Below are positions 1 through 64,000 of a stretch of DNA of 64,000 nt, in pieces. Every line of letters begins with the position of its first letter. Position 1 is the first letter of the stretch. This DNA is from Candidatus Aenigmatarchaeota archaeon (GTDB taxonomy: Archaea; Aenigmatarchaeota; Aenigmatarchaeia; PWEA01; JACQIF01), in contig CP066684.1 in NCBI GenBank assembly GCA_016432325.1, positions 186,001 to 250,000 of the forward strand. The letters run 5' to 3'. A model generated the notes under the pieces. That model searched no databases, was not told where the DNA came from, and was given only the letters and a program-made list of their open reading frames with translations. The position numbers and the translations under genes are program-made.

Positions 1-672
1 GAACGCAGGAACGTCGCACAGGCGTTTCATCTTCTCCTGGTGAGCCGCGGCGAACGCTTCCAGACTCGATTCGTGGTTGAATATCTCTTCTGTCATTCCT
101 TCCACAGGCAGCGCTTTCGAGCGCACGAGTATCGGGCCCTGGTCGGGCTCCTCGCTCATCAGATGAATCGTTGAGCGCGTCTCGTTTTCGCCTGCTCTCA
201 GAGCCTTCAGCACAGCACGGTCTCCTGTGTACTTCCTACTGCCGTGTTCGTCCGTAGAGGCCAAGTCGGCCGGATGCACGTTGAAGACAGGGAAGCGTTT
301 TATTACCGGCGCCGTCAGCTTCTTCATGTAACCGGACGCGATGATTATGTCTGTTTTGAACCGCTCAACTTCCATCAAGTCATCGAGAAGTAGTGTGCCC
401 GCCCTGTCGAACAGACGCCGCGTATCCATATCCTTCAGGTTCGGCTGGTCGCTGTTGGCGTAGAACTTTTCCATGTCATTGACGATAACGGGTATTTCGT
501 GCGATTCGAACCATCCGAGCGCTCCGGCCTTCGAATTGTCTGTATAGCCCGCTTTCAGAGGCCAGCGTTCGTGGATTGCTTTAGCGCTCGACGCGCCTCC
601 GCTGAAAAAGGCGACGATGCCTATGTCTTCAGGTTTTCCAGAATAGATTGCGTGCTGCTCGTGAGCCTGCAT
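1..672 (-). CDS. purN: Phosphoribosylglycinamide formyltransferase (PurN-like), 3' end cut off by the window
   Basis: The frame is open from an ATG at 672 to base 1. It reads GIVAFFSGGASSAKAIHE near residue 17 (formyltransferase nucleotide-binding start), IIASGYMKKL, and NVHPADL, the His-containing formyltransferase signature. PurN transfers formyl from 10-formyl-THF to GAR, the step just before the one catalysed by the divergent purL/purQ pair. The start lies about 25 nt from a TATA-like box shared with purL, suggesting leaderless transcription. HPAD replaces the more usual HPS at the active-site His. The C-terminus lies outside the window. Confidence 0.85.
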   Translation of the reverse strand, partial: MQAHEQHAIYSGKPEDIGIVAFFSGGASSAKAIHERWPLKAGYTDNSKAGALGWFESHEIPVIVNDMEKFYANSDQPNLKDMDTRRLFDRAGTLLLDDLMEVERFKTDIIIASGYMKKLTAPVIKRFPVFNVHPADLASTDEHGSRKYTGDRAVLKALRAGENETRSTIHLMSEEPDQGPILVRSKALPVEGMTEEIFNHESSLEAFAAAHQEKMKRLCDVPAF

Positions 673-690
673 GCAGATACGAACGAGTCG

Positions 691-701
691 AAAGTATATA
701 T
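691..701. promoter_or_regulatory. Shared TATA element between purN and purL
   Basis: AAAGTATATAT lies in the 53-bp divergent gap. It is about 25 bp from the purN ATG (672) and about 30 bp from the purL ATG (726), so one near-symmetric AT-rich box could serve both directions. Inferred from sequence spacing only. Confidence 0.55.
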
Positions 702-725
702 CCTTTCGGTGCGCACGTGCGTTCG

Positions 726-3700
726 ATGGCCGTTTCTGTCATACAAGTGGGGTACAAGGCAGACCAGCGCGACCCTGACGGGGAAAAGACGCTGCGCGAG
801 TTGCGCAACGCGGGTTTGCGTGTCGAAGACGTCCGCGTGCTCAAGAACTATCGAATCGAGTCAGACCTGCTACAGGACGAACTCGAGCGCCTCACGCGTG
901 GACTGTTCTTGGATCCTATAGCACAGCAGGTCTCTCTCAACGAACCTCTTGACGTGCCCGCTGACGCAGCCGTAGAGGTCGCATTCAAGGGGGGTGTGAC
1001 GGATAGGGAAGGCCGCACGGCGCAAGAAGCCATCTCGGACTTTCTCGGCAGGTCGTTTGAAGGGAAGGTATACACATCAGCAGAATATCTTCTCAGAGGA
1101 GGTTTAACAGACGCTGAACTCGAACGCGCCTCCTCGATGCTGCACAATTCGCGGATAAAGGATGCCACGGTAACGCGCACACGGGAACTGAGAACCGCCG
1201 TGCCGCATGTTGACGGCGCCCATGAGATACGCGTGGATACAGTAGACCTCAACGTATCAGACGAACAGTTATTGTCCATAAGCAAACGCGGCACCCTCTC
1301 TCTTGATTTGAAAGAAATGAAAACAATGCAGGAGCACTTCGTGAGACCAGCAATCGTCCAGGAGCGCGTCTCCATGGGCTTCCCTGTCGCGCCCACTGCC
1401 GCAGAAATCGAGATACTCGCGCAGACGTGGTCCGAACACTGCAAACACAAGATATTCAACGCCGTGGTCGATTACACGAATCTGGATACGGGCGAATCAC
1501 GTACCATAGACAGCCTCTTTGAGACATGCATCAAAGGGCCGACAGAACGCGCGATGAAGCGCGGACGCACGCCGATAGTCGTCGCATTCAAGGACAACGC
1601 AGGCATCGCAACGTTCAACAAGGGCTGGAACTACTGCGAAAAATTTGAGTCGCACAACCACCCGTCCGGCTTGGACGGGTACGGTGGCTCGATGACAGGG
1701 CTTAACGGAGTTCAGAGAGACATATTAGGAGCCGGTCTAGGCGCTAAGCTGATAAGCGGACATTTTGCCTACCATTTGGGCCCCCTGGACTACGAAGGCC
1801 CACTCAAATCGAGGTTCCACCCAAGGGATCTTCTGTCCGCCATCCATAAAGGAGTCGTGGACGCCGGAAACCAGACGGGCATCCCAACCACGAACGGTTC
1901 TGTCCGCACGGACCTCGGTTGGCTCGGTAAACCGGGCGTTCTTGTCGGCGCCAGAGGAATAATGCCTGCAGAGATAAACGGCCGACCGAGCCACCTTAAG
2001 GAAATCAGACCGGGTTACGCTGCTATCATGATTGGTGGTCGCGTCGGCAGGGACGGCATACACGGCGCGACAGCGTCCAGCGGTGGTCTGCATAAGGAGT
2101 CGCCGACATCGTCTGTCCAGCTCGGGGATCCGATAGTGCAGAAGAGGGAAATGGACCTCCAGATGGAAGCCCGTGATAGAGGCTACTATACGGGTGTCAC
2201 AGACTGCGGTGCTGGCGGTCTTAGCTCGAGCATTGGCGAGACAGCGCAGCTTAGCGGAGGAGCAGAAGTTGACACAAGTGTCGTGCCCCTAAAGCACGGG
2301 TTCCTTCAGCCAGATGAGACTATCGTTTCTGAATCCCAAGAACGCATGGTGGTAGCTGCTCCTCGGGAGAATGTGCCGGCCTTCCTCGAACTCTCGCGAA
2401 AGAGACATGTCGAATCCACGGTGGTCGGCAAATACACAAACACAGGCAAGTTCCACGTCCACCATGGAGGCAGGCCTGTCGCGTATCTGGACATGGAGTT
2501 CCTGCACAACGGCGCGCCGCGCAAGCGACTTGAGGCAGAATGGAGAAAGCCAGTCAACCCGGAGCCGAGGTTCGCCCGTTCTTCGGGGAGGCGGCTTGAC
2601 GAGGAACTATTGATGCTCATGTCAAGACCCAATCTCGCCAGCATAGAGGTGCTCATGCGTCAGTACGATCACGAGGTTCAGGGCGGCAGCGTCATCAAAC
2701 CCTTCGTTGGTAAGAATCGAGACGTCGCGAGCGACGCTGTCGTGCAGAGGCCTCTTCTGGATTCGATGGAGGGTCTTGCTTTCAGTCAGGGAAGCAACCC
2801 AGACCTGAGCCGTATCGACACGTATCACATGGCTACGAACGCGATGGACGAGGCTGTACGGCGCGTCGTGGCCGTGGGCGCTCCTCTCAGGCGGCGCGAC
2901 GGCAAGGATAATATTCTGGTCAACGACAACTTCTTCTGGCCTTCGCCACTCTTCGACGCCAAGAATAACCCGGATGGTAAGTACAAGATGGCCCAACTCG
3001 TCAGGGCGAACGAAGGTCTCGCCGCTTATGCGCAGTCAATGGGCGTTTGGCCATTTTCAGGAAAGGACAGCATGTCAATGGATAGCGAACACGACGACGG
3101 AACAGGAAAGATAACAAAGGTTTCGGGCTTGCCAATGCTCCTCATCTCAGCCAGCGCCAAGGTCGAGGACGTGCGCGACTGCGTGACAATGGACTTCAAA
3201 CAGAAAGGCGATGTGGTTTACATTGTCGGCAAGACAGACGGCCGGATGGGCGCGTCAGAGTTTGCGTTGATGAACAGCGAGAATGCTATAGGCAACGATG
3301 TTCCAGAGGTTAACTTCCGCACGTCCAGGCGCACTTACGCGCGAACGCACGACGCGATAGCTCGCGGGCTCGTAAGCTCTGTTCACGGCTGTTACAAAGG
3401 AGGTTTGGCTGCTGCGCTCGCGCAGAGCGCAATTGGCGGCGATTGCGGCGTGTCGGTAGATATCGGTTCCTATGCGGATGTCTGCGGTACCACAGATGTC
3501 GAGACGCTCTTTGCAGAGACGCCTTCGCGTTTCGTGGTCAGCGTCTCGCAGGAGCGTGCCAGAGCGTTCGAGCGTCTCATGGGACCCGTTACGGCTGCGA
3601 AGATAGGGCATGTGAATGGAGGGGCCAGATCGGTGGACGTGAGCTTCTATGGGCGTCATATCATAGAAACGGAGACGCAAGAGTTGCGAGACGCATCCAA

Positions 3701-3740
3701 ATCGACATTCAAGAGTTGGGAGTATGAACCGAAAGCCTAG
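726..3740 (+). CDS. purL: Phosphoribosylformylglycinamidine synthase, large subunit with PurS-like N-terminal region
   Basis: ATP-dependent conversion of FGAR plus glutamine-derived ammonia to FGAM. About 1004 aa from ATG 726, which has a TATA box about 30 bp upstream; an in-frame ATG at 648 would precede that box. Residues 1-150 look like the PurS/linker region of large PurL enzymes. The catalytic core follows, with TWSEHCKHKIF, KFESHNHPS and GGLSSSIGETAQLSGG, and a second AIR-synthase-like half with FSGKDSMSMDSEHDDG. No C-terminal glutaminase domain is present; that role falls to purQ, whose start overlaps this gene by 17 nt. So this is a large-type PurL with a split-off glutaminase, not the usual archaeal PurS/PurL/PurQ trio. 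Confidence 0.93.
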   Translation: MAVSVIQVGYKADQRDPDGEKTLRELRNAGLRVEDVRVLKNYRIESDLLQDELERLTRGLFLDPIAQQVSLNEPLDVPADAAVEVAFKGGVTDREGRTAQEAISDFLGRSFEGKVYTSAEYLLRGGLTDAELERASSMLHNSRIKDATVTRTRELRTAVPHVDGAHEIRVDTVDLNVSDEQLLSISKRGTLSLDLKEMKTMQEHFVRPAIVQERVSMGFPVAPTAAEIEILAQTWSEHCKHKIFNAVVDYTNLDTGESRTIDSLFETCIKGPTERAMKRGRTPIVVAFKDNAGIATFNKGWNYCEKFESHNHPSGLDGYGGSMTGLNGVQRDILGAGLGAKLISGHFAYHLGPLDYEGPLKSRFHPRDLLSAIHKGVVDAGNQTGIPTTNGSVRTDLGWLGKPGVLVGARGIMPAEINGRPSHLKEIRPGYAAIMIGGRVGRDGIHGATASSGGLHKESPTSSVQLGDPIVQKREMDLQMEARDRGYYTGVTDCGAGGLSSSIGETAQLSGGAEVDTSVVPLKHGFLQPDETIVSESQERMVVAAPRENVPAFLELSRKRHVESTVVGKYTNTGKFHVHHGGRPVAYLDMEFLHNGAPRKRLEAEWRKPVNPEPRFARSSGRRLDEELLMLMSRPNLASIEVLMRQYDHEVQGGSVIKPFVGKNRDVASDAVVQRPLLDSMEGLAFSQGSNPDLSRIDTYHMATNAMDEAVRRVVAVGAPLRRRDGKDNILVNDNFFWPSPLFDAKNNPDGKYKMAQLVRANEGLAAYAQSMGVWPFSGKDSMSMDSEHDDGTGKITKVSGLPMLLISASAKVEDVRDCVTMDFKQKGDVVYIVGKTDGRMGASEFALMNSENAIGNDVPEVNFRTSRRTYARTHDAIARGLVSSVHGCYKGGLAAALAQSAIGGDCGVSVDIGSYADVCGTTDVETLFAETPSRFVVSVSQERARAFERLMGPVTAAKIGHVNGGARSVDVSFYGRHIIETETQELRDASKSTFKSWEYEPKA

Positions 3741-4584
3741 GGTTGCCGTGCTGACAGGAGACGGGATAAACTGCGAGGTCGAGATGGCCTACGCCTTCCG
3801 ACTTGCGGGCGCGCAAGCCGACATCATACACCTGACAGACCTGTTCAACGGGGACAGGACGCTCGAACCGTACCAGATGCTTGGGCTTCCCGGAGGCTTC
3901 CATGCGGGTGATGATCTCTGTTCTGGCAAGGTTCTGGCCAACCAACTGCGCACGAAGCTGCGCGAACCTCTCGCGGAGTTCGTTGAAGACGGAAAGCTCA
4001 TGATCGGAATATGCAACGGTTTCCAGGCTCTCGTGCGCGCGGGGATGCTGCCTGCAACGGACGGCATAGACTGGAAGAGCGACGACCCGCAGGTTTACCA
4101 GCAGGCGACGCTCGCGGCGAACGACTCCGGCCGTTTCGAAGACAGGTGGGTTACTGTACGAACTCCCACTATGCTGGAAGAGCTCATCGATACAGATGGT
4201 CCTGTCACGCCCTTCACAAAGTACGTGCGCCAGATCGATTTGCCCGTTCGCCATGGAGAGGGCAAGTTCGTATCTTCCAGAAAAATGATGGATAAGATGT
4301 GGAGCAACAGGCAGATATCATACCTATACGCCAACCCATGCAGTGGAGAAAGGACGGCCGGCTATCCGTGCAACCCCAACGGAGCGATGGACGACATCGC
4401 TGCGATTTCAGACCCCACAGGACGCATCTTCGGCATGATGCCGCATCCCGAGGCTTACAACCACCCCACAAACCACCCCGACTACACGCGCTGGCCCAGA
4501 GAGAAGAGGCGGGCCATGAAGGAAGGCGAAGGCATAGCCATTCTGCGCGGCGGAGTGGAATATGCGCGAGAGCGGCTGCTTTAG
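3724..4584 (+). CDS. purQ: Phosphoribosylformylglycinamidine synthase, glutaminase subunit
   Basis: Class I glutamine amidotransferase of 286 aa. The nucleophile Cys lies in GICNGFQAL, and the His-x-Glu pair in MMPHPEAYNHPTNHPDYTRW near the C-terminus. It supplies ammonia to PurL. The start overlaps the purL 3' end by 17 nt, so translation is probably coupled. It is longer than the roughly 220-230 aa PurQ of most archaea and resembles the long forms that pair with large PurL proteins. Confidence 0.93.
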   Translation: MNRKPRVAVLTGDGINCEVEMAYAFRLAGAQADIIHLTDLFNGDRTLEPYQMLGLPGGFHAGDDLCSGKVLANQLRTKLREPLAEFVEDGKLMIGICNGFQALVRAGMLPATDGIDWKSDDPQVYQQATLAANDSGRFEDRWVTVRTPTMLEELIDTDGPVTPFTKYVRQIDLPVRHGEGKFVSSRKMMDKMWSNRQISYLYANPCSGERTAGYPCNPNGAMDDIAAISDPTGRIFGMMPHPEAYNHPTNHPDYTRWPREKRRAMKEGEGIAILRGGVEYARERLL

Positions 4585-4591
4585 AAATTAT

Positions 4592-4700
4592 TGGAGCGGG
4601 GGTTGGGAATTGCACCCAAGTAGATCCGCTTTCCGGCATGTCGGAAAATCGCGTTTCCGCACGCCTGCAGGCGGACGCATAGCTGCTCTGCCACCCCCGC
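4592..4700 (-). tRNA. tRNA-Cys(GCA) with a 34-nt anticodon-loop intron
   Basis: Acceptor arms GCGGGGG/CCCCCGC, discriminator U and an encoded CCA (4594-4592). Anticodon stem TCCGC (4675-4671) pairs with GCGGA (4629-4625). Loop CTGCA-G then A gives anticodon GCA at 4668-4666. The intron is about 4664-4631, at canonical position 37/38. The T-arm TTGGG/CCCAA encloses TGCAATT, so position 55 is G rather than U, and the D-loop has an unusual AG at the G18G19 position. It starts 1 nt after the cysS stop codon on the same strand, so the two are probably one transcript. Confidence 0.85.
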
Positions 4701-4701
4701 G

Positions 4702-6177
4702 TCACTTGATGAAACGCCACCTCGGGCCTTCCGACGTATCTTGGACTTCAATTCCGTACTGGTCCAAGAGCCTCTTCCGCAGCTCGTCCGCGGCCGTGAA
4801 GTCCTTCTGCTTCCTCATCTCTTCCCTCTGTTCGATAAGCTTCTTAACCTCGGCGGGTAGAGGGCGTTCCTCTTTTCTGAGTACGGCAAGGACACTGTCA
4901 AAGTCGTGCATTGTGTCGAGTACTCGCTGCGCGTCGCGGGAAGCCATCGCCTTCGTTTCGAGCAGCTTGTTGATGGAACCCACGAAGTGATGCAGAGATG
5001 CCCACATCTCCGGCACGTTAAGGTCATCGTCCATCGTGCGCTCGAACTCTTTGCGCACCTCGGCGACCAGCTTGCGTACGGCTGTACTGCTCTTCCCGTT
5101 CTTGTGACGTGCGAGCCGATCCATGAACTCGTCGAGCTTGTCGAGCGTGTTCGCGGCGTTCTTCAGCGACTCCCAGCTGAAAAGCTGCTGCGTGCGATAG
5201 TGCGCGGTCAGGTAAAAAAACCTCAGCTGGCGCGGCGTGAACGTTTCGTCGATAACGCTCTGCAACCGCAGGAAGTTCCCTTTGGATTTTGCCATCTTCA
5301 AAGGCCGGGCCTTTGAAGTTTCCGACCAATTGTCGGAAATTTTTGTGTCGCTCACGTTCAGGAATTCGCAGTGGAACCAGTACTTGGCGAAAGGACGGCC
5401 TGTGGCCGCCTCGCTCTGCGCGATTTCATTCGTGTGGTGTACGGGTATGTGGTCTATGCCTCCGGCATGTACGTCGAGCGTGCGTCCCAGATACTTCATT
5501 GCCATCGCAGAGCACTCGATGTGCCAGCCGGGGAATCCTCGGCCCCAGGGCGAGTCCCATTCCATGTGGCGTAGCGTGCCCGCAGGAGTGAGTTTCCACA
5601 GCGCGAAGTCCGTGGCGTTGCGCTTGCCTGCCGTGACCTCGACGCGCGCGCCTGCCTTCAATCCTTCGATGTTCAGGCGCGCCAGCTTCCCGTAATCCTT
5701 GAGCCTGGACGTATCAAAGTAGACTCCATCGCGTATCTTGTATGTGTAACCCTTGCGTTCGAGAGTTCTGACGAGAGTAATCTGTTCACTTATGTGGTCT
5801 GTCGCGCGGCACCAGATGTCAGGCATGAGTGCGCCCAGAAGCTCCAAGTCGTTCTTGAAGACCTTCTCGTAAAACGCAGCAATATCCCAGGCGCTCTTAT
5901 GCTCGCGCTGCTCGGCGACTACCATCTTGTCCTCTCCCTGATCGGCGTCATCGGTCAGGTGCCCGACGTCCGTGACGTTCGTGACGTGCTTGACGCGGAA
6001 GCCCTTCCATAGCAAGTAGCGCTTCAGAAGGTCTTCGTTGACGTACGTTCGTAAATTCCCTATGTGCGCGTAGTCGTAGACCGTCGGACCGCACGTGTAC
6101 ATGCGCACGGTCTTCCCCTTCAACGGTTTGAAAATCTCTTTCTTGCGGGAGAGCGTGTTGTAAATCTTGAAAGCCAT
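4702..6177 (-). CDS. cysS: Cysteinyl-tRNA synthetase
   Basis: Class I synthetase of 491 aa that charges tRNA-Cys. It shows the N-terminal TCGPTVYDYAHIGN (HIGH motif and a zinc Cys), GFPGWHIECSAMA (zinc ligands) and MAKSKGN as the KMSKS loop. A GAGGTGGG Shine-Dalgarno-like stretch precedes the ATG, and a TTTATTTAG box lies further upstream. Oddity: an extra 15 residues (ISDNWSETSKARPLK) sit immediately before the KMSKS Met, encoded by two back-to-back palindromes (5296-5340). The cognate tRNA-Cys begins 1 nt downstream. Confidence 0.96.
   Translation of the reverse strand: MAFKIYNTLSRKKEIFKPLKGKTVRMYTCGPTVYDYAHIGNLRTYVNEDLLKRYLLWKGFRVKHVTNVTDVGHLTDDADQGEDKMVVAEQREHKSAWDIAAFYEKVFKNDLELLGALMPDIWCRATDHISEQITLVRTLERKGYTYKIRDGVYFDTSRLKDYGKLARLNIEGLKAGARVEVTAGKRNATDFALWKLTPAGTLRHMEWDSPWGRGFPGWHIECSAMAMKYLGRTLDVHAGGIDHIPVHHTNEIAQSEAATGRPFAKYWFHCEFLNVSDTKISDNWSETSKARPLKMAKSKGNFLRLQSVIDETFTPRQLRFFYLTAHYRTQQLFSWESLKNAANTLDKLDEFMDRLARHKNGKSSTAVRKLVAEVRKEFERTMDDDLNVPEMWASLHHFVGSINKLLETKAMASRDAQRVLDTMHDFDSVLAVLRKEERPLPAEVKKLIEQREEMRKQKDFTAADELRKRLLDQYGIEVQDTSEGPRWRFIK
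5296..5340. repeat. 45-bp palindromic in-frame insertion within cysS
   Basis: Two adjacent inverted repeats fill the segment. At 5296-5318, 11-bp arms CTTCAAAGGCC/GGCCTTTGAAG have a 1-nt spacer. At 5319-5339, 8-bp arms TTTCCGAC/GTCGGAAA have a 5-nt spacer. Together they correspond to the 15 residues present beyond the usual synthetase sequence, with Lys at both edges of the insertion. This resembles palindromic elements that insert in frame into genes. Part of the second palindrome (TTTCCGACA...CGGAAA) recurs in the tRNA-Cys intron. Confidence 0.75.
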
Positions 6178-6399
6178 GGCTACCCACCTCGTTGCGTTAA
6201 GAACCGAGATATGGGAGAGGCTAAATAAAAGGCGTTACTTTCCGGCGTGCGTGCAAAGGCCCTCACCGAGCATCTCCATCACGGGACTAGATGCGACGAG
6301 CGATTATTTAAACGCAGTCCTGACCGTTTAATCCTCGAATACAACCATTTCACCAAGCCCTCCAAAACGCATAAATAAGTGTCGGGCGCACCTTTTACG

Positions 6400-7104
6400 A
6401 TGGCCATGGTTCCCATAGAAGCGATTGTCACGGAGAAGACGCTTGTAACGCCGTACCTCGGGTTGTTCAAGATAGCGCCAGAAGGTGCTATTCCAAAGTT
6501 CGAGCCGGGCCAGTTCATGATGGTGGGCACGGACGTCGACGGCAAGTATCAGAAGCGCGCCTATTCTATCGTGTCGCCGCCGTACGCAATAGGACACGTC
6601 GAATTCTGCATAAAGGCCTACGAGGAAGGGAAGGTCGCGAAGCACTTGCTTGCGCTACCAAACGGCGCTCGCGTAAAACTCGAAGGCCCTTACGGCAAGT
6701 TCGTCCTGAACGGTTCGCCCAAGGACAAGCTCTTCATCGCGGCCGGCACAGGCATAGCCCCCGTTCTCTCAATGATAAAGACGCTCTTCCACAGGGGCTT
6801 TGGCGGACGCGTGCGTCTGTTCTACGGCGCAAGCTATCCGCACACTCTCGTTTACGCGGACGAGCTGCATGCGCACACGAAGAAGCACGATAACTTTACT
6901 TTTGTGCCGACGGTAAGCAGGGACGTCCAGGGTTGGGCAGGCGAAAAGGGTCGCGTAGAAACCGTATTGCCGAAACACATAAAAGACGCCGAGAACTTCG
7001 AGGCCTTCATCTGCGGACCTCCTCCGATGGTGCAGAATTCCGCAGCGTACCTGAAGTCAGTGGGCTTCGCCGACGCCGACGTGCACATGGAACAGTACTG
7101 GTAG
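6400..7104 (+). CDS. Ferredoxin/flavin reductase-type oxidoreductase (FAD and NAD(P) binding)
   Basis: About 234 aa. The FAD domain shows RAYSIVSPP (RxYS flavin motif) and KLEGPYGKFVL. The nucleotide-binding domain shows FIAAGTGIAPVLSMI and the terminal CGPPPMVQ. The family moves electrons between NAD(P)H and ferredoxin, flavodoxin or an oxygenase/dehydrogenase partner. No iron-sulfur Cys cluster is seen, so it is not a full PyrK. A TATA-like CATAAATAAG about 27 bp upstream supports ATG 6400. Partner unknown. Confidence 0.8.
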   Translation: MAMVPIEAIVTEKTLVTPYLGLFKIAPEGAIPKFEPGQFMMVGTDVDGKYQKRAYSIVSPPYAIGHVEFCIKAYEEGKVAKHLLALPNGARVKLEGPYGKFVLNGSPKDKLFIAAGTGIAPVLSMIKTLFHRGFGGRVRLFYGASYPHTLVYADELHAHTKKHDNFTFVPTVSRDVQGWAGEKGRVETVLPKHIKDAENFEAFICGPPPMVQNSAAYLKSVGFADADVHMEQYW

Positions 7105-7815
7105 CTATGCCTTCGCGGGCTGTTTCATCGCATTCCGTATCCTTGCTTTCGTGTCATCTGTGCAACACGCGGCGAAAGCGTTGCGTTCTTCGGTAACAGA
7201 CGCGCCTGCGACGAGTCGCTTGATGTCGCGAACGGCAGGCGGCGCGCGTATCAAGGAGGAAGCCATCTTCGCCGCGCGCTCCATGGGATTCTGCACAACT
7301 TCGTCCACGAGGCCAAGCCACTGCGCCTCTTCTGCGTGCAGTAGGCTTCCCGATACGAGCAGTTTCTTGCCCTTGCTGCTGCCCAAGAGACCGGGGAGCC
7401 TTTTTGTAGTACCAAACGCCGTTGACAGACCGATCCTTACTTCAGGGAAGCCGAATATGGCCGTGTCCGCCGCGATGCGGAAGTCGCACGCCAGCGCGAG
7501 TTCAAGTCCCGGACCCAAAGAATATCCTGTAAGGACTGCGAGCGAAACCTTGTTCGAATTCTCCAGCAGAGAGCATACCTCCTGGCCTAAAGTCGAAATG
7601 TCATAGAAGCCCTGCTTGTCCGCATGGAACAGTTCGTCGGTATCGTATCCAAGAGAAAAGTTCTCCTTGGCCGCGAGCACGATTACGGAACCCTGCGCCT
7701 TGTTGAGGGCGTCTCGCAGTTCGATTAGCAGGCCTGCCGCGATTCTGTTGGAAGGCGATGCGAACGTTATTGTCGTAACTCCGTCGCTCTCAGAGACGAG
7801 AACGTTATCCCCCAT
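7105..7815 (-). CDS. Enoyl-CoA hydratase/isomerase family protein
   Basis: 236 aa with crotonase-fold landmarks: AVLTGYSLGPGLELALACDFRIAAD (oxyanion-hole region) and FGFPEVRIGLSTAFGTTKRLPGLLG. The substrate cannot be told from sequence. No beta-oxidation genes are nearby, so a stand-alone CoA-thioester role is likely. It abuts the reductase gene tail to tail (stops at 7104/7105). Confidence 0.82.
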   Translation of the reverse strand: MGDNVLVSESDGVTTITFASPSNRIAAGLLIELRDALNKAQGSVIVLAAKENFSLGYDTDELFHADKQGFYDISTLGQEVCSLLENSNKVSLAVLTGYSLGPGLELALACDFRIAADTAIFGFPEVRIGLSTAFGTTKRLPGLLGSSKGKKLLVSGSLLHAEEAQWLGLVDEVVQNPMERAAKMASSLIRAPPAVRDIKRLVAGASVTEERNAFAACCTDDTKARIRNAMKQPAKA

Positions 7816-7845
7816 ACGACGGTTTTGTGCGTTCTGGTATAAAAA

Positions 7846-8688
7846 TCATTCGCCGGCCAGTTTCCTCGCATACGCTATGTTCGCGGCGTGGTCGCGTTTA
7901 TCGTCTTCTGGCGTTTCGAGGATGAACGGAAGCTTGCGCAGCTTCTGATGCGTCAGCACGCCGCGCATGCCGTCGTGGCCTATTTTTCCCAAGCCGATGT
8001 GCTCGTGACGGTCCAGCTTCCCACCGAGCGGTCCTTTTGAGTCGTTCAGGTGTATCGCATGCAAACGATTCAGCCCGATGAGTTCGTCGAACGTTCCCAG
8101 CGTTTCATCAAGCCCTTTCTTCTCTGCGATATTGTAGCCTGCAGCGAACGTGTGGCACGTGTCCAGCAAGATGCCCGTACGCTTGAACTTCGTGTTGTTG
8201 AGTATGTACGCCAGATGCTCAAACTTGTAGCATGTCCACGAACCCATCCCGGCCGTGTTCTCAAGAAGCAAGCCAGCGTGCTTCGACGCGTCGGCGAGAG
8301 CGTCCAGCGCGCGCACGATGTTTTTCAGAGCGGCCTCCTCGCCTGCGCCGCCGTGCGAACCCGGATGCACGCACACCCAAGGAAGGCCCAGACGTTCGGC
8401 CGCTTCGAGCTCCTTCCTCATCATCGCGACAGACGCGTGCCAGAGCTTCGCGTCAGACGAACCGAGATTTACCAGATACGTCGCGTGGGAGATCATCGGA
8501 TATTTCAGAAGCGATTCGACGTTCTTCCTGTACGCGGCCGCGTCTGCGTCCGTGAACCGCGGCGAATCCCACATGCGGGGAGAGTGCGTGAATATCTGGC
8601 CGCAGTTGCCGCCTATATCCTGCTCGCGCTTGGGAGCCTCTGTTATAGAGCCGGCGATGCTCACGTGCGCGCCTATTGGTCGGCTCAT
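7846..8688 (-). CDS. nfo: Deoxyribonuclease IV (AP endonuclease)
   Basis: 280 aa, full length for the Nfo family (TIM barrel, trinuclear zinc). It shows RPIGAHVSIAGS at the N-terminus, CVHPGSH, LLLENTAGMG, ILLDTCHTFAAGY, HLNDSKGPLG, DRHEHIGLGKIG and FILETP, covering the metal ligands. It cleaves abasic sites in base excision repair. Its ATG overlaps the stop of the upstream antiporter gene by 4 nt. Confidence 0.96.
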   Translation of the reverse strand: MSRPIGAHVSIAGSITEAPKREQDIGGNCGQIFTHSPRMWDSPRFTDADAAAYRKNVESLLKYPMISHATYLVNLGSSDAKLWHASVAMMRKELEAAERLGLPWVCVHPGSHGGAGEEAALKNIVRALDALADASKHAGLLLENTAGMGSWTCYKFEHLAYILNNTKFKRTGILLDTCHTFAAGYNIAEKKGLDETLGTFDELIGLNRLHAIHLNDSKGPLGGKLDRHEHIGLGKIGHDGMRGVLTHQKLRKLPFILETPEDDKRDHAANIAYARKLAGE

Positions 8689-9914
8689 CGGGTAGCCTCC
8701 GGGCGTTTCTTCCCTTTGTCGGACTCTATTTTGAAGATTGCAAGGCTGGCGACAACGTTCGAGATGAATATGACAAGGAACGCCACCTGCAGGAAGACGT
8801 CCTCCCCGCCGAACGTAATTCCAAACGCGGCCGGGTACGCGGCCATCGCGGCCGCGGCAAGACCGTTGGGAAGCATGGCCGTTATGATTTTTCTGTCAGT
8901 GGCGACAGGCGCGAACCTCTCCAGAATCCCGGCAGAGCCATAACGGGCCGCCGCCTTGGAAGCTACTACGAGAAGAGCCATGGCGACGGTGGCGATTGTC
9001 AGCGTGGCTATCTCGAGTATGACGCCCATGAAGACGAAGAAGAAGGTGCGCACGAAGAACGTTATCTCCTCCTGCGCGACCTGCAGCTCCGGTTTTAAGA
9101 TTGCTCGTTCCCCTGTGCCCAACATTCCTTTGAAAAGATAGGAGTTGCCCAGCACGATGCCGAAGACGAGAGCGGCAAACGCGCCGTTGCTGCCCGCGCC
9201 CTCGGTGAAGACGTACAGCAACAGACCCGCGGCGAGAGTCAGGAGATAGTTGTACTTCTCCGTCTTTAGGATGTCCAACGTTTTCAGCCAGAGCGCGCCG
9301 GCGAGCAGCGCGAACAGCGACGATATCGTGAACGCTCCGAAGAAGTCCTGCGCCGCTTCGCTGATTGGCAAGGCGTCGCCTGTGGCTATGAGCTGCAGCA
9401 GAAAGATGGACGATATTATGGTCAGCGAGTCATTGATGGACGATTCAAGGCTCAGTATCGTCCGCGTCTCCTCCCCGATATTTATTCGTCGAACAAGAGA
9501 CATCACTACCGAAGAACTCGTTCCGCCGAGGATTGAACCGAGGAGCAAGCCGTGCAGAAGAGGCCAGCCGAACAGGACGGCCACGCCGGAAACCAGCAGG
9601 ACGCTGCCGACGAACGAGGCGAGCGCGAATAACGTCGCAGGAGCCGCTTCCTGAAGGACCTTCTTGTAGTAGAGGGACATGCCGCCCTCTATCAGCAGTA
9701 TTATCAGGACGAGCGTCCCGAAGAACGGCCCCAAAGCCTTCATGCCGGCCAGCGCGGTCGGACCAAATACGCCGAACACAGGGCCTATCATGAGGCCCAG
9801 CAGCATCAGGATGAGGATGTCCGGTATCTTGTACCGCTCGAAGATTTTAGAGGCGAGGAAACCGACGAATATTATCGCGGCTATGAGGGTAAGAGCCGTG
9901 TTGACGTCGACCAT
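8685..9914 (-). CDS. Cation:proton antiporter, CPA family
   Basis: 409 aa integral membrane protein with about 11-12 hydrophobic segments. GGTSSSVVMSLVRR and SLESSINDSLTIISS resemble the conserved region of KefB/NhaP-type Na+/H+ exchangers, and the protein starts with a short periplasmic leader and IPDILILMLLGLMIGP. No regulatory RCK/TrkA domain follows. Co-oriented and overlapping with nfo. Ion specificity is not determinable. Confidence 0.88.
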   Translation of the reverse strand: MVDVNTALTLIAAIIFVGFLASKIFERYKIPDILILMLLGLMIGPVFGVFGPTALAGMKALGPFFGTLVLIILLIEGGMSLYYKKVLQEAAPATLFALASFVGSVLLVSGVAVLFGWPLLHGLLLGSILGGTSSSVVMSLVRRINIGEETRTILSLESSINDSLTIISSIFLLQLIATGDALPISEAAQDFFGAFTISSLFALLAGALWLKTLDILKTEKYNYLLTLAAGLLLYVFTEGAGSNGAFAALVFGIVLGNSYLFKGMLGTGERAILKPELQVAQEEITFFVRTFFFVFMGVILEIATLTIATVAMALLVVASKAAARYGSAGILERFAPVATDRKIITAMLPNGLAAAAMAAYPAAFGITFGGEDVFLQVAFLVIFISNVVASLAIFKIESDKGKKRPEATR

Positions 9915-9947
9915 GCCTTGTAGAAGGGGCCCATGCTATAAAAACGC

Positions 9948-10580
9948 TCAGTACTGCTCCTGCTTGACGACTTCTTCCTTCTGCTCGAGCCAGCGAGTCC
10001 ATTTATCATAGAATCGCTTTGCTATCTCCCTGCCTTTCTTTGACTTTATCTGCTTGTATTCGGCCTCGACCTTCTCGCGGCTCGTGTCTATCAGCATCTC
10101 CTTGGACTGTCCCATCCACAGGCCGACCTCGAACCATATGGGCAGGGTGTTTTCGAGGAACGCGATGCCGTCGGCTTCTACCAGAATCTGGACTTCCTTG
10201 GTGCCGCCTTTCTCGTGCAACTTGATGAACTTCTTCACCCTGTTTATGACGTCCGGCTTTACCTTCTGTTTCCTGAGGAAGTCGGCTGCGATTTCAGCGC
10301 TTTTGTCCGCGAGCGCGAGCTTGTCGAACTGCGGATAACGGTTGTTCTTTATGTACGCGCGGCCGATGTTGTGCAGGAGCGCCGCGACTTCAAGGGCCTC
10401 AGCGTCCATTCCCTTTTCCACGAGTTCTTTCACATGCTCCCTGCATTGCAGGTTGTGGCGGACCATGCCTTCTCCTATGACACGCGGTATCTTGGAGCGG
10501 AAGTCCGAGAACGAGTCGAGCATGAAGTTCTCTGCCTTCTGGACGAGCGCGCTGGACTTGACTACCGGCTTTGGAGGCAT
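9948..10580 (-). CDS. HD-domain-like protein with HD changed to HN
   Basis: 210 aa. Residues 40-140 follow the HD phosphohydrolase layout (first His in CREHV, then AALLHNIGRAY, later a helical segment with KLHEKGG). The normal His-Asp metal-binding doublet reads His-Asn. Many HD proteins act on nucleotides or phosphates; with the Asp lost it may be inactive or use a different metal arrangement. A Lys/Glu-rich C-terminus follows. Divergent from trmY. Confidence 0.7.
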   Translation of the reverse strand: MPPKPVVKSSALVQKAENFMLDSFSDFRSKIPRVIGEGMVRHNLQCREHVKELVEKGMDAEALEVAALLHNIGRAYIKNNRYPQFDKLALADKSAEIAADFLRKQKVKPDVINRVKKFIKLHEKGGTKEVQILVEADGIAFLENTLPIWFEVGLWMGQSKEMLIDTSREKVEAEYKQIKSKKGREIAKRFYDKWTRWLEQKEEVVKQEQY

Positions 10581-10642
10581 TATAACACCGTTACATTGAA
10601 ATGTGCGGGAGACTATTTAAACCCTACGTCAGTAGACGTACC

Positions 10643-11221
10643 ATGCGAACGTTCGTCCTTTACAGCCAGGGCTCCACAGGGACCTTCAATCTCAACGACC
10701 TGCCTTCGTCTGGGCACAGGATTGACACGGTCGCCCGCTGCGTGAACGCCTCGCTGTGGCTGTCGTATGCGCTGCGCCACGACACGCGTTTTTATGTCGT
10801 GCTCAACGGCCCGCCTGACCCGCCGAAGACGCTGCTCTTCGAAGGAGGCGGCCTTGAAGGAGTGACGCCTGACGAACGCAACATAGGCGCGTGGATACTC
10901 AAGGCCAACGCGGTGCCCGTGCGCGGCAAGGATTGGGCGCGCGCGCAGAAAGGCCTGCATGTCTCGAAGAAGAGCTTCCACGAACTCATGCGGGAATTCA
11001 AAGGGTCGCTCTGCTTGCTGAGCGAGAAAGGCAAGGACATACGCACGGTAGAACTGCCTGCGAACCCGGTTTTTGTCCTCGGCGACAGCCTCGACATTCC
11101 GAAAGGCGAATTGAAACTTCTGGACAAATACAAGCCGCTGCGCGTCTCGCTGGGCAAGCGTTCTTATCTCGCGTCGCACTGCATAACGCTCGTCAACAAC
11201 GAGATGGACAGGCGCGGCTAG
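10643..11221 (+). CDS. trmY: tRNA (pseudouridine-54 N1)-methyltransferase
   Basis: 192 aa SPOUT-class protein with YVVLNGPPDPPKTLLFEGG and the C-terminal VFVLGDSLDIPKGE, both typical of TrmY. It methylates pseudouridine-54 in the tRNA T-loop, the base made by Pus10, encoded about 750 bp downstream. The box ACTATTTAAACC about 25 bp upstream supports ATG 10643. It overlaps the convergent racemase gene by 4 nt. Confidence 0.93.
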   Translation: MRTFVLYSQGSTGTFNLNDLPSSGHRIDTVARCVNASLWLSYALRHDTRFYVVLNGPPDPPKTLLFEGGGLEGVTPDERNIGAWILKANAVPVRGKDWARAQKGLHVSKKSFHELMREFKGSLCLLSEKGKDIRTVELPANPVFVLGDSLDIPKGELKLLDKYKPLRVSLGKRSYLASHCITLVNNEMDRRG

Positions 11222-11916
11222 GCGTATCGTTTGGATTCGGTTACCGCGTCCTCGGCGATTATCTGTAATGCATCGAAAAGTTTTGTTTCCGTGTCGTCCT
11301 GTCTCAAGATAACAGACAGCTCGGTGCAGCCAACTATGACGGCTTCGGCACCCTTTTCTACCATGCTGCCAACGATCTTAAGAAGCGTCTTCTTGTCCTT
11401 TGCCGATTCGTTGCCTCCCATTACGTTGAGTATGACCGCGGTCAGAGCCTTGATATCTTCTTTCGTCGGTGTCATGCAAAAAACCCCTTGTTCCTTCAAA
11501 GCGCTGTCGTACATCTTTGATGCGTAGGCGCTCTCAGACGCGAGGAGGCCTACCTTCTTCAATCCTGCGCGCGATACCCTCTTCGCAGTCTCTTCTGTCA
11601 TATCCAGCACAGGAATGGCTAGATGTTGGCGCAGTTTCATGATAAACGTATGAAGCGTATTGCAGGGGATTATAATGAAGTCTGCGCCCCCTCTCTGCAG
11701 TTTTGTGATGCCCTCGATAAACTCTTTGTAGGCGAGGTCTGCGTCTGTTATTCCTGTCTCGTCTGTTCCTTCGAGGGCCTTAGAGTACAAGACTATATCC
11801 GGGTAGTCGGCGTCTTGGATCGCGTTGTATTCGCGCTGGCATCGTTGTATTATGCGCCTGTAAAGTTCTTCGGTGGCTACGGGTCCCATTCCACCCATTA
11901 TGCCTATGACCTTCAT
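11218..11916 (-). CDS. Aspartate/glutamate racemase family protein
   Basis: 232 aa. The N-terminal GIMGGMGPVAT and the two catalytic-Cys motifs IIPCNTLH and VGCTELSVI define the Asp/Glu/hydantoin racemase superfamily. Likely a cofactor-independent amino acid racemase. Start chosen at MKVIGI, about 26 bp after a CTTAAATAAG box; an upstream ATG (11934) would precede the predicted transcription start. Confidence 0.88.
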   Translation of the reverse strand: MKVIGIMGGMGPVATEELYRRIIQRCQREYNAIQDADYPDIVLYSKALEGTDETGITDADLAYKEFIEGITKLQRGGADFIIIPCNTLHTFIMKLRQHLAIPVLDMTEETAKRVSRAGLKKVGLLASESAYASKMYDSALKEQGVFCMTPTKEDIKALTAVILNVMGGNESAKDKKTLLKIVGSMVEKGAEAVIVGCTELSVILRQDDTETKLFDALQIIAEDAVTESKRYA

Positions 11917-11977
11917 GGAGTGAATTGGGAACATTCCTTATTTAAGTCCTGCGCTTCGCATTACAGGCAGTGATTAA

Positions 11978-13213
11978 ATGCAAGATCGTGTCTTACAAAA
12001 GGCAGTTCGCATTCTCGAGCGTCCGGTCTGCGACCACTGTTTGGGACGCCAGTTCGCCCAGCTGCTGAGCGGGCGCACGAACGTCGAGCGCGGCCGCGCG
12101 ATCCGCGACGCCGTGGCGATGGCTCTGGATTCGGAAGAGAACCTGAAGGTCGACATGAGCAACTTCGCCGGATACAGGTTCCACCACAGCGAGCTGAAGA
12201 CTCCCGAAGCGCGCGTCGCGTGCTCTGCCTGCGCGGACGTTTTTGAAGACGTGGAGACGTATGTCAAAAAGGTCGCGCGCGTCCTGACGAAGCTGGATTT
12301 CAACACCTTTTTGGTTGGCACGCAGGTCAGCGAAGAGCTTATAGGCGCCGAGGAAGAGCTCTGGGAGCGCTCTGGAATAGAGTGGTGCGAACCCATCAAG
12401 GGCGAGCTCAACAGAGAAGTGGGTTCGCGCGTCGAGAAGGTCGTCAAAAAGAAGGTGGACTTCAAGAAACCCGACGTGCTCGTGCTCCTGAATCTCGCCA
12501 AGCGGCGCGTCAGCGTCGAGATAAACCCGCTGTGCATCTACGGCGAGTACAACAAACTGAAGCGCGGCATTCCGCAAACAAAATGGCCGTCGGGAAAATA
12601 CAAGATTTCAGTCGAACAGATTATCGCAAAGCCTTTCATGCGCGCTACAGGAGGGACTAACCACAAACTCCACGGCATGGGCCGCGAGGATATCGACGCG
12701 CGATGCCTCGGCTGGAGGCCGTTCATCCTGGAGATTCTAGAACCGAACAAGCGCAACGTGCGCGTCGCGCAGCTCCAGAAAGCCGCCAACAAGGACAAGC
12801 GCATTCGCGTCAGAAACATGGCTTTCATCGATTCGTCGGCGATAGAGCGCCTGAAGCGCGCGCAGCCCGACAAGAGCTATCGCGCGCTGGTCATACTGAA
12901 CAAAACAGTAGCGCCGGCCCGGCTGAAGAAGCTCGCCGTTCTGAACAACAAGGAAATCTACCAGGAGACGCCCACGCGCGTGATGCACAGGCGCGCAGAC
13001 AAGGTCCGCCGACGCGTGGTCAAGGAAGTCAAGTGGCGCCGTCTCGGCCCCAGAAAAATAGAGATACGTGTCCGCGCGCAGGCCGGCACGTACATCAAGG
13101 AACTGATTTCAGGGGACGGCGGGCGCACGTATCCGTCCGTTTCGGAGCTGCTCGGAGTGAAGGCGCGCGTCAAGGAGCTGGACGTTATAGAGATCCACGG
13201 GAAGAAGTTCTAG
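11978..13213 (+). CDS. pus10: tRNA pseudouridine(54/55) synthase Pus10
   Basis: 411 aa. It has an N-terminal THUMP-like domain with zinc-binding Cys pairs (CDHCLGRQF and CSACADVF), and a catalytic domain with CIYGEYNKLKRGIPQTKWP, RATGGTNHKLHGMGREDIDARCLGWRPF (catalytic Asp) and AGTYIKELISGDGGRTYPS. It makes pseudouridines 54 and 55 in tRNA. With TrmY nearby this window encodes the route to m1-pseudouridine-54. Confidence 0.97.
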   Translation: MQDRVLQKAVRILERPVCDHCLGRQFAQLLSGRTNVERGRAIRDAVAMALDSEENLKVDMSNFAGYRFHHSELKTPEARVACSACADVFEDVETYVKKVARVLTKLDFNTFLVGTQVSEELIGAEEELWERSGIEWCEPIKGELNREVGSRVEKVVKKKVDFKKPDVLVLLNLAKRRVSVEINPLCIYGEYNKLKRGIPQTKWPSGKYKISVEQIIAKPFMRATGGTNHKLHGMGREDIDARCLGWRPFILEILEPNKRNVRVAQLQKAANKDKRIRVRNMAFIDSSAIERLKRAQPDKSYRALVILNKTVAPARLKKLAVLNNKEIYQETPTRVMHRRADKVRRRVVKEVKWRRLGPRKIEIRVRAQAGTYIKELISGDGGRTYPSVSELLGVKARVKELDVIEIHGKKF

Positions 13214-13246
13214 GCATCTAGCTTCCGCTATTCGTGGTTAACGTGC

Positions 13247-13387
13247 CTAGCCGCCTATCCTGTACATTCCTGTGCCGCAGACGGGGCAGACGCCCTTCGT
13301 GGCCTTCTTGCCGTTCTTCATCGTCACGGCCTTGGCGTCCTTCATTTCGCGCTTCTGCTTGCACTTTACGCAATACGCTTCTGTCAT
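13247..13387 (-). CDS. Small zinc-ribbon protein, DUF5679 type
   Basis: 46 aa beginning MTEAYCVKCKQKREM and ending VCPVCGTGMYRIGG. Two Cys-x2-Cys pairs form one zinc ribbon with a Lys-rich hairpin between them (AVTMKNGKKATKG), matching the DUF5679 pattern. Function unknown; nucleic acid or ribosome binding is a guess. It converges on pus10, and 7-bp arms CTAGGCA/TGCCTAG (13211-13250) embrace both stop codons, possibly acting as a two-way terminator. Confidence 0.85.
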   Translation of the reverse strand: MTEAYCVKCKQKREMKDAKAVTMKNGKKATKGVCPVCGTGMYRIGG

Positions 13388-13496
13388 GGGAAGGGCTTCG
13401 CCGTGGCGGATATAAAGGCGTGAAAAACGACGCTTTTAAATACCTTTTAAATAGGCGACTGTCCATTAGCAAGGCCGTAGTAGGAGTGCTGACGTT

Positions 13497-13778
13497 ATGT
13501 TGAAGACAAAAGGACCGAGACAGGGCACGCGCAACGCTTTCAGGAAGAACATACGGGAGAAAACAACGGTGAACCAGTTCCTGCGCGCGTTCGCGATAGG
13601 CGACCGCGTGGCCATCGGCGTCGAGCCTGCTTCGCACAGGGCCCTGCCGCACAGGCGCTTCTTGGGCAAGGTCGGCATAGTGATAGGCAAGCGCGGAGAC
13701 GCGTATCTTGTTGAAACGAAGACAGGGGACAAGACGAAGAGAATATTCATAACTCCCGAGCACATCAAGAAATGTTAG
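13497..13778 (+). CDS. rpl21e: Ribosomal protein eL21 (L21e)
   Basis: 93 aa with GPRQGTRNAF, FAIGDRVAIGVEPASHRALPHRRF and GKRGDAYLVE, the KOW-like fold of eL21. It is first in the conserved archaeal trio eL21-RpoF-DUF655, with 13 nt to rpoF. Two TTTTAAATA boxes lie upstream near 13432-13452. Confidence 0.95.
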   Translation: MLKTKGPRQGTRNAFRKNIREKTTVNQFLRAFAIGDRVAIGVEPASHRALPHRRFLGKVGIVIGKRGDAYLVETKTGDKTKRIFITPEHIKKC

Positions 13779-13791
13779 GCGGTGCATTCTA

Positions 13792-14115
13792 ATGGCAGTC
13801 CTATCTGAGCGAGCAGTTTCCGCGCCTGAAGCGCGCGCAGTTCTCGAGAAGAAAGCGTCTTCCGAAGGCGCCACGTACGAGCAGAAGATAGCGCTCGAAC
13901 ACCTGAAGAAGCACGTCAAGTTGTCAGCAGAAGACGCGAAAAAGATGTGGGTAGAGCTTGAAAGTGCCGGACGGCTGACGCCCGAACAGATAGCACAGGT
14001 CATAAACGTCCTTCCCCAGAAACCCGAGGAGGTCAAAGCGTTGTTCTCCAAGGACCGCAGCCTCACAGACGAAGAGATTGCCAGGATAATCGAGGCCGTC
14101 AAGAAGTTTGTTTAG
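13792..14115 (+). CDS. rpoF: DNA-directed RNA polymerase subunit F (Rpo4/Rpb4)
   Basis: 107 aa. The second half (KIALEHLKKHVKLSAEDAKKMWVEL, LTPEQIAQVINVLPQKPEEVKALF) is the HRDC-like Rpb4 domain that binds Rpo7 in the polymerase stalk. The eL21-rpoF-DUF655 order is an archaeal hallmark and supports the call. Confidence 0.92.
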   Translation: MAVLSERAVSAPEARAVLEKKASSEGATYEQKIALEHLKKHVKLSAEDAKKMWVELESAGRLTPEQIAQVINVLPQKPEEVKALFSKDRSLTDEEIARIIEAVKKFV

Positions 14116-14124
14116 GGGTTGTGT

Positions 14125-14688
14125 ATGATGAACGAAAAAGACGAGTGGGCCATAGTTCTTGACTTTCTGCCGCACGGGCACTCGGGGTACGGCAGGCCAG
14201 AGCCTGTTGCAGAGGTTGTGGGAGAGAGGTTCTTCTCGCTCCTCGAAATCGTGCCCAGAGAAGGCGTCGTTCTTACTCTCGGCGACCGCGTGTACATAGG
14301 AGACGGTCCCAGGGACAAGGTGAAGTACGTCAAGCGCGCCCTCAAGCACAGCGACCTGTCGACATCCGCGTCTTCAGAGCTGGAAGAGGTCATCAAGGAC
14401 ATTGTGCGCGAGGCCGAGGAGCGCTTCATTGAATTCTTCAACAACGCGGGCCCTCTCTCCATACGTATGCACTCCCTTGAACTGCTCCCGGGAATGGGCA
14501 AGAAGCACACGTGGGAAGTTCTCGAGGCGCGCAAGGAGAAGCCCTTCGCGTCTTACGAGGACATGAAAGCGCGATGCCCGGCGCTGCCGGAACCGAAGAA
14601 GATGCTGGAAAAAAGGATAATAAAAGAGGTGCGCGGAGAAGACCCTCACCACGCCCTGTTCGTGCGCGCACACGAGATGGAACGATAG
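14125..14688 (+). CDS. DUF655 family RNA/DNA-binding protein
   Basis: 187 aa. The N-terminal half, DEWAIVLDFLPHGHSGYG through LTLGDRVYIGDGPRDKVKYVKRAL, is an S1-like barrel of DUF655. The C-terminal half (LELLPGMGKKHTWEVLEARKEKPFASYEDM) holds a helix-hairpin-helix motif. It sits 9 nt after rpoF, as in many archaea, and is thought to bind nucleic acid. Adjacent ATGs at 14125/14128 are alternative starts. Confidence 0.9.
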   Translation: MMNEKDEWAIVLDFLPHGHSGYGRPEPVAEVVGERFFSLLEIVPREGVVLTLGDRVYIGDGPRDKVKYVKRALKHSDLSTSASSELEEVIKDIVREAEERFIEFFNNAGPLSIRMHSLELLPGMGKKHTWEVLEARKEKPFASYEDMKARCPALPEPKKMLEKRIIKEVRGEDPHHALFVRAHEMER

Positions 14689-14689
14689 T

Positions 14690-14788
14690 TCAGCAGCATC
14701 CGCCTGAGCCGCAATTACAGCTCCCGCCGCATCCCTTGGCTTCGTTCGATTCTTCGGCCTGCTTCTTCTTCTGTTTTTGCGTAGCCAT
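14690..14788 (-). CDS. 32-aa Lys/Cys-rich peptide
   Basis: Reads MATQKQKKKQAEESNEAKG, then CGGSCNCGSGGCC at the C-terminus, with five Cys in 13 residues. A GAGGAG Shine-Dalgarno stretch precedes the ATG, and a TTATTTAAG box lies about 25 bp upstream. Its stop is 1 nt past the convergent DUF655 stop. The Cys cluster suggests a metal-binding peptide; no family was recognised. The complete set of signals makes a chance ORF less likely. Confidence 0.6.
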   Translation of the reverse strand: MATQKQKKKQAEESNEAKGCGGSCNCGSGGCC

Positions 14789-14822
14789 ACGTCTCCTCCC
14801 CATCCGCTTCCTTAAATAACCA

Positions 14823-15443
14823 TTAGCGCACGACGCGCGCTTTCTTCAGGCTTTTTTCTATCAGCGCATCAACGCCGATCTTTTCCTCCTCTTCCAGCAC
14901 GTCGTCCAGCTCGGCCTTGGTGTTCGGATGCTCAGGCCCCAGCGCGTCGCAGTGCTCCGGTCCTGCGGAGATTTCGAACGTCCCTATCTCGCGCGCGACG
15001 CGCACGATGTCGTTCTTCTCGTTCGTCAGCAACGGACGCAGAACCGGCATCGAGACGGCCTGCTCTATGACGCTGAGATTGTATAGCGTCTGGGAAGAGA
15101 CCTGTCCGAGGTTTTCGCCCGTAACAAGAAACGTGCACTTCTCCTTCGCGGCCAAACGCTCGGCCACGCGCAGCATGAGTCTCTTCTGCAATACGAAATA
15201 CAGGCTGTGTTGCGCTTCAGACGCGAGCTTGGCGAAGGCGTCGTTGACGTCTACGACGTACAGGCGGACGCCGAGTTTCTTTGCAAGGCGTTTCGTCTTG
15301 TCCGTGGGCTCTTTGGACGTGAACGCTTCGTGAGCGAAATGAACGGCCGTGAGCGCGTAGCCCTTTCTCAGCATCGCGTGCGCGGCCACAGGAGAGTCTA
15401 TTCCGCCGCTCAGGAGGACGAGTCCGCGGTCTTTCTTTTGCAT
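14823..15443 (-). CDS. thiI: ThiI-type tRNA sulfurtransferase without THUMP domain
   Basis: 206 aa PP-loop ATP pyrophosphatase: GLVLLSGGIDSPVAAHAML at the N-terminus, FLVTGENLGQVSSQTLYNL and RPLLTNEKNDIVRVAREIGTFE. This is the AANH part of ThiI, which adenylates U8 for 4-thiouridine formation. The usual N-terminal ferredoxin-like and THUMP domains (about 170 aa) are missing, so tRNA recognition must come from elsewhere or the substrate may differ. Confidence 0.85.
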   Translation of the reverse strand: MQKKDRGLVLLSGGIDSPVAAHAMLRKGYALTAVHFAHEAFTSKEPTDKTKRLAKKLGVRLYVVDVNDAFAKLASEAQHSLYFVLQKRLMLRVAERLAAKEKCTFLVTGENLGQVSSQTLYNLSVIEQAVSMPVLRPLLTNEKNDIVRVAREIGTFEISAGPEHCDALGPEHPNTKAELDDVLEEEEKIGVDALIEKSLKKARVVR

Positions 15444-15467
15444 AGGAAGAACTGTCAGGAGGCCTTC

Positions 15468-16328
15468 TTAAACCTGCGCTAGCTGAGGGTCTATCTCTGC
15501 CCTGTACGTGACAGCCCTGCCTGCCTCGAGGAGTATGTAACCCGGTCTTTCCGACAGTTCGCCGTCGTGTTCAGAACTCGACAGAGCAGTGACAGGCTCA
15601 ATGCATACCTGCTTCTGCCCTTCGGGGGCCCATACCATCGTGTTGCCGAAGTCCGAGGATATCTCGACTGTTCTATCGACTCCCTTGTACAAGGCGCTAT
15701 TACTTCCCGGGAACTTGATGCATCCATTGGCTGCAGTCTTGCGCCTCGTATTGAGAAGAGTCCAAGGACCCGTTCCTGCGTCTATGGTCTCTTGCAAGTC
15801 GCGTCCTGACGTTCGGAACGCAGGATGCCAGCCCGCGGCGTAGGGCATCGGTTCTCTCGATGTGTTCGTTATCTGCAATTTCATCGAGAGCTCTCCACTA
15901 CGCAGGGCGTACTTCTTAGTCGCCGCGAAGCTGAAAGGGAAGATCGAGTGCACGTTAGGATTCTTCCTGCTCGGTACAGGCGTGCCGGCATCGTAGTGCG
16001 CCGCGAATATTGCATAATCGTCTCCTGTGTCGTCCGTGTCAGGTATCCAGTCCAAATCCCTCAAAAGGCCGTGCTGCTGCATCGGGTAGCGCGTGCCGCC
16101 TATCGTTATTGCGTCGTCGCGGCTCGGCCCGACTGTCGGACCCATGAGAACCTCGCTGTTTTGCCATCCCGTGCGCTCTTCGGCGGTCGGGTCCGGAGAG
16201 CCTCCGCCCCACATGAACTCGACGGGTTTGCCGTCTGCGTTCCTGCGCGCAAGGCTGTACAACTGCGCGTTCAGCTCGTTAATCTCCGCCGCCAGGTCGC
16301 CCTTTTCCAATCTAATCGCACTTAGCAT
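15468..16328 (-). CDS. Aldose 1-epimerase (mutarotase) family protein
   Basis: About 286 aa. It contains GTRYPMQQHGLLRDLDW, KLQITNTSREPMPYAAGWHPAF (catalytic His region) and VWAPEGQKQVCIEPVTAL, the beta-sandwich mutarotase/LacX pattern. It interconverts sugar anomers or a related hexose-6-phosphate. Start taken at MLSAIRLEKGD (16328), downstream of a TTTATATAG box. The in-frame extension to 16436 precedes that promoter and looks non-coding. Confidence 0.85.
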   Translation of the reverse strand: MLSAIRLEKGDLAAEINELNAQLYSLARRNADGKPVEFMWGGGSPDPTAEERTGWQNSEVLMGPTVGPSRDDAITIGGTRYPMQQHGLLRDLDWIPDTDDTGDDYAIFAAHYDAGTPVPSRKNPNVHSIFPFSFAATKKYALRSGELSMKLQITNTSREPMPYAAGWHPAFRTSGRDLQETIDAGTGPWTLLNTRRKTAANGCIKFPGSNSALYKGVDRTVEISSDFGNTMVWAPEGQKQVCIEPVTALSSSEHDGELSERPGYILLEAGRAVTYRAEIDPQLAQV

Positions 16329-16444
16329 ACCCGCACCCGTTACTGTTACATGGTGACTAATAACTATATAAACCCCTGCCGGGTCCAGGCGGCCTCGTCG
16401 CGGGCTTTTGCAACCTTTATAAAACCCTTCCTGCATGAGACTGC

Positions 16445-16912
16445 ATGGGACGCGTAAAGGACAACAAATACGTCGAGATGATGATGCGGGACATCACGAC
16501 GTTCGGCGGCGGCTTCTTCACGTTCTTCCTCGCTGTTCTGCTGTTCATAGTGGGCAAGGGCACGGTGGCAGAGCGGCTCGTGCTTGGATTCCCCTTAATC
16601 TATCCTATTACGGCGCTGATACGGCTCGTCTACTACAAGAAGAGGCCCAAGCCGGAAACGCACACGAACTTTATAGAATGGATAGATTCGTCGTCCTTCC
16701 CGAGCATCCACGCGGCCAACTCGTTCTACATGGCTTTCGTGCTGCACAGCGCGTTCGCCTCGAACCCAGCCTCGCTGTTCCTGTTCTTTTTGGCCGCGTT
16801 TGTGGGATACACGCGCATCTACTTCAAAAAGCACTATCCCGTCGACGTCGCGGGCGGAGCCGTTCTCGGCTTGGCGCTGTCGTATTTAACCGTCAACTAC
16901 GTAGTCCTCTAG
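16445..16912 (+). CDS. PAP2-family membrane phosphatase
   Basis: 155 aa with four to five hydrophobic segments and the three PAP2 motifs: YYKKRPKP, SSFPSIHAAN and RIYFKKHYPVDVAGG, supplying the catalytic His and phosphate-binding Arg/Lys residues. Probably a lipid-phosphate or isoprenyl-pyrophosphate phosphatase in the membrane. The box CTTTATAAAA is about 25 bp before the ATG. Followed after 9 nt by a regulator gene. Confidence 0.88.
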   Translation: MGRVKDNKYVEMMMRDITTFGGGFFTFFLAVLLFIVGKGTVAERLVLGFPLIYPITALIRLVYYKKRPKPETHTNFIEWIDSSSFPSIHAANSFYMAFVLHSAFASNPASLFLFFLAAFVGYTRIYFKKHYPVDVAGGAVLGLALSYLTVNYVVL

Positions 16913-16921
16913 GGTGTGGCC

Positions 16922-17395
16922 ATGGAGATAGAACTCAGGAGAAGAATCTATGCTACGTTTGCCAATACGGCCGCCGGGCTGGGCTACTCTGAAGTCCACG
17001 GCAAGATAATCGGATGCTTGCTGATAACCCCGAATCCCGTTTCGCTGGCCACGCTCGCGAAGGAAACGGGCTACTCGGCCTCGATGATATCTCTGAGCCT
17101 TGATTTTCTGGAAAATCTCGGCATGATAGAACGCGTAAAGCACCACGGAGACCGTCGTTTGTTCGTCCGCACGAAGGGCGACCTCATGCAGGCCGTGAAG
17201 CGGGCCGTACAGGTCAAGCTCGAACGTTCTATAACAGACAGCCGGAAGGAGTTTGAAGCCTACAGGCGCGAGATAAAGGGACTGCCGGATTCTGAACAGA
17301 AAGGCCTGATGCTCGAGCGCGTGAGCGTTCTGGAAAAAGAAATGAAAAGGTTCGAGAGGTATGTCCGCCTCGTGGGCAAGATACGCCCTCCGTGA
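16922..17395 (+). CDS. GbsR/MarR-like winged-helix transcriptional regulator
   Basis: About 157 aa. Residues 20-85 (IGCLLITPNPVSLATLAKETGYSASMISLSLDFLENLGMIERVKHHGDRRLF) form a winged helix-turn-helix, followed by a coiled-coil dimerisation region. It resembles GbsR/MarR-type archaeal regulators. Start at ATG 16922, after GGGTG; a GTG at 16916 is possible. Probably co-transcribed with the PAP2 gene. Confidence 0.82.
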   Translation: MEIELRRRIYATFANTAAGLGYSEVHGKIIGCLLITPNPVSLATLAKETGYSASMISLSLDFLENLGMIERVKHHGDRRLFVRTKGDLMQAVKRAVQVKLERSITDSRKEFEAYRREIKGLPDSEQKGLMLERVSVLEKEMKRFERYVRLVGKIRPP

Positions 17396-17399
17396 CGTA

Positions 17400-17816
17400 T
17401 CAAAGAACCGCGGGTGCCCAGACGAGTATGTAGCCCATCAGGAGCAGCGCAACCAGATGGAAGGCCACGTCCAGCGCGTACAGCTGAAGAGGCTTGCCCT
17501 CCCATAGGACTTTGCCCAGCTGCACAGGCGCGATGAAACCGAGCCATGCCCACGCGCCTATCATCATGCCGCCGGCCGCGCTCGTGACGCCGGTAAGAGT
17601 GATGAACAGGCCGAGAACGAATGCCATCACGACAGAGCCTAAAATGGACGCCACGTACGCGGGGCTCATGTTTTTCTTCTTGGCGACCTTTACTTGCTTA
17701 TTCGTTATGCCGCTGAGTTTCATCCAGATCTTGCCGAAGAGCGGTCCGTACCACAGCATGCCAAGAACGAAGCTTGCCAGAGCGGCTATCGCAACCGCCA
17801 CGTATGTTATTGCCAT
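17400..17816 (-). CDS. DUF1761 family membrane protein
   Basis: 138 aa with four transmembrane helices: residues 4-24, about 55-75, 80-100 and 112-134. ASFVLGMLWYGPLFGKIWMKL and the C-terminal GKPLQLYALDVAFHLVALLLMGYIL match the DUF1761 pattern. Function unknown. Convergent with the regulator gene. Confidence 0.85.
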   Translation of the reverse strand: MAITYVAVAIAALASFVLGMLWYGPLFGKIWMKLSGITNKQVKVAKKKNMSPAYVASILGSVVMAFVLGLFITLTGVTSAAGGMMIGAWAWLGFIAPVQLGKVLWEGKPLQLYALDVAFHLVALLLMGYILVWAPAVL

Positions 17817-17876
17817 GGCCTAGGTGCGGAAGGGCGGTATATAAATATCATTAACGGCAATCTCATCTGTGATATT

Positions 17877-18173
17877 ATGGCAATTCTGGACCCTGCAAAG
17901 GCTCTGATAGAGCTGAAAGAGAAAACCATGAATGATATAGAACGCGCCACAGCGACGACGTGGGGAGGTCGTGCCCTTGCGAGCTTCAAGCTCGTTGCCG
18001 AACAGGCGAGCCTCATGGAAAAATTCAGGCACTTCTACGAAGCAGAGAACTATCGTCAAGAGGCCCTCGAACACGCGTCGATGACAGAAGACCGCGGCGC
18101 GCTGCTCGTCCAGATACACGATGAAATCGAAGAGGAGCGCCAGAAGGCCTTGAAGCTTCTGAAAGGCGAGTAA
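17877..18173 (+). CDS. Small helical protein of unknown function
   Basis: 98 aa, hydrophilic and almost entirely helical (AILDPAKALIELKEKT... and a Glu/Lys-rich C-terminus DEIEEERQKALKLLKGE). No domain recognised. ATG 17877 lies about 30 bp after GTATATAAATA, supporting this start rather than a longer frame from 17694. It sits immediately upstream of tRNA-Trp. Confidence 0.65.
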   Translation: MAILDPAKALIELKEKTMNDIERATATTWGGRALASFKLVAEQASLMEKFRHFYEAENYRQEALEHASMTEDRGALLVQIHDEIEEERQKALKLLKGE

Positions 18174-18220
18174 GCGTCCCCCAAAGGTATTTAAGTCATA
18201 TTCACGTTCTCGGGTTTGGA

Positions 18221-18404
18221 GGGGCCATAGGATAACCCGGCAGTCCTGCCGGCTCCAGTTGGCGCAACTGGCGCGCTGAGTCTCCGGACGATGACAAGGA
18301 AGATACCGGCTAGTCCCGGTTCAAACCGGGCTTTCTTTAAAAAGAAAGCACGGGTGCAAAGAAACTCCGCTTTCCAGCACATGAGAATCCGGGTGGCCCC
18401 ACCA
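18221..18404 (+). tRNA. tRNA-Trp(CCA) with two introns (anticodon loop and T-loop)
   Basis: Acceptor GGGGCCA (18221-18227) pairs with TGGCCCC (18394-18400), then A and an encoded CCA. The D-stem GGAT/GTCC is intact, with GG in its loop. Anticodon stem GCCGG (18248-18252) pairs with CCGGC (18306-18310), and anticodon CCA is at 18255-18257. Intron 1 is about 18259-18304 (46 nt), at the position where many archaeal tRNA-Trp genes have one. T-stem CCCGG (18315-18319) pairs with CCGGG (18389-18393). The T-loop is broken by a 62-nt intron (about 18324-18385), and joining gives TTCAAAT. A GGTATTTAAG box lies about 27 bp upstream. Confidence 0.88.
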
Positions 18405-18471
18405 AAACGACGGGATATAGATATCTGCATGTTTTTGAACGCTTTTATTTTCTCACTGATCTGATTTAGAT

Positions 18472-18906
18472 ATGTATATTTTTGTGAGTTATTCAAAAGA
18501 AGGACTGAATTATGCTTCTATAGTAAAAAATAAACTAGCAGGAAAACAGCATATCACATTCCTATCTCATGATGAATCTTATGGAGGGTCTGAAGCATGG
18601 ACGCAAATTAGCGAAGCGTTGTACAATGCTAGGGTTGTTATATTCGTTGTGACAGAGAGTAGTCAAACATCCGATGGTCAAACGGCTGAATTCAATGCTA
18701 CAATGAATAACGCCAAACCCTACATTCCATTTATCAAGGACGGTATTGTGTTAAAACAGTTCTATATTATGACAGCTCGAAATCATATTAAATTCAATGA
18801 TTCCAACATTTCTGACAAAACGGACGAGCTTACTAGTTCTATAGAACGAATGAATATCTCCGAAGGCGATGCAATGGCAGTAAAACTTTCAAATGGTGAT
18901 AACTAA
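18472..18906 (+). CDS. TIR-domain protein
   Basis: 144 aa, essentially one TIR-like domain. MYIFVSYSKEG is beta-A/box 1, SHDESYGGSEAWTQISEALYNARVVIFVVTESS follows, and the Glu of SDGQTAEFN (about residue 73) aligns with the catalytic Glu of NAD-cleaving TIR enzymes. Stand-alone TIR proteins in prokaryotes often work in anti-phage systems that make NAD-derived signals or deplete NAD. Its stop overlaps the next start (TAATG), so the two genes are translationally coupled. Much more AT-rich than the flanks. A CTTTTATTTT box about 27 bp upstream supports the start. Confidence 0.75.
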   Translation: MYIFVSYSKEGLNYASIVKNKLAGKQHITFLSHDESYGGSEAWTQISEALYNARVVIFVVTESSQTSDGQTAEFNATMNNAKPYIPFIKDGIVLKQFYIMTARNHIKFNDSNISDKTDELTSSIERMNISEGDAMAVKLSNGDN

Positions 18907-19661
18907 TGGATTCTGTTGATGTTGGCAAGATAGAAACTTTTGTACATCAGATGTTGCAAGCGTACAATCACACTGCATTGTTGGATAGTATCGCCTCTGT
19001 CATAAGTTTTAATCCGGAAATACATGAGCAACTTGAATTGTCTCAAATAGGTAAGCGAACAGGTATACCGCGTAGATTCTTTTTTACTAATGACAACGTC
19101 GATAACAGTATGGTAGCAGCAGATTTTGCCCGTGCTATTGTTGCAGGAGAAAGAAACTTCTTTTTACACGAAATAGAAAAAAGCTCAGTTGTTGTTAATA
19201 TTTCAGGTTTCACCTACGAATCGATATTAAATGTAATGAGAACAATAGATAATCCAACGGATATGTTCATTCCCATAGAACCATTTTTTAACAACTTCTA
19301 CACGTGGAATAAACCCAACCATGAAAGAATACGTTTCGAATATATGAAAGAGCCAATACTACTAGCCGGTAATCAAGAAATAAGAGTACATTGGCTAACA
19401 ACAGACACTGGATTTACAGAGATTTTTATTACGAATCGCAAAGGTATTTCTTTGGCACGTAAGGAGTTCAAAGACGCCTCAACTCCGAAGGATTTTGATA
19501 TTATACCCGAGATGAATTATATCTCTCCTAAGGAGAAGTTGATGGTTTACTTCGGTAAGTCTAAGAAAACCGCAGATGACTTTGACCTAGTGATAAGAAC
19601 GATTGTCTCAAATCCCGTTGTTAATCCCAACGCCGCACTGAAAATAAGTGTTGATTCTTAA
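18906..19661 (+). CDS. Unknown partner of the TIR protein
   Basis: 251 aa, soluble, no recognised domain. It has mixed alpha/beta content with aromatic-rich stretches (RRFFFTNDNVDNSMVAADFARAI, FFNNFYTW) and a beta-rich C-terminal half. It shares one base with the TIR stop codon, implying co-production. It could be a sensor, effector or structural partner; nothing in the sequence decides. AT-rich like the rest of the island. Confidence 0.6.
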   Translation: MDSVDVGKIETFVHQMLQAYNHTALLDSIASVISFNPEIHEQLELSQIGKRTGIPRRFFFTNDNVDNSMVAADFARAIVAGERNFFLHEIEKSSVVVNISGFTYESILNVMRTIDNPTDMFIPIEPFFNNFYTWNKPNHERIRFEYMKEPILLAGNQEIRVHWLTTDTGFTEIFITNRKGISLARKEFKDASTPKDFDIIPEMNYISPKEKLMVYFGKSKKTADDFDLVIRTIVSNPVVNPNAALKISVDS

Positions 19662-19784
19662 CATCTTCTTCCAATACCAAAGCTTACTCCTAGAGATCCC
19701 TAGTGCCCGCGCCTCTGAGGACAAATAAATACCTTACTCTAGGGTGGGGTAACCTTTATATATTCCAAAGTTCGTTTAACCGGT

Positions 19785-20171
19785 ATGAAGTTAGAGCTGA
19801 TCATACCGGAGATATACAAAAACTCGACTGAGATACATGAACTCCAACAACTGTCGGATGACGTCAAATCCAACAAAATTAAGGTGTCCGTTAAGATCGT
19901 GGATGTCCCCGAAGCGGAGACTATTAAAATGCAACGAATGATGACTCCATCCATTCTACATAAAATTGGGATTAAACAAACGCAGAAAACAAAGAACCTT
20001 TATCCTACCCTTCTCGTTTGTGACGACGATGGAAAAGTGATCACGTTCTATCCGCAGAAAAGAAGAGGACGAGATGGCGGCGAGATAAGCATCAAAGAAT
20101 TTCTTAGGAGCTTCGTTAAAGGTAGGATTGTTGCGTTGCATGAGAAAAATACGTTAGAATCGTTGATGTGA
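19785..20171 (+). CDS. Unknown island protein, possible thioredoxin-like fold
   Basis: 128 aa. The pattern VSVKIVDVPEAE, then LYPTLLVCDDDGKVITFYPQ and a Lys/Arg-rich helix loosely recalls a thioredoxin-like fold (beta-alpha-beta, Pro before a strand), but no CxxC is present, so this is weak. The box CTTTATATATTC is about 27 bp before the ATG. One nt separates it from the next gene, so they form an operon. Confidence 0.5.
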   Translation: MKLELIIPEIYKNSTEIHELQQLSDDVKSNKIKVSVKIVDVPEAETIKMQRMMTPSILHKIGIKQTQKTKNLYPTLLVCDDDGKVITFYPQKRRGRDGGEISIKEFLRSFVKGRIVALHEKNTLESLM

Positions 20172-20172
20172 T

Positions 20173-20799
20173 ATGACTTGGAATTCCATAATTGAAGCTA
20201 CGGTTAGCGGGGTTGCCGCTGCGCTAATCTCTGCCATAATCATATTTGTAGCTAAAGCTACTCTGGGAAGAAAGTTAAAAGAAAGGTCAATTAAAACAGA
20301 GGTTCCCGACGTCTCTGGTTCTGTGTTAAACAATCCATTTTTAATATCTTTGTCCCTTACATCATTCGCTGTTGTACTAACCTTTTTTAGCATGGTCTAT
20401 TCGTGGCAAACTTTTAGTTATATTTATCTAACTGTTGCAGATTTTGTGCTTGGTATTGTAACTTATTGGATATACAATAACCAATGTCCGAACTGCAATA
20501 GAATTTTTACAAAGCGGTTACTTAACAAGGAAATATTGAAAGAAGAAAGAAGACCATATACATATAGAGATTATACGATTTATCTGTATGCAGATGGTTC
20601 CGAAAAAGACCGAAAATATCATGGCGCAGAAAAAACTAAAATGGAAACATGGAGAACCGAGAGAGAGTTTTATGAATGCTATGGGTGTACTCACGAATGG
20701 GAACGCTTATTCGAAAGAAACTTAGATCTCAGCAATAGGCCTAGACCGAATCTCATTAGAACTAAATACAATCAGCCAACCATCTTTGACAATTATTGA
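20173..20799 (+). CDS. Membrane protein with a zinc-ribbon-like cytoplasmic domain
   Basis: 208 aa. Three transmembrane helices lie at about residues 8-28, 57-77 and 80-100. A soluble domain follows with CPNCNRIF and, some 70 residues later, CYGCTHEWERLF, which could bind one zinc. No family recognised. Second gene of an AT-rich operon in the island. Confidence 0.6.
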   Translation: MTWNSIIEATVSGVAAALISAIIIFVAKATLGRKLKERSIKTEVPDVSGSVLNNPFLISLSLTSFAVVLTFFSMVYSWQTFSYIYLTVADFVLGIVTYWIYNNQCPNCNRIFTKRLLNKEILKEERRPYTYRDYTIYLYADGSEKDRKYHGAEKTKMETWRTEREFYECYGCTHEWERLFERNLDLSNRPRPNLIRTKYNQPTIFDNY

Positions 20800-20811
20800 G
20801 TTTCGGCAGTT

Positions 20812-21189
20812 TTATTTGAAAGGCAACTCCTTTACATTATTGCCGTAAACCATTCCATCATTATCAATAAACGTGGCATTGATTAATATCGTGGACCCCT
20901 TAAACTTTTTCAAGTTACTGCAGGGAAACACGCCATTGGGACTTTCCATTACATTCAACTCGCCAGAACAGACAATCACAGATTCGGAAGTGGCCTCGAC
21001 ATTAACTTTACATATGGGGGTTTGTGCAATCGCTGCTAGCGGGGGCGGTACTTTACTAAACCCCATTATCATTTTGTCTGAACAGGAAATGGCTATACCG
21101 GGCGTTGTGAATAAGATTGTGTATGAAATTCCCAATAAGGTCACCAGTGCAAATAGCACCACCAATCTCATTTCAGATTTTTTAGCCAT
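20812..21189 (-). CDS. Membrane-anchored or secreted protein of unknown function
   Basis: 125 aa. MAKKSEMRLVVLFALVTLLGISYTILF is a signal anchor. The exposed part has four Cys residues that could form disulfides (CSDK, CKVN, CSGE, CSNL). No family recognised. It lies 10 nt downstream of the next membrane gene on the same strand. The opposite-strand frame in this interval is a shadow. Confidence 0.55.
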   Translation of the reverse strand: MAKKSEMRLVVLFALVTLLGISYTILFTTPGIAISCSDKMIMGFSKVPPPLAAIAQTPICKVNVEATSESVIVCSGELNVMESPNGVFPCSNLKKFKGSTILINATFIDNDGMVYGNNVKELPFK

Positions 21190-21199
21190 AGTATCTCCT

Positions 21200-21517
21200 T
21201 TAGGTAAACGCTCCTAATATAAGAAATGTCCCGTACACGGATAAATTTAAAACAAACGCTAAAGCCGTGGATATTATACACACATCTAGCATTCTATAAT
21301 ATATGCTTAGAAGACTTTTACGATAAAGTCTTTTGCTATGGAGAATTATTTGGATGAAAATTAATAACATCCAAAGGAAAACTAAAACAAATAAACTTCC
21401 TCTGATTAGCCCGAATGAAAACAAATTCGAAGTGGCTGGCACGATTCCTAAAATTCCGATAAAAAGGCTTATCAATATGCCAAACCGTTCGGTCGGTTGT
21501 TTTTCAGCGTTGCTCAT
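21200..21517 (-). CDS. Small three-helix membrane protein
   Basis: 105 aa with hydrophobic segments at about residues 12-32, 38-60 and 76-98. No motif recognised. An AAGTATAAGATT box lies about 27 bp upstream. Probably co-transcribed with the secreted protein gene after it. Marks the right side of the AT-rich island; 21518-21666 beyond it holds no gene I can support. Confidence 0.5.
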   Translation of the reverse strand: MSNAEKQPTERFGILISLFIGILGIVPATSNLFSFGLIRGSLFVLVFLWMLLIFIQIILHSKRLYRKSLLSIYYRMLDVCIISTALAFVLNLSVYGTFLILGAFT

Positions 21518-21666
21518 CTACTGATCACATATGACTAGGAATCTTATACTTAAAGAATTCAAAAACATGGAGATGTCTATATCCCCACCAATTTCCCAGC
21601 CCTCCATAGCCCCCGCTAAATCAATCAAAAATAAAGAAAAAGCTAGAGTCAACGCTGAGCGCAACT

Positions 21667-21831
21667 CTAGAAGCGCTGCCTGGGAACGAAGCACGCCTTG
21701 CAATAGACGGGCTTTCCTTCCGTTGGCTTGAAAGGCACTTCGCATTCCTGTCCGCATTTGCTGCAGACGGCCTTGTGCATTTCGCGTGGACCGCGGTCAA
21801 AGCCGCGTCCGCCACCAAAACTTCTTTCCAT
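21667..21831 (-). CDS. Small CxxC-x17-CxxC zinc-binding protein
   Basis: 54 aa. A Gly/Arg-rich start (MERSFGGGRGFDRGPREM) is followed by CSKCGQECEVPFKP, GKPVYCKACFVPRQRF. The spacing of the two Cys pairs and the VPFKPTxGKPVYCxxC sequence match a widespread small zinc-binding domain of unknown function. GC content returns to the chromosomal norm, so it lies outside the island. Confidence 0.78.
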   Translation of the reverse strand: MERSFGGGRGFDRGPREMHKAVCSKCGQECEVPFKPTEGKPVYCKACFVPRQRF

Positions 21832-22028
21832 TTCATTTCACCTGTTTGTTTTTCTAGCGAATTAAGATCTCGAGAATTCGGAACGACACGCTCTTTCGAA
21901 ACGCTCTACTCCCACACTCTCTACTGTCTGACTTCGCTGCCCCAGATGGGGATACACACCTATTTAAGCTTCGTTTGAGGCTCTTTTGCAGGCTACTTTT
22001 AAGGGGGATGCGGCATGAAAAAGGTCTT

Positions 22029-22541
22029 ATGCGAAGGGCGTACCTATTGGCAATTCTGTTGGTGAGCGGTTGTATGGCTGTACAGGCGGCGAAGAACGGG
22101 GACACGGTGAGCGTCGACTACGTAGGAAAGCTCCAGGACGGAACGGTCTTTGACACTTCTATAGCGGCCGCGGCGAAGGCGGCAGGCGCTTACAATGCGC
22201 AGCGCGACTACGCGCCGCTCACAGTCAAACTGGGCTCAGGGGGCGTCATAAAGGGCTTCAATGACGGCATCGTCGGGATGCGCGTCGGGCAGACGAAAGA
22301 CGTCACGATACCGCCGGAAGAAGGATACGGTGAAAGCCAGGAAGAGCTCATCATTAACGTCTCTACAGAAGAGCTGCGCCAAGCCGGCATAAACGCCACA
22401 ATAGGCATGGAAGTGGGCTCCAGAAGCGGCGCCCGGGGAAAGATCATGGCCGTCGCCGACGGAAACGTGACCATAGACTTCAACCACCCTCTTGCAGGCA
22501 AGACCCTGATATTCACGATAACCCTGGTTTCGATAAAGTAG
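22029..22541 (+). CDS. Secreted FKBP-type peptidyl-prolyl isomerase, probable lipoprotein
   Basis: About 170 aa. Signal MRRAYLLAILLVSGCMA has a Cys in lipobox-like context. The FKBP domain follows: GDTVSVDYVGKLQDGTVFDTS, GVIKGFNDGIVGMRVGQTKDVTIPPEEGYGE, and an IF-type insertion (SQEELIINVSTEEL...) as in SlyD-like archaeal FKBPs. It would assist folding outside the membrane. ATG 22008 is an alternative start adding seven residues. Confidence 0.85.
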   Translation: MRRAYLLAILLVSGCMAVQAAKNGDTVSVDYVGKLQDGTVFDTSIAAAAKAAGAYNAQRDYAPLTVKLGSGGVIKGFNDGIVGMRVGQTKDVTIPPEEGYGESQEELIINVSTEELRQAGINATIGMEVGSRSGARGKIMAVADGNVTIDFNHPLAGKTLIFTITLVSIK

Positions 22542-22568
22542 TTTAATACAGGCTTGGTAAGGATTGCC

Positions 22569-23363
22569 ATGCTCGATTCCGCGTTGACGCAAATCAGGGT
22601 GCGCATTCTGGAGAAGGTGAAGTACTTCACTGTCCTGCCGCAGCTCAACGGCCAGAGGGCGAAGTATCTCAAATCCGTGATGGACTACTGGACTTCAAGG
22701 CGCGTCACATTCCCTGCAACGACTCTCAGGCTTCGCGGCTCGGTGTTCGCGACGCGCCAGAACAGCATGGACATACCGCACCTCTCGAATCTCTATGAAC
22801 CGCAGACCACCTCGTTCATTCTGGGAGCGAAGCCGAAGATGTTCGTGGACGTGGGCGCGCACGTCGGCCGTTTTACCGTCACGGCCGCGGCCGGAGGCGC
22901 GCGCGTTCTCGCGCTGGAGCCGAGCAGGGAAAATTACAGAACGCTCATGCGTAACATATCGGCGAACGGCCTTGGACGAAAAGTCAACGCGCTGAACATC
23001 GGCTGCTCGAACAGGAAAGGAACCGCGACGCTGTACTTCGTTCCTTCGCAGGAAGGCACGTCTTCCATGAAAAAACAGCGCGGCGTCGGAGAGGCGTGCC
23101 GCGTCGACAGGCTGGACAGTATAGTGCAGAAGGCGGGACTGAAAGCGGAGGACGTCGGCCTGATAAAGATAGACGTAGAAGGCCTCGAAGCGATCGTTCT
23201 GGAAGGTTCGGCAAATATTCTGAAGAGGGGGAAGCCTACGCTCGTGTTGGAGATAATGGAAGACGCGAGAAACAGGAAGATAACGGCGTTTTTGTCCAAG
23301 TTCGGCTATCGTTGCGTGAAACGTTTGGACGGCAAGAACTCCGTCTTCTCCGCGCGGTCATAG
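22569..23363 (+). CDS. FkbM family methyltransferase
   Basis: 264 aa. The SAM-binding core reads KMFVDVGAHVGRFTVTAAAGGARVLALEPSREN, with the family motif IKIDVEGLEAIVLEG and a C-terminal LEIM segment. FkbM enzymes O-methylate sugars or polyketide-like molecules; here a surface glycan or lipid is a reasonable guess. Start at ATG 22569, about 27 bp after GTAGTTTAATA. Overlaps the convergent MFS gene by 6 nt. Confidence 0.87.
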   Translation: MLDSALTQIRVRILEKVKYFTVLPQLNGQRAKYLKSVMDYWTSRRVTFPATTLRLRGSVFATRQNSMDIPHLSNLYEPQTTSFILGAKPKMFVDVGAHVGRFTVTAAAGGARVLALEPSRENYRTLMRNISANGLGRKVNALNIGCSNRKGTATLYFVPSQEGTSSMKKQRGVGEACRVDRLDSIVQKAGLKAEDVGLIKIDVEGLEAIVLEGSANILKRGKPTLVLEIMEDARNRKITAFLSKFGYRCVKRLDGKNSVFSARS

Positions 23364-24416
23364 CACGAGCAGCACGCTCAACAGCGACGCCAGATAGAAA
23401 CCGAACCCCAGCGTGTCAGCGGCCAGAGCGACTACAATCAGACAGGTCAGCTTGCCCATGTTCATGAGAGTCTCGCGGAAGAGCGTGTAGCCGACGACAT
23501 CGTTTTCCTTGGCGTGGCGAATGAAACTGCGGTATACGGGCAGGTCCGCGCCCAGGGCGACGATTCCCATCGCAAGCGATGCGGCGAGCACGAGGAACTC
23601 CGTTCGGGCGAGAGGCAGCAGGTAGTAGAATGCTGCGAGAGGCACCGCCGTTATTCTCAAGACCTTCGTCGTGCCTATTCTGTCGGTGATGCGGCCGAGA
23701 TAGTTGGAAAAGAATATGGAGCCGACTATCGCGAGGGAACCGGCCACTCCGACTCCGAAGAAATCGCCAAGGACGGCGAAGATGAAGACGGGCCACAGAA
23801 TCCCCTCAATCACCGCACGGAAACCGTCCACGAAGAAACGTATCGCGTAGCGCATGTTCTCTGTCGTTGCATACGAAGACCACGACACTATCTCCGGTTT
23901 TTTGACGTCCTTCGTCGCAAGCAAAGGCAGGGTGGAGAGAGCCACCAGCGTCAGCGCGGAAAGGAAGAGGGCCGGGAAGCCGTAGGTCGTCAGGATGAGT
24001 CCTCCGAGCAAAGGTCCGAATATGGCGGCCGCGCGCACCGCGCTGAAAAGCACGCCCGACTCGGCGCCTTCCTTTCTCTTGTCCGTGGACAGGGAAAAGT
24101 CCGTGTGCAGGCCCATCCAGTAGAGGGAGAGCGCAACGCCGCCCAAGGCCGCTATGACGGACGGGTTGACAGGACTGGTGTCGTAGACGTTCAGCAACAC
24201 GAGCTGCAGCATGAGGAACGGCGCGGAAGCGGCTATGGTGTGCTTGAGACCTATCACGGGCATCAGGCGGACAGTGATGAAGTTGGCGACCATCGACGTC
24301 AGGTACATGACGCCGTAGTATTGCAGCAGCATCAGGGGCAGCGGCATTCCCTTGCCGAGGAAATACAGAGGCACGAACACTCCGACCATGGAAAGCCCGA
24401 ACGAGCGCAAAAACAT
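23358..24416 (-). CDS. Major facilitator superfamily transporter, N-terminus uncertain
   Basis: At least 352 aa with about 11-12 transmembrane helices. MFS signatures include FSNYLGRITDRIGTTKVLR between helices. The reading frame stays open upstream of this ATG for 21 more codons (to 24479). Those codons read FEPIRKYWHFNIELNEIFAN, which looks like a genuine N-terminus of this family. A perfect GGAGGTGA (24487-24494) sits 7 nt before an ACG at that point. No ATG, GTG or TTG is available there, so initiation may be at ACG, or the start codon is mutated. Substrate unknown. Confidence 0.82.
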   Translation of the reverse strand: MFLRSFGLSMVGVFVPLYFLGKGMPLPLMLLQYYGVMYLTSMVANFITVRLMPVIGLKHTIAASAPFLMLQLVLLNVYDTSPVNPSVIAALGGVALSLYWMGLHTDFSLSTDKRKEGAESGVLFSAVRAAAIFGPLLGGLILTTYGFPALFLSALTLVALSTLPLLATKDVKKPEIVSWSSYATTENMRYAIRFFVDGFRAVIEGILWPVFIFAVLGDFFGVGVAGSLAIVGSIFFSNYLGRITDRIGTTKVLRITAVPLAAFYYLLPLARTEFLVLAASLAMGIVALGADLPVYRSFIRHAKENDVVGYTLFRETLMNMGKLTCLIVVALAADTLGFGFYLASLLSVLLVL

Positions 24417-24543
24417 GTTGGCGAATATTTCGTTCAGCTCGATGTTGAAATGCCAGTACTTCCGTATGGGTTCGAACGTTTACACGTCACCTCCTTCGAT
24501 TCGTCGCCTAACGTATATATTCTTCGCATAAAAACGTCTTGTC

Positions 24544-25101
24544 ATGGACGGCTGTGTGTTCTGCAAGATAGCCACGAAGGAGATAGCGTCAGAGATAATC
24601 TACGAAGACGACAAGACCCTCGCGTTTCTCGACATCAATCCGATTACTCCCGGCCATACCGTGGTGATTCCCAAGGGCCACGCCTCAAGCATCGTGGATA
24701 TGGACACCAAAGGAGTGCAGGCCGTTTTTACCGCGGTGAGAAACGTCGTGCAGCAGATACAGAAGGCCATGTCTCCTGTCGGTTTCAACTACGGCGTCAA
24801 CCAAGGGCGCGCGGCGGGGCAGGCCATAGACCACCTGCACGTTCACGTGCTGCCGCGCTTTGAGAACGACGGCGGCGGCTCGATACACATGATAGTGAGA
24901 AATCCTCCGCGCAAACAGACGGTCGAAGAGATAGGGGGCACGATACGCGCGGCCTCGGGGTTTGTCCAGAAAGACGAGCCCGCGGAGGAGGCGCCGGCGA
25001 AGAAAGAGGAGCCGAAGGAAGACCTGGAAAAGAAGATGAAAGCGCTTGAAGAAGAGATGTCCAAGCATATCGCGACTCTGAAGAGGATGAGGCGGCCTTA
25101 A
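24544..25101 (+). CDS. HIT-family nucleotide hydrolase with coiled-coil tail
   Basis: 185 aa. CVFCKIATKEI and the HIT motif HLHVHVLPRF (about residues 98-107) define the family, which cleaves AMP-linked or dinucleotide compounds. After residue 140 comes a Glu/Lys/Ala-rich linker and coiled coil (KKMKALEEEMSKHIATLKRM), an extension not needed for catalysis. The box ACGTATATATTC between this gene and the MFS gene could serve both. Confidence 0.92.
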   Translation: MDGCVFCKIATKEIASEIIYEDDKTLAFLDINPITPGHTVVIPKGHASSIVDMDTKGVQAVFTAVRNVVQQIQKAMSPVGFNYGVNQGRAAGQAIDHLHVHVLPRFENDGGGSIHMIVRNPPRKQTVEEIGGTIRAASGFVQKDEPAEEAPAKKEEPKEDLEKKMKALEEEMSKHIATLKRMRRP

Positions 25102-25185
25102 AGCGAAGCTTCAGATCTCCCTGCTGGGAAGGATGCGAGGAGGTCGTAATCGTGTTTTTATTCTTGTGTCGCACACTCGAACCAA

Positions 25186-25466
25186 GCGGCGATAGTCTAG
25201 TGGTTTCCGCGGCAGCTTCATGGCGTACACCGCCCCGCGGAAATTGTAGGACCTTAGCCTTCCATGGCGCCTTTTTGAGCACGTCCGCTCAAAAACCCGC
25301 GGGAATGCACGGAACAAAGTTCCGGCACATCGGGAGCACACTCCCGAATAAAATCCGCTGGCGCACGATGAAAGCTAATGACCCGGGTTCGAACAAGTGG
25401 CACGTGCGCGCGCCCCTTGAACCCCTACGACGTAGGCGTTTCATGAAAATCCCGGTCGCCGCACCA
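25186..25466 (+). tRNA. tRNA-Gly(UCC) with three introns
   Basis: Acceptor GCGGCGA (25186-25192) pairs with TCGCCGC (25456-25462), then A and an encoded CCA. D-stem GTCT (25195-25198) pairs with GGAC (25249-25252), with a 42-nt intron (about 25206-25247) in the D-loop. Anticodon stem TTAGC (25254-25258) pairs with GCTAA (25374-25378); anticodon TCC is at 25261-25263; a 108-nt intron (25265-25372) follows base 37. T-stem CCGGG (25383-25387) pairs with CCCGG (25451-25455), with a 56-nt T-loop intron (about 25392-25447). Splicing all three yields a normal 75-76 nt tRNA with T-loop TTCGAAT. A TTTTTATTC box lies about 30 bp upstream. Confidence 0.88.
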
Positions 25467-25499
25467 ACGTTTATATCCACATAATCATCTCTTTATCGC

Positions 25500-26192
25500 A
25501 TGCCCATAGAACGATGTACGCTCGGAGTGTCCGGTCTTGACCAGTGCATCGAAGGCGGCCTTCTGAGGGGAAGTTCGAACCTTGTTGCCGGAGGGCCCGG
25601 TTCGGGAAAATCCATCCTGTGCATGCAGTTCCTGGTGGACGGCGCCGTGAAAGGGGAAAACGGGATGTACGTCTCTTTCGAGGAGGACGAGACGCAGATG
25701 GCGCAGAACTTCTCCCCTTTCGGATGGGAACTGGACAAGCTGGTGAAAGGCGGCAAGATAATGCTGAAGTATTTCTCTCCGGAGCACGTGGCGACTTACC
25801 TCAAGGCGCCTGTAGACCCCCTGCTGGACACGGTTCGCCAGTACAACGTCAAGAGAATCGTGATAGACTCGGCAAGCGGCTACGAGATACTCTTCGACAG
25901 CGACTACAGCCGCCGCGTCGGCCTCCTGAAGCTCCTCGAAAGCCTGAAAAAATACGGCGCGACCATACTGATAACTTCTGAGCGCGACCTGTCCACGGAG
26001 GCCCCCAACTTCATAGAGTTCCTGGTCAACGGAGCGATAGTGCTGTACAACACCCGGCAGGGCAGCCAGCGCGGCCGCGGAATCGAGGTGCTGAAGATGC
26101 GCGCCACGAACCACACGCAGAAGATAATGCCAATGAAGATAGACAAGAAGGGGATAACGGTCTACCCGGACGAGCTGTTCTTCCAGGCATAG
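25500..26192 (+). CDS. Single-domain KaiC-like RecA-fold ATPase
   Basis: 230 aa. LGVSGLDQCIEGGLLRGSSNLVAGGPGSGKS carries the Walker A; GMYVSFEEDETQM and RIVIDSASGYEIL (Walker B) follow. Archaeal KaiC paralogs are usually signalling or regulatory ATPases rather than clock proteins. ATG 25500 lies about 28 bp after ACGTTTATATCC, which also abuts the tRNA-Gly 3' end. A related double-domain gene lies at 44.8 kb. Confidence 0.9.
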   Translation: MPIERCTLGVSGLDQCIEGGLLRGSSNLVAGGPGSGKSILCMQFLVDGAVKGENGMYVSFEEDETQMAQNFSPFGWELDKLVKGGKIMLKYFSPEHVATYLKAPVDPLLDTVRQYNVKRIVIDSASGYEILFDSDYSRRVGLLKLLESLKKYGATILITSERDLSTEAPNFIEFLVNGAIVLYNTRQGSQRGRGIEVLKMRATNHTQKIMPMKIDKKGITVYPDELFFQA

Positions 26193-26407
26193 TTCCTTGA
26201 CGTCAACCGTGTCAGAGGACAATCGATCGTTTCGGCAGAAAATGAGACCGGCGTTCTTCCAGAAAAACATCTTCGACTGTCGAACTTTATGGGGGTTCCT
26301 AGCCTGTTGACATAGAATTTTTGAGCGACTGTCGAAACATCTGCTCGACAATACGAATTCTTTATATATCAGCGCGTTGAAAAGAGAAGCGCAAGATTTT
26401 TCTTGCG
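26193..26407. other. Intergenic region with small palindromes and promoter
   Basis: Contains two copies of a CGACTGTCGAA core near 26275 and 26325, the first forming the palindrome TTCGACTGTCGAA. A TATA-like TTTATATAT is near 26362, and GCAAGATTTTTCTTGC forms a short hairpin just before the ATG at 26408. No gene seen. Confidence 0.5.
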
Positions 26408-26974
26408 ATGAAAGTTGTCGAGGACAGAATGAAACCTTCGGTTTTCAAACGTCCCCGCGGGAACGCCGTTGAGGGCAAAATGAAAACCCCGGTTTTCAAA
26501 AGTCCCTGCCATAAAATTGTCGAGGACACGACAAACATGGACTCCGTTGACACGAGAGGAAAAATAATAGATCTGGAAGAGCTTCACAACCAGAATGAAG
26601 GAACTGTGACGCTTCATTTCACTCCCACGACTATCGAAAGCATAGACAAGGTCTTTCTGCTGGATTTCGTTTCTGAAAAGAGGCGCGCCTCGCTCTATCT
26701 GGAGGTCGTGAAGAACGAACCGTTCCTGTCTGTGCGCGCGGAGCACGGGGACTTCGTCGAATGGAAACAGAAGGTTGAATGGAAGAACAACCAGAAGGTC
26801 TTCATCGCAGTTTCCTGGGACATGAAAGAAGGCTACCTGAAGGTTTTTGTAGACGAGCAGCCGTTCAAGGCGATAAATTTGAAGTCTCTTGGCTTTGACA
26901 ACATCGGACAGAAGTTAGTCATCGGTTCGGACTACGAGAACCACTATCCGGGCAATTTCAATATTTCTATGTAG
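26408..26974 (+). CDS. LamG/concanavalin-like domain protein with repeat-derived N-terminus
   Basis: 188 aa if started at 26408. Residues 60-185 (GTVTLHFTPTTIESIDKVFLLDF, ASLYLEVVKNEPFLSVRAEHGDFVEW, WDMKEGYLKVFVDEQPFKA) follow the jelly-roll pattern of LamG-like domains, which bind glycans or proteins. No signal peptide. Residues 1-42 consist of 17-residue repeats (VVEDRMKPSVFKRPRG / AVEGKMKTPVFKSP) encoded by a 51-bp tandem DNA repeat. The true start could instead be ATG 26537 (MDSVDTRG), after the repeats. Confidence 0.65.
   Translation: MKVVEDRMKPSVFKRPRGNAVEGKMKTPVFKSPCHKIVEDTTNMDSVDTRGKIIDLEELHNQNEGTVTLHFTPTTIESIDKVFLLDFVSEKRRASLYLEVVKNEPFLSVRAEHGDFVEWKQKVEWKNNQKVFIAVSWDMKEGYLKVFVDEQPFKAINLKSLGFDNIGQKLVIGSDYENHYPGNFNISM
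26414..26530 (+). repeat. 51-bp tandem repeat, about 2.3 units, with palindromic cores
   Basis: The ATGAAACC-type core recurs at 26429 and 26480 (51 bp apart), and the flanking TTGTCGAGGACA recurs at 26415 and 26517 (102 bp). The second core is an 8-bp-arm palindrome, TGAAAACC/GGTTTTCA, with a 2-nt spacer. The unit GAGGACAGAATGAAAC closely resembles GTGGACCGAATGAAAC at 60.77 kb, where units are also 51 bp apart. Confidence 0.75.
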
Positions 26975-27023
26975 ACAGCGTGTCCTGACTGCGTCTTATA
27001 AGCAACACGCGCGTACGTAACGC

Positions 27024-27347
27024 ATGATACCTCCGCGCTGGCGCCGCATCGCCCGCGAACGCGTCTCGATACTCGTGCGTCTGGCCAGGGAAGAGGCGCG
27101 CGCCCATCCGGAACGCTCCAAACGTTACATCGAACTGGCCATGAAGATAGCGGAAAAGTACAAGGTCCGCCTGCCCAAGAGCGCGAAGAGAAAGTTCTGC
27201 AAGCGCTGCCGCGCGTATTGGATCCCCGGCGTGAGCGTAAGCGTGCGCTTGAAGAGCAGAGAACGCATCATCGCGTACATTTGTGCGTCCTGCGGCTACG
27301 AAAAGAGGTATCCTTACGCCAAAAAGGCCCGGAAAGCGCCAAATTAA
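27024..27347 (+). CDS. rnp4: Ribonuclease P protein component 4 (Rpp21/Rpr2)
   Basis: 107 aa. An N-terminal helical region (RIARERVSILVRLAREEARAHPERSKRYIELAMKIAEKYKVRLP) is followed by a zinc ribbon with CKRCRAYWIPG and CASCGYEKRYPY, the Rpp21 signature. It supports the RNase P RNA in 5' maturation of tRNAs. A CTTATAAG box lies about 28 bp upstream. Confidence 0.93.
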   Translation: MIPPRWRRIARERVSILVRLAREEARAHPERSKRYIELAMKIAEKYKVRLPKSAKRKFCKRCRAYWIPGVSVSVRLKSRERIIAYICASCGYEKRYPYAKKARKAPN

Positions 27348-27385
27348 AGCATATAAACCTGTGAGAGCGCTTTAGGACGGGTATT

Positions 27386-27802
27386 ATGATAACAGCACAC
27401 GAAGCAAATCCGCAGAGGCTCGTCGACGCCGCAAAAGAAGAGCTGAAGAACGTCGCAGCCGTCAAGCCTCCCGCGTGGTCAGCGTACGTGAAGACCGGCG
27501 TCTCGCGCGAACGGCCGCCGCAGCAAATAGACTGGTGGTACTCTCGCGCGGCGTCCGTATTGAGAAAAATATACATCGAAGGCCCTGTAGGCACGCAACG
27601 GCTCCGGAACGTGTACGGCGGTCGCAAGAACAGAGGGGCGCGTCCCGAACATTTTTACAAAGGCAGCGGTTCGTCGGTAAGAAAGATACTCCAGCAGCTC
27701 GAAACAGCCGGCCTCGTCAAGAAAGAAGGCACGAAGGGCCGCGTTGTTACGCCGCAAGGCAAGAAGATGTTGGACATGCTCGCCAAGAAACTGGTCGGGT
27801 GA
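27386..27802 (+). CDS. rps19e: Ribosomal protein eS19
   Basis: 138 aa, with KPPAWSAYVKTGVSRERPP, DWWYSRAASVLRKIYIEGPVGTQRLRNVYGGRKNRG and the C-terminal winged-helix GLVKKEGTKGRVVTPQGKKMLD, typical of S19e. The box CATATAAACC is about 30 bp upstream. The stop is 4 nt before the next start. Confidence 0.96.
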   Translation: MITAHEANPQRLVDAAKEELKNVAAVKPPAWSAYVKTGVSRERPPQQIDWWYSRAASVLRKIYIEGPVGTQRLRNVYGGRKNRGARPEHFYKGSGSSVRKILQQLETAGLVKKEGTKGRVVTPQGKKMLDMLAKKLVG

Positions 27803-27806
27803 GCGC

Positions 27807-28064
27807 ATGGACACGAGCGTGCAGGCAGCGCAGCTGGAAAAGATGAAGAAGGAGATGCTGCGAACGGTCCTGACGAAAGAGGCGATGGAGCGTCTCGGCC
27901 GCGTGCGGCTCGCGAACGCGCTGCTCGCGTCGCAGCTGGAGCTGACGCTTGTGCAGATGGTCCAGACGGGTCAGGCCCGCGGACAGATAACGGACGAGCA
28001 GTTGAAGCACATCTTGGATTCGCTCGCGTCGAAGAAGAAGCCGACAAGAATAACGCGGAGATAA
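27807..28064 (+). CDS. PDCD5-like DNA-binding protein
   Basis: 85 aa helical protein: MLRTVLTKEAMERLGRVRLA and the C-terminal ITDEQLKHILDSLASKKKPTRITRR match archaeal PDCD5/TFAR19. These follow S19e in many archaeal genomes, as here. Role presumed in nucleic acid or chaperonin binding. Confidence 0.92.
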   Translation: MDTSVQAAQLEKMKKEMLRTVLTKEAMERLGRVRLANALLASQLELTLVQMVQTGQARGQITDEQLKHILDSLASKKKPTRITRR

Positions 28065-28103
28065 TGGGGAACTCAACAGGAGCCCCGGAAGAAATTGGTG
28101 TCC

Positions 28104-28119
28104 TGAAACTGCGGTTTCA
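28104..28119. repeat. Copy of the dispersed 16-bp palindrome TGAAACNGCGGTTTCA
   Basis: TGAAACTGCGGTTTCA, extended by C/G to 7-bp arms, lies between the PDCD5 and eL39 genes. It could form a hairpin in the transcript. Other copies are at 49316, 49471 and 60783. Confidence 0.7.
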
Positions 28120-28148
28120 GGTTTCCAAGCGCGGAAATGGTGAAGTTC

Positions 28149-28322
28149 ATGGGAACAATAAAGCATCGCGGTCTGAAGAAGAGGTTGCTTAGCCGCGCGC
28201 GCGTTACATCCGCTCCTCTCTGGGCCAATTTGCGCAAATTCGGCATCAAGCGCACGAGAACGCGCAGGATACGCGTGGTAGGCCAGAAGCACTGGAGACG
28301 CGACTCGAAGGTGAAGGCATGA
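28149..28322 (+). CDS. rpl39e: Ribosomal protein eL39
   Basis: 57 aa, very basic: GTIKHRGLKKRLLSRARVTS, APLWANLRKFGIKRTR, and the C-terminal [10 protein letters not shown] characteristic of L39e. Start at ATG 28149 with GGTGA a few bases upstream; ATG 28137 would add MVKF. Its stop overlaps the eL31 start (ATGA). Confidence 0.9.
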   Translation: MGTIKHRGLKKRLLSRARVTSAPLWANLRKFGIKRTRTRRIRVVGQKHWRRDSKVKA

Positions 28323-28729
28323 GCGAACGCGTATACACGATAAACCTTAGCGCCGTCAAGGGAGTGGCGAGAATAGACCGCGCGAAGAAGGCAGTCGTTC
28401 TCATACGGCGTTTCCTCGAACGCCACATGAAGGGCACTGTCATGATAAGCCCGGCTCTCAACGAATATGTCTGGTCCAGAGGCATCAAGAAGCCTCCTGT
28501 CCGCGTGAAGGTCAAGGCAACCAAGGACGGCGAAATCGTAAAGGCCGAGCTCGTTGAAACTGAACAGAGGGTTAGGGCCACCAAGAAAACCAAGAAAGGC
28601 AAGATAGGGTCAAAGAAAGAAACAGCGAAGACAGAGGCGCCTGCAGAGACAAAGGCAGGAAAGAAAATCGAGAAAGCAAGCGACGAGAAGCCTAAAGACG
28701 CCAAGCCCGAAACAGAGAAGAAGGAGTGA
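28319..28729 (+). CDS. rpl31e: Ribosomal protein eL31 with charged C-terminal extension
   Basis: 136 aa. Residues 1-85 ([58 protein letters not shown]) are the normal eL31 fold. About 50 extra residues rich in Lys, Glu, Ala and Thr follow; most archaeal eL31 proteins end near residue 90. The tail is probably disordered. Confidence 0.93.
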
Positions 28730-28923
28730 TTGTTATTCCTAAGAAAAAGCCGTCCAAATCAAAGCACAAGCACATCCAGATATGGAAGAAGTACAAGGTG
28801 TCTGGGAGCACCGTCGAACGCCCGGTTTCGTGCCCAAGATGCGGTACCGGTACTTTCCTCGCGCAGCACAAGAACCGCTCCACATGCGGCAAATGCGGAT
28901 TTTCAGAGACCAAGAGTAAGTAG
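28726..28923 (+). CDS. rps27ae: Ribosomal protein eS31 (S27ae)
   Basis: About 65 aa with a Lys-rich start, IWKKYKVSG, and the zinc ribbon [26 protein letters not shown]. The likely start is GTG 28726, overlapping the eL31 stop by GTGA; no ATG is available in frame before the conserved region. Confidence 0.92.
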
Positions 28924-28932
28924 GTGTAACAA

Positions 28933-29205
28933 ATGGCAAAAGCCATTTTGAGAAAGGTCGAGTTCAGAAAGATTCCAGAGACGGATAGAGCATTAATAGA
29001 AGCCGAGCTGAATAGACACGCGCCAGGAGAAGACGAAGCTCGTTCAGGCTGGATATTCGATAAATACGGCGAGGTTTACTGGGTCGACAGGCAACACTGG
29101 AACTGGGGCCAGGGCTTCAAAGATGCCGGGGAAGTGGTGGGCTACATCGGCAAGTACTATGAACAGAACGGCGACAAGACGCCAATCAAAAAACCAAACG
29201 CTTAA
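28933..29205 (+). CDS. Unknown 90-aa protein downstream of eS31
   Basis: Soluble and rich in aromatic residues (SGWIFDKYGEVYWVDRQHWNWGQGFKDAGEVVGYIGKYYEQ). The tryptophan/tyrosine pattern suggests a compact beta domain. No family recognised. It begins 9 nt after eS31, so it belongs to the ribosomal operon. Confidence 0.6.
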   Translation: MAKAILRKVEFRKIPETDRALIEAELNRHAPGEDEARSGWIFDKYGEVYWVDRQHWNWGQGFKDAGEVVGYIGKYYEQNGDKTPIKKPNA

Positions 29206-29244
29206 ATACGAACGGACGGAACAGAAACTTCTTCCGGTGAGGAC

Positions 29245-31212
29245 ATGGCAATGATAGAAATCGGTGTTTCGTTACTCGCTCTTCTTGTCGCTGGAATATT
29301 CGCGTGGAGCATCCTCAGAATGAGTCCGGGCAACGCGAAGATGGTCGAAATCTCGCGCGCAATACAGGAAGGATCGTTCGCGTACCTCAAAAGACAGTAT
29401 ACGGTTGTTTCAATATTTGCCGTCGTGCTTGCGGCCGCCCTGTGGCTCGCTCTGGGCCCGACCATCGCCATAGGATTCGTCTTCGGCGCTTTCCTTTCCG
29501 CTCTCGCAGGTTTCGTGGGTATGAACATTTCAGTGCGCGCCAACGCGCGCACGGCGCACGCCGCGCAGAACGGCCTGAACGCCGCGCTGGGTGTCGCATT
29601 CCGCGGCGGCGCAGTCACAGGGCTTAGTGTCGTGGGCCTCGGTCTTTTCGGAGTCTCTGTAATGTATATGTGGACCGGTTCCCCGCTTGCAATGGTAGGC
29701 TTTGGTTTCGGCGCGTCGTTGATTTCTCTCTTCGCCAGAGTCGGGGGCGGCATATACACGAAAGCCGCGGACGTAGGCGCAGACCTCGTGGGAAAGGTTG
29801 AGGCAGGCATACCCGAAGACGATCCAAGAAACCCCGCAGTCATAGCAGACAACGTCGGCGACAACGTCGGAGACTGCGCGGGAATGGCCGCGGACCTTTT
29901 TGAAACATACGCCGTTACGATTCTCGCTGCCATGATACTCGGCGTCTCGAAAGGCGGCGCTTACGTGACGTACCCGCTGATGCTGGGCGCGGCCGCGATC
30001 GTGGCGTCCATAATAGGAACGTTCTTTGTCAGGGCGAGCGGCAAGAAGATAATGCGCGCGCTTTACATGGGTCTGCTCGTGTCTGCGGTGCTCTCGGCGG
30101 CTGCGTTCTATTACATAACGATGACGTATTTCGCGAACGCCTCGCTCTTCTACGCGTCGCTCGCGGGCTTGGGCGTCGCCGTAGCGCTGAACTTCATAAC
30201 GGACTACTACACGTCCAAGAACTACAGGCCCGTGATAAGCATAGCAGAAGCTTCTGAAACAGGTCCGGCGACAAATCTGATAAACGGTCTCGGAATCGGT
30301 ATGAAGGCCACGGCAGCGCCTCTTCTCGTGATTGTCGCGGGAATACTGCTCTCGTACCACTTCGGCGGCGTTTACGGAATCGCTATAGCAGGAGTCGCCA
30401 TGCTCTCGCTCACAGGAATAATAGTCGCTATCGATTCGTATGGCCCGATAACAGACAACGCAGGCGGCATAGCAGAGATGGCCGGCCTGCCCAAGCGCGT
30501 GCGCGAGATTACGGACGCGCTGGACGCTGTCGGCAACACCACAAAAGCAGTCACTAAAGGATATGCGATAGGCTCGGCCGCGCTTGCGACGCTCGCGCTG
30601 TTCGTCGCGTACGTCGAGGAGGTCTCGAAGGCAGGAGGTTCCGTAACGCTTGCGCTCACCGACCCTCTTGTCGTGGCCGGACTGTTCATCGGTGCGATGA
30701 TACCGTTCCTGTTCTCATCGTACTTGATGAACGCCGTCGGAGTCGCGGCCAAGGAAGTCGTTAAAGAGGTGCGCCGCCAGTTCAGGACGATGCCTATAAT
30801 GAAGGGCAAGGCCAAGCCCGATTACGCGAGATGCGTCTCAATCGTAACGGCGTCGGCGCAGCGTGAGCTCGTTATACCGGGTCTCATCGCAGTCGCGTCG
30901 CCGATTCTCGTGGGCTTCGTGCTGGGGCCTGTCGCGCTCGGCGGCATGCTCATAGGCTGCATAATGTCAGGACTGCTTCTTGCGATACAGATGACCACAG
31001 GCGGCGCGGCGTGGGACAACGCGAAGAAGTACATAGAAGGCGGCAAGTTCGGAGGCAAGGGTTCAAATGCGCACAAGGCCGCCGTCGTTGGAGACACCGT
31101 GGGAGACCCGCTCAAGGACACTGCAGGTCCGGCGATAAATCCGCTGATAAAAGTGATGAACATCGTGGCGCTGCTGCTTGCGTCGTCGTTCGTCATGTAC
31201 TCGCTGCTGTAA
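29245..31212 (+). CDS. hppA: Membrane-bound proton-translocating pyrophosphatase
   Basis: 655 aa with about 15-16 transmembrane helices. Catalytic loops [54 protein letters not shown] and NAKKYIEGG...[27 protein letters not shown] are intact. [17 protein letters not shown] has Lys where K+-dependent enzymes have Ala, so this is predicted to be a K+-independent H+ pump. It uses PPi to build a proton gradient. Confidence 0.97.
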
Positions 31213-31247
31213 AAAGGCTTTAAAAACCCCCGCGCCAAATCCGGTTC

Positions 31248-31751
31248 ATGGCGTTCGAGCGCACGAGAGCCTCTGTCGACAGAAAACTCGAAGCCTTGGG
31301 CCTGAGTGCCAAGTATAAGATGTACAGGCTTGGAAGAGGCGAGAGTTGGTGTTCTGAAAGAAGGCGCGTTTTGCACATCAACCAACGGGACGCGGATTCA
31401 AGAATGATGGCCCGGCAAAGCATCGACCATGTCGTCCTGCACGAACTCGGGCACGTATTCTCATACGAAAACAAGGCAAAACTTGGGCGCAACGCAAAGG
31501 CGCGCCGTCTGTTCGGCAACATATACAAACATTACAGGCGCAACATGAAACCGAAGCGCAACAGCCCGGACTTCATCTCCACCTACGCGCAGGTCCATCC
31601 GGCGGACAACTTCGCCGAAGTGTTCGGCGTTTACGTCCACTTCGGGGGAGACATGAAGAAGGTAGGGAAGTTCCTGCGTTCCGGGGGAAAGAGCGGCGTT
31701 GTCATGAAACAGTTCAGATGGCTTGCCGGATTCGTGAAACAGGCCGGATAA
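31248..31751 (+). CDS. Putative zincin metallopeptidase
   Basis: 167 aa. HVVLHELGHVFSYENK supplies the HExxH zinc motif, and NFAEVFGVYVHFGG some 70 residues later probably supplies the third (Glu) ligand. No signal peptide, so it is intracellular or leaderless. The box GCTTTAAAAACC is about 28 bp before the ATG. Substrate unknown. Confidence 0.72.
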   Translation: MAFERTRASVDRKLEALGLSAKYKMYRLGRGESWCSERRRVLHINQRDADSRMMARQSIDHVVLHELGHVFSYENKAKLGRNAKARRLFGNIYKHYRRNMKPKRNSPDFISTYAQVHPADNFAEVFGVYVHFGGDMKKVGKFLRSGGKSGVVMKQFRWLAGFVKQAG

Positions 31752-31784
31752 CATGTTTTTAAACAGGCCCGGCAAAGCTTGTTC

Positions 31785-32936
31785 ATGGCTTTCGACGTCG
31801 TCGTTCTGGGGGCCACCGGAATTCAGGGAAGGATATCCACCAGAGACCTGCTCGAGAGCGGCTACTCCGTCCTGATGTGCGGACGCGACAGGAAACGGAT
31901 TGAGCATCTGCTCAAGAAATACGGCAAGACGGCCTTCGAATACGTGGACCTGAGACTGATAAACTACACTACAAGCGTCATCAAGAAGTCCGGCGCGTCT
32001 GTCGTGCTCAACTGCGCGGAAGGGGACTGGAACCTTCATGCGCTCAAGGCTTGCATGAAGGCGAAGGCGCACTGCCTGGACCTCGGTTCTGAGATTGGGA
32101 TGACCAAGAGCCAGTTCGCTCTCCATGACAAACTCGTCAAGCTCGGCCTCGTGTCGATAACAGGCTGCGGCTCCACGCCTGGAATCAACAACGTCATGCT
32201 CCGCTACGCGGCGCAGAAGCTCGACCGCGTGCACAGCGTGGATGTCGGCTTCGCATGGTCGTCCAATATGGAAACGTTTGTCGTCCCGTTCTCGATAAGG
32301 AGCATTCTCGGAGAGTTCATCGAGCCGGCCACACTTTTAAAGAACGGCAGATTCGTGCACGTAAAGCCGAGGGACGTCTTCATCGAACAGAACTGCAGGG
32401 ACGTTGGCGTGCAGAAATCCTTCTTCGTCAAACACCCCGAGGTATACACGTTCTACAGGTTCCTCAAGAGCCGCGGCCTGAGAAACTCGCGCGTGTTCGC
32501 GGGCTTCCCAGAACATTCCTACAGGAAGATAATGGATTTGATAGAGCTGGGCATCGAATCCAAGAAGAAGATCGTCGTTGAAGGCAAGGACATCAAAACG
32601 GCTGACTTCCTGGCTGAGCTTCTGAAGGAACTCAAGATACCCAAGGGCTACAGAGAGAAGGAGAACCTCTGGCTCAAGGTTACGGGCACTCATAGAGGCA
32701 AGGAGAAAACAATACACATGGAGTGCGTCGTCTCCACGCTCAAGGGGTGGGAGGACGCCACGTGCAACGTCGACACAGGAATGCCCGCTTCTGTAATGGC
32801 GCAGATGGTCCTTGACGGAACGATAAAGGAAAGGGGTTCGTACGCCCCTGAAATGGTAGTGCCTCCGAAACCTTTCTTCAGGGAGCTGGCCAAGCGCAAG
32901 ATGGCGGTCTACGAGAACGGCAAGCGGATAAACTGA
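31785..32936 (+). CDS. Saccharopine dehydrogenase family NAD(P)-binding protein
   Basis: 383 aa. Rossmann start FDVVVLGATGIQGRISTRDLLESGYSVLMCGRD, then VVLNCAEGDW, and GCGSTPGINNVMLRYAA as in LYS9-like proteins. The exact reaction is unknown; lysine biosynthesis or a polyamine-type condensation are options. Start at ATG 31785, following TTTTTAAACAGG. Confidence 0.82.
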   Translation: MAFDVVVLGATGIQGRISTRDLLESGYSVLMCGRDRKRIEHLLKKYGKTAFEYVDLRLINYTTSVIKKSGASVVLNCAEGDWNLHALKACMKAKAHCLDLGSEIGMTKSQFALHDKLVKLGLVSITGCGSTPGINNVMLRYAAQKLDRVHSVDVGFAWSSNMETFVVPFSIRSILGEFIEPATLLKNGRFVHVKPRDVFIEQNCRDVGVQKSFFVKHPEVYTFYRFLKSRGLRNSRVFAGFPEHSYRKIMDLIELGIESKKKIVVEGKDIKTADFLAELLKELKIPKGYREKENLWLKVTGTHRGKEKTIHMECVVSTLKGWEDATCNVDTGMPASVMAQMVLDGTIKERGSYAPEMVVPPKPFFRELAKRKMAVYENGKRIN

Positions 32937-32969
32937 ATCTTAATATAGATTGCTCCTGCCGATACAATC

Positions 32970-33986
32970 ATGCTCTGCCTCGGTATCGAATCAACGGCCC
33001 ACACGTTTGGAGTCGGCTTTGTCAGCGAACGCAAAGGCAAGTCCGAAATCCTCGGCGGCCACAAGGAGATGTACGTCCCCCCGAAAGGCAGCGGAATCCA
33101 TCCTCGCGAAGCCGCAGACCACCACGCGGAGCTGTGTGCGGACGTGCTGCAAAGGGCTCTGGAAAATGCAAACGTGCGTCTGGATGACGTCAACGTAGTT
33201 GCGTACAGCCAAGGACCCGGACTGCCTCCGTGCCTGCGCGTTGGCGCCACTTTCGCGCGCATGCTCGCCGCGCGTTTGAAGAAACCGTTAGTCGGAGCGA
33301 ACCACTGCATTGCGCACATTGAGATTGGCAAGCTCACGACAGGCGCAGAAGACGCCGTGGTCGTGTACGTCTCCGGAGGCAACACGCAAGTCATCGCTTA
33401 CGCAGAAGGAAGATACCGCATCTTCGGGGAAACGGAAGACGTTGCGATAGGCAACGCGCTGGACACGTTCGCGCGCGCGGCCGGGCTGCAGGAACCAGGC
33501 GGCCCAAAGATAGAGGCTCTCGCGAAAGGCGGGGCGTACATAGAGCTTCCGTACGTCGTCAAGGGCATGGACCTGTCTTTCGCAGGGCTGATAACCGAGG
33601 CAGAGAAAAGATTGAAGCGCGGCGCCCGTCTGGAAGACCTCTGCTTCTCTTTGCAGGAAACGTGCTTTGCGATGCTCACGGAAGTAACTGAACGCGCTCT
33701 CGCCCATACAGGGAAGAACGAAGTGTTGCTTACCGGAGGAGTCGCGTCGAACAGGCGCCTTATAGAGATGTTGCAAACAATGTGCGGCGAGAGAGGCGCA
33801 ACTCTTCGCGTAGTCGAACGCGCTTATTCTGGAGACAACGGAGTAATGATAGCGTACGCCGGACTGCTCGCGTACAAGGCAAGGCAGATTCTCAAACCGA
33901 AAAACAGCAAGATAATACAGATGTGGCGCACGGACGAAGTCGAGTGCGGATGGCTATCAGAAAAGGCCAAGAGCGAGCACGATTAG
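32970..33986 (+). CDS. kae1: tRNA N6-threonylcarbamoyladenosine synthase Kae1 (TsaD)
   Basis: 338 aa. GIESTAHTFGVGFV, GIHPREAADHHAEL, YSQGPGLPPCLRVG, the metal-binding HCIAHIEIG, VSGGNTQV and GNALDTFARAAGL are all family signatures. It makes t6A37 in tRNA as the catalytic core of KEOPS. Often fused to Bud32 in euryarchaea; here Bud32 is separate, 1.6 kb downstream. Confidence 0.97.
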   Translation: MLCLGIESTAHTFGVGFVSERKGKSEILGGHKEMYVPPKGSGIHPREAADHHAELCADVLQRALENANVRLDDVNVVAYSQGPGLPPCLRVGATFARMLAARLKKPLVGANHCIAHIEIGKLTTGAEDAVVVYVSGGNTQVIAYAEGRYRIFGETEDVAIGNALDTFARAAGLQEPGGPKIEALAKGGAYIELPYVVKGMDLSFAGLITEAEKRLKRGARLEDLCFSLQETCFAMLTEVTERALAHTGKNEVLLTGGVASNRRLIEMLQTMCGERGATLRVVERAYSGDNGVMIAYAGLLAYKARQILKPKNSKIIQMWRTDEVECGWLSEKAKSEHD

Positions 33987-34217
33987 AAGCACAACGACAA
34001 TGAATGCCGCCACGTACACCAATGCGTCTATATGCGCGGGCACGGAGACCGGCTTCTGCGGAACTCCGATGGGTTTTCTTACAGGCATCTTTGAAGCTTC
34101 CTTCTCGTCGAGAAACATGAACGGCCCTGTTGAACCGCAGTTCTTGCATTTCATCGTTTCGTTATCGACGGCGACGTCGCTGCTGTGGCAAGAACCGCAG
34201 ACGTTCACTCGAGCCAT
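33957..34217 (-). CDS. Zinc-ribbon protein with C-terminal membrane anchor
   Basis: 86 aa. MARVNVCGSCHSSDVAVDNETMKCKNCGSTG gives two CxxC pairs, followed by a Pro-rich linker and one transmembrane helix (DALVYVAAFIVVVLLIVLALGLF) at the extreme C-terminus. Tail-anchored topology with the ribbon in the cytoplasm. It overlaps the kae1 3' end by 30 nt on the opposite strand. The box CCTTAAAGCC is about 27 bp upstream. Confidence 0.75.
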   Translation of the reverse strand: MARVNVCGSCHSSDVAVDNETMKCKNCGSTGPFMFLDEKEASKMPVRKPIGVPQKPVSVPAHIDALVYVAAFIVVVLLIVLALGLF

Positions 34218-34367
34218 GCCCATAGGTTGTGTTTCGAAAGGCTTTAAGGTCGCGTCGATGAGGATTATATCGATTGTTACGAAATAAACAAATGAGCTAA
34301 ACGTATGTTCAACAGATGACGACGAAAGGTATTTATTCGTCCACTTGCATAATGTGCATAGGAACTG

Positions 34368-34733
34368 GTGAGCAAAACGAGGACACGGGTACCATTGACG
34401 AACGGACAAGCCTGCGCAGAGGTTTTTGCATTCACGGCCAACGAGGGCAAGCTGCGCGAGAGCGTCGGGCTTGAACGCTACGGAGAACTCGACAGAAACG
34501 GTTACGTTGAATTCATGAACACAGGCCGCATCGCCTGGTATATGGAAAGGTTTGAAGGCGGCATGTATGCGGTCTACGCCGTGAGTTCTCTTCACACTTC
34601 TGACGACGACTCGTGCGAAGACACCAAGCTGTCTATGGAACTGGACGACGGCTTCAAGGCGATGCGAACGAAACTAACGCCGTTCGCATCCAACATGGCG
34701 TCGTGGCGCGTCAAGGGAGGCGTCAAGAGATGA
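34368..34733 (+). CDS. Unknown 121-aa protein
   Basis: GTG start preceded by AGGA, with a GGTATTTATTC box further upstream. Single alpha/beta domain (ACAEVFAFTANEGKLRESVGLERYGELDRNGYVEFMNTGRIAWYMERFEGGMYAVYAV). No recognised family. Stop overlaps the next ATG (ATGA), so it forms a two-gene unit. Confidence 0.6.
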   Translation: MSKTRTRVPLTNGQACAEVFAFTANEGKLRESVGLERYGELDRNGYVEFMNTGRIAWYMERFEGGMYAVYAVSSLHTSDDDSCEDTKLSMELDDGFKAMRTKLTPFASNMASWRVKGGVKR

Positions 34734-34993
34734 GCGGGTTCAAACGGCATGAGAACGCATACCCGCGCGTGCCTTTGGTGGATGACGAGATCGACAGGAT
34801 GAGGCACGAGGAACTGTTCGAGCCAATCGGTCCCGATGACGAGGTTACAGAAATGATGGCGATCGAAATGGAGTCTCTGAAAGACATGAAAAGGACCATG
34901 GATAAAATAAGACACAACGTCAGAGCGTACGAACTGCAACAGCGGGATTACACTACTATCGGGGGCGAAGAAGGCGAGCGCGCGTCTACTTGA
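34730..34993 (+). CDS. Unknown 87-aa acidic helical protein
   Basis: Begins MSGFKRHENAYPRVPLVDDEIDRM and is strongly acidic and Met-rich, ending with a helix (ESLKDMKRTMDKIRHNVRAYELQQRDY). Coupled to the gene before it by ATGA. Overlaps the convergent Lrp gene by 8 nt. No family recognised. Confidence 0.58.
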   Translation: MSGFKRHENAYPRVPLVDDEIDRMRHEELFEPIGPDDEVTEMMAIEMESLKDMKRTMDKIRHNVRAYELQQRDYTTIGGEEGERAST

Positions 34994-35432
34994 TATCTAT
35001 CTTCGGCGAGTCCTTGTAGACGTTCGTGACGACCTGCGTTATCGTTTTCGTGACGAAGTTCTTTGCTAGCAAGCGCTCCTTGACGAACGACTGCATCTCC
35101 TTCATGTCGCGGAACGCTCCTATCAGCACGACGTCCGTATCGCCCGTAACTTCGTAAACAAGCTTGATGTTATCGAACTTGGAAACGTCTTCCTCCAGTC
35201 GCTTGAGACCCGCGCCTTCTGCGATGACTCCTATGATCGCCGTGATTCCATAACCGAGCTTCTCGTAGTTGATGTCCGCGCAGTAGCCCTTAAGAATTCC
35301 CGCTTTTTCCATGTTGCGCACGCGGTTTATGACCGTGACGGGCGTCGCGCCCACTTCCTTCGAAATCTCGCGGAAGGAGCGGCGACAGTCCTTCTGCATT
35401 ACTCTCAGAATCTTCTTGTCCAACTCGTCCAC
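34986..35432 (-). CDS. Lrp/AsnC family transcriptional regulator
   Basis: 148 aa. The N-terminal winged helix (MDELDKKILRVMQKDCRRSFREISKEVGATPVTVINRVRNMEKAGILKGY) is followed by a RAM ligand-binding/oligomerisation domain (VYEVTGDTDVVLIGAFRDMKEMQSFVKERL). The start is preceded by about 60 nt of leader from a TTTTAAATACC box, containing AAACGATTGTTT, a possible self-regulatory site. Confidence 0.93.
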   Translation of the reverse strand: MDELDKKILRVMQKDCRRSFREISKEVGATPVTVINRVRNMEKAGILKGYCADINYEKLGYGITAIIGVIAEGAGLKRLEEDVSKFDNIKLVYEVTGDTDVVLIGAFRDMKEMQSFVKERLLAKNFVTKTITQVVTNVYKDSPKIDIK

Positions 35433-35598
35433 ACCAACACCCCGCGATTAAACGATTGTTTGACCGTACGAAATACGAATGAACAGGTATTTAAAAGCTA
35501 CGTTGCAGTGGACCTAATGATTTGGGGGTACTATAAATAACTTGGCGCGTACGGATGGACGTTTTAAGTAAGGAGCGCGTATTCTAAGCGGTGTGCGA

Positions 35599-36210
35599 AT
35601 GGAGCAGATAGCAAGAGGCGCGGAGGCCGTTCTTTACAGAAAAGATAACGAATTGGTCAAGGCGCGCATCGAAAAGGGCTACAGGCTGCGCGAACTGGAC
35701 GCGAAGTTGCGAACCGAGCGCACGAAGACAGAGGCGCGCCTGATGGACGCGGCGCGACGCGCTGGCGTTCCCGTTCCCATGATACGCGAGGTGCGCGAGT
35801 CCACGCTGAAGATGGACTTTCTGGAAGGCGAACGCCTGAGGGACGCGATAGACCTCGTGGATTCAAAACAACGCATCATCATTGCCAACACGATAGGCCG
35901 GCACGTGGGCAGGCTTCACAGAAACGGAATAGTCCACGGGGACCTGACGACAAGCAACATGATAATGCACGAAGGCCGCGTCTACTTCATCGATTTCGGG
36001 CTGGGAACGTTCTCCACGTCCGTGGAAGACCGTGCCGTTGATTTGTACCTTCTTCACAACGCTTTGAAGAGCACTCACTACAAAAATCTGAAACCGTTGT
36101 GGGCCAACATAACAAAAGGCTACAAGAAGGAATTCAATGAAGGCGCGCGCGTGCTGGACAGACTGAAGAAGGTCGAGGTGCGCGGCAGATACGCGAGGCG
36201 GCTGGGATGA
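35599..36210 (+). CDS. bud32: KEOPS kinase Bud32
   Basis: 203 aa minimal kinase/ATPase. It has IARGAEAVLYRKDNELVKARIEKGYR (glycine-poor P-loop and Lys), the catalytic HGDLTTSNMIM, the metal-binding FIDFGLGTFS, and a C-terminal Arg-rich tail ending RRYARRLG-like. It switches Kae1 activity in t6A synthesis. ATG 35599 is about 30 bp after CGTTTTAAG. Its stop overlaps the next gene by ATGA, an unusual partner set. Confidence 0.94.
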   Translation: MEQIARGAEAVLYRKDNELVKARIEKGYRLRELDAKLRTERTKTEARLMDAARRAGVPVPMIREVRESTLKMDFLEGERLRDAIDLVDSKQRIIIANTIGRHVGRLHRNGIVHGDLTTSNMIMHEGRVYFIDFGLGTFSTSVEDRAVDLYLLHNALKSTHYKNLKPLWANITKGYKKEFNEGARVLDRLKKVEVRGRYARRLG

Positions 36211-36536
36211 AGGCTAACGCAACCGTTGGATTGATAGTATTCGGGGTCTTGTTTCTCATCGTAGGCTATCTTGTCGTTGGCCAGGCCCTCGTCAACCTCG
36301 GGGCAGGAGGCGACCCGAAGTACTGCACGACAGACGAAGACTGCGTGCCGGACGGATGCTGCCATCCGACAGACGCGGTGAACAAGGCGTACGCGCCCGA
36401 TTGCTCTGGAACGTACTGCACTGCCGTATGCGCGCCCGGTACGCTCGACTGCAACCAAGGACGCATCGCGTGCGTTGCGAACCGCTGCACGGCGATTATA
36501 AATAACCCGATAGACCAGCAGGAAGTGGTTTCATGA
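36207..36536 (+). CDS. Secreted or anchored Cys-rich protein
   Basis: 109 aa. A hydrophobic N-terminus (VGLIVFGVLFLIVGYLVVGQALV) is followed by a compact domain with about ten Cys (YCTTDEDCVPDGCCHP, DCSGTYCTAVCAPGTLDC, CVANRCTAI). The CxxDxDCxxxxCCHP spacing suggests a disulfide-rich exported module. Overlaps bud32 and the next gene by 4 nt each. Confidence 0.7.
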   Translation: MKANATVGLIVFGVLFLIVGYLVVGQALVNLGAGGDPKYCTTDEDCVPDGCCHPTDAVNKAYAPDCSGTYCTAVCAPGTLDCNQGRIACVANRCTAIINNPIDQQEVVS

Positions 36537-36919
36537 AGAACTGGTTCAGGATAAAAGGAGAGACGCTGGCCGACACCATTGAAAACGTTTCCTCCCTGCT
36601 TATTGCAGTGTCTGCAATTTTCATCTTCTTCGGCATCGCTGTCGGAACGTTCGTACCGGGCATCCCTGTCGCCGTGGCCATAACAGGAGCTCTCACCGCG
36701 ATTCTCGGCGTAGGGCTGTACGTATTGGGAGAACTGTCCCGCGTGGAAGGCTCTTACCTTATATTATCCGCGGCAGGGGGATTGACGATATTCGTGTCCA
36801 TCCTCCAACTGCTGGGAGTCGTCGCGCTCTTCCCCGGATTCGTCAGGGAAGCCATCGCCATCGGGGCCATACTCCTGCTTTCTGGAGCAGTTGCGCGTGC
36901 GGCGGAGAACCGCAAGTGA
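36533..36919 (+). CDS. Four-helix membrane protein
   Basis: 128 aa with transmembrane segments at about residues 20-42, 46-68, 74-94 and 98-120. No conserved motif recognised. Third gene of the bud32 operon, joined by an ATGA overlap. Confidence 0.62.
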   Translation: MKNWFRIKGETLADTIENVSSLLIAVSAIFIFFGIAVGTFVPGIPVAVAITGALTAILGVGLYVLGELSRVEGSYLILSAAGGLTIFVSILQLLGVVALFPGFVREAIAIGAILLLSGAVARAAENRK

Positions 36920-38110
36920 TCAACGCCAGTCAGACCATGCGTTCGTCGCCTTCTCTGACTTGCCGCCGCCTTTGTATGTTTTCCATTCCCTGTCCAGACC
37001 TTCAGGCGCGCACGTCCTGCACTTCGCAATGACGCGTTCCTTTGCGATGCGCAACGCCGCCGCGCGCGGATCGATGCGCAGCTCGTGCGCGTCATCAAGA
37101 ACGAGCTTGGCGTTCTTCACTATCGTGTTTTCAACGCGCCTGAACATCTCCTTGTCCGTGCCTCCTATGTACTCAATATACGAAGAGATGACGCCGCCTG
37201 CATTCGCAACGAAGTCAGGGACGAACAAGACGCCGCGCTTGAACAACGCGAGTTCCGTTTCGTAGGTCATCGGAATATTCGAGCCTTCAACGATGAGCTT
37301 TGCTTTTACTTTGCCAGCGTTCTTCTTGTTGATTAGGTCGGGGATGGCCGCAGTGACGAGGATATCGACATCCGCCCCGACAATATTTTGCGCGGGCAGT
37401 GTCTTGCATTTCGGGTAGGCCGTGACAGTACCTTTGGTTTTCTTTATGTCTGCCAGGCGTGCGAAGTCCATTCCCCCTTTCAGGTATGCAACGCCTTTCG
37501 AGTCTGAAACCGCGACGAGCTTTGCGCCGGCCTCTGCGGCGAACTTTGCCACGAACCAGCCGACGTTGCCGAAGCCTTCTATCGCTATGGTAGCGCCTTT
37601 CAGGTCCAGCCTCATGTCCTTTGCCGCAACGCGAAGCGCGTGAAAAACCCCGAAACCCGTGCTGCCCAGTTCGTGGGGTATTCCGCCCATCTCCCTCGGC
37701 TTGCCTGTGCACGCGCGGGGCGTTCCGACTGCCTCGGCGAGCTGGCCCATCTCTCGTTCCGTGGTGTTGATGTCAGGCCCGGCGACGTACATGGAAGGGC
37801 ATATCGGCTTTATCGCCTCGCCGAACGCGCGTATCAACGCCTCCTTTTTCTGCGGCGTCATGCCAACGGGCATCTGTATGCCTGCTTTCCCGCCGCCGAA
37901 AGGCAGTTCGGCCATCGCGTTTTTCCATGTCATCGTCCGCGCGAGTTTGGAAACCTCCTCCACGCTGACCGTGGGCGTCATGCGTATGCCGCCTTTTGCC
38001 ACGCCAAGAGCGAGATTGTCCAGAACCACAAAGCCGCGCAGGCCGAGCTTCGGGTTATATATGTCGTATATTCGTTCAGGACCGAAGCCGTCGTAGGCGA
38101 TTCCGTTCAT
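36920..38110 (-). CDS. gdhA: Glutamate dehydrogenase (Glu/Leu/Phe/Val family)
   Basis: 396 aa. LALGVAKGGIRMTP, AMAELPFGGGKAGI (catalytic Lys), GPDINTTEREM, and the NAD(P) domain IAIEGFGNVGWFVAKFA. It interconverts glutamate and 2-oxoglutarate plus ammonia. Slightly short at the N-terminus relative to 410-420 aa homologues. The start (38110) lies close behind a CTTTTTATCC box. Confidence 0.94.
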   Translation of the reverse strand: MNGIAYDGFGPERIYDIYNPKLGLRGFVVLDNLALGVAKGGIRMTPTVSVEEVSKLARTMTWKNAMAELPFGGGKAGIQMPVGMTPQKKEALIRAFGEAIKPICPSMYVAGPDINTTEREMGQLAEAVGTPRACTGKPREMGGIPHELGSTGFGVFHALRVAAKDMRLDLKGATIAIEGFGNVGWFVAKFAAEAGAKLVAVSDSKGVAYLKGGMDFARLADIKKTKGTVTAYPKCKTLPAQNIVGADVDILVTAAIPDLINKKNAGKVKAKLIVEGSNIPMTYETELALFKRGVLFVPDFVANAGGVISSYIEYIGGTDKEMFRRVENTIVKNAKLVLDDAHELRIDPRAAALRIAKERVIAKCRTCAPEGLDREWKTYKGGGKSEKATNAWSDWR

Positions 38111-38189
38111 ACGAACCCGTTCGCGTGAGGGGATAAAAAGGTTTTGCGCAGGCCGAAAGTACAAATAGCGCTGCGTGCCAATACGGCGC

Positions 38190-38405
38190 ATGAACGATGC
38201 GGAGAGATGCGACAAGGCCAAGCGGATAATCCAGGAATGGACGGACAAACAAGGCCATGAGAGGTGCTGGTACTATCCAGACCTGTTCAACAGGCTGGCC
38301 GTTCTGTTCAGCGTCAAGCCGACCAAGAATCCGTCGCTTCCGACGCTCGAAGAGTTCAGGGAAGGATGCAGGAGATATCAGCAAGAAGAGTACGCGAAAA
38401 AATAA
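38190..38405 (+). CDS. Small hydrophilic protein of unknown function
   Basis: 71 aa (MNDAERCDKAKRIIQEWTDKQGHERCWYYPDLFNRLAVLF...). Helical and charged, with two Cys. ATG 38190 is about 27 bp after AGTACAAATAG. Its stop abuts the convergent trxB stop (38405/38406). No family recognised. Confidence 0.55.
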   Translation: MNDAERCDKAKRIIQEWTDKQGHERCWYYPDLFNRLAVLFSVKPTKNPSLPTLEEFREGCRRYQQEEYAKK

Positions 38406-39425
38406 TCACGTGCAGACAATCTTCTTGCCGCCCAGATAGCTGTACGCCGAGAACGCCGCGAAGACGCCCTCTGCCGCGCCTGTTATGGCCTGCTTGAAAC
38501 GCGTGTCGCAGACGTCGCCGGCGGCGTAAATTCCTTCGACGTTGGTACGCGCCTCGCGGTCTATGGTTATCTCGCCCTTCTCGTTGATGGCGACGCCTAT
38601 CTTCTTCGCCAAGCCGCTCTGCGGGATGCCGCCTATCTCTATGAAGACGCCGTCGGTTTTGAATTCGTTCGAACCTTTGTATGGCTTGTCGAAGGTGACT
38701 GACGCAACGACCTTCTCGCCGTTTATCTTCACCACATTCGTCTTGTTGATAATCTCTATTTTGCCCTCCTTCACGCGCTGCTCCACCAGCAGCCCGTTGA
38801 CGGGTTCCGGTCTTATCGCCTCTCCCCGGTAAACGATGTAGACTTTCTTGCAGTGTTCGGACAGGAGCAACGCCTCCTTTGCTGCCGAGTCGGAACCGCC
38901 TACCATGATGACGACCTTATTCTTGAAGAACGCGGCGTCACAGGTGGCGCAGTAGGAGACGCCTTTGTTTGCAAGCTCCTTTTCTCCGGGGACTCCTAGC
39001 TTCTTGTGTTCCGTCCCTGTGGCGAATACGACCGTTTTGCCGACGAACTCGCCGTGGCGTTTCGTGGCGACCTTCCAACAGACGCCTTTGCCGTTTACGT
39101 CCGTGACCTCATCCTCGAGAACGGGAATCTCAAACATCCTGATGTGCTCGTAGAACATGTCCATCATGTCCGGTCCGCTCACGGAGCCGAGAGGAGGATA
39201 GTTCTCCACGAGGTGCGTAGTCGTAATCAGGCCGCCGCGGAGCTTGCCTATGACGAGAACGGACAGGTTGAAGCGGGCGGCATATATGGCCGCCGAGTAA
39301 CCGGCGCATCCGGCGCCGATGACTATCATGTCATACTCTTTTGCAAGTTCTTTCTTGGCCTCGCCGCGCAGCAGCTTCAGCTCTTCGATGGAACCGGCTA
39401 TCGGTTTCTTGGATTTCTCTGCCAT
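38406..39425 (-). CDS. trxB: Thioredoxin reductase
   Basis: 339 aa. An N-terminal helical extension of about 30 residues precedes the FAD motif MIVIGAGCAGYSAAIYAARF. The redox-active pair is CATC in GVSYCATCDAAFF; the NAD(P) site is VVIMVGGSDSAAKEALLL; the C-terminal FAD site is GIYAAGDVCDTRFKQAITGAAEG. It reduces thioredoxin-like partners, plausibly including the peroxiredoxin at 57.8 kb. Confidence 0.95.
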   Translation of the reverse strand: MAEKSKKPIAGSIEELKLLRGEAKKELAKEYDMIVIGAGCAGYSAAIYAARFNLSVLVIGKLRGGLITTTHLVENYPPLGSVSGPDMMDMFYEHIRMFEIPVLEDEVTDVNGKGVCWKVATKRHGEFVGKTVVFATGTEHKKLGVPGEKELANKGVSYCATCDAAFFKNKVVIMVGGSDSAAKEALLLSEHCKKVYIVYRGEAIRPEPVNGLLVEQRVKEGKIEIINKTNVVKINGEKVVASVTFDKPYKGSNEFKTDGVFIEIGGIPQSGLAKKIGVAINEKGEITIDREARTNVEGIYAAGDVCDTRFKQAITGAAEGVFAAFSAYSYLGGKKIVCT

Positions 39426-39449
39426 AAGAACGCTGTGGTTATGGTCTCA

Positions 39450-39460
39450 TCGTATAAAAA
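39450..39460. promoter_or_regulatory. TATA-like element at the divergent trxB / peptide-radical SAM junction
   Basis: GTATAAAAAGG lies about 28 bp from the trxB start. Read on the other strand it points toward the peptide genes at 39.58 kb. Placement by spacing only. Confidence 0.5.
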
Positions 39461-39486
39461 GGCTCCAGCCGCCGCCGTTCGGGAAT

Positions 39487-39529
39487 TAACCACCGCCGGT
39501 GGTTACGAATCCATCACCACCGCGGTGGT
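39487..39529. promoter_or_regulatory. Paired palindromes upstream of the peptide/radical SAM operon
   Basis: Site 1 (39487-39505): arms TAACCACCG/CGGTGGTTA around one base. Site 2 (39516-39529): perfect ACCACCGCGGTGGT. Centres are about 26.5 bp apart and both contain the ACCACCG/CGGTGGT half-sites. They look like repeated operator sites or RNA hairpins in the leader of the downstream operon. Confidence 0.55.
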
Positions 39530-39577
39530 CGAAAAAGCTTGACCTTCCCGACGACAAACAAACGGCGAGGTGGTTTT

Positions 39578-39739
39578 GTGGAGGCGTACGTTGCGAAAAT
39601 GGGCGAGTGTCCGAGACCGATGGAGGATCTCTTGAGGGATTATGACCCGGGCCTGCGGTTCGAAGAGATGCCGGAAAGGCCTTACGTCAAACGACAGCTC
39701 GGTTGGCTGTCGATAATCGCGCGGTGCATGTGCGATTGA
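39578..39739 (+). CDS. 53-aa peptide upstream of a radical SAM enzyme
   Basis: GTG start preceded by GAGGTGG. The sequence starts MEAYVAKMGECPRPMEDLLRD and ends LGWLSIIARCMCD, a hydrophobic stretch with two Cys and a terminal Asp. The start could lie further upstream in the same frame (39539). Nothing identifies its role. Its size and position fit a precursor peptide or small partner of the radical SAM enzyme. Confidence 0.5.
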   Translation: MEAYVAKMGECPRPMEDLLRDYDPGLRFEEMPERPYVKRQLGWLSIIARCMCD

Positions 39740-39748
39740 GGTGGTGGT

Positions 39749-39904
39749 GTGGACCATGTTGCAGACGAGGAAGCAGAGAAGAAAACCCAGGAATACGTGG
39801 CGGATGGACGAAAAAAACTCTTCGGCCTGATACCGATTCCGTTGTTAGAGTGCGAGAACGGCAAGTGTTACATCTTCAGGAGGAAGAAGGATGAAGCTCG
39901 TTGA
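39749..39904 (+). CDS. 51-aa peptide overlapping a radical SAM gene
   Basis: GTG start after GAGGTGG. It reads MDHVADEEAEKKTQEYVADG, then KKLFGLIPIPLLECENGKCY and IFRRKKDEAR. Acidic leader-like first half and a Cys-x4-Cys in the second. The 3' end overlaps the radical SAM start by 14 nt. The segment IPIPLLECENGKCYIF resembles the start of the enzyme's own N-terminal domain (IVPVLEDNQYKLK), suggesting a related beta-hairpin. Confidence 0.5.
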   Translation: MDHVADEEAEKKTQEYVADGRKKLFGLIPIPLLECENGKCYIFRRKKDEAR

Positions 39905-40850
39905 CATCGTGCCTGTCCTCGAGGACAACCAGTATAAACTGAAGAGCACAGTTGACGCGTACGAAGTATTGATAAACGAGGCGACTTGGCGAAGGCTCAG
40001 GGCGATGGGGACGAAGCCTCTGGACAGGTTGAAGGCCGACGACTATCTTCTCCACCTGATGCTGAGCGAACGCGGCCACATGGCGGAAGGCGTCTCGGAG
40101 CCGGTCCTGAGGGGCACGGAAGGCCTGCACGTGGTTGGAATAGAGACAACGGACATGTGCAACCTGCAGTGCGAACACTGCTATCTCGGCCCGAAGAAGA
40201 ACAAGACGCTGAGCAGGGAGGCGTTCAGGCGCGTCGTGGACGGCGCATACGAACTTGGCGCCTCCGCCATATCCGTTACAGGCGGAGAACCGAAGCTTGA
40301 CCCGGAACTTTTTGAAAAAATGGCATACGCGCGAAGCCGTGACTTCAAGGTCACGATGGTGACGAACGCGACTCTCTGGACGAGGGAGGACGCAAAAACG
40401 CTGCGCGATCTGCGCCTCGAAGCCGTCGCCGTGTCGCTCAACGGCCCCAAGAAAGAGCATGAGGCAATATACGGCGAAGGCCAGTACGAGCGCACCGTCG
40501 AACGCATGAAATGGCTCATAGAGGAGGGCAACAACGTCTACGTGAACTTCAACATCTACGACGGCAACGCGCACGTGCTCCCGGAGTTCGAGAAGTTCTG
40601 CAGAGAACTTGGCGTGAAGGGAATGAACGTCGGGCACATCAAACCCATCGGATGGGGAGCCAACATGAAAGACCGCATAGTCGAAGAGACTCCCGTCTGC
40701 TGCGGCCGCGGAGGAAAAGAGCAGATATTCGTGAAGGCCGACGGCCGCGTGATTCCGTGCGGCTTCCTGGACGACCAGACGATGGGAAACGTATACGCCG
40801 AGGGCCTGCCTGCGATATACAGGAGGCGCAGGGCCGCGGCTAAACCCTGA
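39891..40850 (+). CDS. Radical SAM/SPASM-type enzyme with PqqD-like N-terminal domain
   Basis: 319 aa. Residues 1-75 (VDIVPVLEDNQYKLKSTVDAYEVLINEATWRRLRAMG) look like a PqqD-type peptide-recognition domain. The radical SAM cluster CNLQCEHC is in TTDMCNLQCEHCYLGP, followed by SVTGGEPKLDPELFEKM. The C-terminal SPASM-like Cys set includes PVCCGRGG and VIPCGFLDDQTMGN. Such enzymes modify peptides or proteins, or mature haem. The two short genes just upstream are candidate substrates. It overlaps the convergent KaiC-like gene by 11 nt. Confidence 0.82.
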   Translation: MKLVDIVPVLEDNQYKLKSTVDAYEVLINEATWRRLRAMGTKPLDRLKADDYLLHLMLSERGHMAEGVSEPVLRGTEGLHVVGIETTDMCNLQCEHCYLGPKKNKTLSREAFRRVVDGAYELGASAISVTGGEPKLDPELFEKMAYARSRDFKVTMVTNATLWTREDAKTLRDLRLEAVAVSLNGPKKEHEAIYGEGQYERTVERMKWLIEEGNNVYVNFNIYDGNAHVLPEFEKFCRELGVKGMNVGHIKPIGWGANMKDRIVEETPVCCGRGGKEQIFVKADGRVIPCGFLDDQTMGNVYAEGLPAIYRRRRAAAKP

Positions 40851-41394
40851 TGACCTTGTCGCAGAGCTGTGCGATTTCAGAGCGCACGGTTTTGTCGGTC
40901 TCCTCTTCTATCGATATCATGATGCCGCTTATCCCGGATATCCGTATCTTGGTGAGCGTCGAGTGTATGAACCTGGCGAAGATCTCCGGTTTGTTGTGGA
41001 CCAGCATTGTCGTTATAGAATCTATGAAAAGGAACTTTTTACCTTCAATCATCTTTATAGCCTCGCTTGTCGCGAGCGATATCTCTGTCAGCGCCGTCGA
41101 GCCTTCCACGTGCACGACGTTGTCGGCTTCTGGCGGGTTTGCCATCATGCCTTTGCAAACCGTGTCCAGCAGGAAGACTTTTGAACGGGCGACGCCCTTC
41201 TTTTCGTACATGTCGAGCAGGTTGCGGCACGGCCTGCTGGCGGATATCACGATGCCCGTATAACTGCCGGACGTCATTATTTTTATCGCGGCCACTCCCA
41301 CGTCAGTCGATTTCTCGGCGTCTGTCTCGATGAGCGCTATCCAACCCTCCGGCAAGTCTTGGAGCTCCTTCTCCAGCGTCTCGGCGTAGCTCAT
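40840..41394 (-). CDS. KaiC/RecA-like protein lacking a Walker A motif (copy 1)
   Basis: About 184 aa. A Walker B-like strand KFLFIDSITTMLVHNKPEIFARFIH and GYTGIVISASRP-type strands follow the KaiC fold, but no GxxxxGKT is present. Probably non-catalytic, acting as a binding partner or receiver. Its ATG overlaps the stop of copy 2, a paralog, by 4 nt. Confidence 0.7.
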   Translation of the reverse strand: MSYAETLEKELQDLPEGWIALIETDAEKSTDVGVAAIKIMTSGSYTGIVISASRPCRNLLDMYEKKGVARSKVFLLDTVCKGMMANPPEADNVVHVEGSTALTEISLATSEAIKMIEGKKFLFIDSITTMLVHNKPEIFARFIHSTLTKIRISGISGIMISIEEETDKTVRSEIAQLCDKVIRV

Positions 41395-41948
41395 CACGTC
41401 ACCTTCACGACTTCGTCCACCTGCATCGCGATGTCACGGATGAACTTTTTATGCGTCAGGTCAGCGGCTACATTGAACACGAGGACAACCTCCTTCACCT
41501 CTCCCTTGCGCACCGTCCTTATGAGGAAGTCCGAAAAGCGCATGGTATCCGAGAGAGGCTTGTGGAGGGTCATGGTCGTCAGGGAGTCTACGAAGATGAA
41601 CTTCTTGCCGTCGAGCTTGTCGAGAGACGTGTATATGGCGCGGACGAGTTCGTCGATTTCCACCTCTTCTGAAACGGGCACGCACGTCTTGGCCTCGTGC
41701 GCGTCGGCTCCGCTGCAGGCGGAAGCCGCGTCCACGACGTAGATGCGATCGTTCTTTATCGCCTTCTTCTTGAAGAACGAGGAGAGGTTTTTGAAGGGGC
41801 GCTGGAAGCTCACGTACACTCCGGAGAACCCCTGACCTACAAAGAACTTGACCACGTCCGTGGCCTTGTCAAGATAGACATCCGTCGGGAGTTCTGTCAT
41901 TATCACGGCGCTCTCGTGCTTCGCGATTGCTTCCTGAAGGGTTGTCAT
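41394..41948 (-). CDS. KaiC/RecA-like protein lacking a Walker A motif (copy 2)
   Basis: 184 aa. GFSGVYVSFQRPFKNLSSFFKKKAI and KKFIFVDSLTTMTLHKPLSDTMRFSDFLIRTV parallel copy 1 segment by segment, indicating duplication. No P-loop. Start about 27 bp after an ACTATTTATA box, divergent from the H-NOX gene across 102 bp. Confidence 0.7.
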   Translation of the reverse strand: MTTLQEAIAKHESAVIMTELPTDVYLDKATDVVKFFVGQGFSGVYVSFQRPFKNLSSFFKKKAIKNDRIYVVDAASACSGADAHEAKTCVPVSEEVEIDELVRAIYTSLDKLDGKKFIFVDSLTTMTLHKPLSDTMRFSDFLIRTVRKGEVKEVVLVFNVAADLTHKKFIRDIAMQVDEVVKVT

Positions 41949-42002
41949 AGAAACCAGACTAGCGGAGCGCGATATAAATAGTTACTGCGCCAGCGCGATA
42001 AC

Positions 42003-42026
42003 TTTAAAACAGCGCTCTGTTTTAAA
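42003..42026. promoter_or_regulatory. 24-bp palindrome overlapping the H-NOX promoter
   Basis: 10-bp arms TTTAAAACAG and CTGTTTTAAA are separated by CGCT. The right arm is part of the TATA-like TTTTAAATA placed about 27 bp before the H-NOX ATG. A regulator bound here would block the promoter. It lies in the divergent gap with the P-loop-less KaiC pair. Confidence 0.65.
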
Positions 42027-42050
42027 TATGTCTGCCGCCTAAGCGCGCTT

Positions 42051-42590
42051 ATGCACGGCATAATATTCATCGAACTGAAGAAGTACGCCACAGAGAAGAT
42101 GGGAAGCGACGGATGGGAGAAGCTCCTCCGCGAAGCAAAGCTGGAAGACCGCCTCTACGTGCCTACTGAAGCGTATCCGGACGAGGAGGTGTCGGCGCTC
42201 GTAGGAGCCGCCGTCAAAATCTCAGGAGCGTCGGTCGATGCGATTCTCGAGGACTTCGGCCGGTTCATAGCCAAGGAACTCGTGTCCGTTTACGGCGCGC
42301 TCGTGAATCCGGACTGGACGACTCTGGACCTGATAGAGAACACCGAAAGCGTCATACACACGGTCGTGCGTACCACGACGCCCGGAGCGACTCCGCCTGA
42401 GATAAAGGTGGAGAGGACGTCCACAGACGCCGCCGTTGTCACCTACACGTCGAAAAGGAAGATGTGCTCTCTTGCAAAAGGCCTTATGAAAGGGCTTGCA
42501 GACCACTACGGCGAAGAGCTGGAGATAAAAGACGAGGCTTGCATGCTCAAGGGCGACGCGCTGTGCGTGATGCGCGTGAAGCGCGTCTGA
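42051..42590 (+). CDS. H-NOX (haem nitric oxide/oxygen binding) protein
   Basis: 179 aa stand-alone domain. It has MHGIIFIELKKYATEKMGSDGWEKLL at the N-terminus, AYPDEEVSALVGAAVKISG, the proximal haem ligand His103 in ESVIHTVVR, Pro after PGATPP, and the haem-propionate motif Y132-x-S134-x-R136. Numbering is within one residue of characterised H-NOX domains. The position equivalent to the distal Tyr of O2-binding members appears to be Leu/Ser, suggesting NO rather than O2 sensing (inference). Flanked by a CHASE/HAMP sensor and KaiC-like genes. Confidence 0.88.
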   Translation: MHGIIFIELKKYATEKMGSDGWEKLLREAKLEDRLYVPTEAYPDEEVSALVGAAVKISGASVDAILEDFGRFIAKELVSVYGALVNPDWTTLDLIENTESVIHTVVRTTTPGATPPEIKVERTSTDAAVVTYTSKRKMCSLAKGLMKGLADHYGEELEIKDEACMLKGDALCVMRVKRV

Positions 42591-44717
42591 CTATTTCTTC
42601 TTCAGCCGTTCCGCGTACTCCTTGAGTTCCGCAACGGTCATCTGCAGTTGCTGGTTCTTTATCGCAAGCTCCTTCTTGGCCTCTTCCTTCTCGCGAACGG
42701 CCTCCTCGAGTCTCTCCTTCTCTTTCGTGATTTCCGGAGCTGTCATCTGCATGGCGAGCTTTAGGCTGATAAGCACGCGGTCAAACGCACGGGCAAGGTC
42801 GCCTATTTCGTCTTTCGACATCTTCAGCTTGTCGTCTATCGTAACGTCCGTCTTGCCCTGCGAGAGAGCCTCGACCGTCTGCCTCAGAGCCGCGGTCCGC
42901 GCGCGGAAGCCGTTGTAATAAGAATAAACAATGCTGAACAGCAGCAGGCTGGACGCCACGCCTGCAGCCAATATAAAGAGAGGTATCGCGCTCGCAGTTT
43001 CTGCCGCCGACCCTTTGAATACGACTATCCAATCCCTGCCTGCTACGGGAACGGCGGCAGTTCTCGTGAACACCGGCACCGTGCCAGAGCCGGATTCGTA
43101 GAGCAGGTTCTCCGGCCTGATGGCGCTGTCGTATATCTCTATTCCGACTCCCGGGTTCTCTCCTATCGCGCTTACTATCAAATCTTTCACGATTATCGGC
43201 CCTGAGACGAAACCGGTTATCGCATTGTTCCTTTCTTCAATCGTGGAGGGTTCGCCATCATAGACAGGCACGAATATTACAACATCTTTGAAGGGGACGC
43301 CTGCGACGTCCTGCACGATCGTCAGGGGACCGGTTATCACGGGCTGTCCTGTTTCCAGCGCCTGTTCCAGCGCGCGGCGCCTTGTCGGTTCAGAATAGAC
43401 GTCGTATCCTATCGCCTTTTCGTTGGCTTCGTCAAGAGGCTCCAGGTACGCAACAGGCACGTACGTCTCGCGGTCGCCTGCCGGCGTTACAGAGAATCCG
43501 GAGAGGCCTTCAGAACGCAGGCGCGCGACGAGCTCGTTGCGTTCGACGGCGCCCCGCACGTACGGATCGAACCCTATTCCCTGTATGCCCGGGAGGCGCC
43601 TCTTCAAATCCTGCGTTGCGGCGAACTTGCGCCACTTTGAACTATCCACCTCGACGCCCTCGGCGAACGCCTTGGCGTCTATCATCGCCTGTTCGTAACT
43701 GGCCATCCTCGTTCCGATGGACGATTCCAGTTTTCCGGTAAATGCGTTGAACGAATCGTGCGCGCGGGAAGCTTCTGCGGCGTCAGCGCTCTGCCACACG
43801 ATGAACGTAACTATCAAACCAACGACAAGAATGGCAAACGGCGCCAGCGTAGTCCAAGACGCGCCGACCAACACGTCTTCCTTGCCGCGGAGACGGAAGG
43901 CAATGGTAAGCAGCATAACGGCTAACGCCACGAATGCGCCAGGAATAGCCGTGTCATACCATAGCACCCTGTCACGCCGGATTTTCGCTTCCGCGATATG
44001 CGTCGCTATGCTTTCCTGCGTGTACTCGTTGTGGAACGAGTTCCACGGAGCTATTCTCTCGCCGGTACGGATGTTATAGTAGTAGGCGATCGTGCGGTCC
44101 TCGTACTTGACCAGATAACCGGAAGTCGGCTCTATCCATACCCGAAGGTTTATGTCCAGATTTACTCCGCGGGATTCCGGGACGCCCGGCAGATGGCCGA
44201 GATTGGCCGTCTGGTCTGCACGATAATCAGTCTCGTACCTGTATACCATGAGGCCGTTCAGCGTCTCCTCCCCCTTGAATATCAGATTGGCGGGCTCGTC
44301 GTAGTTGACGTGCCAGTAGACGTAGCCGCTTTTGTCGGCATGGCGCGGGCCGAAGAGATATCCATTGCGAACGCGGTCTCCGGCGTCCGCAACATGGCGT
44401 CCGCTCTTGGCGTCTATGCCGTAGAGGCGCTCCACGGAGAATATCTTCTCTCCGGTAGGCTTGCGCACGTTGAAGTTGTTTTTTATCGTGCGCACGTCTC
44501 CCTTGCTCGAGACGGTTTCGTAGGAGAACCGCGTCACAGAGCCGACCTTTCCATTATATGCGTCTGTTTCTTCATTGTAGAAATTGTCCGTCGACGCGAC
44601 GTCCGCGGAATAATGGAAGTTGTTCTGTATTTCAAGGGCTTCTGGCGTGACTGCGAAAGTCCACGCCAGCGCGACAGCCGCGAATATCGCGGCCGCGAAA
44701 ATCAGAGTCTTTTGCAA
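42591..44717 (-). CDS. Membrane sensor: PorA/DUF3068-like plus CHASE plus HAMP, no output domain
   Basis: 708 aa. TM1 lies at residues 5-25. An external domain of about 230 residues (NNFHYSADVASTDNFYNE, GYLVKYEDRTIAYYYN) resembles DUF3068/PorA-like proteins. Two helices follow at about 262-282 and 292-312. A CHASE-like ligand domain comes next (LKRRLPGIQGIGFDPYV, VPVAYLEPLDEANEKAIGYDVYSEP). TM4 is near 575-598, then HAMP with a DEIGDLARAFDRVLISLK motif and a coiled coil to the end. There is no kinase, methyl-accepting or cyclase domain. Downstream of the double KaiC gene in one operon (38-nt gap) and tail to tail with H-NOX. Confidence 0.8.
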   Translation of the reverse strand: MQKTLIFAAAIFAAVALAWTFAVTPEALEIQNNFHYSADVASTDNFYNEETDAYNGKVGSVTRFSYETVSSKGDVRTIKNNFNVRKPTGEKIFSVERLYGIDAKSGRHVADAGDRVRNGYLFGPRHADKSGYVYWHVNYDEPANLIFKGEETLNGLMVYRYETDYRADQTANLGHLPGVPESRGVNLDINLRVWIEPTSGYLVKYEDRTIAYYYNIRTGERIAPWNSFHNEYTQESIATHIAEAKIRRDRVLWYDTAIPGAFVALAVMLLTIAFRLRGKEDVLVGASWTTLAPFAILVVGLIVTFIVWQSADAAEASRAHDSFNAFTGKLESSIGTRMASYEQAMIDAKAFAEGVEVDSSKWRKFAATQDLKRRLPGIQGIGFDPYVRGAVERNELVARLRSEGLSGFSVTPAGDRETYVPVAYLEPLDEANEKAIGYDVYSEPTRRRALEQALETGQPVITGPLTIVQDVAGVPFKDVVIFVPVYDGEPSTIEERNNAITGFVSGPIIVKDLIVSAIGENPGVGIEIYDSAIRPENLLYESGSGTVPVFTRTAAVPVAGRDWIVVFKGSAAETASAIPLFILAAGVASSLLLFSIVYSYYNGFRARTAALRQTVEALSQGKTDVTIDDKLKMSKDEIGDLARAFDRVLISLKLAMQMTAPEITKEKERLEEAVREKEEAKKELAIKNQQLQMTVAELKEYAERLKKK

Positions 44718-44755
44718 TCCATCACCTTGTCAGTGGTCGGGGCAAAGGAAACAAC

Positions 44756-46480
44756 CTAAGTCTTGAGGAATTTCCCAACGATGTCGCCTTCGCCGACGGC
44801 GTGTTCGCCCTTGAGGATGCGTCGCACGCTGTCCTTGAACTGGGCGGCGGAAGCGCTTGTCATCACGCCTTTCTTCGACAGGCCGTCTATGTAGGACTCT
44901 ATGTTTTCGAGCGTGAGGCCCTTCTTCGCAACCTCGGCATATGACTGGGTTCCCATGGGGCCTATGGCCTTTGAGAATGCGGTCTGCAGCTCCTCCTCCA
45001 CGGTCGCCGACACCTTTCGCGTAGAGCCGCTGAGGACTCCTTCATATCCGCTGAGAGCCGGTCCTATGACGTATCCGTCGTCCCCTATTGAAAATGTCCG
45101 CAACCCCTTGCTGTGGGCCGTTCCGCGCACCTTGATTATGGAAAGTACGTGACGCAGCTCGCCGGAGATCTCAACGAACCTGAGAGAGATTATGTTGTCG
45201 AGCATGGTGGAGATGTTGGCCTCTGTGAGTTTCGACGTTCCCACGAGCTCGGACGTTGCCACAGTGAAACACGCGGCCACGCCCTTCTGTTTCATGAGGC
45301 TGTTCAGCCTGCGGGCAAAGTCCACGAAATGCCTCTGGGGGAAAGAGGCTTCGAACGCCGACAGGGAGTCGACAACGCATCTCTTGACGCCGCGCTCTTC
45401 CATAATCTTCTTTATGTCGGCCAGGTGCTCCTCGGGCATCATCTCGCCCGGATACAGAGTGCGTATCGTGAGGAGTCCGCGGCGCTCGTACTCCGCAAAG
45501 TCCCATCCGAGGCTTCTGGCGTTCCTGATTATCTGGTCCCTGCTCTCCTCGAATCCCGCGTAGAGGCAGGGCTCTCCCTTGGCGACGCCTTCATTAACGA
45601 ACTGCATGCACAGAACGGTCTTTCCGGTGCCTGTGGGCCCGGAGACGAGTGTTGTGGAGCCGCGGAATACCCCGCCTAGAAGCATGGCGTCAAGCTCTTC
45701 CGAACCGGTGGAAACGCGTTCTGTGCTGGCCTGATATAGAAGAGTCGTGCGCAGCTTCGGGAAGATGATGATTCCGTTCTTGGTTATGCGGAACGACATC
45801 TCTTCCTCGTCGTAGCCGCGGCCTCTTACCTTGACTATGCCGACGGTCCTGTAAGGGCCGGTTTCCATCGCCGCGTGGTCCAGCACGAGTATTACGTCAG
45901 AGATGAACTCCTCCACGCCGTGGACGGACAGTCTGGACTTCTCCGTTATCTCGCCTGTCATCACTGTCGTGCAGCCGAGCGCCGCGAGCGACGTGCCAAG
46001 CTCGAAGATGAACTTGCGTATCTCGGCCTTGCTGTCAAGTCCGTACGTTATCGCAGTCATTGAGTCGATGCACAGGCGCTTGGCGTTGTTTTCTTTGACA
46101 TGCTTTTCCAAAAAAGCGATTACTTCGTCCGTTTTGAAGACGTCCGCGGCGCTCAGCAAAGAACGCATGTCGAGTATCTTTACCTTCTCCTGCTCGAGGA
46201 CGCTCCTGTCGTAAAAGGACAGCGTCTCGAGATTCTTCACGGACTTGAAGAGCGGTTCGGTGAGCGTGACGTAAACGCCGTTCTCGCCGTTCTTCGCGCC
46301 TTCGAAGAGCCACTGGAAGGAGAATACGGTCTTCCCGGTGCCTGAAGTGCCGGCCAAGAGCACGGCCGATTCCTTCGGGAAGCCTCCTCCCAGCACGCGG
46401 TCCAGTTCGACGATGCCTGTCGGGGAACTTTCCGAGACAGGCTCGGGTTTAGGAAACGAAGGTTTCTTCGGGGCCGGCAT
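44756..46480 (-). CDS. Double-domain KaiC ATPase
   Basis: 574 aa. Domain 1 has LAGTSGTGKTVFSFQWL (Walker A) and RLCIDSMTAITYGL. Domain 2 has LVSGPTGTGKTVLCMQFV and RCVVDSLSAFEASF. Catalytic Glu candidates include VTLTEP and GFEESRDQ. The C-terminal 90 residues form a helical tail (EELQTAFSKAIGPMG..., ENIESYIDGLSKKGVM). Probably a signalling hub rather than a clock ATPase, working with the adjacent membrane sensor. Confidence 0.92.
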   Translation of the reverse strand: MPAPKKPSFPKPEPVSESSPTGIVELDRVLGGGFPKESAVLLAGTSGTGKTVFSFQWLFEGAKNGENGVYVTLTEPLFKSVKNLETLSFYDRSVLEQEKVKILDMRSLLSAADVFKTDEVIAFLEKHVKENNAKRLCIDSMTAITYGLDSKAEIRKFIFELGTSLAALGCTTVMTGEITEKSRLSVHGVEEFISDVILVLDHAAMETGPYRTVGIVKVRGRGYDEEEMSFRITKNGIIIFPKLRTTLLYQASTERVSTGSEELDAMLLGGVFRGSTTLVSGPTGTGKTVLCMQFVNEGVAKGEPCLYAGFEESRDQIIRNARSLGWDFAEYERRGLLTIRTLYPGEMMPEEHLADIKKIMEERGVKRCVVDSLSAFEASFPQRHFVDFARRLNSLMKQKGVAACFTVATSELVGTSKLTEANISTMLDNIISLRFVEISGELRHVLSIIKVRGTAHSKGLRTFSIGDDGYVIGPALSGYEGVLSGSTRKVSATVEEELQTAFSKAIGPMGTQSYAEVAKKGLTLENIESYIDGLSKKGVMTSASAAQFKDSVRRILKGEHAVGEGDIVGKFLKT

Positions 46481-46566
46481 ACGTTGCTATCCTCGCGACC
46501 CGTTATTAAAGGTTTAACGCGGGCGCGGTAAACTTAAAATGGCGGTTTTAAAGGTTTTGGCTGGCC

Positions 46567-46893
46567 CTAGTGGAGGTTTCTTTTGGCAGTTTCCAGGAAC
46601 TCCACCAGCTTCTCGTCCGAGTCCACGTATGTCCATGCGACGTTCATGGCCTTCGTGAGCGCCGCGAGCTCGCGTTCTATGACGCGGCGCGTGACTTCGT
46701 CGTCACTGACAAGCACGTGGACGCATTTGTCGTCTATCAGCGCCGCGGGCCCGTTGTCGTCTTCGGGGTTCATCGACGCTACCGTCAGGACGATGTCACC
46801 GTCCTCATTGACGAGGTCTATGGAATCCGCAGGAAGCTCTCCGAGAGGCCACACCTTTATACTCCTGAGATTCTCGTCTCCGTGGAGGCTCAT
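46567..46893 (-). CDS. Unknown 108-aa acidic protein
   Basis: Alpha/beta protein (SIKVWPLGELPADSIDLVNEDGDIVLTVASMNPED, then VHVLVSDDEVTRRVIERELAALTKAMNVAW). No known family. GGTTATATC lies about 25 bp upstream. Just upstream of the KaiC/sensor operon on the same strand. Confidence 0.58.
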   Translation of the reverse strand: MSLHGDENLRSIKVWPLGELPADSIDLVNEDGDIVLTVASMNPEDDNGPAALIDDKCVHVLVSDDEVTRRVIERELAALTKAMNVAWTYVDSDEKLVEFLETAKRNLH

Positions 46894-46979
46894 AGTGTGT
46901 TTGCGCGTCCAAAAGATATAACCCGGACGCCGGAAAAGATATTTATTGACAAGCTTGCGAATTTCAGTCCAGTCGGCCG

Positions 46980-47618
46980 GTGTTTTGTGTGGTATTCTTT
47001 CCCCTGCGCGATGAAGGCGGCTCAGGAGGCGACTGGGTCAACAAGGGAATCATTATTCTGTGCGTCTTGATATTTCTCGCCACGCTTCCTATACACGACT
47101 ACGTCGTCGGCAACTTCGGCGTCGTTCCTGTCGAGGTCGCGGCAGGCGCGTCGCTCCTAACGTTACTGACGTCGATGTTCCTGCACGGAGGCTTCGTGCA
47201 CCTTCTGGGCAACATGTGGTATCTGTGGATATTCGGCGACAATGTCGAGCGCTCGATGGGCCACGCGCGTTACGCGGCGTTCTACCTTCTGGTCGGTCTG
47301 GCCGGTTCGCTCGCTCACATCGCGTCTGACCCAACGTCTACCATTCCAACCATAGGCGCGTCCGGCGCCATTTCAGGCGTGCTCGGCGCGTATCTTCTCC
47401 TGCACCCGCACAACAGGATAGACGCGATAACGACGATGGGCGTTCTCGCTCACGTGCAGATAAACGCCAAGTGGGTAATCGGTGCGTGGTTCGTCATACA
47501 GCTGTTCTTCTCCGGGTTCTCGCTGCTCGGCGCTGAAACGGGCGTGGCGTATCTGGCGCACGTCGGAGGATTCGTCGCGGGTTACGCGCTGGCGAGGCTG
47601 TTCGTTAAGAGGGTTTGA
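46980..47618 (+). CDS. Rhomboid family intramembrane serine protease
   Basis: About 212 aa, six helices. LTSMFLHGGFVHLLGNMWYLWIFGDNVE, the catalytic Ser in IGASGAISGVLGAYLL, and His in YLAHVGGFVAGY. GTG start at 46980 (46989 also possible), following AAGATATTTATTG. It cleaves transmembrane substrates. Confidence 0.92.
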   Translation: MFCVVFFPLRDEGGSGGDWVNKGIIILCVLIFLATLPIHDYVVGNFGVVPVEVAAGASLLTLLTSMFLHGGFVHLLGNMWYLWIFGDNVERSMGHARYAAFYLLVGLAGSLAHIASDPTSTIPTIGASGAISGVLGAYLLLHPHNRIDAITTMGVLAHVQINAKWVIGAWFVIQLFFSGFSLLGAETGVAYLAHVGGFVAGYALARLFVKRV

Positions 47619-48162
47619 ATTTGGTCAGGTCGGTGGCTGATATGGATTCTTTGTAGTTCCAATTCCTGAGGATTTCATCCAGAGCCCTTACGACTTCCGT
47701 ATCCACAACGCGGCCCATTCTTAATACGGGCGCATAGCGGTTGCTTACACTTGCGGATGGAAACTCCTTGCCGGCCTCTTCCATAAAATCTACTATCGGC
47801 TTGGTTGGTATGATTGTTGTGCCGTAAGTGTAGTCGCTCAGGCGGCGCGTTCGCGCACCACACCCCTTGAGGGCCTCGCGGGCTGTCATGTAGTCCGTGA
47901 CGTCTGACCACGGTCTGACATACTCCTTGCCTCCCGCCTTGAAAATCTTGCCTGTCAGCGCATACGCTGTGAATCCGTCTGCCTTTTCTTCGTTTGTAAT
48001 AAGGTACACTGGCTTCTCTGACGCCATACCCACTGTGACGACAGCTGCCGCCTCGAGAAGCATGCGCTGTGCCGCCGGCGCAACGAGAAGTTCGCCGTCA
48101 GGCGCTATTCGTTCGTCCTTCGGCACAAGCCATTTGGCGTCTTTTCCGCGCGCCTTCTTCAT
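47605..48162 (-). CDS. Unknown 185-aa protein
   Basis: Soluble alpha/beta protein (APAAQRMLLEAAAVVTVGMASEKPVYLITNEEKADGFTAYALTGKIF, RRLSDYTYGTTIIPTKPIVDFM). No recognised family. 3' end overlaps the rhomboid gene by 14 nt. Confidence 0.58.
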   Translation of the reverse strand: MKKARGKDAKWLVPKDERIAPDGELLVAPAAQRMLLEAAAVVTVGMASEKPVYLITNEEKADGFTAYALTGKIFKAGGKEYVRPWSDVTDYMTAREALKGCGARTRRLSDYTYGTTIIPTKPIVDFMEEAGKEFPSASVSNRYAPVLRMGRVVDTEVVRALDEILRNWNYKESISATDLTKFKPS

Positions 48163-48194
48163 ACATTGTCATTTCTGGCAATCTTTAAATAGCG

Positions 48195-48461
48195 CTACAG
48201 CCAGCTCACGCGCGCCCCGCACTCACAAACTTTCTTGTCCGTCAGCGAACCACAGGAAGGGCACGAAGCGATGCGCACCGTCCGCACGTGGAACCTGCCT
48301 TTGAAGAATATTCTGGAGATTGCGTAAGCCGTTGCAAGCAGGCCTATGAGGGCCAGCCCGACGATTAACCCCGCTCCCAAAAGGGCAACCCCGAGAATGG
48401 CCAGAGCTACCAGACCAACGACGGACAATATTCTGTTCGCGGCGTCCTTGACTGCGCGCAT
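48195..48461 (-). CDS. Membrane protein with C-terminal zinc ribbon
   Basis: 88 aa. Two hydrophobic helices (ILSVVGLVALAILGVALLGAGLIVGLALIGLLATAYAISRIF) precede a ribbon, CPSCGSLTDKKVCECGARVSWL. Start at ATG 48461, about 27 bp after CTTATTTAAG; an ATG at 48476 would lie too near that box. The same near-palindromic box may drive the divergent gene at 48521. Confidence 0.62.
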   Translation of the reverse strand: MRAVKDAANRILSVVGLVALAILGVALLGAGLIVGLALIGLLATAYAISRIFFKGRFHVRTVRIASCPSCGSLTDKKVCECGARVSWL

Positions 48462-48520
48462 GGATGGAATTGCCATCTCAATCTTAAATAAGTTGCTGGT
48501 TCTTGACGTGTGGGCGTAAT

Positions 48521-48883
48521 ATGGCAAAGGACGATGCGAGGAAGCCGACTAGGACAAAAGACGTAATCTTCCACTTTGACCGCGGAGCCGTGCGCGGCGG
48601 GTTCGGCAACATGGTCTCCGCGCTGCCCCCGGAGCTCAGGGACGGCCACACGCCTCTTCTCGTGGACCGCTCCGGCTTCGGCGCCTACGTCGGTTCCTAC
48701 AGGCTGCCGGCCGCGCTGGTCGTCGAAACGAGGGAGAAGGCCGCAGGCCTCGAACCCCTGTTCGCACCCAATGGCATAGGACTCTACTATCTGGACTCGA
48801 AAGGCAACATAGTCTGTTACAGTAAGGCGTCCGCCCGGCCGGAAGAGACAAAGGAAAGAAAGCGCGTTCTGGGCCTGTTTTAA
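48521..48883 (+). CDS. Unknown 120-aa protein
   Basis: Single mixed domain (DVIFHFDRGAVRGGFGNMVSALPPEL, TPLLVDRSGFGAYVGSYRLPAALVVETREKAAGLEP, GLYYLDSKGNIVCYSK). No recognised family. CTTAAATAAG lies about 30 bp upstream. Confidence 0.58.
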   Translation: MAKDDARKPTRTKDVIFHFDRGAVRGGFGNMVSALPPELRDGHTPLLVDRSGFGAYVGSYRLPAALVVETREKAAGLEPLFAPNGIGLYYLDSKGNIVCYSKASARPEETKERKRVLGLF

Positions 48884-48907
48884 TAATAGAGCGCATGATA
48901 TAGTCTC

Positions 48908-49315
48908 ATGCAAGTCTTGCCGATGGTGTTCGTGCTGGTTATCGTGTCCGGTTGCGTCAACGGCGAGGACTTTCGCGCGGGCCTGAACGTTCTCATCGGC
49001 GCGCCTGAAGAGAAGGAAAACGTTGAACAGACAGTGGCCTGCCTGGGAGTCTCTTTCGACGTGAACTCCGCGAGATGGTCTGGTACAGAACTTGACGTAA
49101 CGGTTGAGAACACGGGAAGCGACGATTTGGAAGGTTTCACGATAATGGCGTCCTCGTCTCGAGGAACGGTCACGACAACCACGGATGAGTTCATCCCCGC
49201 GGGCGGGCTGGAAACAATCGCGGTCGTTACGAGCGACATGCCCGATAACGTAACGGTCTATCACACGCCGTGCCCCGATTATAGGAAGAGCACAACAACA
49301 ATTCTAGCGGAATAA
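48908..49315 (+). CDS. Putative lipoprotein with beta-sandwich domain
   Basis: 135 aa. The signal MQVLPMVFVLVIVSGC has a lipobox-like SGC. The exported part (VNSARWSGTELDVTVENTGSDDLEGFTIMASSSRG) looks like a CARDB/FxLYD-type immunoglobulin-like fold. Function unknown. The palindrome copy at 49316 begins directly after its stop. Confidence 0.65.
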   Translation: MQVLPMVFVLVIVSGCVNGEDFRAGLNVLIGAPEEKENVEQTVACLGVSFDVNSARWSGTELDVTVENTGSDDLEGFTIMASSSRGTVTTTTDEFIPAGGLETIAVVTSDMPDNVTVYHTPCPDYRKSTTTILAE

Positions 49316-49510
49316 TGAAACAGCGGTTTCAACAGCCGCTTGCTAGCGGCATAACGGCAACCTGTAACTGAGGTTCCAGTAGCCGTTATTCTAGCGGCAT
49401 AACGGCATGCTCTCCTTGGCTCAGCTCTTTTTATCCCCCTGAGAATCTCGTGTTGCCCAAAGTGTGCATTTGAAACCGCGGTTTCAATGGTCGCCTGTCA
49501 GCGGCAGGGT
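49316..49510. repeat. Cluster of dispersed palindromic repeats
   Basis: TGAAACAGCGGTTTCA (49316-49331) and the perfect palindrome TGAAACCGCGGTTTCA (49471-49486). Each is followed by an AAnnGnCGC...AGCGGCA tail. Between them a diverged copy (GTAACTGAGGTTCC...) ends with a second CTAGCGGCATAACGGC, 48 bp after the first at 49343. No gene seen here; the next start is 49539. Confidence 0.75.
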
Positions 49511-49538
49511 GTGTTATTGAGCGACAGAGGTGCCGGAT

Positions 49539-50147
49539 ATGAAAACATTGGTAATGGAAAACGGAAAGGTATGGGTGGGAGCGCCCAAACTCGAGCGCGT
49601 GATGGGAATAGAGCACGGTTTAATCGTGCTTCGCTCGCGCGACAAACGCCTGCTTCACAGGCTGGCCGCCACGGCGCTCCTGAAGAACCGTGACGCGGAC
49701 GCGAAGACGTTCTACCTCTACGCCGCGCCTGACTTCCTGAACGCGTACGCGGAGTTCATAACCAAGGCTTCACAGGACCTGGGAATAGACTGGGAGACGC
49801 TCATGCAAACCGCGCATTTTTCGAACTTTTCCACAGAAAGCCCGACAAAGATGGAGGAGCAGTGGATGCGCGTCGAAGAGAATGCCGAGGACACGAGGCT
49901 CGTCGTCCTGGATTCCGTGGGGTATCACGCCGGACGGGACGCGTATCTCGTGGACAGGCTAAACCGTCTCTGCTATTACAAGAATGCGATTGGACTGGTC
50001 CTTGATTCGTCTGAGGAGCCCAACCCGACACTTGAGCGGCTGGCGAGCGTTGTTGTTGACCTGAACGCACGGGACCATGGCGGCATAGAGGTTTTCCTCA
50101 GAAAGCATCCAAGGCTGCCGCAGACCATATTTTTGATGAGCGGTTAG
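49539..50147 (+). CDS. Unknown protein, possibly a P-loop-less RecA-like fold
   Basis: About 202 aa. TRLVVLDSVGYHAGRDAYLVDRLNRLCYYKNAIGLVLDSS recalls the Walker B region of KaiC relatives, and FYLYAAPDFLNAYAEFI the strand before it, but no Walker A exists. Call is weak. GAGGTG sits 7 nt before the ATG. Overlaps the convergent gene by 4 nt. Confidence 0.55.
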   Translation: MKTLVMENGKVWVGAPKLERVMGIEHGLIVLRSRDKRLLHRLAATALLKNRDADAKTFYLYAAPDFLNAYAEFITKASQDLGIDWETLMQTAHFSNFSTESPTKMEEQWMRVEENAEDTRLVVLDSVGYHAGRDAYLVDRLNRLCYYKNAIGLVLDSSEEPNPTLERLASVVVDLNARDHGGIEVFLRKHPRLPQTIFLMSG

Positions 50148-50455
50148 GCGTCAAAAGGAACGTAGCCGACGAAACGGCCTCCTTCGGGAAGCACCTCTCT
50201 TATCCTCTTTTTATGTTCTGCAAGAACGATCCCTCTCCTCACGATATGAGGGTGTATTTTCAATGGCGATTCCTTCAGAGCATCTGTAATGCCCGCCTCT
50301 ATAGTCTCGTATTCGACGGGCTTGGGATCTTTCGCGTATCGTTGCCTCACTATCTCGTCTACGTACTGCCAAACCGGCTTCTCTACGAAGTTTTTGCCGG
50401 GCACGCCTCTCCTGCTCATATCCCTGCCTTGCATCATGGCCTGTTTGGGCGGCAT
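50144..50455 (-). CDS. Unknown 103-aa basic protein
   Basis: Begins MPPKQAMMQGRDMSRRGVPG and continues KPVWQYVDEIVRQRYAKDPKPVEYETIEAGI. Helical, basic. No recognised family. Divergent from the 50488 gene with an ACGATTTAAAG box between them. Confidence 0.55.
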   Translation of the reverse strand: MPPKQAMMQGRDMSRRGVPGKNFVEKPVWQYVDEIVRQRYAKDPKPVEYETIEAGITDALKESPLKIHPHIVRRGIVLAEHKKRIREVLPEGGRFVGYVPFDA

Positions 50456-50487
50456 AACGATTTAAAGCACGGCTCCGCACATTGGGC

Positions 50488-50697
50488 ATGCCTTCCAAAG
50501 ACGATATCAAAAAGACGATTGAAGACCTGAGAGGAATTCTGCAGCGCAACATCCCCGATGATGACAAGAGCGTATTGCGCGGAGTGATCGACTCGCTGGA
50601 GGACTTTCTCAAGATACCGTATGACGAAGAAGGCTCTCCGTTCCAGCAGAAGAAGCATTACGGAACGATTTACAAGAAGAGAGTTGGTAAAATATAA
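50488..50697 (+). CDS. Small helical protein of unknown function
   Basis: 69 aa (MPSKDDIKKTIEDLRGILQRNIPDDDKSVLRGVIDSLEDFLKI...). Two amphipathic helices. ATG 50488 is about 27 bp after CGATTTAAAG. No family recognised. Confidence 0.55.
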   Translation: MPSKDDIKKTIEDLRGILQRNIPDDDKSVLRGVIDSLEDFLKIPYDEEGSPFQQKKHYGTIYKKRVGKI

Positions 50698-50733
50698 CAC
50701 GACTATTTTAACAGGCTCGACCAACTCTTACGC

Positions 50734-51621
50734 ATGCTCGCATCCCGCGGCAAGCCCGACTGGCTCAAGATACGCGCGCCTACTGATACTAAGAAGTTCG
50801 ACCACATAAAGTCCACGTTAAGAAAGCACGGTTTGCACACCGTTTGTGAAGAGTCCCACTGCCCGAACGTGCCGGACTGCTGGGCGAACGAAGGAACGGC
50901 CACGTTCATGGTTCTCGGCGACGAGTGCACGCGAGGATGCAAGTTCTGCAACGTCAAGACACGCTGGTCGGCGAAGCCGCCGGACGCCGACGAACCTCAA
51001 AAACTGGCGCGCGCGGTTGCAGAAATCGGGCTGGACTATATCGTGATAACGAGTGTCGATCGCGACGACCTCAAAGACCAGGGCTCTGCGCATTTCGCCG
51101 CGTGCATCCGCGCCGTCAAGGCGCTCGCACCAGAGATGCTCGTCGAGGTCCTGACGCCTGATTTCCGCGGCGATAGGGAATGCATAAGAACCGTGGTGGA
51201 AGCGAACCCGAATGTCTATGCGCATAACATCGAAACCGTCAGAAGGCTGCAGAGTACGGCACGCGATAAGCGCGCCGGCTACGAACAGTCGCTTGGCGTA
51301 CTGCGCTACATCAAAGACCTCAATCCGAAAATCTATACAAAATCCTCGATAATCGTGGGCTTCGGCGAAACTCAGGAAGAAGTTCTTCAAACCATGGACG
51401 ACCTGCGCGCGTCGCGCGTCGACATCCTGACTATCGGCCAGTACCTGAGACCGAGTGAGTGGCACTTGCCCGTAACGGAATACGTCAAGCCCGAAGTCTT
51501 CGAACTCTACAAGCAGGAGGCTCTGAGGAGGGGCTTCCTGTTCGTTGCCGCGGGACCGTTCGTCCGTTCTTCATACAAGGCAGGCGAGCTGTTCATAAAG
51601 CATGCGCTGCAAAAAGCATAA
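50734..51621 (+). CDS. lipA: Lipoyl synthase
   Basis: 295 aa radical SAM enzyme. The auxiliary cluster is in CEESHCPNVPDCW, and the SAM cluster in ECTRGCKFCNVKT. VITSVDRDDLKDQGSAHFA, HNIETVRRLQ, KSSIIVGFGET and the C-terminal GPFVRSSYKAG (Ser ligand) follow. It inserts sulfurs into octanoyl-E2. Located with LipB and the 2-oxoacid dehydrogenase genes it serves. Confidence 0.97.
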   Translation: MLASRGKPDWLKIRAPTDTKKFDHIKSTLRKHGLHTVCEESHCPNVPDCWANEGTATFMVLGDECTRGCKFCNVKTRWSAKPPDADEPQKLARAVAEIGLDYIVITSVDRDDLKDQGSAHFAACIRAVKALAPEMLVEVLTPDFRGDRECIRTVVEANPNVYAHNIETVRRLQSTARDKRAGYEQSLGVLRYIKDLNPKIYTKSSIIVGFGETQEEVLQTMDDLRASRVDILTIGQYLRPSEWHLPVTEYVKPEVFELYKQEALRRGFLFVAAGPFVRSSYKAGELFIKHALQKA

Positions 51622-51651
51622 CTTTATTACGACGAACGGCGTTCTCTTTCA

Positions 51652-51858
51652 ATGATGGTAGAGTTGGGCGTACTTGTGAAAGGCTACAAAGATCCTGCGA
51701 AAGGCACGCTTCTGGAAACACATGGATGCGGTTGCAACAGGTGGGAAGCCGGACGAGGATTCTGTCACGAACATTGGACCGGCGGCTATTTCGCGGGGTT
51801 AGAAGACGCGGAACACAAAAGGACGGACCTCCGCGTCACGCGGGTCGGCGGTCTGTGA
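51652..51858 (+). CDS. Small Cys/His-containing protein
   Basis: 68 aa. THGCGCNRWEAGRGFCHEHWTGGYF places three Cys and two His in a way that could bind a metal. No family recognised. Between lipA and the dehydrogenase operon. Confidence 0.52.
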   Translation: MMVELGVLVKGYKDPAKGTLLETHGCGCNRWEAGRGFCHEHWTGGYFAGLEDAEHKRTDLRVTRVGGL

Positions 51859-51911
51859 ACGACTCCTGACGAAGAGTCGCCTTGAAATATCTTATATCAC
51901 ATAAACAGTCC

Positions 51912-52175
51912 ATGTCTTGGTACGTCATGGTCGTCAACAACGGCGGCACCTACGCCACGCTCATGGGGGCGGACGACAGGTTCTACGAAGGTCTGAGGAA
52001 GCGCACAGAAGCCAGCGGGACAGAGGTGATGGGCGCGCGGACCGGTGTTCCGGATTCGCATATAGACGAACTCGGCCACGAGTGCAACACGATTGTGAAG
52101 CGTCTCGAGGACGGCGAGCACGTGGACGTGGCAAGCGAACTGGCTCGTTTCGATGTCGTAGAGCCGCTGTACTGA
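51912..52175 (+). CDS. Unknown 87-aa protein
   Basis: Single small domain (MSWYVMVVNNGGTYATLMGADDRFYEGLRKRTEASGTEV...). ATG 51912 lies after ATCTTATATCAC. No recognised family; about 34 bp before the E1 alpha gene. Confidence 0.52.
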   Translation: MSWYVMVVNNGGTYATLMGADDRFYEGLRKRTEASGTEVMGARTGVPDSHIDELGHECNTIVKRLEDGEHVDVASELARFDVVEPLY

Positions 52176-52209
52176 GAACCTTTTTATTCCAGACAAAGGA
52201 ACTTGAGTT

Positions 52210-53304
52210 ATGCGCAAGACCCTCGCCAAGTTCTCGGTGGAATATCTCCAGATTCTCGACGAGAACGGACGCGCAGACGAGACGCTGATGCCTGTTCTGG
52301 GCGACGCGCGCGTGCGCGAGTTCTACGAGCAGATGGTCCGCGGACGAGTCTTCGATGAAACCGCGCTCGCGTTACAGCGCGAAGGGCGCATGGGAACGTA
52401 CGCTTCCATACGCGGACAGGAAGCTTCGAACGTCGGGCCCGCGCTCGCGATGGACAAGGAAGACTGGCTGTTCCCGGCTTTCCGCGAAGACGCTTCTATG
52501 GTAGCCCGCGGCGTGTCAATGGAAGCGTTGCTGCGCTACTGGGGCTGGGACGAGCGCGGCAATGACGTACGAGACGTCAACGTCTTCCCCGTGGCCGTTC
52601 CTGTCTCCACGCAGATACCGCACGCCGCGGGCTTCGCGTGGGCGATGAAACTCCGGAAGAAGCGCGTCGCGACGCTCGTCTACTTCGGAGACGGAGCCAC
52701 GAGCAAAGGCGACTTCGCCGAGGCGCTCAATCTTGCAGGTGTTTTCAATCTTCCTGTGGTATTCGTCTGTCAGAACAACCAATGGGCCATTTCCGTGCCG
52801 CGTGCCAAACAGTCGGCGGCCGAAACGCTGGCGCAGAAAGCAATAGCATACGGTTTTCCCGGAATCCAAGTCGACGGCAACGACGTCTTCGCGACGTACG
52901 TCGCAACCAAAGAGGCCATAAGACGCGCAAAAGAAGGCAACGGACCCACGCTGATAGAGTGTTTCACTTACCGAATGTCGGACCACACGACCGCGGACGA
53001 CGCCAAAAAATACCGGGACGCGAAACAGGTCGCGGAGTGGGAGAAGAAGGACCCCATAAAAAGGCTCCAACTCTACATGAAAGCGAAGGGTCTGTGGAGC
53101 GAAAGCTACGAGCGCGCTCTGCGAGAACAGACGCGCAAGGAAGTGGACGAGGCCGTCAAAAAGTACGAATCGATGCCTCCTGCGCAAATCGAGGATATGT
53201 TCCGATACACGTATGCGGAGATGACGCCGCAGCTTAAGGAACAGCTGGGCTATCTCAAGAAGAGCATCGAAGAGACGAAGAGTACGGGTGGTGCCAATCG
53301 CTAA
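52210..53304 (+). CDS. pdhA: 2-oxoacid dehydrogenase E1 component, alpha subunit
   Basis: 364 aa. The thiamine-diphosphate motif is GDGATSKGDFAEALNLAGVFNLPVVFVCQNN. MGTYASIRGQEA, YWGWDERGND and RMSDHTTADDAKKYR are typical of branched-chain or pyruvate-type E1 alpha. It decarboxylates a 2-oxoacid. Overlaps the E1 beta gene by 17 nt. Confidence 0.95.
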   Translation: MRKTLAKFSVEYLQILDENGRADETLMPVLGDARVREFYEQMVRGRVFDETALALQREGRMGTYASIRGQEASNVGPALAMDKEDWLFPAFREDASMVARGVSMEALLRYWGWDERGNDVRDVNVFPVAVPVSTQIPHAAGFAWAMKLRKKRVATLVYFGDGATSKGDFAEALNLAGVFNLPVVFVCQNNQWAISVPRAKQSAAETLAQKAIAYGFPGIQVDGNDVFATYVATKEAIRRAKEGNGPTLIECFTYRMSDHTTADDAKKYRDAKQVAEWEKKDPIKRLQLYMKAKGLWSESYERALREQTRKEVDEAVKKYESMPPAQIEDMFRYTYAEMTPQLKEQLGYLKKSIEETKSTGGANR

Positions 53305-54265
53305 ACTCACCATTGTCGAGGCAATCAACGCCGCGCTCAGGCAGGAGATGGAGCGCGACGCAAGCGTGGTCGTACTGGGCGAAGACGTGGGCCGAGATGG
53401 AGGCGTCTTCCGCGCCACAGACGGCCTCTGGGAGAAGTTCGGGGACGAGCGCGTAATCGATACGCCCTTGGCCGAGACGGGAATAATAGGCGCTTCGATA
53501 GGTCTCGCGTTGGGCGGCCTGAAGCCCGTGTGCGAAGCGCAGTTCGATGGGTTCGCTACTCCGATGCTCGACCAACTGATAAACCATGCGTCGCGCATCC
53601 GCTGGCGTTCGCGAGGCCGTTTCTCCTGCCCGCTCGTGTTGCGATTCCCGTACGGCGGAGGCATCCGTGCGTTAGAACACCATTCGGACTCGCCGGAAAC
53701 GTACTACGCGCATACACCGGGCCTGAAGGTCGTCGTTCCGTCAGGTCCTTACGACGCGAAGGGGTTGCTCGCTTCTGCTATACGCGACCCGGATCCAGTG
53801 ATATTCATGGAACCAAAGCGCGTCTATCGGGCAATACGCGAGGAGGTTCCTGAAGAAGAGTATACTGTACCGTTGGGACAAGCGCGCGTACTGCAAGAGG
53901 GCTCTGACGTAACGGTCATCGCGTGGGGCGCAATGGTTCGCGAGTGCAGAGAGGCTCTGGCGCTGACGTCTTACAGCATTGAGCTCATCGATCTGCGCAC
54001 GCTCTCGCCGATGGACACCAAGACGCTCGTTGAGTCCGTTAAGAAAACGGGACGCGCTGTTATCGTACAAGAAGCACCCCGCAACTGCAGCGTCTCTGCA
54101 GAAGTCGCGGCCGTGTTGAGCCGTGAGGCCTTCACGTCTCTGCGCGCGCCGATAAAACGCGTGACGGGTTTTGACACGGTGATACCCTATCCACGCATGG
54201 AAAACTATTATATTGCGGACGAGAAAAGGATTGCGAAGGAGATAGATAAAGTGATGAAATACTAG
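53288..54265 (+). CDS. pdhB: 2-oxoacid dehydrogenase E1 component, beta subunit
   Basis: 325 aa, GTG start. VVLGEDVGRDGGVFRATDGL, DTPLAETGIIGASIGLALGG, EAQFDGFATPMLDQLINHA and SVEVAAVLSREAF-like segments match the transketolase-type beta subunit. Completes the E1 tetramer. Confidence 0.95.
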   Translation: MVPIAKLTIVEAINAALRQEMERDASVVVLGEDVGRDGGVFRATDGLWEKFGDERVIDTPLAETGIIGASIGLALGGLKPVCEAQFDGFATPMLDQLINHASRIRWRSRGRFSCPLVLRFPYGGGIRALEHHSDSPETYYAHTPGLKVVVPSGPYDAKGLLASAIRDPDPVIFMEPKRVYRAIREEVPEEEYTVPLGQARVLQEGSDVTVIAWGAMVRECREALALTSYSIELIDLRTLSPMDTKTLVESVKKTGRAVIVQEAPRNCSVSAEVAAVLSREAFTSLRAPIKRVTGFDTVIPYPRMENYYIADEKRIAKEIDKVMKY

Positions 54266-54273
54266 GTGTGGTT

Positions 54274-55593
54274 GTGGCGTACGAATTCAAATTTCCTGAC
54301 GTGGGCGAAGGCATTCACGAGGGCGAGCTAGTCAAGTGGCGCGTAAGCGAGGGCGCGCACGTGAACGAACACGACATAATCGCCGAGGTGGAAACGGACA
54401 AGGCCGTCGTGGAAGTTCCTTCTCCGCGTGCGGGCGTCATCGCAAAACTCAACTTCAAAGTCGGTGATACAATCAACGTTGGCGACGTGATGGTCGTCAT
54501 CGCAGAGGAAGGCGACGCGCCTGTCGCAAGACCGGCGCTGACGCCAACAGCGTCATGTTCCGTATGCGGGCGTACGTTCATCACGCGCGAGCAGTTGGAC
54601 GCGCACGTCAAGGAACGCCACGCCTCAGGAGAGAGGAAAGGCGGAGCGTTTGCCGTCGGCGAACTCGAGGAAGCTCCTGCCGAAGAGACGCGTGCCGCAG
54701 CGCCAAAGGCCGTTCCTTCCGGACCTCACGTGTTCGCCACTCCGGCGGTGCGCGCTCTCGCAAAAGAACTGGGAGTCGATATCGAACGCGTCGATGGTAC
54801 AGGTCCTGACGGGCGCGTCACGGAAGAAGATCTTCGGAAAGCCAAGGAGAGCGGTCCACGAGAAACGGCGGCCGGCCCGCGCGTGCAGTTCGAGAAGTAC
54901 GGACGCGTGCTGCGCGTGCAGATGAGCGCGACGCGCCGCGCGATAGCGCGCCACATGCTCGAAGCGTACGCGGCTCCGCATGTCGTGACAATGGACGACG
55001 CGGACGTCACAGCGCTGTGGGACGTGCGTGCAAAAGAAAAGCAGAAAGCCGAAGAGAAAGGCGTCAAGCTGACGTTCATGCCCTTCATAGTAAAGGCCTG
55101 TCTGGCCGCGCTCAAGAAGCATCCGCACTTCAACGCGTCTCTGGACGGCGATGAAATAGTGTTCAAGAAATACTACAACATGGGAATAGCGGTTCATACT
55201 AACGATGGTTTGATGGTTCCTGTAGTGAAAGACGTCGACAAGAAGACGGTGCTGGAAATCGCGAAAGAGATAGAGGAACTCGCGGAGCGTGCGAGAACGC
55301 GAACGATAACGCTCGAGGAGATGAAGGGCCAGTCGTTCACATTGACGAACTACGGCTCGATAGGCGGAACGTACGGCGTGCCGATGATAAACTCACCGGA
55401 TGTCGCGATACTCGGCATCGGGAGAATAGATGACAGGCCTGTGGCGCGCGACGGAAAGATAGAAGTACGCAAGATACTCCCGCTTTCACTATCGTTCGAC
55501 CATCGCGTAGTGGACGGCGCGCAGGCCGCATATTTCCTGCAGGAAATCATAGCGCATCTGGAGGATCCGAACCTGCTGATGATAGACGAATGA
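54274..55593 (+). CDS. pdhC: 2-oxoacid dehydrogenase E2 acyltransferase with an inserted C2H2 zinc finger
   Basis: About 440 aa. Residues below are numbered from the alternative GTG at 54268. Lipoyl domain 5-80 with the lipoylated Lys45 (ETDKAVVEV). At 97-118 the ligands C97-x2-C100-x12-H113-x4-H118 form a classical C2H2 zinc finger. The E1-binding domain is at about 152-190 (ATPAVRALAKELGVDI, DGRVTEEDL). The catalytic domain carries SLSFDHRVVDGAQAAYF. A zinc finger between the lipoyl and subunit-binding domains is not part of the standard architecture. The 3' end overlaps lipB by 47 nt. No E3 gene is present in the window. Confidence 0.95.
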   Translation: MAYEFKFPDVGEGIHEGELVKWRVSEGAHVNEHDIIAEVETDKAVVEVPSPRAGVIAKLNFKVGDTINVGDVMVVIAEEGDAPVARPALTPTASCSVCGRTFITREQLDAHVKERHASGERKGGAFAVGELEEAPAEETRAAAPKAVPSGPHVFATPAVRALAKELGVDIERVDGTGPDGRVTEEDLRKAKESGPRETAAGPRVQFEKYGRVLRVQMSATRRAIARHMLEAYAAPHVVTMDDADVTALWDVRAKEKQKAEEKGVKLTFMPFIVKACLAALKKHPHFNASLDGDEIVFKKYYNMGIAVHTNDGLMVPVVKDVDKKTVLEIAKEIEELAERARTRTITLEEMKGQSFTLTNYGSIGGTYGVPMINSPDVAILGIGRIDDRPVARDGKIEVRKILPLSLSFDHRVVDGAQAAYFLQEIIAHLEDPNLLMIDE

Positions 55594-56323
55594 GTTCTTT
55601 CGCAGAGATCGTTTGTGTTTCTACTCCAAAGACTTTCGCATAGCTTTCGGCAGCGCGTGCTTTGACGCCGTCCATCTCTATTTCATCGTCCGTTATTATT
55701 GAAAGGCTTGTCGCGCCTCCGAACTTGGAGGCTATCTCCAGCGCCAGCGCGTCGGGTTTCTTGCCCAGCCGCTCCGCAGGCGTGCCTTCCTTTCTGAAGC
55801 CGCACGCGTCAATCCAGTCGTACGCCGTTAGCTCGTTGCTGACGTCCAAATCGAAACCGTGCATAGAGACAGGCACCGCGCCTCCTGAAACGTAGACGCC
55901 CCGCGCCCCGAATTTGTAGTATTTCCCGTCGCGCCAGTACCAAAGTCCCCTGTACTTTATCACGTTTGTCTTCGCGTACGATATTGCGGTCTTATAAATC
56001 GTCTCCTCGAGGCCGATGATGTGCGCCTTCAAATCATCCACGAAACGTATGGAATAGCCGACGAGCTGGCCAGGCGCATGCACGGTAGGATAACCGCCGC
56101 GCTCGACCTCCCTGTAGACCGCGCCGCGTTTCTCCATCTCTCCCGGCGGTATTCTGAGCATGGAAGGGTCCGTGCGCTTTCCTGACGTAATGACCAGCGG
56201 ATGCTCGAGAAGGAGAAGAACGTCTTCTATCAGGCCGCGCTGCCTCATCGCAACGAGGCGCTTCTGCAACTCCCAGGCTGTGTCATAGTCTATGATTCCA
56301 AGGTCCGCAACGAGAACGGTCAA
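55547..56323 (-). CDS. lipB: Octanoyl-ACP:protein octanoyltransferase
   Basis: 258 aa. LEHPLVITSGKRTDPSML, EVERGGYPTVHAPGQLVGYS and the active-site Cys in YDWIDACGFRKEGTP match LipB. It transfers octanoate to E2 for LipA to convert. TTG start at 56323, the only initiator between the family N-terminus and a CCTTAATAAG box about 35 bp upstream. The C-terminus overlaps the E2 gene on the other strand. Confidence 0.86.
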   Translation of the reverse strand: MTVLVADLGIIDYDTAWELQKRLVAMRQRGLIEDVLLLLEHPLVITSGKRTDPSMLRIPPGEMEKRGAVYREVERGGYPTVHAPGQLVGYSIRFVDDLKAHIIGLEETIYKTAISYAKTNVIKYRGLWYWRDGKYYKFGARGVYVSGGAVPVSMHGFDLDVSNELTAYDWIDACGFRKEGTPAERLGKKPDALALEIASKFGGATSLSIITDDEIEMDGVKARAAESYAKVFGVETQTISAKELIRLSSAGSDPPDAL

Positions 56324-56351
56324 GGCGTGTCCCGATATACTATGCAGAAAT

Positions 56352-56363
56352 GGCTTATTAAGG
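56352..56363. promoter_or_regulatory. Bidirectional TATA-like element between lipB and mrp
   Basis: GGCTTATTAAGG, nearly symmetric, is about 27 bp before the mrp ATG and about 30-35 bp before the lipB start on the other strand. Confidence 0.5.
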
Positions 56364-56384
56364 TTTGCCGGGCCATTCGCACGC

Positions 56385-57170
56385 ATGCCTTTGGTAGATA
56401 CGGAACAGCTGATGGAGTCGACGTACAGACAGATGGAGCTCTCGACCGAACGCATGCGCGAGAATTTGAAAGGCGTGCGTATAGTGGGCGTACACTCAGG
56501 CAAAGGCGGGGTCGGCAAGACGACGGTGGCTATAAACGTCGCGGTCCTTCTCGCGAAAAACAAACGCGTTGGCCTGCTCGATGCCGACATAGACTGTCCT
56601 AACGTGCCGAAGATGCTCGGAATAACAGGAACGCTCGCGACTGAAAACGGCCTCATACAGCCCGCCGAGAAGCACGGTATTAAGGTCGTTTCCACCGCGC
56701 TGATGCGCGCAGACGATACGAAACCTTTCATAATGCGCGGGCCGATGAAACATCACATTCTGATGCAGCTTCTCGCGCGCACAAACTGGGGGCCTCTCGA
56801 CGTTCTGGTAATAGACCTGCCGCCGGGCACGTCAGACGTTCCGCTCTCTGTGATGCAGCTGGTGCGCCCGGACGGCATCGTATGCGTCACGACCCCGCAG
56901 GATGTGGCTGTTCTTGACGCCAAGAAATCAATAAACATGGCCCGTTCGCTCGGCGTCCGCGTGCTCGGCATCGTGGAGAACATGTCAGGCGATGTGTTCG
57001 GCGCTGGCGGAGGCGAGCGCGCCGCGCGCGAGCTGGGCGTCACTTATATCGGTTCGGTCGCGTTGAACGGCGACATAGTAAAAGCATCCGAAAACGGAGC
57101 GCCTGCCGTGGAAGCGTCGCCGAAGGTCAGAAACGACTTCGAGAGAATTCTGGAAGCCGCGGCTCTCTGA
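56385..57170 (+). CDS. Mrp/NBP35 family iron-sulfur carrier ATPase
   Basis: 261 aa. The deviant Walker A is in GVHSGKGGVGKTTVAINVA, then GLLDADIDCPNVPKMLG and VLVIDLPPGTSDVPLSVMQLV. No CxxC carrier motif is obvious in the C-terminal region, so cluster binding is uncertain. Family role is assembling or delivering Fe-S clusters, plausible for the neighbouring LipA and ferredoxins. Confidence 0.9.
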   Translation: MPLVDTEQLMESTYRQMELSTERMRENLKGVRIVGVHSGKGGVGKTTVAINVAVLLAKNKRVGLLDADIDCPNVPKMLGITGTLATENGLIQPAEKHGIKVVSTALMRADDTKPFIMRGPMKHHILMQLLARTNWGPLDVLVIDLPPGTSDVPLSVMQLVRPDGIVCVTTPQDVAVLDAKKSINMARSLGVRVLGIVENMSGDVFGAGGGERAARELGVTYIGSVALNGDIVKASENGAPAVEASPKVRNDFERILEAAAL

Positions 57171-57182
57171 CCGCGTTTGACA

Positions 57183-57458
57183 CTAAGGAGCGAGAACCTG
57201 CCCTGTCTGCAAGTCGATGACCTTGATTACGTTAACGGGGCACGCCTGCGCGCCTGCCACTAGATTCTTCGGATCGTCAAGCTCCACCTCGACTGCCCAT
57301 ATCTCGTCCTGACCGTCCTTCTCTTCCTGTATCTTCTTCCCGTTCACCAAGTCGGCCTTGTTGTCGTCGTTCATCGTCCAGTTGTCACTGTCTATCGAGA
57401 CGCAGGAGAACGCTCCTATGCACTTGTTGCGGGTGTATTCGATTCTGTATCTGCCCAT
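57183..57458 (-). CDS. Ferredoxin with a three-Cys cluster site (1)
   Basis: 91 aa. YTRNKCIGAFSCVSIDSDNW and AGAQACPVNVIKV give C-x5-C plus CP; the usual second Cys is Ala, so a 3Fe-4S cluster is likely. It has an insertion (DLVNGKKIQEEKDGQDE). Parallel to the second ferredoxin, 67 bp away. Confidence 0.85.
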   Translation of the reverse strand: MGRYRIEYTRNKCIGAFSCVSIDSDNWTMNDDNKADLVNGKKIQEEKDGQDEIWAVEVELDDPKNLVAGAQACPVNVIKVIDLQTGQVLAP

Positions 57459-57525
57459 GTGCTTCTGCTCCGCAAGAACGGATAAAAAGCTTTTGTTTCG
57501 GTCATTTACGGCAGGTGTGCGAGAA

Positions 57526-57777
57526 TCAAATCTTCTTCACGCCGTCAACGAACACGTGTATCGCGTTGACGGGACACGCCTCTGCGGCCGCCAGTATGGT
57601 TTTTAACGCGTTTTCGTCCATGTCGCTCTCCCATGACCACTTCTCCGGACGCGCCTGCGCGGAGCCGATTATGTGCGCCTTGCCGTCCTCCAACAACTCG
57701 AAGTGCTGCGGGTCCGCGGCCATGCAGGCGTTCGTACCCACGCAGACGTCGTGCTCGTACTCTATGCGAACCTTCAT
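57526..57777 (-). CDS. Ferredoxin with a three-Cys cluster site (2)
   Basis: 83 aa. EHDVCVGTNACMAADPQHFE and AAEACPVNAIHVF show the same C-x5-C plus CP layout as the other ferredoxin, again missing one cluster Cys. Its ATG overlaps the peroxiredoxin stop (ATGA), so the two are co-translated. Confidence 0.86.
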   Translation of the reverse strand: MKVRIEYEHDVCVGTNACMAADPQHFELLEDGKAHIIGSAQARPEKWSWESDMDENALKTILAAAEACPVNAIHVFVDGVKKI

Positions 57778-58211
57778 CACGTCAACTCGTCTATCTTTTT
57801 CAAAATGTCTGCGCCGTGGCCTTCTGCACGTACGGCGGGGTCCGCGTATACTACGATACCGTCCGCTATTATGTACGTCACGCGCTTCGCGGACGGAACG
57901 GCAGGAACATCGAACGCCTTGCAGATCGCTCGGTCTTTGTCGACTAGCAGAGGGAAGTTAAGGCTGTATTTCAGGGCGAACGTCTGGTGCGATTCGACGC
58001 TGTCCGTAGAAACGCCGAAAACGCGCACGCCGCGGTCTATGAACTCCGGGAGGCTGTCGCGGAATGAGCACGCTTCCTTGGTGCAGCCCGGGGTGTCGTC
58101 CTTGGGGTAAAAGTACAGGACGGTGACGCCCTGGAAGTCGAGTTTGTGCGTACGGCCGTCTTGGCTTGGCGCTTCCATCGGTTCCACCTTCGCTCCGACA
58201 TGGAGGACCAT
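57777..58211 (-). CDS. bcp: Peroxiredoxin, Bcp/PrxQ type
   Basis: 144 aa. TVLYFYPKDDTPGCTKEACSFRD has the peroxidatic Cys, with a second Cys five residues on as in PrxQ. GVSTDSVESHQTFALKYSLNFPLLVD follows. It reduces hydroperoxides with thioredoxin-like donors. Operon with the ferredoxin gene. Confidence 0.94.
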   Translation of the reverse strand: MVLHVGAKVEPMEAPSQDGRTHKLDFQGVTVLYFYPKDDTPGCTKEACSFRDSLPEFIDRGVRVFGVSTDSVESHQTFALKYSLNFPLLVDKDRAICKAFDVPAVPSAKRVTYIIADGIVVYADPAVRAEGHGADILKKIDELT

Positions 58212-58261
58212 GCGTAAACATCGTTCGCGTGGTATTTATTAGCTCCATGCTAAATACGGCC

Positions 58262-58672
58262 ATGCGCAGTTTTGCGATATTCGCGGCGATGCTGCTGGCG
58301 ATGCCGGCGCTCGTGTATGCGGCGAATCCCTCGGCCCTCTTCGGAGGGGAGGTAGGCCAGAAACTTCCGTCTCCGTTGGATCAGCTCTTCGGCAACGAGA
58401 GGTCGAACGTCTATGTGACCGAGACGGACATAGTAGTCGGCGTGGTGACGAAAGACGCAAAGGTCGCCGCGATAGAGGAAGGCGGCGTGGAAAACCCGAC
58501 CGTGAACGTCTTCGTCTCGCAAGAAACGCTTGACGGGTTGGTCTCAGGCGAACTTACGTACAAGGAGGCCGTTTCAAAGGGCCTCATAAAGATCCAGGGA
58601 GTCGGGCTGTTGAACTCGACGAAGTTCATGGTCCTGGAGTTTGTTGCAAAGATTCTGCTCATCTTCTCCTGA
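58262..58672 (+). CDS. Exported protein with SCP2-like features
   Basis: 136 aa. The signal MRSFAIFAAMLLAMPALVYA ends at an AxA site. The mature part (NVFVSQETLDGLVSGELTYKEAVSKGLIKIQGVGLLN) loosely resembles a sterol-carrier-like domain; a hydrophobic C-terminal helix follows. Start at ATG 58262 after GGTATTTATTAG. Confidence 0.6.
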   Translation: MRSFAIFAAMLLAMPALVYAANPSALFGGEVGQKLPSPLDQLFGNERSNVYVTETDIVVGVVTKDAKVAAIEEGGVENPTVNVFVSQETLDGLVSGELTYKEAVSKGLIKIQGVGLLNSTKFMVLEFVAKILLIFS

Positions 58673-59345
58673 AGCCGTGATCGTCCAGGGGCTTGAGATA
58701 GGCGTGATAGACGTAGTGCGCGATGAGCAGGAGTGCGGCCACGACGGCTATGCCCAGATAGATGTTCTCCCTGAACGCCGTTATCACTCCGGACGCCGCG
58801 TAGGCGTAACCGAATGAACTTATCGTGGCTCCTATGGCGATTGCCGTAACGGTCTTGTTGGATTCGAGTCCGAGAATCCTGCCGAATACTGCGGCCGTTA
58901 TGGAACCTCCGGGCTGTATAGGCAACGCCATGAAAAGAGCGATGCCCGTGTACGCAAGCTCACGAACCCATACCCTGTGCTTCAGCAGGTCCGACGTCTT
59001 CAAGGCAAGCGACTTCAAGAGCGGGCCGACCAAAGGTATCTTCAACAGGAGGTTCCAGTTCCACGCGAAGAACAGGCCGATGATGACGTCTATGAGCGCT
59101 ATGTAAGACGCGATGACGAAAGGATCGAAATCAAGCGCCACTGCAAGAGGTATTATGGAACCCTTGCCAAGAGGCGTAAGTACGTATGCTCCTACGAGGC
59201 CGAGGAACTCTGTCGACCTGTCGCCCAGAAGAAACAGCGCCGAAATGATGTAGAAGGCCGTAAGAGCCCAAGGAAGAACGAAGAGCAACGCTTCTACGGC
59301 GGCCTGGTGCGATTTTTTTATTTTACCGACAATCGGGAGATGCAT
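58659..59345 (-). CDS. Putative small multidrug export family membrane protein
   Basis: 228 aa with six to seven helices. ALPIQPGGSITAAVFGRILGLESNKTVTAIAIGATISSF matches the conserved segment of this family. Function unproven. Overlaps the preceding gene by 14 nt. Confidence 0.8.
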   Translation of the reverse strand: MHLPIVGKIKKSHQAAVEALLFVLPWALTAFYIISALFLLGDRSTEFLGLVGAYVLTPLGKGSIIPLAVALDFDPFVIASYIALIDVIIGLFFAWNWNLLLKIPLVGPLLKSLALKTSDLLKHRVWVRELAYTGIALFMALPIQPGGSITAAVFGRILGLESNKTVTAIAIGATISSFGYAYAASGVITAFRENIYLGIAVVAALLLIAHYVYHAYLKPLDDHGFRRR

Positions 59346-59378
59346 GCCTCTAATTCCGCGAGGCCGTATAAAAATGCT

Positions 59379-59591
59379 CTAACGCAGCGTTTCGAGCAGC
59401 TTCATTATCTTTTCCCAGTTGCTCAGTCCCCTGTCTCTCGTCACTATCGTGCGTCCCTCTTTCTTCGCGAGAGCGACGATTTCGTCATCAGAGAGATCGA
59501 GGCTCTTCGAATAAACCGTGTCGTAACCGATCATGCGCAGCCAGCGCACGAGACTGCCGAGCATGTCGTCTGCAAGGAATCTTTTCTTCAT
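59379..59591 (-). CDS. Truncated Mut7-C-type RNase-like (PIN fold) protein
   Basis: 70 aa. FLADDMLGSLVRWLRMIGYDTVYSKSLDLSDDEIVALAKKEGRTIVTRDRGLSNW is the first half of a Mut7-C domain with its acidic residues. The zinc-ribbon second half (about 70 aa) is absent. Either a minimal form or a decayed gene. GACA-type spacing upstream is too short for its own promoter, so it is co-transcribed with the next gene. Confidence 0.75.
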   Translation of the reverse strand: MKKRFLADDMLGSLVRWLRMIGYDTVYSKSLDLSDDEIVALAKKEGRTIVTRDRGLSNWEKIMKLLETLR

Positions 59592-59596
59592 CGGAA

Positions 59597-60091
59597 TTAC
59601 TGGATAACAACGACCGTGCGTCCAACAACAGGACTCTTCTTCGATATGGCCAGCTCGTATGCGGGTTCCGCTCCAGCGTCTGCTCTGTACGGCAGCTGCA
59701 CGCGCACGTCCACGCTCAGATTGCCTCCAACAAGCTCCCCCACATTGAGGAAGCATTCTTCTCGATTGACCAGGGCACGATTTCTTGTATTCTTGTATCC
59801 GTCTGCGTGGGCGTAGTCGAAAAGCACGTGTGTTCCCGCATCTGCTAGATTGGTCAGCACGAGCCCGTCGCCTCTGGAGCGCAGCGATATGTGCTCGTCC
59901 TCTATGCCGAAGTGGCGGGCTATCGGCGGAAGTTTTAGCAGCGTGCCATTGACGCCTACCGTCGGCGCTGCGTTTCCAATACTTTCCAACGGAAGCTTCT
60001 TTTCCGCGCTGAAAGGGGGCGCCCGTCCAAGGTTCGCCGCTTTTATCTGATAGAAGATTCTTTCTGTATCCTGCAAGACTGTCATTTCCAT
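59597..60091 (-). CDS. Unknown 164-aa beta-rich protein
   Basis: Starts MEMTVLQDTERIFYQIKAANL; mostly beta with Gly and Asp turns (HISLRSRGDGLVLTNLADAGTHVLFDYAHADGY). No family recognised. ATG 60091 is about 28 bp after a CTTTAAGAAG box; ATG 60112 is less likely. Confidence 0.55.
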   Translation of the reverse strand: MEMTVLQDTERIFYQIKAANLGRAPPFSAEKKLPLESIGNAAPTVGVNGTLLKLPPIARHFGIEDEHISLRSRGDGLVLTNLADAGTHVLFDYAHADGYKNTRNRALVNREECFLNVGELVGGNLSVDVRVQLPYRADAGAEPAYELAISKKSPVVGRTVVVIQ

Positions 60092-60145
60092 CCCGCCTAT
60101 ATTGTCGCGCATATCTTCTTAAAGCCGCTTTCAGGATATCGTACC

Positions 60146-60631
60146 ATGCAAGAGACTCCCATGAAGTTGCATCCGACGCGGCTGGCCTTCCTGAAATACT
60201 ATGCTGGCGCGGTCGTTGCTCTGATAGTGTGGTATGCGTTGTACGCCAACGTTCTGGGCCTCGAACGCTCTGTCATAGAACTCTACGGTCCATACGTCAT
60301 CCTTCTCGTTGTCGTTGCCTTTATACTGGTCGTCGCGGCTGAGGTTCACGTTCTGACAGACGCGTACGCGATAACGGATCGCGGGATGACGCAGCGCGTG
60401 GGCATTTTATCCATCAAGGAATCGTCCGTCACGTGGGACCGCGTCGCAGACGTGCAGATGCACCAGAGCTTTTTCGAGCGAATTCTGGGAATAGGAACGA
60501 TAGTTGTGCAGAGCTCCGGAGGCGATGAGGAGCCGGAGGTTCTGATGCGCTCGGTCGGAGGAGCGGTGCGCGTGAAGCAGACGATAGACGACAAGATACA
60601 TGAATCAAAGGCGCCGCGGCAGGCGGCATAA
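60146..60631 (+). CDS. Membrane protein with bacterial PH-like (bPH2) domain
   Basis: 161 aa. Two transmembrane helices at about 18-38 and 48-70, then VHVLTDAYAITDRGMTQRVGILSIKESSVTWDRVADVQMHQSFFERILGIGTIVVQSSGG, the YdbS/YdbT-type bPH2 domain. Function unknown. Confidence 0.85.
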   Translation: MQETPMKLHPTRLAFLKYYAGAVVALIVWYALYANVLGLERSVIELYGPYVILLVVVAFILVVAAEVHVLTDAYAITDRGMTQRVGILSIKESSVTWDRVADVQMHQSFFERILGIGTIVVQSSGGDEEPEVLMRSVGGAVRVKQTIDDKIHESKAPRQAA

Positions 60632-60640
60632 GCCCGACTC

Positions 60641-60828
60641 TTAACAGCAGTTTCAACGGTCTTCGAACAGCGATTCGAAGTTTTCGAACTTGGTTCGGAA
60701 ATCCTCTCGATGAAGTATGTGGTGTACCGAAACAAACCTTCGGTTTGAAAGGTCCTAGCTTAGAAATATGTGGTGGACCGAATGAAACTGCGGTTTCAAT
60801 AGTCATCTCGATGAAGTATTGGTGGACC
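60641..60828. repeat. 51-bp tandem repeats ending in the tRNA-Ala 3' terminus
   Basis: GTGGTGTACCGAA (60720), GTGGTGGACCGAA (60771) and TTGGTGGACC (60819) recur at about 51-bp steps. Each of the first two is followed by a palindrome: ACAAACC..GGTTTG and TGAAACTGCGGTTTCA (60783-60798). On the minus strand they end ...GGT(C/A)CACCA, the same as the last nine bases of tRNA-Ala. A half copy lies at 60645-60660. Related to the 26.4 kb repeat. Confidence 0.78.
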
Positions 60829-61018
60829 AGGCGCGATTGCCGTAGGGGTTCTAGGGTGCACGAAACGCGCTGCGTTTCGGCATACCGCGGTAGAGACCGC
60901 GTGCAGCGCAAATAACGCCACATGGGGTGCCCCTTTTTTGAACGCGCGACCTCCTGCATGCCATGCAGGCGTCATACCGTTGCGCTTTGAGCGCACTTCC
61001 GGGCTAGACTACTGGCCC
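60820..61018 (-). tRNA. tRNA-Ala(GGC) with D-loop and T-loop introns
   Basis: Acceptor GGGCCAG (61018-61012) pairs with CTGGTCC (60830-60824, one G-U), then A and an encoded CCA. The D-stem GTCT (61009-61006) pairs with TGAC (60974-60971, three pairs), with a 22-nt insertion (about 60998-60977) that folds as TGCGCT/GCGCA. Anticodon stem CCTGC/GCAGG is intact, with loop ATGGCAT, anticodon GGC at 60962-60960. T-stem GCGCG (60947-60943) pairs with CGCGC (60835-60831), with a 100-nt T-loop intron (about 60938-60839). Joining restores TTCAAAT. A CATTTAAG box is about 28 bp upstream. Confidence 0.85.
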
Positions 61019-61147
61019 TTCGGGTTTCCCTATGACATCGGATTACTTAAATGCACAGGGACAACGATAAGCGCCCGATGATGAGCCTTACGGGCGGACT
61101 GAGGGCTCTAACAGCGATTTATATTACTTGGGACAACTCTGTAAAGT

Positions 61148-62329
61148 ATGTCAGAATTCGCCAAGACCGTCATGATAGGCCTTCTTCTTCTGGCCGCGGC
61201 AATCGTTTCCGTCAGCGGCGACATAGACTTTCTCGGCAGCCCTTCAGGCGCCGGCTACCGCTTCTCGCCTTCTGGCGGAACGCTGCGCGCGTCAGAAAGC
61301 GGCGATGGAGAGGACATATTCTTCGTAGGCACGGGACAAGTCGAGGACTTCGCGCGGAAGACGTTGGCGAGCCCGTTCGCCGTCAGCTACCTCAAGCAGG
61401 ACACCGTTCACGCCTCTTTCAAGAACCTGACCGTTGCCAGAGGCCTCTTCCGCAACCAGGAAGAACGCGTCTCCTTCGAGATAGGCACCACAAGGGACAT
61501 TAAGGGAGGCACTCTCAGTGGCAAGGTAATAAACACCAACCGCTACGGGGCTTTCATAGTCAAGCTCAATCAGAAAACTATATTCAACAAGGCGATGAAG
61601 ATAGGGGATACGTTCGAGACAGACGTTTCGCCTGACCTCTTCGTGAACGGCACCAACGAACTCGTCATCGGAGCGACTTCCAGCGGTTGGCGACTGTGGG
61701 CACCGACAGTTTTCATCGCAGACGTCGCTTTCACCAGCGGCCAGGAGGGCGCGATAAGCAAGAACATGGACTTCAGCATACCGTCGGACCGCATTCCCGC
61801 GAACAAGGGCCGCTTCGTGTTCAGGGCCGAGCGAACGTCGGGGAACGGCACGCTCTCGATACGCCTCAACGACGAACAGATTTTCAATCAGGCGCCCAGC
61901 AACAACAGCCTGACCATCGTCGACGTCGCCGGATCCATCGTCAAAACGGAGAACAACGCGACATTCAAAGCCAGCGGCAACGCCAGCTACCAGCTCTCGT
62001 CCTTGGAGTTCATTTACTTCTACAACCGCGGGCCGGCAATCAACGCCACGAAGACGTTCACGCTGACCAAGAAAGACGTGGAAGCTCTCCCCGGAACGCT
62101 TGAAATAAAGATAAGCAAGGTGGTCGGAAGCCCAACTGCTCTGTGGCTGGATGTCGTGCGCCCGGACCGCACGACAACGCGCGTCGTACCGCAGGGAATC
62201 CTGGAAACAGGCAATACGCTGTCCGTCACGCTGACCAAGGCGAACGTCGCCGAAGGCACGAACACCGTGAAGTTCTACGTCACAGGCCGCGGAGGATACG
62301 AGATAAGCAGGTTCGAAGCCAAGCCTTGA
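61148..62329 (+). CDS. Large exported beta-sandwich protein
   Basis: 393 aa. N-terminal helix TVMIGLLLLAAAIVSVSG as signal or anchor. At least two repeated beta-sandwich units (FEIGTTRDIKGGTLSGKVI..., FRAERTSGNGTLSIRLNDEQIFN..., LTKKDVEALPGTLEIKISKV), each with an N-x-(T/S)-rich surface. Possibly a cell-surface protein. TTTATATTAC is about 30 bp upstream. Confidence 0.68.
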   Translation: MSEFAKTVMIGLLLLAAAIVSVSGDIDFLGSPSGAGYRFSPSGGTLRASESGDGEDIFFVGTGQVEDFARKTLASPFAVSYLKQDTVHASFKNLTVARGLFRNQEERVSFEIGTTRDIKGGTLSGKVINTNRYGAFIVKLNQKTIFNKAMKIGDTFETDVSPDLFVNGTNELVIGATSSGWRLWAPTVFIADVAFTSGQEGAISKNMDFSIPSDRIPANKGRFVFRAERTSGNGTLSIRLNDEQIFNQAPSNNSLTIVDVAGSIVKTENNATFKASGNASYQLSSLEFIYFYNRGPAINATKTFTLTKKDVEALPGTLEIKISKVVGSPTALWLDVVRPDRTTTRVVPQGILETGNTLSVTLTKANVAEGTNTVKFYVTGRGGYEISRFEAKP

Positions 62330-62388
62330 GCGGCTTTTCAGGCTTAAATAATCTGGGAACGAAGTGCGAATAGACAGTAGGTCTTCAC

Positions 62389-64000
62389 ATGGCGAAGGAG
62401 AGATGTCGTTTTTGCAACTTGCTTATCGAAGACTATGACATGAACGACCACATGTCTGCGCTCCACCGCAACCAGATGGCGGCAGAAGTGGCTGCTGCGC
62501 GGGCGGAGAGGTCGGTCCAAACAGAGCGCACTGTAGGAGGAGAGATAATACGCGCACAGCGGCAGGCAGAGGCCGAAGCCGCCGCGCGTGAGAGAAGGCT
62601 CGTTGACGAGTCCCGCAGGCAGGCGGCCGTGGATGCTGCCAGACGACAGGCGGATAGAGATGCGATACAAGCACGCATAGACGAACAAAAACGCGAACAA
62701 GAACGGAAGCGCCGTGTCGCCGAAGCAGGAGATTATCTGGGTCCTGAACAACAACACCTTTATCAGTTGGCTGGAGGCACGAAACAAAGCCAAGATGAGG
62801 ATCGCCGCGTACGCGAAGCGCGCAGGCGCTCGGAAAGAGGCGAGGGTAGAGATATCCCGCAGGCACCAGAGGCATTGGGCGGCCTGTTTGGAAGGGCAGA
62901 GGAGGAAGCGGCACTCGAGCAGAGGCGCATTGCGGCCATCGGACAGGCGGCTGGATTTGCGACGGCTCAATTTGCGGCCCAGAGAACGCTCGGTGCCAGA
63001 GCCGCTCGCGCAAGACGCGCGGCAACAGGAGGCGTCATGAGGTTGGGCCGCGGCATCAAAGGCGGCGCCAAGTGGGTCGTGGGCAAGATAATCCCTCCGG
63101 GCGGCAGCAGCAGAGCGTCCAGATACAGCGTCGAAATCGTTGAAATATTGTTCGGCATCATAATATCCGCGGTACTCTACTTCGTCCTGAGCCGCTATCT
63201 TGGCGCGCCTTGGGCGGAGCTGTTCTTGGCGGGCGGCGTTTTGCTCACCCTGAGCTTCGTCTTCCCCAGCAAGGGGCAGGTTGGAGTCGCGGGTCTCTTC
63301 CTTAGGTTCGTCGGCCTGCTGTTGGTCGCGATGGCGTTTTCCACGCGGCAGGAAGTCATCACGTTCCTGATACTGTTCGCCGCGTTCTTTGCCTTCCCGC
63401 AGACCTATCTTGGCAAGGACGTCGCTGACAGGATAAAGCCTCTCCTGAGAGGCCTCTTCGGTGTTGCAATCGCCGCGTTCACTTTCTTGATATTCAGCGG
63501 CGGCTACGGTCTGCCTGCGATAACGGGCTTGTCGTGGGGAATGGGACTGATGACAGCCGGGCTCCTCATATCGACCCCGCAAGTCGAGGGCGCATTCCTC
63601 AAGATAAGGAAGTCTCCAAGCGTCTTGGCCACCGGAGCTGTCATAGCCGGGCTGGGACTGGGAACATACCACTTGCTTATCATAGAAGGAGCGTTGGTCA
63701 CGTCCATAATATTCCTGGTGATGGGTGTGGTCTCCGCGTACATCGCCTGGACGATAGACCCGATGGAACGCAGCATGGTCGGCGCGCCGCTCGTGATAAT
63801 CTTCATCGGGCTTTTGATAGTCGGTTCCGGCACGGCGCAACAGTCCGTGGGTCAGGCCGCATTCGGAGTCTACTGGCCCAACATACAGACGACTCTCGAA
63901 CCGATATCCGGCGCCCTGAGGGGCTTCGGAGGCGGAACGACAACGCTCCAGATAGGCGTCGAATGTTTAGCCGACCCGATAGGCTGCCAGCAGAGGTTCA
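62389..64000 (+). CDS. C2H2 zinc-finger, coiled-coil, multi-pass membrane protein (3' end outside window)
   Basis: Open frame from ATG 62389 to the window edge, at least 537 aa. It begins MAKERCRFCNLLIEDYDMND, a C2H2-like finger completed by His residues near 22 and 26. About 150 residues of Arg/Glu/Ala-rich coiled coil follow. From about residue 240 there are ten or more transmembrane helices (FGIIISAVLYFVL, LGAPWAELFLAGGVLLTL, and more). No family recognised. The long frame on the opposite strand is a shadow. Confidence 0.7.
   Translation, partial: MAKERCRFCNLLIEDYDMNDHMSALHRNQMAAEVAAARAERSVQTERTVGGEIIRAQRQAEAEAAARERRLVDESRRQAAVDAARRQADRDAIQARIDEQKREQERKRRVAEAGDYLGPEQQHLYQLAGGTKQSQDEDRRVREARRRSERGEGRDIPQAPEALGGLFGRAEEEAALEQRRIAAIGQAAGFATAQFAAQRTLGARAARARRAATGGVMRLGRGIKGGAKWVVGKIIPPGGSSRASRYSVEIVEILFGIIISAVLYFVLSRYLGAPWAELFLAGGVLLTLSFVFPSKGQVGVAGLFLRFVGLLLVAMAFSTRQEVITFLILFAAFFAFPQTYLGKDVADRIKPLLRGLFGVAIAAFTFLIFSGGYGLPAITGLSWGMGLMTAGLLISTPQVEGAFLKIRKSPSVLATGAVIAGLGLGTYHLLIIEGALVTSIIFLVMGVVSAYIAWTIDPMERSMVGAPLVIIFIGLLIVGSGTAQQSVGQAAFGVYWPNIQTTLEPISGALRGFGGGTTTLQIGVECLADPIGCQQRF

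What the first reader, a model, noticed from the sequence alone, without database searches (positions are those of the whole stretch)
5296..5340. 45-bp wholly palindromic insertion in frame next to the cysS KMSKS loop
Two abutting inverted repeats (11-bp and 8-bp arms) cover exactly the 15 codons that appear extra relative to the usual synthetase, ending at the Met of MAKSKGN, part of the ATP-binding signature loop. This is the hallmark of an in-frame palindromic element such as those known from Rickettsia, but inserted beside a catalytic loop in an essential archaeal enzyme. A similar hairpin occurs in the tRNA-Cys intron just downstream.
Basis: partly seen in the sequence, partly recalled or inferred. 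Interest (0 to 1): 0.8.

Follow-up and report, generated by a model that had tools for sequence, protein, structure and literature searches.

The report
Mobile double-hairpin DNA in archaeal genes
A 45-base insert in the gene for an archaeon's cysteinyl-tRNA synthetase is one of several dozen copies of a tiny hairpin-forming DNA element that keeps landing in genes, including essential ones, without breaking the reading frame, a habit best known from Rickettsia bacteria.

Summary
Window 5296-5340 is exactly 15 extra codons in cysS: two abutting perfect hairpins (11-bp arms, 1-nt loop; 8-bp arms, 5-nt loop) between a Lys codon and the Met of MAKSKGN. The residues are absent from 21 fetched CysRS relatives, 25 CysRS of the same class, and the solved structures aligned. 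It is one copy of a dispersed family. A covariance model finds 33 distinct double-hairpin loci (type A, 41-50 bp) in this 875-kb genome and 24 hits in a draft of a sister species; in a 156-genome phylum scan only one other stray hit. Stems differ between copies mostly by changes on both sides. A second architecture (type B, hairpin-RCATGY-hairpin, about 30 loci) sits between genes, in apparent tRNA introns and in DNA polymerase B. Sister-species comparison gives filled and empty sites: PolB (reciprocal), ribosomal protein uL5, and one ORF twice. Inserts are 42-54 nt, always multiples of three, with no target-site duplication seen. So this is an in-frame palindromic element, Rickettsia-like in behaviour but not a member of the Rickettsia families. 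Splicing and bypassing are disfavoured; translation and mobility are inferred. The mobilising enzyme is unknown: no Y1 transposase, no reverse transcriptase.

The parts
5296..5340 (-). In-frame insert, 45 nt / 15 codons (ISDNWSETSKARPLK), a type A double-hairpin element; boundary ambiguous by 1 nt
   Evidence: model R1 hit 191296-191339, 56.2 bits, E 1.1e-11 (this copy was one of the ten used to build the model)
5296..5318 (.). Hairpin 1 of the element, CTTCAAAGGCC-G-GGCCTTTGAAG, 11-bp arms
5319..5339 (.). Hairpin 2 of the element, TTTCCGAC-CAATT-GTCGGAAA, 8-bp arms
4702..6177 (-). cysS, cysteinyl-tRNA synthetase, 491 aa, host gene
   Evidence: Pfam PF01406 E 2.3e-91; only CysRS match in the genome; fold matches 8qhp and 1u0b
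5275..5295 (-). MAKSKGN, the KMSKS-type signature directly after the insert
   Evidence: sequence and alignment
60661..60701 (+). Second type A element in the window: CTTCGAACAGCGATTCGAAG + TTTTCGAACTTGGTTCGGAAA
   Evidence: R1 hit 246661-246701, E 1.2e-10 (also a model member)
60856..60906 (-). Type B element inside a tRNA-like gene (apparent intron)
   Evidence: R2 hit 246856-246906, E 7e-6; tRNA context read by eye
25305..25351 (+). Short type B element in an apparent tRNA intron
   Evidence: R2 hit 211305-211351, E 8.6e-5; context read by eye
4592..4700 (-). tRNA-Cys(GCA) with a 34-nt anticodon-loop intron; the stretch 4612-4664 scores as a partial type B element
   Evidence: ARAGORN with introns; R2 hit E 1.3e-4; fold

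Best explanation
The insert is an in-frame copy of a dispersed, very short, non-autonomous palindromic element made of two abutting hairpins (type A). SHOWN: copies with a common consensus, and stems that differ mostly by paired changes, lie at dozens of unrelated loci in this species and its congener; several sit inside protein genes; congener comparison gives filled and empty sites with inserts of 42-54 nt, all multiples of three, with no target-site duplication evident; type A copies are unusually free of stop codons. INFERRED: the element moves to new sites, probably as a folded single strand (hairpin ends, no target duplication); insertions into genes survive only where they keep frame and fall in a tolerant loop; the CysRS insert is translated as a floppy loop just before the KMSKS signature and tolerated. 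The mobilising enzyme is not identified; supply in trans by an unrecognised ssDNA recombinase, or replication-coupled copying, are the leading candidates.
For: Insert absent from CysRS of 25 same-class genomes, 21 fetched relatives and aligned solved structures. 42 abutting hairpin pairs against 2 in a shuffle. Covariance model: 33 distinct type A loci at E <= 1e-3 in this genome, 24 hits in the congener and 2 single hits in other genomes of the order, and only one of those two again in a 156-genome phylum scan at E <= 1e-4. Ten of 17 pairs show changes on both sides; 98.8% of cells paired against 83% in the letter-shuffle control, with only one G-U cell. PolB: the congener has a 16-aa type A insert where this genome is empty, and this genome has an 18-aa type B insert where the congener is empty. 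uL5: 16 aa present here, absent in the congener. A 275-aa ORF carries two hairpin-pair inserts of 45 and 42 nt where the congener's closely similar DNA has none. Other in-ORF copies: Rpo7, L7Ae, ScpA, LeuRS of the congener, ZIP transporter and others. 119 of 138 frames of type A copies open against about 51% for arm-shuffled hairpins. Model of CysRS: residues 281-289 pLDDT < 50 in an otherwise confident CysRS fold.
Against: No transposase is linked to the family: Y1_Tnp PF01797 absent and RVT_1 PF00078 absent. Copies were first collected as near-perfect hairpins, so the covariation count is biased upward. Translation, enzyme activity and current mobility are not shown. The congener's cysS is not in its draft, so the cysS empty site comes from more distant genomes. 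Element copies are related, so the six-frame openness is not many independent events.
Confidence: 0.88

Rival explanations
1. The 45 nt are a small archaeal mRNA intron cut out by the tRNA-splicing endonuclease at a bulge-helix-bulge motif, so the protein is of normal length.
For: The genome appears very rich in tRNA introns, its 16S rRNA has inserts in universally conserved spots, and type B elements seem to sit inside tRNA introns (by eye).
Against: No bulge-helix-bulge arrangement at the cysS junctions under canonical or relaxed rules; the fold is two hairpins closed on themselves. All six inserts placed by comparison (cysS, PolB twice, uL5, one ORF twice) are multiples of three and stop-free, which splicing would not require. 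The scan used simple rules and also found no motif in the tRNA-Cys region, which does carry an intron, so its sensitivity is limited.
Confidence: 0.05
2. The ribosome skips the hairpin region (programmed bypassing, as with T4 gene 60 or the byp elements of yeast mitochondria), with similar Lys codons as take-off and landing sites.
For: Hairpins, a short gap, and Lys codons AAA before the insert and AAG at its end.
Against: No stop codon in the gap and full frame preservation; in the six comparisons the lengths are always multiples of three. Bypassing would tolerate stops and any length.
Confidence: 0.03
3. The insert arose locally, by template switching or slippage that builds palindromes, and is not a mobile element.
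For: Stems stay perfect while sequences differ, which palindrome-correcting replication errors can produce; no transposase was found.
Against: Copies at unrelated loci share a consensus well beyond being palindromic (CTTCGAAC..GTTCGAAG + TTTTCGAAC..GTTCGAAAA) and share the order of the two hairpins. Local origin does not give one family. It may still explain how the stems stay matched.
Confidence: 0.05
4. The 15 residues are a functional extension of CysRS peculiar to this lineage, for example modulating the KMSKS loop or tRNA binding, and the palindromy is incidental.
For: Position next to a catalytic loop; the congener's cysS could not be checked.
Against: The DNA scores as a member of a family found in unrelated genes and in non-coding DNA, and the peptide resembles the inserts in Rpo7 (ISAQDAETSNAERLK) and ScpA (IESQDSKTSNDRHSK) rather than anything specific to a synthetase. 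Predicted disordered. Later recruitment to a function is not excluded.
Confidence: 0.06

Closest known systems
Rickettsia palindromic elements (RPE) and Wolbachia palindromic elements (WPE)
   Same: Dispersed palindromic DNA, in intergenic regions and also in frame inside many unrelated protein genes, including a DNA polymerase subunit and an aminoacyl-tRNA synthetase, at solvent-exposed sites (PMC3767692, PMC10969869).
   Different: RPEs are 100-150 bp in bacteria; here 41-50 bp, two abutting hairpins, in an archaeal genus, with apparent presence in tRNA introns as well. No sequence relation was tested.
Double-hairpin elements / repetitive hairpin-forming elements of mitochondrial DNA (Allomyces, sponges, yeast GC clusters)
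   Same: Short tandem hairpins, stems differing by complementary changes, found in rRNA and some coding genes as well as between genes, and, for Allomyces, lack of flanking target duplication (PMC2800124).
   Different: Known from organelles; for the fungal elements absence from structurally important parts of genes is reported, whereas here the element sits beside a catalytic signature and inside PolB.
REP/BIME elements moved by RAYT (Y1) transposases
   Same: Palindromes of 20-40 bp, multicopy, often in pairs (PMC2817692, PMC3733652).
   Different: REPs are typically extragenic and tied to a Y1 transposase; none is found here, and copies lie inside genes.
Archaeal bulge-helix-bulge introns
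   Same: Type B copies appear to lie inside tRNA introns in this genome.
   Different: No such motif at the cysS junctions; protein-gene inserts keep frame.

Membership tests
In-frame palindromic elements of the RPE/WPE kind (as a functional class) | Multiple dispersed palindromic copies in one genome | tested here: met
   33 distinct type A loci at E <= 1e-3; 42 hairpin pairs against 2 in a shuffle
In-frame palindromic elements of the RPE/WPE kind (as a functional class) | Inserted in pre-existing ORFs without breaking the frame | tested here: met
   cysS, PolB, uL5 and a 275-aa ORF by comparison with genes lacking the insert
Rickettsia palindromic element families proper | Length about 100-150 bp | tested here: not met
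   41-50 bp
Rickettsia palindromic element families proper | Sequence homology to the named RPE families | not tested
   no RPE sequences were compared
Mitochondrial double-hairpin elements | Two tandem hairpins per element | tested here: met
Mitochondrial double-hairpin elements | No target-site duplication | tested here: met
   none seen at PolB, uL5 and the two sites in the 618860 ORF (and reading of those sequences)
Mitochondrial double-hairpin elements | Residence in organelle DNA | tested here: not met
   single-contig 875-kb prokaryote genome with archaeal rRNA
REP/RAYT system | Cognate Y1 (HUH) transposase in the genome | tested here: not met
   PF01797 absent, found in 5 control genomes; the genome is rated about 90% complete
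REP/RAYT system | Restricted to extragenic DNA | tested here: not met
   copies inside ORFs
DDE-type MITE | Target-site duplication flanking the element | tested here: not met
   none seen at the congener empty sites
Archaeal BHB intron | Bulge-helix-bulge at the junctions | tested here: not met
   no hit at cysS, canonical or relaxed; simple scan of limited sensitivity
Bypassing element (byp) | Insert not translated | not testable with these tools
   needs proteomics; frame and length constraint argue against

The most novel reading that the evidence does not exclude
One mobile double-hairpin system colonises every kind of gene in this archaeal genus: in tRNA (and perhaps rRNA) genes its copies are carried inside introns and spliced away, in protein genes they survive as translated in-frame peptides because the elements have evolved to be nearly stop-free in all six frames, and they spread as folded single strands without a classical transposase, while replication keeps correcting the hairpin arms to match.
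Probability: 0.25. Interest if true: 0.87.

Novelty: new variant of a known kind. Interest (0 to 1): 0.73.

Why it matters
In-frame palindromic elements that add peptides to working proteins have been discussed mainly for Rickettsia and Wolbachia. An archaeal counterpart, with filled and empty sites between sister species inside DNA polymerase B and a ribosomal protein, would show that this route of protein change is not a quirk of one bacterial order and would give a clean comparative system for asking how such elements move and what they do to proteins. The combination with an apparently very intron-rich set of tRNA genes makes a link between hairpin elements and intron gain directly testable.

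Tried and rejected
Exact and 3-mismatch pattern searches for the two palindromes looked almost negative and could have wrongly refuted the family, because copies differ by compensated changes; shorter gapped patterns revealed it. RAYT/REP origin: rejected for lack of Y1 transposase. Reverse-transcriptase-driven spread: no RVT_1. BHB intron scan: no hit. Deleting stretches around type B copies and running ARAGORN gave no tRNA, probably because these genes carry more than one intron, so the tRNA-intron placement of type B rests on reading the sequence by eye. The congener's CysRS could not be compared (no match in its draft). A scan of genome contigs for related CysRS found only distant, mostly bacterial relatives. 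Paper searches found no report of such elements in archaeal protein genes; only open-licence papers are held, so a report elsewhere may have been missed.

Full report
WHAT IS THERE. The cysS gene (4702-6177, minus strand, 491 aa) carries 15 codons, ISDNWSETSKARPLK, between FLNVSDTK and MAKSKGN. On the plus strand they are two perfect hairpins end to end: CTTCAAAGGCC-G-GGCCTTTGAAG (5296-5318) and TTTCCGAC-CAATT-GTCGGAAA (5319-5339), plus one base. The region folds into those two hairpins (z -3.2). The enzyme is otherwise normal: Pfam tRNA-synt_1e at 2.3e-91, the only CysRS match in the genome, KMSKS-like signature intact, and a model that matches solved CysRS (8qhp, 1u0b, 1li5).

IS IT AN INSERTION. 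Yes. The 25 CysRS of the same class printed run straight from FLxVxGxK into M[SA]KSxGN. None of 21 more fetched relatives has the extra residues, nor have the two solved structures aligned. In a model made from the window protein and those relatives, residues 281-289 fall below pLDDT 50 while most of the surrounding domain is well above 80: a floppy loop just before the ATP-binding signature.

IT HAS RELATIVES IN THE GENOME. With up to three mismatches the palindromes barely match anything else. Searching the ends only, with free middles, gave other copies in which both arms had changed together, for instance CTTCAAACGCTCTGCGTTTGAAG directly followed by TTTCCGCATCTTGCGCGGAAA at 10279-10322. 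In 464 kb, 42 pairs of abutting hairpins with arms of 7 bp or more were found against 2 in a shuffle. Aligning ten copies, 10 of 17 stem pairs show changes on both sides, and only one cell is G-U. Since the copies were found as hairpins the pairing count is biased, but the shared consensus (CTTCGAAC..GTTCGAAG TTTTCGAAC..GTTCGAAAA) is not a consequence of that choice. A covariance model finds 33 distinct loci at E <= 1e-3 in this genome, the ten used to build it included. I call these type A. In the congener, a 73%-complete draft, it finds 24 hits; elsewhere in 60 relatives two single hits in the same order, of which the one in G010 reads as a real double hairpin. A scan of 156 genomes of the phylum at E <= 1e-4 gave only the two congeners and one single hit.

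A SECOND ARCHITECTURE. Type B is GTGYA-hairpin-RCATGY-hairpin-TRCAC, about 50-58 bp, at about 30 loci, in the congener, and in a diverged form in three genomes of another family of the class. Type A sits inside the type B spacer at several places (103689, 441671, 664157, 758971). By eye, several type B copies lie within tRNA genes, i.e. in introns (258395, 246856, 830614, 211305, 529501); a computed check did not succeed, probably because these genes have several introns.

EMPTY SITES BETWEEN SISTER SPECIES. The congener shares about 72% nucleotide identity in matching blocks. DNA polymerase B: the congener has a 16-residue type A insert, ISEPADVRNISNRGSK, after KLPG, where this genome runs straight on; this genome has an 18-residue type B insert further on, where the congener runs straight on. 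A solved archaeal family B polymerase lacks both. Ribosomal protein uL5: a 16-residue insert here, none in the congener. A 275-residue ORF at 618757-619581: two inserts of 45 and 42 nt here, none in the congener, in DNA that is otherwise closely similar. No target-site duplication is apparent at these sites. All inserts, cysS included, are multiples of three; under free lengths that has a chance of about 1.4e-3.

OTHER PROTEIN GENES. By codon statistics and Pfam, in-frame copies also lie in Rpo7 (C-terminal tail), L7Ae (N terminus), ScpA (C terminus), a ZIP transporter, a metallophosphoesterase and the congener's leucyl-tRNA synthetase (this last named from its sequence). Most type A copies in genes are read in the same orientation and frame: ISDNWSETSKARPLK, ISAQDAETSNAERLK, IFGRNPKTSNARRSK, IESQDSKTSNDRHSK, ISEQNVRNTSKEDLSK, ISEPADVRNISNRGSK, MFEPRGSNASNAGRSK. 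Type A copies are open in 119 of 138 frames, against about 51% for arm-shuffled hairpins; since copies are related this is a property of the family, not many independent facts.

HOW IT WORKS, AS FAR AS CAN BE SAID. Shown: a dispersed family, filled and empty sites, frame kept, a predicted loop. Inferred: mobility, translation, and tolerance by selection. Movement as a folded single strand fits hairpin ends without target duplication, but the best-known enzyme of that sort (Y1 transposase) is missing, and so is a reverse transcriptase. How stems stay matched while changing is open: selection for hairpins in the mobile form, or palindrome correction during replication.

ALTERNATIVES. An mRNA intron is disfavoured: no bulge-helix-bulge at the junctions (a simple scan of limited sensitivity) and lengths always multiples of three. 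Ribosomal bypassing is disfavoured on the same length argument and the absence of stops. Local palindrome formation does not explain the shared consensus. A lineage-specific functional loop remains possible as a later use of the insert.

AGAINST WHAT IS KNOWN. In behaviour this is closest to Rickettsia and Wolbachia palindromic elements, which are 100-150 bp and also occur in frame in polymerase and synthetase genes (PMC3767692, PMC10969869). In build it is closest to mitochondrial double-hairpin elements, for which complementary differences, presence in rRNA and coding genes and lack of flanking duplications are reported (PMC2800124). It fails the size test for the former and the residence test for the latter. 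I found no report of such elements in archaeal protein genes in the papers held.

Noticed in passing
662 kb of G000 (window included): ARAGORN finds one intronless tRNA gene and only five more when anticodon-loop introns are allowed: almost all tRNA genes of this genome seem to be interrupted by introns, often several and at unusual positions (by eye, e.g. a tRNA-Gly(CCC) near genome 758812 with a T-loop intron).
   Followed up: partly
L065:7095-9272 (genome 637095-639272): The 16S rRNA gene is 2178 long against a 1478-position model and has short hairpin-rich inserts in universally conserved stretches: 45 nt inside the 530 loop (GTGCCAGCCGC^..ACGGTAATAC) and about 43 nt at GAAA^..CTTAAGGGAATTGG, besides inserts of about 530 and 105 nt. 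They must be spliced out or strongly accommodated.
   Followed up: partly
window 18315-18370; genome 25921-25974, 630001-630051; congener C74:12128-12182: A further hairpin-bearing repeat, over 90% identical over about 50 nt between the two species (CCCGGTTCAAACCGGGCTTTCTTTAAAAAGAAAGC...), unusually well conserved for DNA that is otherwise about 72% identical.
   Followed up: no
genome 13806-13896, 273227, 370026, 448810, 607634: Five copies of a longer variant: a TTTAAAAC..GTTTTAAA hairpin or TATA-like stretch, then GTT, then CTTACGAAC..GTTCGTAAG and TTTGCGAAC..GTTCGCAAA, then TACCGCC or similar, seemingly between genes; may act as promoter or regulatory units.
   Followed up: no
L157-L175 (genomes G014, G038, G054): Type B-like double hairpins with other stem sequences (CAGAAAGC..GCTTTCTG) and an RCRYGY-like spacer recur in another family of the class, several times in nearly identical settings.
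   Followed up: partly
genome 862555-862625, 784474-784540 and 703833-703903: A three-hairpin composite (type B plus an adjoining CACRCTTTT..AAAAGYGTG hairpin) occurs in at least three places and in both orientations.
   Followed up: no
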